A stretch of 14,241 nt of DNA from Weeksellaceae bacterium. GTDB lineage: Bacteria; Bacteroidota; Bacteroidia; Flavobacteriales; Weeksellaceae. The stretch lies in the NCBI GenBank assembly GCA_022701475.1, contig JAKOOI010000333.1, positions 1-14,241 on the forward strand, in the 5' to 3' direction. Positions 1 through 14,241 of the stretch are shown here, one piece after another. Every line of letters begins with the position of its first letter. Within the stretch, counting starts at the first letter, position 1. Under the pieces are notes generated by a model. The model worked only from the letters and a program-made list of their open reading frames with translations, was not told the origin of the DNA and searched no databases. Position numbers and translations under genes: made by a program.

Positions 1-107
1 GATATTCTGCTTAAGGTGACCGGTGCTTTCTTTAAATTTAAAAAACTAAAGCGACGGTATAGATCATCGCCGGCTACATCCGGGAAAGGGTAAAATAAAT
101 TTGCCAT
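1..107 (-). CDS. Possible 5' end of an unidentified divergent gene (partial)
   Basis: An open frame on the minus strand begins at an ATG (complement of 105-107) and stays open to the left edge of the window, about 35 codons. It would read MANLFYPFPDVAGDDLYRRF and continue. An in-frame stop lies a few codons upstream (complement of 132-134), so this ATG is the natural start. A TACTTTTC box (7/8 to TAnnTTTG) sits about 20 bases upstream on that strand. It would be divergent from the Rrf2 gene. I do not recognise the protein. A competing plus-strand frame (1-93, ending in TAA) has a lysine/arginine-rich, less protein-like tail. The fragment is too short to decide. Confidence 0.3.
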   Translation of the reverse strand, partial: MANLFYPFPDVAGDDLYRRFSFLNLKKAPVTLSRI

Positions 108-208
108 AGGCCGGGAAAAGAGAAAAGTATGTCATGAACAATACCGTACATTCGTTGATCCCGCCCCAACATCCTTTCTTTCCGCTTCCTTAATTCAAAC
201 AATTTTCT

Positions 209-216
209 TATTTTTG
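209..216 (+). promoter_or_regulatory. -7 box of the rrf2 promoter
   Basis: TATTTTTG matches the Bacteroidetes -7 consensus TAnnTTTG at every fixed position. It ends only 5 bases before the ATG at 222, so transcription should begin at or next to the start codon. No clear TTG -33 element is visible 17-23 bases upstream. Confidence 0.55.
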
Positions 217-221
217 TGATA

Positions 222-629
222 ATGCTGTCTAAAAAATCTCAATACGCGTTTAAAGCACTGTCATATCTTGTGGAAAAAAGGAATGACGGCCCTGTTCTGA
301 TTTCTGAAATTGCAGAGCATAAGAAAATCCCGCTGAAATTCCTGGAGAACATCCTGCTTCAGCTCAGGAAAGCGGAAATCCTCGACAGTAAAAAAGGGAA
401 AGGCGGCGGCTATTTTTTCCGTGAAAATCCTGAGGATGTCAGCCTGTCCAGGATTATCCGCCTGGTGAACGGGCCGATTGCGTTGCTGCCCTGTGTCAGC
501 CTCAATTTTTATGAAAAATGCGAAGACTGCAATGAGGATCACTGCGGGCTGCACGATGTGCTCATCGAGGTCCGGGATGCTTCCCTTAATATTCTGGACA
601 GCAAAACCATCATGGACCTGGTCGACTGA
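222..629 (+). CDS. Rrf2-family transcriptional regulator, probably Fe-S binding
   Basis: A 135-residue DNA-binding regulator of the Rrf2 family (IscR, CymR, NsrR, RirA). The N-terminal winged helix-turn-helix is recognisable: LSKKSQYAFKALSYL, then a PLKFLENILLQL recognition region and a KGKGGGYFF wing. Four cysteines in the effector loop (Cys91, Cys100, Cys103 and Cys108, with His107 between) form C-x8-C-x2-C-x4-C, the region where IscR-like members bind an Fe-S cluster. Usual family length is 130-165 residues, so it is full length. A frame extending to a GTG at 216 exists, but the ATG at 222 is chosen because that GTG overlaps the -7 box. It lies directly upstream of cysH-cysD-cysN, which suggests control of sulfur assimilation in response to cysteine, sulfide or Fe-S status. 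That role is inferred from context. Confidence 0.9.
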   Translation: MLSKKSQYAFKALSYLVEKRNDGPVLISEIAEHKKIPLKFLENILLQLRKAEILDSKKGKGGGYFFRENPEDVSLSRIIRLVNGPIALLPCVSLNFYEKCEDCNEDHCGLHDVLIEVRDASLNILDSKTIMDLVD

Positions 630-657
630 TCCTGCTCTTTTTCACGAAATTGTTAGT

Positions 658-672
658 CTACTTATTTGGTAG
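658..672 (+). promoter_or_regulatory. Candidate operator in front of cysH
   Basis: CTAC-N7-GTAG is a short inverted repeat in the rrf2-cysH intergenic gap. It covers the TTTG at 665-668 that would act as the -33 element for cysH, so a bound repressor would block the promoter. The adjacent Rrf2-type regulator is the natural candidate, but four-base arms are weak evidence alone. Confidence 0.35.
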
Positions 673-696
673 GATAATTATTTTATCAGATATTTG
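665..696 (+). promoter_or_regulatory. Promoter of the cysH-cysD-(cysN) operon
   Basis: TTTG at 665-668 and GATATTTG at 689-696 (7/8 to TAnnTTTG) are separated by 20 bases, within the 17-23 spacing of Bacteroidetes promoters. Predicted transcription start is near 702, leaving a leader of about 17 bases before the cysH ATG at 719. Confidence 0.5.
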
Positions 697-718
697 TATT
701 ACTTCAAATGAATAAACA

Positions 719-1411
719 ATGATTTCAACAGAAGATGCAGATACGCTGAAACAGCTTCCGGCAGAGGACGGACTGAAATTTATCTCGGCCCTGTTTCCCG
801 AAGCAGCGGTTTTTTCCACTTCACTCGGCCAGGAAGATCAGGTACTCACCGATATGATTTTCCGCAACAGGCTTCCGGTACAGGTCTTTACACTCGATAC
901 AGGAAGGCTTTTCAGTGAGCATTACGACCTTCTTTCCCAGAATAATTCAAGATACGGAATCCGGACAAAAGTATATTTCCCGGAGGCATCCGATGTAGAA
1001 AACTTTGTAAACGACAAAGGGGTCAATGCATTCTATCATTCGGTTGAAAACAGGAAAGCGTGCTGCTTTATCCGCAAGGTGAAACCTTTGAACCGGGCAC
1101 TTCAAGGAGCAAAAGTCTGGATTACCGGCCTTCGCTCCGAACAGTCGGAAAACCGTGAGGGAATGCCGGTCATCGAGTGGGATGAAGAGCGGCAGCTGTA
1201 CAAATACAATCCGCTGATTGACTGGAATTACCGGCAGGTGCTGGAGTACCTGGAGCAATATAAGGTTCAGCAACTTCCGCTGCATAAAAAAGGGTTCATC
1301 AGTGTGGGTTGCCAGCCCTGTACAAGAGCCATTACCGAAGGCGAAAACCCGAGGGCAGGACGCTGGTGGTGGGAGAGTTCACACAAGGAATGCGGCCTGC
1401 ATTCCCGTTAA
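719..1411 (+). CDS. cysH: Adenylyl-sulfate (APS) reductase, thioredoxin-dependent
   Basis: Reduces adenylyl sulfate to sulfite plus AMP using thioredoxin, in the cytoplasm. The 230 residues show the PAPS/APS reductase fold: an STSLGQED nucleotide loop (33-40), TLDTGR (58-63) and TGLRSEQSENR (136-146). The diagnostic CC (115-116) followed by RKVxPL, plus CQPC (198-201), are the four ligands of the [4Fe-4S] cluster found in APS-type enzymes and absent from E. coli-type PAPS reductases. The C-terminal KECGLH (223-228) carries the catalytic Cys225. The presence of the cluster cysteines argues for APS as substrate, fitting the lack of any cysC kinase here. The ATG at 719 has no Shine-Dalgarno sequence. 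It is followed by cysD after 20 bases, so the two are surely co-transcribed. Confidence 0.95.
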   Translation: MISTEDADTLKQLPAEDGLKFISALFPEAAVFSTSLGQEDQVLTDMIFRNRLPVQVFTLDTGRLFSEHYDLLSQNNSRYGIRTKVYFPEASDVENFVNDKGVNAFYHSVENRKACCFIRKVKPLNRALQGAKVWITGLRSEQSENREGMPVIEWDEERQLYKYNPLIDWNYRQVLEYLEQYKVQQLPLHKKGFISVGCQPCTRAITEGENPRAGRWWWESSHKECGLHSR

Positions 1412-1431
1412 TTTAAATTTTTAATTCATTC

Positions 1432-2340
1432 ATGGATATACCGAAATTAGACTATCTGGAACAGCTGGAAGCAGAAAGCATTTACATGATGCGTGAAGTA
1501 GCGGCGCAGTTTGAAAAGCCGGCCCTGCTGTTCAGCGGCGGAAAGGATTCCATTACACTGGTGCATCTGGCCGAAAAAGCATTTGCTCCGATGAAAATAC
1601 CGTTTCCTTTGGTACACATCGATACGGGCCATAACTTTCCTGAGGCTCTGCACTTCAGGGATCAGCTGGCAGAAAACAGAGGAACAGAGCTGATTGTACG
1701 GAAGGTGGAAGATACCATCAGGACAAAAAACCTGGCGGAGCCCAAAGGCAAATTTCCTTCCCGTAACTGGCTGCAGACCCATACCTTGCTGGATACCATC
1801 GAGGAGTTCGGTTTCGATGCCTGTATCGGCGGTGCCCGGAGGGATGAAGAGAAGGCAAGGGCCAAGGAACGTTTTTTCTCCGTCCGCGATGAGTTCGGGC
1901 AGTGGGACCCGAAGCTGCAGCGCCCCGAACTCTGGAATATCTATAACGGAAGGATCAGCAAAGGCGAAAATGTGCGGGCATTCCCGATTTCCAACTGGAC
2001 GGAGCTGGATGTCTGGAACTACATCCGCAAAGAAAACATTCAATTGCCCTCCATTTATTTTGCCCATGACCGCGATGTGATTGAACATGAAGGCCAGCTG
2101 ATTGCCGCATCGGATTTTATCCGGGTTGATGAACAGGATACGGTGGTTACGAAAAAAGTCCGCTACCGGACCGTAGGAGACATGACGTGTACTGCTGCTG
2201 TAGAAAGCGCAGCCGGAGCGCTGGATGAAGTCATCAACGAAATTACGGCATCACGGATCTCCGAACGAGGGGAAACGAGGATTGATGATAAAGTCACTGA
2301 AGCCGCAATGGAAGACCGGAAAAAAGGAGGCTACTTTTAA
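1432..2340 (+). CDS. cysD: Sulfate adenylyltransferase subunit 2
   Basis: Catalytic subunit of ATP sulfurylase: forms APS and pyrophosphate from sulfate and ATP, working with the CysN GTPase. At 302 residues it matches the family length. It has the PP-loop FSGGKDS (34-40), the HIDTGHNFPE segment, and the CysD signature GGARRDEEKARAKERFFS (about 134-151), which contributes nucleotide and sulfate contacts. The C-terminus ends in RKKGGYF, typical of CysD. It starts 20 bases after the cysH stop. Unusually, its partner cysN does not follow directly: a 161-base spacer with inverted heptamer tracts intervenes, so stoichiometry may be influenced by that spacer. Confidence 0.97.
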   Translation: MDIPKLDYLEQLEAESIYMMREVAAQFEKPALLFSGGKDSITLVHLAEKAFAPMKIPFPLVHIDTGHNFPEALHFRDQLAENRGTELIVRKVEDTIRTKNLAEPKGKFPSRNWLQTHTLLDTIEEFGFDACIGGARRDEEKARAKERFFSVRDEFGQWDPKLQRPELWNIYNGRISKGENVRAFPISNWTELDVWNYIRKENIQLPSIYFAHDRDVIEHEGQLIAASDFIRVDEQDTVVTKKVRYRTVGDMTCTAAVESAAGALDEVINEITASRISERGETRIDDKVTEAAMEDRKKGGYF

Positions 2341-2343
2341 TTG

Positions 2344-2371
2344 GTAATGAGCAATAAGTAATGGGTAATAT
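2344..2371 (+). repeat. Heptamer tract, left arm (4 units)
   Basis: Four consecutive 7-base units, GTAATGA, GCAATAA, GTAATGG and GTAATAT, begin right after the cysD stop codon. They share a GYAATRR pattern. They are roughly complementary to the tract at 2464-2491, so the pair could fold into a long imperfect stem around a 92-base AT-rich loop. Confidence 0.75.
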
Positions 2372-2463
2372 TTAATTCGTGATATACCCTATTGCTAAAT
2401 TTATTCACAAATAATTAAATATAAAATAAAAAATGATGAGAGATGGGTATGCGTAATATTGAA

Positions 2464-2491
2464 ATTACTCATTGCCCATTACTTATTACCC
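2464..2491 (+). repeat. Heptamer tract, right arm (4 units, inverted)
   Basis: Four consecutive units, ATTACTC, ATTGCCC, ATTACTT and ATTACCC, are the reverse-complement pattern of the left arm. The tract ends 10 bases before the cysN ATG at 2502. The reading frame runs open through it to an upstream TTG at 2472, but those residues are encoded by the repeat and should not be taken as protein. Confidence 0.75.
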
Positions 2492-2501
2492 ATATAAAAA
2501 C

Positions 2502-3743
2502 ATGGACATACTAAGATTCATTACTGCCGGAAGCGTGGACGACGGGAAGAGTACCCTGATCGGAAGGCTTTTGTATGACAGCAAAAACATACTGGCCGAT
2601 CAGCTTGAAGCACTGGAGAAGCAATCCAAAAATAAAAATGAAAACGGTATCGACCTTGCGATTTTAACAGACGGTTTAAGAGCTGAAAGGGAGCAGGGAA
2701 TTACGATCGATGTGGCATACCGCTATTTCTCGACACCGAAAAGAAAGTTTATTATCGCCGATGCGCCGGGACATATTCAGTATACAAGAAATATGATCAC
2801 CGGTGCATCAAACTCTCAGCTGATTATTATTCTCATTGATGCCAGGCAGGGAGTGATTGAGCAGACCCGGAGGCATTCGATGATCGCTTCGCTGCTGAAA
2901 ATGAAAAATGTGGTTGTGGCCATCAATAAAATGGATCTTGTAGAATATTCGGAGGAGGTCTTTAACGGTATCAAAGCTCAGTATGAACCGGTAGCAAAAA
3001 AACTGGGGCTGGAAAATATAAGGTATTTCCCGATTTCCGCATTTTGCGGAGACAATATTGTCGGCAGATCTGAGAATATGACCTGGTATGAAGGCCCGGC
3101 ATTGCTGGATTTCCTGGAAACGGTTGACGTGAATTCGGATCAGGACTTCAGGAGCCCGAGATTCCAGGTGCAGTATGTGATCCGCCCGCAGACGGATGAA
3201 CTGCATGATTACAGAGGCTATGCCGGAGAAGTGATTTCCGGAGTCTATAAAAAGGGGGATGAAATTACCGTGCTTCCGCAAAATATTCAGACAAAGATTT
3301 CAAAGATCGAAACCGGAGGAAAAGAAGTGGATGCCGTCTTTGCCCGTCAGCCCGCCGTTCTGCATACGGAAGATGATATCGATATCAGCCGCGGCGATTT
3401 TATCGTAAAGACTGATGAACTTCCGAAGGTGGAAAACGAAATCGAAGCCATCGTCTGCTGGCTCGATAAAAAGGTATTGAATGAAGGAAACAAATACTTT
3501 ATTCAGCACAAAAGCAAGGTGGTAAAAGCAATTATCAAAGAAATCGATTACAAAATTGACGTGAATACCCTGGAAAGAATACCGGTTCCGGATAACATCA
3601 CCTTAAACGAAGTGGCAAAAGTGCGTTTAAAAACAGCTTCACCGCTGGTGTATGACCGTTTTGAAGAAAGCAGTGCTACGGGAAGCGCTGTTCTGATTGA
3701 TGAAACAAGCCATTCAACGGTAGGTGCGGTAATGATCTTATAA
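2502..3743 (+). CDS. cysN: Sulfate adenylyltransferase subunit 1 (GTPase)
   Basis: Regulatory GTPase subunit of ATP sulfurylase, coupling GTP hydrolysis to APS synthesis by CysD. The 413 residues contain all translation-factor GTPase motifs: GSVDDGKS P-loop (10-17), AEREQGITID switch I (61-70), DAPGH (87-91) and NKMD (142-145), followed by EF-Tu-like beta-barrel domains. It ends with a CysN C-terminus and has no fused APS kinase (CysC) domain, unlike CysNC proteins. Together with APS-type CysH this means PAPS is not made by this cluster. The start at the ATG of 2502 gives MDILRFITAG, the family's usual N-terminus; an upstream TTG at 2472 would add residues encoded by repeat DNA. It is followed 10 bases later by the TauE-like gene. 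Confidence 0.96.
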   Translation: MDILRFITAGSVDDGKSTLIGRLLYDSKNILADQLEALEKQSKNKNENGIDLAILTDGLRAEREQGITIDVAYRYFSTPKRKFIIADAPGHIQYTRNMITGASNSQLIIILIDARQGVIEQTRRHSMIASLLKMKNVVVAINKMDLVEYSEEVFNGIKAQYEPVAKKLGLENIRYFPISAFCGDNIVGRSENMTWYEGPALLDFLETVDVNSDQDFRSPRFQVQYVIRPQTDELHDYRGYAGEVISGVYKKGDEITVLPQNIQTKISKIETGGKEVDAVFARQPAVLHTEDDIDISRGDFIVKTDELPKVENEIEAIVCWLDKKVLNEGNKYFIQHKSKVVKAIIKEIDYKIDVNTLERIPVPDNITLNEVAKVRLKTASPLVYDRFEESSATGSAVLIDETSHSTVGAVMIL

Positions 3744-3753
3744 ATTAAATCAG

Positions 3754-4638
3754 ATGGTAATTTCAAGAAAAGTCCGGCTCAGGCTGAATGTGTTTTTTGC
3801 TACGGCGGCCGTCTTGCTGATCGCCGTTTTTTCAATGTACGAGATGGGGTATCTCGATGAGCTGATGACGGTTCTGGCAAAAGACAATTACATTTTCTAC
3901 TGGATGCTTCTTGTCGGCTTTCTGGCAGAGATTGTTGCCGGTTCTATGGGAATGGGATACGGTGTGATCTGTACGACTACGCTTTTGTTTATCGGAATTC
4001 CTCCGCATGCGGTGAGTGCCAGCATCCATTCGGCCGAAAGTTTTACCACGGCAGCAGGCAGCATCAGCCATATCAGGCTGAAAAATGTCAGCAAGGGCCT
4101 TGTTAAGAAATTAGCCATTCCGGCAGTTATTGGGGCGGTTATCGGTGCGGTTTCATTAACTTTCTTAGGGGAATATTATTCTAAAATCACCAAAACGGTT
4201 ATCTCATTCTATACTCTGTACTTGGGAATCCGGATTTTATCGAATGCCTTTAAGGAAAAACAGGATAAAAAGCTGAAAAGGAAAACCAATTTGACGAGGC
4301 TCGGAGTGATCGGCGGGTTTAGCGATTCTTTTGCCGGCGGCGGCTGGGGGCCTCTGGTAACGGGAACGCTGATCAGAAATTCTTTTACGCCGAGGTTTGC
4401 GGTTGGAAGTTCTACCGTTGCAAAATTCGTTCTCACCCTTACGGCCGCCATTACCTTTATATTTACCCTGGGCATCCAGCACTGGAATATCATCCTTGGC
4501 CTGCTGATCGGCGGCATCGTCACGGCTCCCTTTTCGGCGATGCTTACCGCAAAGCTTCCGGTAAAAAGCATGTTTGTGGTCATCGGTACCCTGGTCATCA
4601 TCATGAGTTCCATTACTATTTACAAATCAGTTTTTTAG
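3754..4638 (+). CDS. TauE/SafE-family membrane transporter, probably sulfur oxyanion
   Basis: A 294-residue inner-membrane protein of the TauE/SafE (DUF81) family, with about eight hydrophobic segments. Two pseudo-repeated glycine-rich motifs, GFLAEIVAGSMGMGYG (55-70) and GGFSDSFAGGGWGPLVTG (187-204), mark the two halves of the internally duplicated fold. A basic loop (about 166-182, EKQDKKLKRK) separates them. It lies 10 bases after cysN and is clearly in the cys operon. Family members are annotated as sulfite or sulfoacetate exporters, but several clustered with sulfate activation genes have been proposed to import sulfate. No other sulfate permease gene is visible here, so import is an equally good reading. 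Direction cannot be decided from sequence. Confidence 0.85.
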   Translation: MVISRKVRLRLNVFFATAAVLLIAVFSMYEMGYLDELMTVLAKDNYIFYWMLLVGFLAEIVAGSMGMGYGVICTTTLLFIGIPPHAVSASIHSAESFTTAAGSISHIRLKNVSKGLVKKLAIPAVIGAVIGAVSLTFLGEYYSKITKTVISFYTLYLGIRILSNAFKEKQDKKLKRKTNLTRLGVIGGFSDSFAGGGWGPLVTGTLIRNSFTPRFAVGSSTVAKFVLTLTAAITFIFTLGIQHWNIILGLLIGGIVTAPFSAMLTAKLPVKSMFVVIGTLVIIMSSITIYKSVF

Positions 4639-4730
4639 CCATACATACCATGGGTGTTGAAAAATAAAATCGGCGAAATATCTTTTCAGGCTTAAAAATA
4701 TTCTACATTTACACCGCTAAAAAATTAACA

Positions 4731-5021
4731 ATGAATATACATGTAGTGGCACTTTTTACATTTAATGAAAACTATCTGATGGAAGCGGTGGAACTTTTTC
4801 AGACACTGGTACGGGAAACCCGTAAAGAAGAAGGCTGCCTTCAGTATGACCTGATTGAAGACAAAGACAACAAAGGCACTTTTTTCATGGTGGAATTGTG
4901 GGAGAGTGAAGAGCACCTGAACCGCCACAACGGTCAGGATCACCTGCTGGATTTCAGAAGAAACGTCTCCAAAATGCTGGAAAGCTCAACGCTGGTCCAC
5001 AAAGGATTTAAAACGCTGTAA
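4731..5021 (+). CDS. Antibiotic biosynthesis monooxygenase (ABM) domain protein
   Basis: A single-domain protein of 96 residues with the dimeric alpha/beta ferredoxin-like ABM fold (YgiN and ActVA-Orf6 relatives). Visible signatures are the N-terminal strand IHVVALFTF, the helix with LVRETRKEEGCLQYDL (26-41) and FFMVELWESEEHLNRHNGQDHL (51-72), where the WES-x2-HL-x2-H pattern lines the active pocket. Members act on quinones or aromatic polyketides without cofactor, though many small ones have unknown substrates. It follows the cys operon by 92 bases. A TACATTTA box at 4704-4711 (7/8 to TAnnTTTG) suggests its own promoter, so a sulfur role is not implied. The substrate is unknown. Confidence 0.85.
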   Translation: MNIHVVALFTFNENYLMEAVELFQTLVRETRKEEGCLQYDLIEDKDNKGTFFMVELWESEEHLNRHNGQDHLLDFRRNVSKMLESSTLVHKGFKTL

Positions 5022-5061
5022 TTATAATCCTCCTAAATTAAATCATTAACCTTATCAATAG

Positions 5062-5081
5062 CGTCGGGCTTCAGCCCGACG
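5062..5081. repeat. REP-like palindrome
   Basis: CGTCGGGCTTCAGCCCGACG is an uninterrupted palindromic hairpin (eight G/C-rich pairs plus a small TTCA loop). It lies 40 bases after the ABM gene stop, between convergent genes. It shares the GGGCTTCAGCCC core with the other palindromes in this window. It could also help end transcription, though no T-run follows. Confidence 0.8.
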
Positions 5082-5099
5082 TAATGATAGCATGATAAA

Positions 5100-5144
5100 A
5101 TCCGGCTTTAGCCAAAACATATTATAATTTGGCTAAAGCCGGAT
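5100..5144. repeat. Long perfect hairpin of the GGCTTTAGCC family
   Basis: Arms 5101-5116 (TCCGGCTTTAGCCAAA) and 5128-5143 are exact reverse complements over 16 bases, extended to 17 by the A/T pair 5100/5144, with an 11-base AT-rich loop. Each arm itself contains the self-complementary core GGCTTTAGCC. Its position between convergent genes makes it a good bidirectional barrier or terminator as well as a dispersed repeat. Confidence 0.85.
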
Positions 5145-5162
5145 CATCATATCTCATAAAGT

Positions 5163-5227
5163 AAATGGGCTGAAGCCATTTCTATTGACCGTATATTTAT
5201 AGTATTCTATATCATGGTCCGGCTTTA
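5163..5227. repeat. Composite REP-like element, copy 1
   Basis: It consists of an imperfect palindrome AAATGGGCTGAAGCCATTT (5163-5181), CCGTATAT at 5189-5196, and a half copy TCCGGCTTTA at 5218-5227 that overlaps the stop codon of the minus-strand NmrA-like gene. The same three parts in the same order recur at 7003-7051, which shows it is a repeated unit. Confidence 0.65.
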
Positions 5228-6103
5228 CTTTATTTTAGAAACCAGATTTTCACTCATCCATTCTTTAATGGTAGTTGCCGTTTTGGATGTTTCTGTTCTT
5301 TTTTCCGTATCATGTAAGCCATTGCCGATTGCCGTTAACATTTTAGTAAGGGAAATTGCAAATGCTTCGCTGGTATGATGCTTTTCCAAAAGAGTCTTTA
5401 TATAATCCTGTTCTGAAACCTGCTGAAAATGGATCGTTTTTCCCGTTAATTCACTCATTTGTAATGCAATCTCATTATAGCTGAGATCTTCCGGACCGTG
5501 AAAAGCAAACCCTTCAACGCCTGTCCAGGTTGGATCCGTTATAAATTCTACGGCTTTGGCGGCAATGTCTTTGATGGCGATTTGTGGAAACCGGTAGTCT
5601 CCGTCCATGGGCAGAGAGAACGTTCCCGTTTCTTTCAGAGAAGTCTTCTGGTACAAAAGCGTTTCAAAAAACACCGGACAGCGCAATGCCTTTACAGATG
5701 CCCCTGACCGGCTGATGATATCTTCGCTTCTGTGGAGCGCCGTAATCAGGCCTGCATGCAGATGACTTCCTTTGCCGCCGCCGGACAGATAAACGACTCT
5801 TTTTGTCCCGGCCTTTTTAATAGCCCTGCAGGCTACCTCTGCAAATTCTTCGTAATAGGCATTTACATCTTCCTGGGTGTTGCTCTGCGGTACACAGAAA
5901 TAAACCGTATCACAACCCTGCAGGGCCTTTGTAAACTCATATTCATCCAGCAAAGAGCCGGTGGCAACTTTCACTTTTTCTAAAATAGCGACCGGTATTT
6001 TTTCAGGATCCCTGACAAAAATTTTAACCTCCTGTCCTTGCTCTACCAACTGTTTAAGAATCAGCGAACCCGTGTTGCCTGCCGGCGTTGTAACTAAAAT
6101 CAT
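5225..6103 (-). CDS. NmrA-like NAD(P)-binding protein (atypical SDR)
   Basis: A 292-residue Rossmann-fold protein of the atypical short-chain dehydrogenase group (NmrA/SDR_a5 type). The N-terminal MILVTTPAGNTGSL contains the dinucleotide loop (GNTG at 9-12). RDPEK at 31-35 would contact the NADP 2'-phosphate. YLSGGGKGSH (about 105-114) replaces the catalytic YxxxK of classical SDRs, so the protein may be a sensor or a reductase with an unusual active site. Related Bacteroidetes proteins are annotated as NAD(P)H-binding or quinone oxidoreductase-like. It lies 79 bases after the Crp/Fnr-type gene on the same strand, probably as its target. Its stop codon sits in a half-copy of a dispersed repeat. 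Substrate unknown. Confidence 0.85.
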   Translation of the reverse strand: MILVTTPAGNTGSLILKQLVEQGQEVKIFVRDPEKIPVAILEKVKVATGSLLDEYEFTKALQGCDTVYFCVPQSNTQEDVNAYYEEFAEVACRAIKKAGTKRVVYLSGGGKGSHLHAGLITALHRSEDIISRSGASVKALRCPVFFETLLYQKTSLKETGTFSLPMDGDYRFPQIAIKDIAAKAVEFITDPTWTGVEGFAFHGPEDLSYNEIALQMSELTGKTIHFQQVSEQDYIKTLLEKHHTSEAFAISLTKMLTAIGNGLHDTEKRTETSKTATTIKEWMSENLVSKIK

Positions 6104-6133
6104 AATTGAACTTTTTTATGGTGTAATGAAGTA

Positions 6134-6141
6134 CAAAGATG
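6134..6141 (-). promoter_or_regulatory. -7 box of the NmrA-like gene
   Basis: On the minus strand this reads CATCTTTG, matching TAnnTTTG at five of the six fixed bases. It lies about 30 bases upstream of the ATG at 6103. The predicted transcription start is near 6127. Confidence 0.45.
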
Positions 6142-6158
6142 ATGAGCCTGTTTTTTAT

Positions 6159-6182
6159 AAACGTTGTCCTGGATTAACGTTT
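6159..6182. promoter_or_regulatory. Inverted repeat AAACGTT-N10-AACGTTT, candidate Crp/Fnr operator
   Basis: Perfect 7-base arms (6159-6165 and 6176-6182) surround a 10-base spacer just after the stop codon of the Crp/Fnr-type gene. The centre is about 43 bases upstream of the predicted transcription start of the NmrA-like gene, the position used by class II Crp/Fnr activators. The alternative is a weak hairpin between the two genes. Confidence 0.45.
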
Positions 6183-6752
6183 TCAGAGTTTTGATTTTAA
6201 TCTGCTCAGCGTTTGCGGCGTGAGGCCCAGATAAGAGGCAACCATTTTGTTTGAAAGCCTGGTCAGTAATTTCGTTTGATGGGTTAAAACCCAACGGACC
6301 TTTTCGATGGCCTCCAACTTCTGAAAGCAGTAGATGCGTTCCTGGGATCTGATATAGGCTGACTCCAATACCTGCCGGTAAATGAAACCGAATTGCGGAA
6401 CCGTTTCCACCAGATGGAAGTAGTCTTTGCGGCTGATCATAAGCAATTCAGAAGGTTCCGGAGTCTGCATAGATTCAAAGGCAGGTCTTTGATTGATGAA
6501 GCTCGATAAAGCCGTTGCGAAAGCATCTTCAAAATGAAAATACCTTGTACTTTCCTCTCCTTTGTCAGTTATGCTGAAAAACCTTGTACAACCTTTATTG
6601 ATAAAATAATAATGTCTGCAGATCTCACCTTCTTTCACCAGGAATTCGTTTCTCCTGGTCTTTTTCAATTGAAAAAAGGAACAGATATAGGAAATCGTCT
6701 TATCATCAATGGCTGTCCTGGTGGTCAAATATTTTTCTAATTGGCTGTACAT
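6183..6752 (-). CDS. Crp/Fnr-family transcriptional regulator
   Basis: A 189-residue regulator with an N-terminal cyclic-nucleotide-binding-like beta barrel (about 25-115; EFLVKEGEICRHYYFINKG at 36-54) and a C-terminal helix-turn-helix (about 165-189, SNKMVASYLGLTPQTLSRL). This short form is very common in Flavobacteriia. The ligand pocket does not show the FGExA-x-RSA motif of true cAMP receptors, so cAMP binding is unlikely, and there is no Fnr-type N-terminal cysteine cluster. Members often control a neighbouring gene; here the NmrA-like gene follows in the same direction with an inverted repeat placed like an activator site. A TCCATTTG box (minus strand, 6791-6798) could be its -7 element. 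The signal is unknown. Confidence 0.9.
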   Translation of the reverse strand: MYSQLEKYLTTRTAIDDKTISYICSFFQLKKTRRNEFLVKEGEICRHYYFINKGCTRFFSITDKGEESTRYFHFEDAFATALSSFINQRPAFESMQTPEPSELLMISRKDYFHLVETVPQFGFIYRQVLESAYIRSQERIYCFQKLEAIEKVRWVLTHQTKLLTRLSNKMVASYLGLTPQTLSRLKSKL

Positions 6753-6918
6753 TTTAAATTCTGTTGATTTTTAAGACGGCAGACCCCTTTCAAATGGAGA
6801 CAGCGTATCATCCGGTTTTTCACTTTGATAAAGTTATTCTGCTGTACATGATAATGATCTTCCGGTTTTTACTGAGAATGCCCTAAATACGAAATTTCTT
6901 TAAATATTTATTATATCG

Positions 6919-6973
6919 AACTCACGTTATTTAAGTGCAGACTCAATAACTTTATGTTATGTAAACGTGAGTT
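6919..6973. repeat. Inverted repeat with nested hairpin
   Basis: AACTCACGTT (6919-6928) is the exact reverse complement of AACGTGAGTT (6964-6973), with 35 bases between. Inside, ATAAC (6946-6950) and GTTAT (6956-6960) form a second small hairpin. It could be the two ends of a tiny non-autonomous element or a structured RNA. There is no coding potential inside. Confidence 0.6.
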
Positions 6974-7002
6974 GTGTAGGTATATTATTCAAATATCAGT
7001 AG

Positions 7003-7051
7003 AAATGGGTTCAGCCCATTTATCACATACCGTATATGATCGGCTTTAGCC
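7003..7051. repeat. Composite REP-like element, copy 2
   Basis: A palindrome AAATGGG-TTCAG-CCCATTT (7003-7021) is followed by CCGTATAT (7030-7037) and then GGCTTTAGCC (7042-7051). This repeats the order of parts seen at 5163-5227, on the same strand, with different spacing. Relative to the GGGCTTCAGCCC core, one C is missing in the first palindrome. Confidence 0.65.
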
Positions 7052-7460
7052 CAACCTGCAATAAATGTAGGCAAGAGTCAATCTGGAATTACAATTTTCA
7101 TATCAGGTTGAAGATAACACAACTGATAGGGTGTAACAAACTGAATGTCATAAAATTAATTTTACCTCCGCTTCGGGATCATGTTACTTGGCAATAGAAA
7201 TTTATCTAAAATTCTGATTTATCAAATTGCATTTTTAATCTCTGATTTAAATAAACAACTGAAAATAATTTTAATACGGCTAAACTTACGCTATCTTACT
7301 TTATTCTTTAATAAGTAACTGAATAAGTTAAACAGGACCGGCTTTGCATTGATCTATCACAAACGGGATGATCAATATGGAACCGCTAAGTTAAAATGTA
7401 TACATTCCGGAAGTTCTTTCGCTCTGCAATTTAAAGAATGTTCCTGTCTGTATAAATAAA

Positions 7461-7487
7461 AAAGCTGCCGGAAATTCCGGACAGCTT
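7461..7487 (-). terminator. Intrinsic terminator for the T9SS HmuY-like gene
   Basis: On the minus strand AAGCTG-T-CCGGAA, a short loop, then TTCCGG-CAGCTT form a strong stem with one bulged base, followed by six T residues and further TTT. It is about 120 bases beyond the stop codon of the gene ending at 7609, past the heptamer tracts. Confidence 0.8.
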
Positions 7488-7528
7488 CAAATATTAGAAA
7501 AAATAGAAAGTATTATTTTTAGAGTCAC

Positions 7529-7600
7529 TGGTTAATGGTTAATGGTCAATTTACATTATAATTGGTAAATTCACTATTCACTATTCACTATTCACTATTC
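7529..7600. repeat. Heptamer tracts in the 3' region of the T9SS HmuY-like gene
   Basis: Three units TGGTTAA, TGGTTAA, TGGTCAA (7529-7549) are followed, 20 bases later, by four exact units TTCACTA (7570-7597) plus a partial TTC. The two tracts are approximately inverted with respect to each other (TAGTGAA versus TGGTTAA). This is the same layout as the tracts between cysD and cysN, though with a different unit sequence. Confidence 0.75.
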
Positions 7601-7608
7601 TCGTTCAC

Positions 7609-8916
7609 CTATTTCACGATTAACTTTTTCGTTTCTGTGCTTCCACCAAAGGAGATTTTCACCAGGTAGTTCCCGGAAGACAGGTGGGAAAGGTTCAGGT
7701 CCTGCTTATAGAACCCGGCCTGGTTCGTCAGTTCAGCCGAATATACTTTTTTGCCCGACAGGTCATAGACTTCTGCCTGTCCTTTGCTGTTTACCTTTTC
7801 CTTACTGTCAAACAGAACGGTCACCTGCCGGTCTGCCGTTGTCGGATTAGGATAAATCCCGAAAGTTGATTTTGTGCCGGCAATGTCTGTCACCCCAAGT
7901 ACGGAAGTGATATTTTTATATTTGAAATACATATTCCCGGTCGAACTTCCTTCGTTGGAAGTAAAGTACATCCTGTAATATTCGGATCCCTGTTTCACGT
8001 AATAGACAACGTTGGAATAAGGGGCTCCCATAGCCGGTTTCCAGGAATGGCCGATGGTGGTGATATTGCTGGAAAATGCATTGGAAGCGGGCAGGGTGGA
8101 AGTAGCGGTAGCCTGTGTTTCCGGCTGTGCTTTGGCCACGGTGATATTGGTGTTCTGGATCACACCGGCCATACGGTATTTCATGGTGGCAGGCTGTCCG
8201 GTATTCGGGTCGGTGTAGGCATAATCGGTCCAGTACCGCGTGAACATCAGGTCCCAGCCCGTTCTGGAAGGCTCCAGGGAAGGTACTTTTTCACCTGTGG
8301 TAAAGGAGAAATAATTGAAATAGGCATCGTCTGTTCCGTTGGCGATGGTTCTGGAAACCGTAGCATCCCAGGAAGAGGTAGCAGCGTTCCATCTGGCATA
8401 TTTAAAAGTGTAGCCTCCGAAATAGTCATCGATCATGAATTTGTAAAAGACGTTGGAAGGGTATTTCAAAATAAAAATTACTTTTCCTTCTACGTGGTGG
8501 TTTCCCGGATTGTATTCACCCCAGCCGTAAGTTGCAGTTCCCTGCTCAAAAGCGCCCTGCTGAATGCTGGTGGTATTGTCAAGGTTGTACAATGGTGCTC
8601 CGTATGCTGAAACGGTATTGGTAGTAATGGAGTTCCAGTCATTCGGATTATTGGAAGCCTGGTAAACTTCCACATTCTGTGCATCATTGATCCGTGTACC
8701 GAAGCTCATTGAAGAATTCCTGTAAAAAGCAATATCCCAGCTGTTGGCAGCCTGTGAAACCATACTATTGGCGCTGATATCATAAAATACACGGTTCTGG
8801 TAAGACGGGCCCATGGTCATATTGACGGTTGTATAGCCGTTGGCATCTGCCTGTGCGGAAACGGCCTGCTGAATTCCCAGTGCAAAAAGTGCTGATAAAA
8901 GTAATTTTGTCTTCAT
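7609..8916 (-). CDS. HmuY-like heme-binding protein with T9SS sorting domain
   Basis: A secreted protein of 435 residues. A signal peptide (1-21, ending AVSA) exports it through Sec. The central region (about 28-335) has the HmuY-family landmarks: WDIAFYR (60-66), WDLMFTRY (221-228) and EYYRMYF (312-318), all recurring in the HmuY lipoprotein gene of this window. The C-terminal domain (about 350-435) has IYPNP, VYDLSGKKVY and GNYLVKI, ending KLIVK, a standard type IX (type A) sorting domain. It should therefore reach the cell surface or medium without a lipid anchor. Heme binding is inferred from the family; His140-His141 are possible ligands but unproven. It has its own promoter module and terminator. 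Compared with ordinary HmuY, the sorting domain is an added module. Confidence 0.8.
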   Translation of the reverse strand: MKTKLLLSALFALGIQQAVSAQADANGYTTVNMTMGPSYQNRVFYDISANSMVSQAANSWDIAFYRNSSMSFGTRINDAQNVEVYQASNNPNDWNSITTNTVSAYGAPLYNLDNTTSIQQGAFEQGTATYGWGEYNPGNHHVEGKVIFILKYPSNVFYKFMIDDYFGGYTFKYARWNAATSSWDATVSRTIANGTDDAYFNYFSFTTGEKVPSLEPSRTGWDLMFTRYWTDYAYTDPNTGQPATMKYRMAGVIQNTNITVAKAQPETQATATSTLPASNAFSSNITTIGHSWKPAMGAPYSNVVYYVKQGSEYYRMYFTSNEGSSTGNMYFKYKNITSVLGVTDIAGTKSTFGIYPNPTTADRQVTVLFDSKEKVNSKGQAEVYDLSGKKVYSAELTNQAGFYKQDLNLSHLSSGNYLVKISFGGSTETKKLIVK

Positions 8917-8933
8917 ATCAAAAAGCAGTTTAT

Positions 8934-9002
8934 TATTTAGAATTATTCTACAAAACTAATTAATTATTTTTAACTATTCTAAATAAAACATGATTTTTGT
9001 CG
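8934..9002. promoter_or_regulatory. Iron-type divergent promoter module, copy A
   Basis: This 69-base module matches 9926-9994 at 61 of 69 positions without gaps. For the minus-strand gene starting at 8916, the complement of 8951-8958 reads TAGTTTTG, a perfect -7 box, and the palindrome TAGAAT-T-ATTCTA (8938-8950) covers the predicted transcription start. The plus-directed side has ATTCTAAATAA at 8976-8986 and GATTTTTG at 8992-8999, a -7 box damaged at its first base. TTATTTAGAAT (8933-8943) and ATTCTAAATAA form an 11-base inverted repeat. Binding by an iron-responsive repressor such as Fur is inferred from the target genes. Confidence 0.75.
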
Positions 9003-9069
9003 TGTCTTTTGATATCCGGATTCATTACAGTATTCATAAAACCCGGATATTGTATTATGTAAACACAAA

Positions 9070-9100
9070 ACCGGCCTGCGAAAAAAATCGACAGGCCGGT
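9070..9100 (-). terminator. Intrinsic terminator for the adhesin-like gene
   Basis: ACCGGCCTG (9070-9078) pairs perfectly with CAGGCCGGT (9092-9100), nine G/C-rich base pairs with a 13-base loop. On the minus strand it is followed by TTTTGTGTTT. It lies about 30 bases past the stop codon of the gene ending at 9132, separated from it by a GT-rich simple repeat (9106-9126). It isolates that gene from the downstream promoter module. Confidence 0.85.
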
Positions 9101-9131
9101 ACAGCGTGTATGTATGTGTGTGTGTGATTAA

Positions 9132-9914
9132 TTATTTTTTAATAAATTTTGATTTGATGGCCTGGTTATCTGCCGTCTCCATGATGATGTAATACGTACC
9201 GGTCTGAAGGGTACTGATGTCAAAAGACGAACCTGCCAAACTGCCTGCAGCCACTTTCTGGCCTGCTGCGGAATAGATCCGGATATCTTTTGGGGCTTTT
9301 TTCGCCACAAACTGCAAAGCGGTCTGATCTGCACTCACGGCATAGCTGATCTCTTCTTTTGTCTTAACCTGGTCTGAAACAGCCAGGGAGGAGGAAGCGG
9401 TAAGGACCACATCGTCAATCAGGATAGCAGCATGCGCTACATTCCCGATAAACCGGAAAGCGATATATTGGGAAGAAGAAGCCGGAACCGTATAGCTGAG
9501 GGTCTGAACGGTGGTTGAAGAAACGGTTACCGCACTGCCAATCGGGGTAAAGGTAGACATATCGGTATTGCTGGAAACCAGTCCAATCTGTACTGATCCT
9601 GTGCCTCCGGATCCTGTGGTCTGTGCTACCTTGAAAGATAGCGTCTGGCTTCCGGTAGGGGCTGCGATCTGTGGGGTAATGGCGTAAAATGGCGCATTGG
9701 GCGTAAAGAAGGTATAGGCCTGCAGATATTTGTTGCCATTGGCTGCATCAGGATACATCCGTTGTCCTGAAAGGACGCTGGTCCATCCGTTCTGTGGCAG
9801 GGGATTTCCCGATCCGGTATTGAAAGTCTCAAAATTCTCGTTGATAGAAGCTACTTGCGCATGTGCTGCGACAGCCGTAAGCATCAAAGTTCCAATAAGT
9901 AGTCTTAATTTCAT
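9132..9914 (-). CDS. T9SS cargo protein with cleaved-adhesin/choice-of-anchor-J-like domain
   Basis: A 260-residue secreted protein. A signal peptide (1-20, VAAHA|Q) is followed by a jelly-roll domain (about 24-172) that starts NENFETFNTG, contains LPQNGW (39-44) and ends ILIDDVVLT (164-172). This pattern is typical of the cleaved-adhesin and choice-of-anchor J families, which include the adhesin/hemagglutinin domains of Porphyromonas gingipains and HagA. The last 75 residues (IRIYSAAGQKVAAG, then TYYIIMETAD and a KSKFIKK end) are a T9SS sorting domain, lacking the usual PNP motif. Its promoter sits back to back with that of the TonB receptor and has the same operator, which ties it to heme uptake. 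Hemoprotein binding is a hypothesis; a general adhesin is the alternative. Confidence 0.75.
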   Translation of the reverse strand: MKLRLLIGTLMLTAVAAHAQVASINENFETFNTGSGNPLPQNGWTSVLSGQRMYPDAANGNKYLQAYTFFTPNAPFYAITPQIAAPTGSQTLSFKVAQTTGSGGTGSVQIGLVSSNTDMSTFTPIGSAVTVSSTTVQTLSYTVPASSSQYIAFRFIGNVAHAAILIDDVVLTASSSLAVSDQVKTKEEISYAVSADQTALQFVAKKAPKDIRIYSAAGQKVAAGSLAGSSFDISTLQTGTYYIIMETADNQAIKSKFIKK

Positions 9915-9925
9915 AACGTTATTTT

Positions 9926-9994
9926 TATTTAGAATTATTCCACAAAATTACATATTTATTTTTAACTATTCTAAATAAAGCATTATATTTGTCG
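9926..9994. promoter_or_regulatory. Iron-type divergent promoter module, copy B
   Basis: A genuinely divergent promoter between the adhesin-like gene (-) and the TonB receptor (+). Minus side: the complement of 9943-9950 reads TAATTTTG, a perfect -7 box, with TAGAATTATTCCA (9930-9942) over the start point. Plus side: TATATTTG at 9984-9991 is a perfect -7 box about 20 bases before the ATG at 10011. TTTATTTAGAAT (9924-9935) and ATTCTAAATAAA (9968-9979) form a 12-base inverted repeat, one half near each promoter, so one regulator could control both directions. It is nearly identical to copy A. Confidence 0.8.
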
Positions 9995-10010
9995 AAATTT
10001 TTTGCATCCC

Positions 10011-12143
10011 ATGAAGAAGAAACTGCTTTCCGTCCTGTCTTTATCCGCTGTCCTTTACGTCCATGCACAGGAAAAAGATTCCCTCAGCCAGACGAAAATA
10101 GAAGAGGTGGTCATCACCGGGCAGTATATGCAGCAGTCGATTAACAAGTCGATCTACAAGGTTGAGGTGATTGATGCGCAGCAGATCAAAAATATGGCGG
10201 TGACTACAGCCGCAGAAGTTCTCAATCAAAATCTTAATATCCAGATTGTTCCTGATGCCGGTGATGGAAATTCCAGTGCCAATATCCTGGGACTTAACGG
10301 TGCTTATACTAAAATTCTCATCGACAATATTCCTGTAGTCAATGACCGCGGAAGCGGAAACCAGACTGATCTCAGTAAAATCAATGTGAATAATATTGAG
10401 CGTATTGAAATCGTAAAAGGTGCAATGGGCGTAGAATATGGCAATAATGCGGTAACCGGAGTTATTAATATCATTACCAAAAAAACCTATTTCCAAAAGT
10501 TCAATGCCAATGTTTCTTTACAGGAAGAAACGGTAGGAAAGGATTATGACTGGTTTAAAAAAGGAAATGGCAGGCATGTACAGTCTTTGAACCTGGGATA
10601 CAGGATTAACGACCGCTGGACAATAAGCGCAGACATCAATCACAACGATTTTCAGGGGTACAAAGGAAAATATAATGGCTATACCTATTTCAGCGAAAAA
10701 GATAACGGATTCCGCGGATATGAATGGCTTCCCAAAGACCTGCTTGTTACGAATGCCTCGATAAGATATGCAAAAAATAATACTTCATTATTTTATAAGA
10801 TAAATTACCTTCGCGAAGACATCAATTTTTACAGTCAGAATGTAGAAGAGCTTCCTCTTGGCGGTGGAAACAGAACCTATGTGGGCAATGATAGAGATTA
10901 TTTTACCAACCGTTGGATTCATCAGTTCAATATTCAGACAAAACTGGGAAGGATCAATTACCTGGGAGATCTTTCTTATCAGACCCAAGAGAGGCAAACC
11001 CAGGATTACAGATATGATGTCCCGGCCAGGCAGGAAATGTCCCGGTCTGCAAAAAATACTTACTATGATTCCAAGGTGCTGTATTCCAGAGGGATGTTCA
11101 GTAATTTCCTGGACAGTGAAAAGATCAATTTCCAGTTGGGATATGAGCTGGACCGTACAAGCGGTTTTGCTAATTCAGCAACTTTCCAGAGTATAGAAAA
11201 AAGAGAAGATGTCAACAGGGCTATTTTCAGTTATGCCAATTTCATTTCTGCAGAATGGAAAGTTTCTGATCAATTCTCATTGAGACCCGGATACAGATTA
11301 TCACTAAGCGACAGGTTCGATTCTCAGAGTAATTATTCACTAACAGCAAGGTACAGTACTTCAGAAAGTTCTGACCTCCGTGCGGTGTTTGGTTCTTCCA
11401 ACAGATTTCCCACTTATGAAGAACTCTACAGCTATACGGTAGATGCAAACCATGATATCCGGGGAAATGAAAACCTGACTCCGGAAACAGGATATTCTGC
11501 AGGGCTTTTCTGGGATTATAAAACCGGTATTGCAGATACCTGGAAATTTGATATCAGCCTTTCCGCATTATATCTTGATGTTAAGGACAGAATAGAAAGT
11601 GCAGTAATCAGCAATAGCCCGCTAAGGTATACCTATCTCAATATCAACAAATACAATTCAATACTTTTCGGAGGTGGATTTTCAGCCGGGCGGAACAATT
11701 TTTCCATGAATGCAGGAATTTCTGTAATGGGAATTTCTCAGGAACTTATTGCCGGAAATATAACTTCTCCGGATGATTACAACTTCTACGCGGAAGCCAA
11801 CCTGGCGGTAAATTATAAATTGCCCCAGGCAAAAACTTTATTTGCGCTCTATTACAAATATACCGGCGAGCGAAAGCAGTTTGTACAGGAAATAACATCC
11901 AATATTTCTGCAACTCCTCATTTTATTCTTGGTGAAGTAGGAAGCTTTAATATGCTCAATTTTACTGTTGCCCAACCTTTTTTCAATAACCATTTCGAAA
12001 TTGGTGCCGGGGTAAAAAATATATTCAATGTAAGCAGTGTAAGAAACTCCATACAGTCCGGCAGTGCTCATAATGCTGCAGCGTCAGACCAGAACCTTTT
12101 CTATGGCAGAAGTTATTTTGCCCGCCTGAATTATAATTTTTAA
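10011..12143 (+). CDS. TonB-dependent heme receptor (HmuR-like)
   Basis: An outer-membrane receptor of 710 residues that would import heme using TonB energy. A signal peptide (1-20, VLYVHAQ) precedes a TonB box-like EEVVITG (31-37), then the plug (about 40-158) with LNGAYTKILIDNIPV (95-109) and IERIEIVKGAMGVEYGNNAVTGVINIITK. The rest is a beta barrel. NRFPTYEELY (near 465) and GNENLTPETG (near 485) correspond to the FRAP and NPNL motifs of heme receptors. It ends in a terminal Phe, as outer-membrane barrels do. It lacks the SusC-type N-terminal carboxypeptidase-like domain. The ATG at 10011 is preferred over a TTG at 10002, which lies too close to the predicted transcription start near 9998. 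The HmuY gene follows 10 bases later. Confidence 0.9.
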   Translation: MKKKLLSVLSLSAVLYVHAQEKDSLSQTKIEEVVITGQYMQQSINKSIYKVEVIDAQQIKNMAVTTAAEVLNQNLNIQIVPDAGDGNSSANILGLNGAYTKILIDNIPVVNDRGSGNQTDLSKINVNNIERIEIVKGAMGVEYGNNAVTGVINIITKKTYFQKFNANVSLQEETVGKDYDWFKKGNGRHVQSLNLGYRINDRWTISADINHNDFQGYKGKYNGYTYFSEKDNGFRGYEWLPKDLLVTNASIRYAKNNTSLFYKINYLREDINFYSQNVEELPLGGGNRTYVGNDRDYFTNRWIHQFNIQTKLGRINYLGDLSYQTQERQTQDYRYDVPARQEMSRSAKNTYYDSKVLYSRGMFSNFLDSEKINFQLGYELDRTSGFANSATFQSIEKREDVNRAIFSYANFISAEWKVSDQFSLRPGYRLSLSDRFDSQSNYSLTARYSTSESSDLRAVFGSSNRFPTYEELYSYTVDANHDIRGNENLTPETGYSAGLFWDYKTGIADTWKFDISLSALYLDVKDRIESAVISNSPLRYTYLNINKYNSILFGGGFSAGRNNFSMNAGISVMGISQELIAGNITSPDDYNFYAEANLAVNYKLPQAKTLFALYYKYTGERKQFVQEITSNISATPHFILGEVGSFNMLNFTVAQPFFNNHFEIGAGVKNIFNVSSVRNSIQSGSAHNAAASDQNLFYGRSYFARLNYNF

Positions 12144-12153
12144 AATATTGACA

Positions 12154-13239
12154 ATGAAAAAAATAATACTCGGACTTTTAGTAGTTACCTCCCTGATAAG
12201 CCAGTCCTGCATAAACGACAATGAAGACCCGGTAGCGGTTTCTCCTATCCAGGGAAGTATTGCAGACCCGTTGGTGGGCGGGCCTACGGAGCCTAACCAA
12301 GTCTGGTTTGATTTAAGCGAAAACAAATCTGCTATTACCAAAAGAACGGAATGGGATCTTGCATTTTATTCAGGCAGTACCTTTAAAGTTATTTTAAATT
12401 CATCCATCATGATGGCAGCCGGAAAAATTCCGGGTGCTACCAATATAGATCTTGTCACCGAAGCCGATGTTTCAGCACTTAAGACACAAGTGCAGGTAGC
12501 CAATTTTAATCCTTCCAATGAAGTATATATTGATGATGTAAAAGGAAATTTCCCGAATGGATATACGGCAGTCGAAGAAATTAAAGCTGAAGACTCACAA
12601 AACGCAGTCTATTTGCTGAATTTGGGTAAAGAAATCTATACGGGAACCGTAGCGGAAGGAGCCGTAGCCACGTCCGGAGATGCCCGCGGATGGATGAAAA
12701 TCCAAATCGTGAGATCTGGTGAAGGATATATAATCAAGTATGCAGAGCTGAATGCAACAGAGCATAAAAAAATTACAGTTGTCAAAAATACCGCCTATAA
12801 TTACAATTTCATAAGTCTGAAGAATGATAAAGAAGTATCCATCCAGCCAGAAAAGAAAAAGTGGGACCTGTGTTTTACTGTTTTTACCAATATTATTGAT
12901 GGAGCAGGGAGCTATATCTTTGCAGATTTTGTTACCCATAATAATGTAGGCGGTGTAGGGGCTTATGAAGTGGCTGTAGCTTCCGGATCAGGTGTTGAAG
13001 CATACAATAACTTTAAAGCATCGGATATTGATCCTGCTAAATTCGTTTATGACGATCACAGGATCATAGGTGCCAATTGGAGAAATCCTGTAGGGACAAA
13101 TGGGTTGGAAGTATATGGAAACCGTTTTTATGTTATCAAAGATGCAAGCGGATATTACTTTAAACTTAGATTTACAAGGCTTACGAAAAGCGGAACCAAG
13201 GAAAGAGGCTACCCTCAGTTCGAATACAAACCTTTATAA
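12154..13239 (+). CDS. hmuY: HmuY-family heme-binding surface lipoprotein
   Basis: A 361-residue lipoprotein. The signal peptide (MKKIILGLLVVTSLISQSC) ends in Cys19, followed by INDNEDP; acidic residues here resemble the surface-export signal of Flavobacteriia lipoproteins. HmuY landmarks are WDLAFY (67-72), WDLCFTVF (237-244) and GYYFKLRFTRL (about 333-343), with the family's usual end GYPQFEYKPL. In P. gingivalis HmuY takes heme from host proteins and passes it to the HmuR receptor, and the gene order receptor-hmuY here is the same. The length exceeds the roughly 215 residues of P. gingivalis HmuY because of an extended middle. The ATG at 12154 is chosen over a TTG at 12148. Heme ligands cannot be assigned by eye. 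Confidence 0.88.
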   Translation: MKKIILGLLVVTSLISQSCINDNEDPVAVSPIQGSIADPLVGGPTEPNQVWFDLSENKSAITKRTEWDLAFYSGSTFKVILNSSIMMAAGKIPGATNIDLVTEADVSALKTQVQVANFNPSNEVYIDDVKGNFPNGYTAVEEIKAEDSQNAVYLLNLGKEIYTGTVAEGAVATSGDARGWMKIQIVRSGEGYIIKYAELNATEHKKITVVKNTAYNYNFISLKNDKEVSIQPEKKKWDLCFTVFTNIIDGAGSYIFADFVTHNNVGGVGAYEVAVASGSGVEAYNNFKASDIDPAKFVYDDHRIIGANWRNPVGTNGLEVYGNRFYVIKDASGYYFKLRFTRLTKSGTKERGYPQFEYKPL

Positions 13240-13262
13240 TACAATCAAATAATAAGTAGATC

Positions 13263-14141
13263 ATGAAAAAATTCATTCTTGCCGTCTCCGTGCTGGTTGC
13301 CGTATATTCCTGCAAAAAAGAGGAAGGCACCAAAACAGGAAATGCTACGGAACTAAGCCAGGAAACGCCCAGATCCAATAATAAAATCATTACCCTGAAC
13401 GGAGGAATTACGGAAATCGTTGCGGCTCTGGGCCATGAAAAAGAAATTGTAGGAACGGATGTCACCAGTACCTATCCGGAATCACTGAAAGCGACGGCCA
13501 AAGACCTGGGACACGTACGGTCTATGACCATTGAGCCGATTATGGCCGTTTCCCCGACCCTGATTTTAGCTTCGGATAAGGACATCAACCCTGCACTGCT
13601 GGGGAAAATAAAGTCTTCCGGAATTAAAACCGAGGTATTCAGTCAGGAATTTACGGTAGACGGAACCAAAAAGCTCATCGCTGATGTAGCCAAAACCATC
13701 GGAAGCAACGATTACCGGAAGCTGAACGATAAAATCGATGCCGATCTGAAACAGATCCGGCCGATGGCCAAAAAGCCGAAAGTCCTGTTCATCTACGCCA
13801 GAGGGAATATGCTGATGGTTTCCGGAAAAAATACACCGATGGCTTCTTTAATTGAAATTGCCGGCGGAGAAAATGCCGTAAACGATTTCGAAGATTTTAA
13901 GCCGTTAACCCCGGAAGCCGTTGTAAAAGCAAACCCTGATGTGCTGTTTTTCTTTACCAGCGGGCTACAGGGTGCCGGAGGAAATGAAGGGGCTTTAAAA
14001 ATGCCGGGGGTTTCACAGACCAACGCCGGGAAGAACAAGAAAATTATTGCCATGGACGGAGGCCTGGTTTCAGGTTTCGGACCGAGACTGGGAGAAGCTG
14101 CGGTTGGATTAAACAAACTGCTCATTGAGAACACGAAGTAA
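13263..14141 (+). CDS. hmuT: Heme ABC transporter substrate-binding lipoprotein
   Basis: A 292-residue class III solute-binding protein (HmuT/HutB/ChuT type) that hands heme to a FecCD-type permease. The lipoprotein signal ends at Cys17 (VAVYSC). Family landmarks are NGGITEIVAALG (46-57), IVGTDVTSTYP (62-72), the LGHVRSMTIEPI stretch (82-93), FIYARGNMLMVSG (176-188), FKPLTPEAV (212-220) and FGPRLGEAA (272-280). Tyr71 of the YP motif is the likely heme ligand by analogy with HmuT/ChuT. It lies 23 bases after hmuY and overlaps the next gene by 17 bases, so it is part of the same operon. Oddly, CKKEEG after the lipid anchor resembles a surface lipoprotein export signal, although the protein should face the periplasm. 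Confidence 0.92.
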   Translation: MKKFILAVSVLVAVYSCKKEEGTKTGNATELSQETPRSNNKIITLNGGITEIVAALGHEKEIVGTDVTSTYPESLKATAKDLGHVRSMTIEPIMAVSPTLILASDKDINPALLGKIKSSGIKTEVFSQEFTVDGTKKLIADVAKTIGSNDYRKLNDKIDADLKQIRPMAKKPKVLFIYARGNMLMVSGKNTPMASLIEIAGGENAVNDFEDFKPLTPEAVVKANPDVLFFFTSGLQGAGGNEGALKMPGVSQTNAGKNKKIIAMDGGLVSGFGPRLGEAAVGLNKLLIENTK

Positions 14142-14241
14142 ATTATACGTTTACGTCAGCATAAGTGCCATACTGCTTGCTTTTATAGCAGTATGGTCGC
14201 TTAATACCGGAGTTTATGATTTCGGAGGGAAATCCGCTTTT
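14125..14241 (+). CDS. FecCD-family heme ABC permease, 5' end only
   Basis: The first 39 codons of a gene that runs off the right edge, reading MRTRSKLYVYVSISAILLAF and on through IAVWSLNTGVYDFGG. Basic residues followed by a hydrophobic helix and SLNTG are typical of the start of FecCD/BtuC-type permeases (HmuU). The frame is closed upstream by TAA at 14110-14112, and between there and the window end it has no ATG, so TTG at 14125 is the only sensible start. That gives a 17-base overlap with hmuT and suggests translational coupling. Identification rests on a short fragment plus context; substrate heme is inferred from the neighbours. Confidence 0.7.
   Translation, partial: MRTRSKLYVYVSISAILLAFIAVWSLNTGVYDFGGKSAF

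Follow-up and report, generated by a model that had tools for sequence, protein, structure and literature searches.

Two near-identical promoter modules with predicted Fur operators at the junctions of a Chryseobacterium haem-uptake locus

Two 69-bp modules with predicted Fur operators flank an adhesin-like gene in a haem-uptake locus of Chryseobacterium (the window, that is, the whole stretch of DNA analyzed here, is 14,241 nucleotides long). Quite probably, both modules descend by copying from a single ancestral promoter-operator cassette with two Fur operators, which would have been duplicated when the adhesin gene was inserted, and the copy that does not face the receptor gene would carry a third input.

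Results

Layout of the two modules

Positions 8934-9002 and 9926-9994 align without gaps at a constant offset of 992, with 61 of 69 identities; realignment confirmed this match, claimed in the initial annotation, together with its unbroken 24-base block (8964-8987 versus 9956-9979). The top ungapped 69-mer shared by the two intergenic regions (215 and 87 bases) had the same 61 identities, compared with a mean of 33.6 (standard deviation, 1.7) and a maximum of 41 in 2000 dinucleotide-preserving shuffles of both regions, which bears out the view that shared ancestry or strong selection is likelier than chance. When aligned with 34 modules of relatives, taken from both positions, the resulting set of 36 covered 58 columns with a mean column identity of 90%. 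No Rfam element above the gathering threshold was found in the whole window.

Promoter elements were called with TAnnTTTG, which we take to be the flavobacterial -7 consensus. Each module has a perfect minus-strand -7 box, just as had been annotated: that of the HmuY-like gene at 8951-8958 (plus-strand letters CAAAACTA) and that of the adhesin-like gene at 9943-9950 (plus-strand letters CAAAATTA). On the plus strand, an exact -7 box is present in module 2 only, where it belongs to the receptor gene (TATATTTG, 9984-9991); module 1 has none and carries a different conserved palindrome at that place. The term "divergent," which had been applied to both modules, therefore fits module 2 but not module 1. 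Module 1 is a predicted one-way promoter of the HmuY-like gene, with its own predicted third operator. The inverted repeat noted earlier is present in both modules, with half-sites TTATTTAGAAT and ATTCTAAATAA at 8933/8976 (module 1) and 9925/9968 (module 2), but it is better read as two Fur-type operators per module.

Genes of the locus

The gene that module 1 would drive (7609-8916, minus strand) encodes a secreted protein of 435 amino acids in which Pfam and NCBIfam models recognized a T9SS tail only (E ≤ 1e-3). Since its product had no match to PF14064, the Pfam HmuY model, at E ≤ 1e-3 and was connected by blastp (23% identity, E 4e-9) to the HmuY protein encoded at 12148-13239, we call it HmuY-like only. 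The adhesin-like gene (9132-9914, minus strand, 260 amino acids) encodes a protein with a T9SS tail and profile matches to Kgp K3 (E 4e-4) and K1 (E 7e-3), while the Pfam cleaved-adhesin model did not match it. Its AlphaFold model (pLDDT 88.5, pTM 0.63) superposed on Kgp K1, K2 and K3 with TM scores of 0.61 to 0.68 by target length. Four glycosidase or carbohydrate-binding chains outranked Kgp by E-value with poor superposition, and other carbohydrate-binding jelly rolls fitted about as well as Kgp, so that the fold alone does not fix the function of the protein. Sequence profile and predicted fold together assign it a gingipain-type cleaved-adhesin domain. An NCBIfam model for a T9SS surface endonuclease of Riemerella matched the same protein far below its cut-off (53 versus 260 bits).

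On the plus strand, module 2 is followed by three genes for iron or haem uptake. The first (10014-12143) encodes a haem/haemoglobin-like TonB-dependent receptor with Pfam Plug and barrel domains, which the haem-receptor models TIGR01785 and TIGR01786 matched over the full length, under their cut-offs; these models are nearest to it in length, and B12 and siderophore models match its plug too. Next come the HmuY family protein (12148-13239; PF14064, E 9e-25) and an ABC-type binding protein of the haem/siderophore/B12 class (13263-14141; PF01497, with the IsdE model below cut-off).

Regulator genes are also found in two other parts of the window. One, for a regulator with a cNMP-binding domain (CRP-like), lies near the haem locus at 6183-6752, and close homologues of it occur near the locus in only three of the named loci described below (L046, L056 and L088). 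The stretch 216-4638 holds an Rrf2-type regulator gene and then further genes, including a permease gene, which most named loci also have on the upstream side of their haem locus. Judging from their translations, we presume that the later genes of this stretch belong to sulfate assimilation and that the permease is TauE-like.

Fur-type boxes

Each module consists of two dyads of 23 bp that resemble TTATTTAGAATnATTCTAAATAA and lie 31 bp apart, with starts at 8933 and 8964 in module 1 and at 9925 and 9956 in module 2. For comparison we used the 19-mer Fur box of the flavobacterium Riemerella anatipestifer (ATTTAGAATTATTCTAAAT, from PMC5609570), for which the available parts of two reports give EMSA support (PMC5609570, PMC10986502). 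Box 1 of module 1 (8933-8955) has 2 mismatches to the 23-bp dyad and 17 of 19 matches to the Riemerella box; box 2 of module 1 (8964-8986) and boxes 1 and 2 of module 2 (9925-9947 and 9956-9978) have 3 mismatches and 16 of 19 matches each. These four are the best-scoring 19-mers against the Riemerella box in the whole window.

In both modules, box 1 overlaps the minus-strand -7 box and box 2 sits upstream of it. Box 2 of module 2 also lies just before the -7 box of the receptor gene, ending 6 bases short of it, and would thus be common to the adhesin and receptor promoters. Given their match to the Riemerella box, we read the four dyads as Fur operators on haem-uptake promoters, and Fur control is the best reading of these predicted sites. 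Among other genera, box spacings of 22, 31, 41-42 and 54 bp were seen; since these are close to whole helical turns, they suggest cooperating dimers, with the exception of the 37-bp spacing in five modules of genus g9 and in L052.

Gene orders and modules among relatives

A search with the receptor gave 79 loci of the Chryseobacterium/Epilithonimonas type, 80 with the window (the named set). Several are near-copies of one another (e.g., L019/L053 and L058/L059), so the module counts that follow are not counts of independent events. The order HmuY-like gene, adhesin gene, receptor gene was present in 57 of the 80 loci. A further 18 had adhesin and receptor genes only, one of them (L067) cut by a contig end that makes its missing HmuY-like gene uninformative; 4 had the HmuY-like gene next to the receptor gene with no adhesin gene, and the last (L029) came without upstream sequence. 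Full-text literature searches found no paper with a title or abstract opening on this Chryseobacterium locus.

On the HmuY side, two boxes 31-32 bp apart were found in 55 of the 57 modules, the others being L052, with a spacing of 37, and L033, with one recognizable box. In front of the receptor gene, the pair at the same spacing was present in all 63 loci whose neighbor is close to the receptor gene. These modules of relatives, related at both positions, agree with the initial annotation. A longer gap, of 255-515 bases, separates the adhesin gene from the receptor gene in 16 loci. All 16 retain box 2 alone before the receptor gene, and the displaced adhesin gene has the full pair in 9 of them and one recognizable adjacent box in 7. 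This pattern indicates that box 2 serves the receptor gene and the pair serves the gene for the secreted protein.

Among the 17 informative loci without the HmuY-like gene, two have relict HmuY-side modules, one a complete box pair (L018, 4908-4961) and the other a single box (L060, 4781-4803). In six loci (L015, L016, L019, L021, L022 and L053), the adhesin is a single open reading frame of 420-448 amino acids with two tandem adhesin domains, so two separate adhesin genes were ruled out there; L217 alone has two genes. The extra spacer DNA between adhesin and receptor genes in displaced loci L035, L039, L045, L054 and L057 contains repeats resembling TTATCATTWTC.

Proposed insertion and copying

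Outside the genus of the window (Chryseobacterium, g1), we examined 40 of the 48 listed genomes with a receptor match. Within the 24 loci that belong neither to g1 nor to g9, the HmuY-like gene faces the receptor gene in 9 (g3, g10, g17, g25, g26 and g32), a weak adhesin-like gene (26-27%) occurs in 2 (g10), and the remaining 13 lack both genes in the stretch examined; none of the 24 had an adhesin homologue of at least 37% identity at the locus. The 16 loci of g9 comprise 10 with both genes, 4 with the HmuY-like gene only and 2 with the adhesin gene only. Thus, in relatives that lack the adhesin gene, the HmuY-like gene directly faces the receptor gene in six other genera, as the initial annotation would have it.

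The HmuY tree, a quick one rooted by choice on g17 and with SH-aLRT support only, places the HmuY-facing sequences of g10, g25, g26 and g3 outside the group that holds all 66 sequences from loci with both genes. Sequences from HmuY-only loci recur inside this group (L066, L041 and L042 of g1, several of g9, and g32), and the tree needs 5 gene-order changes against a shuffled mean of 15.8. Together, the 9 loci of other genera and the HmuY tree support, in outline and as an ancient event, the proposed history in which the HmuY gene once faced the receptor gene and the adhesin gene was inserted along with a promoter copy. The simplest history would be one adhesin insertion before the split of g1 and g9, followed by losses; transfer of the finished locus between genera could mimic such a single ancient insertion. 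The order HmuY-like gene, adhesin gene, receptor gene, in which both junctions have a module, is old, being shared by 57 of the 80 named-set loci. With an insertion of this apparent age, the 61 of 69 identities would reflect selection more than recency.

The receptor tree (equally quick, and without L093 on account of its short reading frame) had 26 changes over four states, with g1 and g9 mixed. This mixing suggests that receptors have probably been exchanged between g1 and g9 at a conserved locus. The receptors fall into two subtypes, with about 55% and 70% identity to that of the window, and these subtypes are mixed between g1 and g9, while the HmuY tree separates the two genera.

We also considered gene conversion between the two copies. 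A simple permutation test came out positive (0 of 10000), although relatedness confounds it. When nearest relatives served as the reference (31 pairs), the effect amounted to 0.24 base of 54, with 12 pairs up, 5 down and 14 ties (p = 0.067), and gene conversion is not claimed.

The modules might instead owe nothing to copying: the adhesin gene would have brought or evolved its own Fur-type promoter, and selection for one optimal layout would have made the two alike. Purifying selection here is plainly strong, other spacings (22, 41-42 and 54 bp) have evolved at the locus across genera, so that Fur promoters can arise anew, and the direct test for exchange was, as stated, not significant. We nevertheless hold independent origin to be unlikely, since the 31-bp spacing and the way in which the imperfect arms differ between the two boxes are idiosyncrasies common to both modules, and, among the matches listed for 17 genomes, no other site comes close to the modules in score. 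A further argument comes from L217 (g9), where two adhesin genes are accompanied by three modules. The nonfacing modules of this locus are identical at 63 of 69 positions, compared with 49 and 48 against the receptor-facing module, which points to a gene and its module duplicated together. Copying of an ancestral cassette is thus the reading that we retain.

A third dyad in modules that do not face the receptor gene

To the right of box 2, at the place of the receptor -7 box, HmuY-side modules have the pattern TGA[TC]N4[AG]TC, with longer arms in Chryseobacterium. FNR and CRP operators have the same dyad symmetry, and the core of the FNR consensus is TGATnnnnATCA. In module 1, the dyad spans 8987-9006 (pattern match with one mismatch), about 42 bp from the center of the -7 box and near -52 from the estimated start site. 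The pattern was present in 66 of the 75 modules that do not face the receptor gene and in none of the 80 that do; its strict form, TGATN4ATCA, occurred in 10 of the 75 and 0 of the 80. Plain letter shuffles of each 45-base flank gave a mean of 0.5 per set, with maxima of 5 (nonfacing) and 3 (facing).

The pattern was spotted in the data in which it was later counted, so the count is descriptive and not a test, while the contrast between the two sets is independent of this. From the 80 loci of the named set, the count takes in modules whose two recognized boxes lie 29-34 bp apart; modules of g9 and g32 were added by hand, 37-bp spacings among them. Outside the count lie the L018 relict, the L033 and L052 modules on the HmuY side and the seven one-box displaced adhesin modules. 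L070 and L223, both within the 80 facing modules, are apparently the same genome (identical HmuY rows). Of the nine misses, four were adhesin modules whose flank is unrelated (L037, L040, L069 and L080) and five were HmuY-side near-misses (L016, L022, L032, L046 and L088).

The position of the dyad is fixed. Its center lies 10-11 bases past box 2 in 55 named-set cases and 21-23 bases past it in 11 g9 cases, a difference of one helical turn. A 20-bp form of the dyad, with at most one mismatch, was found at this locus in all six genomes searched, one of which had an additional one-mismatch site elsewhere; two-mismatch sites were about as frequent as those of a backward control pattern in the six genomes. 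Dyads of the form TGATnnnn[AG]TCA are also seen at other positions beside the receptor genes of distant genera (L195 and L196 of g10, L184 of g4 and L198 of g18).

The palindrome of module 1 probably represents a second regulatory input, to which a regulator would bind; the genome of the window has eight HTH_Crp_2 matches, the six above the cut-off being candidate regulators. It is also tentatively plausible that each cassette freed from the receptor gene recruited an FNR/CRP-type operator, 11 bp (Chryseobacterium) or 22 bp (g9) past box 2 and possibly independently. In that case, the position of the receptor gene and not the identity of the neighboring gene would set the wiring, with the secreted haem-capture genes on iron plus a second signal (e.g., oxygen or nitrosative stress) and the receptor gene on iron alone.

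Alternatively, the dyad might be a functionless remnant, the decayed receptor -7 region of the upstream copy, and the CATGATATTTGTC of HmuY-side modules does resemble the CATTATATTTGTC of receptor-facing ones. This is improbable, however, because a palindrome would not survive decay. Here, symmetric arms are kept across the genus, at an offset of 10-11, in 55 modules of the g1 set. In 11 g9 modules, a dyad with that core sits one helical turn farther from box 2, at a place where it could not be this remnant. An additional operator in the nonfacing copies is the interpretation that we carry forward.

Predicted regulator of the boxes

The genome of the window has one FUR-domain gene (PF01475 match above cut-off), an assignment that rests on the domain match and would also fit a sister regulator of Fur. 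Nine other sites in this genome differ from the box core at no more than 2 positions, but just one of the nine precedes an evident iron-uptake gene, and a wider Fur regulon with the same box is not claimed here. That one site is a near box on another contig, 28 bp before a siderophore-type receptor gene that is incomplete in its locus.

Alternatively, the boxes could be read by another member of the Fur family (e.g., PerR- or Zur-like) or by a haem-responsive regulator. Related Fur-family proteins read similar 7-1-7 dyads, the single FUR-domain gene comes from an assembly that is 73% complete, and few other iron genes carry the box. We consider such a regulator quite unlikely because the genes here are haem-uptake genes and the boxes belong to the same 19-mer as the EMSA-supported Fur box of Riemerella, where, in the available part of the account, mutation of fur or of the box derepresses rhuH. 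Fur thus remains the predicted regulator of all four boxes.

Locus specificity

A blastn-type search of the genome of the window found the two module copies only (second copy, E 4e-20), along with a 75% reverse-complement self-match that arises because the module itself is roughly palindromic. This assembly (3.09 Mb in 602 contigs) is 73% complete, so the absence of the module elsewhere in it is partial evidence. The sequence-only two-box model R1 was run on 17 genomes. Among the matches listed (at most 150 candidates scored per genome), full matches (E < 1e-9) were found at this locus only, one or two per genome; weaker ones, down to about E 2e-4, also came from the locus, as single boxes, variant boxes or readings of the opposite strand, and the best match away from it had an E of 0.003. 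A dispersed or mobile repeat (e.g., MITE-like) inserted here twice, which the partly palindromic nature of the module might suggest, is scarcely credible and is refuted at the sensitivity of these searches: among the matches listed, all 17 genomes have their one or two full copies at this locus, and the positions of the modules relative to the genes are conserved. The earlier reading of the modules as something other than a dispersed repeat stands in the 17 genomes.

Discussion

We propose that each cassette would hold two Fur operators about three helical turns apart over flavobacterial -7 promoters. With plentiful iron, both boxes would be occupied by Fe-Fur dimers bound to the same face of the DNA, which would obstruct the -7 regions and so stop production of the receptor along with that of the secreted haem-capture proteins; with scarce iron, Fur would be released and all these proteins would be made. 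In the ancestral state, a single cassette would have lain between the T9SS HmuY-like gene and the receptor gene. Before Chryseobacterium and g9 split, a gingipain-type adhesin gene would have been inserted between the two, and duplication of the cassette at the insertion would have let each gene retain its own switch. The receptor-facing copy would also serve the receptor gene, via box 2. At the third dyad of the nonfacing copy, an activator or a repressor probably acts in addition, which is the least certain step of the scheme.

The closest parallel is in R. anatipestifer, where one bidirectional promoter region of 122 bp, containing a Fur box, serves both rhuH and rhuR-rhuA, and where deleting fur, mutating the box or limiting iron derepresses rhuH, according to the available part of the report (PMC11967795). 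As here, a gene for secreted haem capture and one for a TonB-dependent haem receptor diverge from one Fur-box region, an HmuY-type protein is encoded downstream of the receptor gene and the box is of the same sequence class. The available part of that source describes one Fur box and one secreted gene, in contrast to two boxes per module and two secreted genes here, and mentions no second module. RhuH (8XJC) had no match to either secreted protein of the window in PDB sequence searches and was rejected as a relative of both.

In Porphyromonas gingivalis, as in the window, an HmuY family protein is found beside a TonB-dependent receptor (HmuY/HmuR), and the cleaved-adhesin fold assigned here is related to Kgp K1-K3 of the gingipains. 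Unlike the gingipains, the adhesin here has no protease part and has its own T9SS tail, and unlike HmuY of P. gingivalis, the HmuY-like protein is itself T9SS tailed. Gingipains and HmuY are reported to cooperate in haem supply in the available parts of two accounts (PMC3040768, PMC10100897). As for the third dyad, it resembles FNR/CRP operators in its core, exact in 10 of the 75 nonfacing modules, but in Chryseobacterium it usually differs from them in altered core bases and longer arms.

The apparently copied switch of this haem locus is a variant of the known Fur-controlled arrangement of a secreted gene and a receptor gene, and it would extend the Riemerella-type rhuH/rhuR arrangement to other genera with different secreted partners. 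If our reading is true, the locus offers a many-species case of gene gain without loss of coregulation, in which the switch was copied with the insertion and both copies were retained. The contrast in the third dyad between nonfacing and facing modules would show a promoter copy changing once it is freed from serving a second gene, and promoter rewiring after duplication could thus be tested in one small, replicated system.
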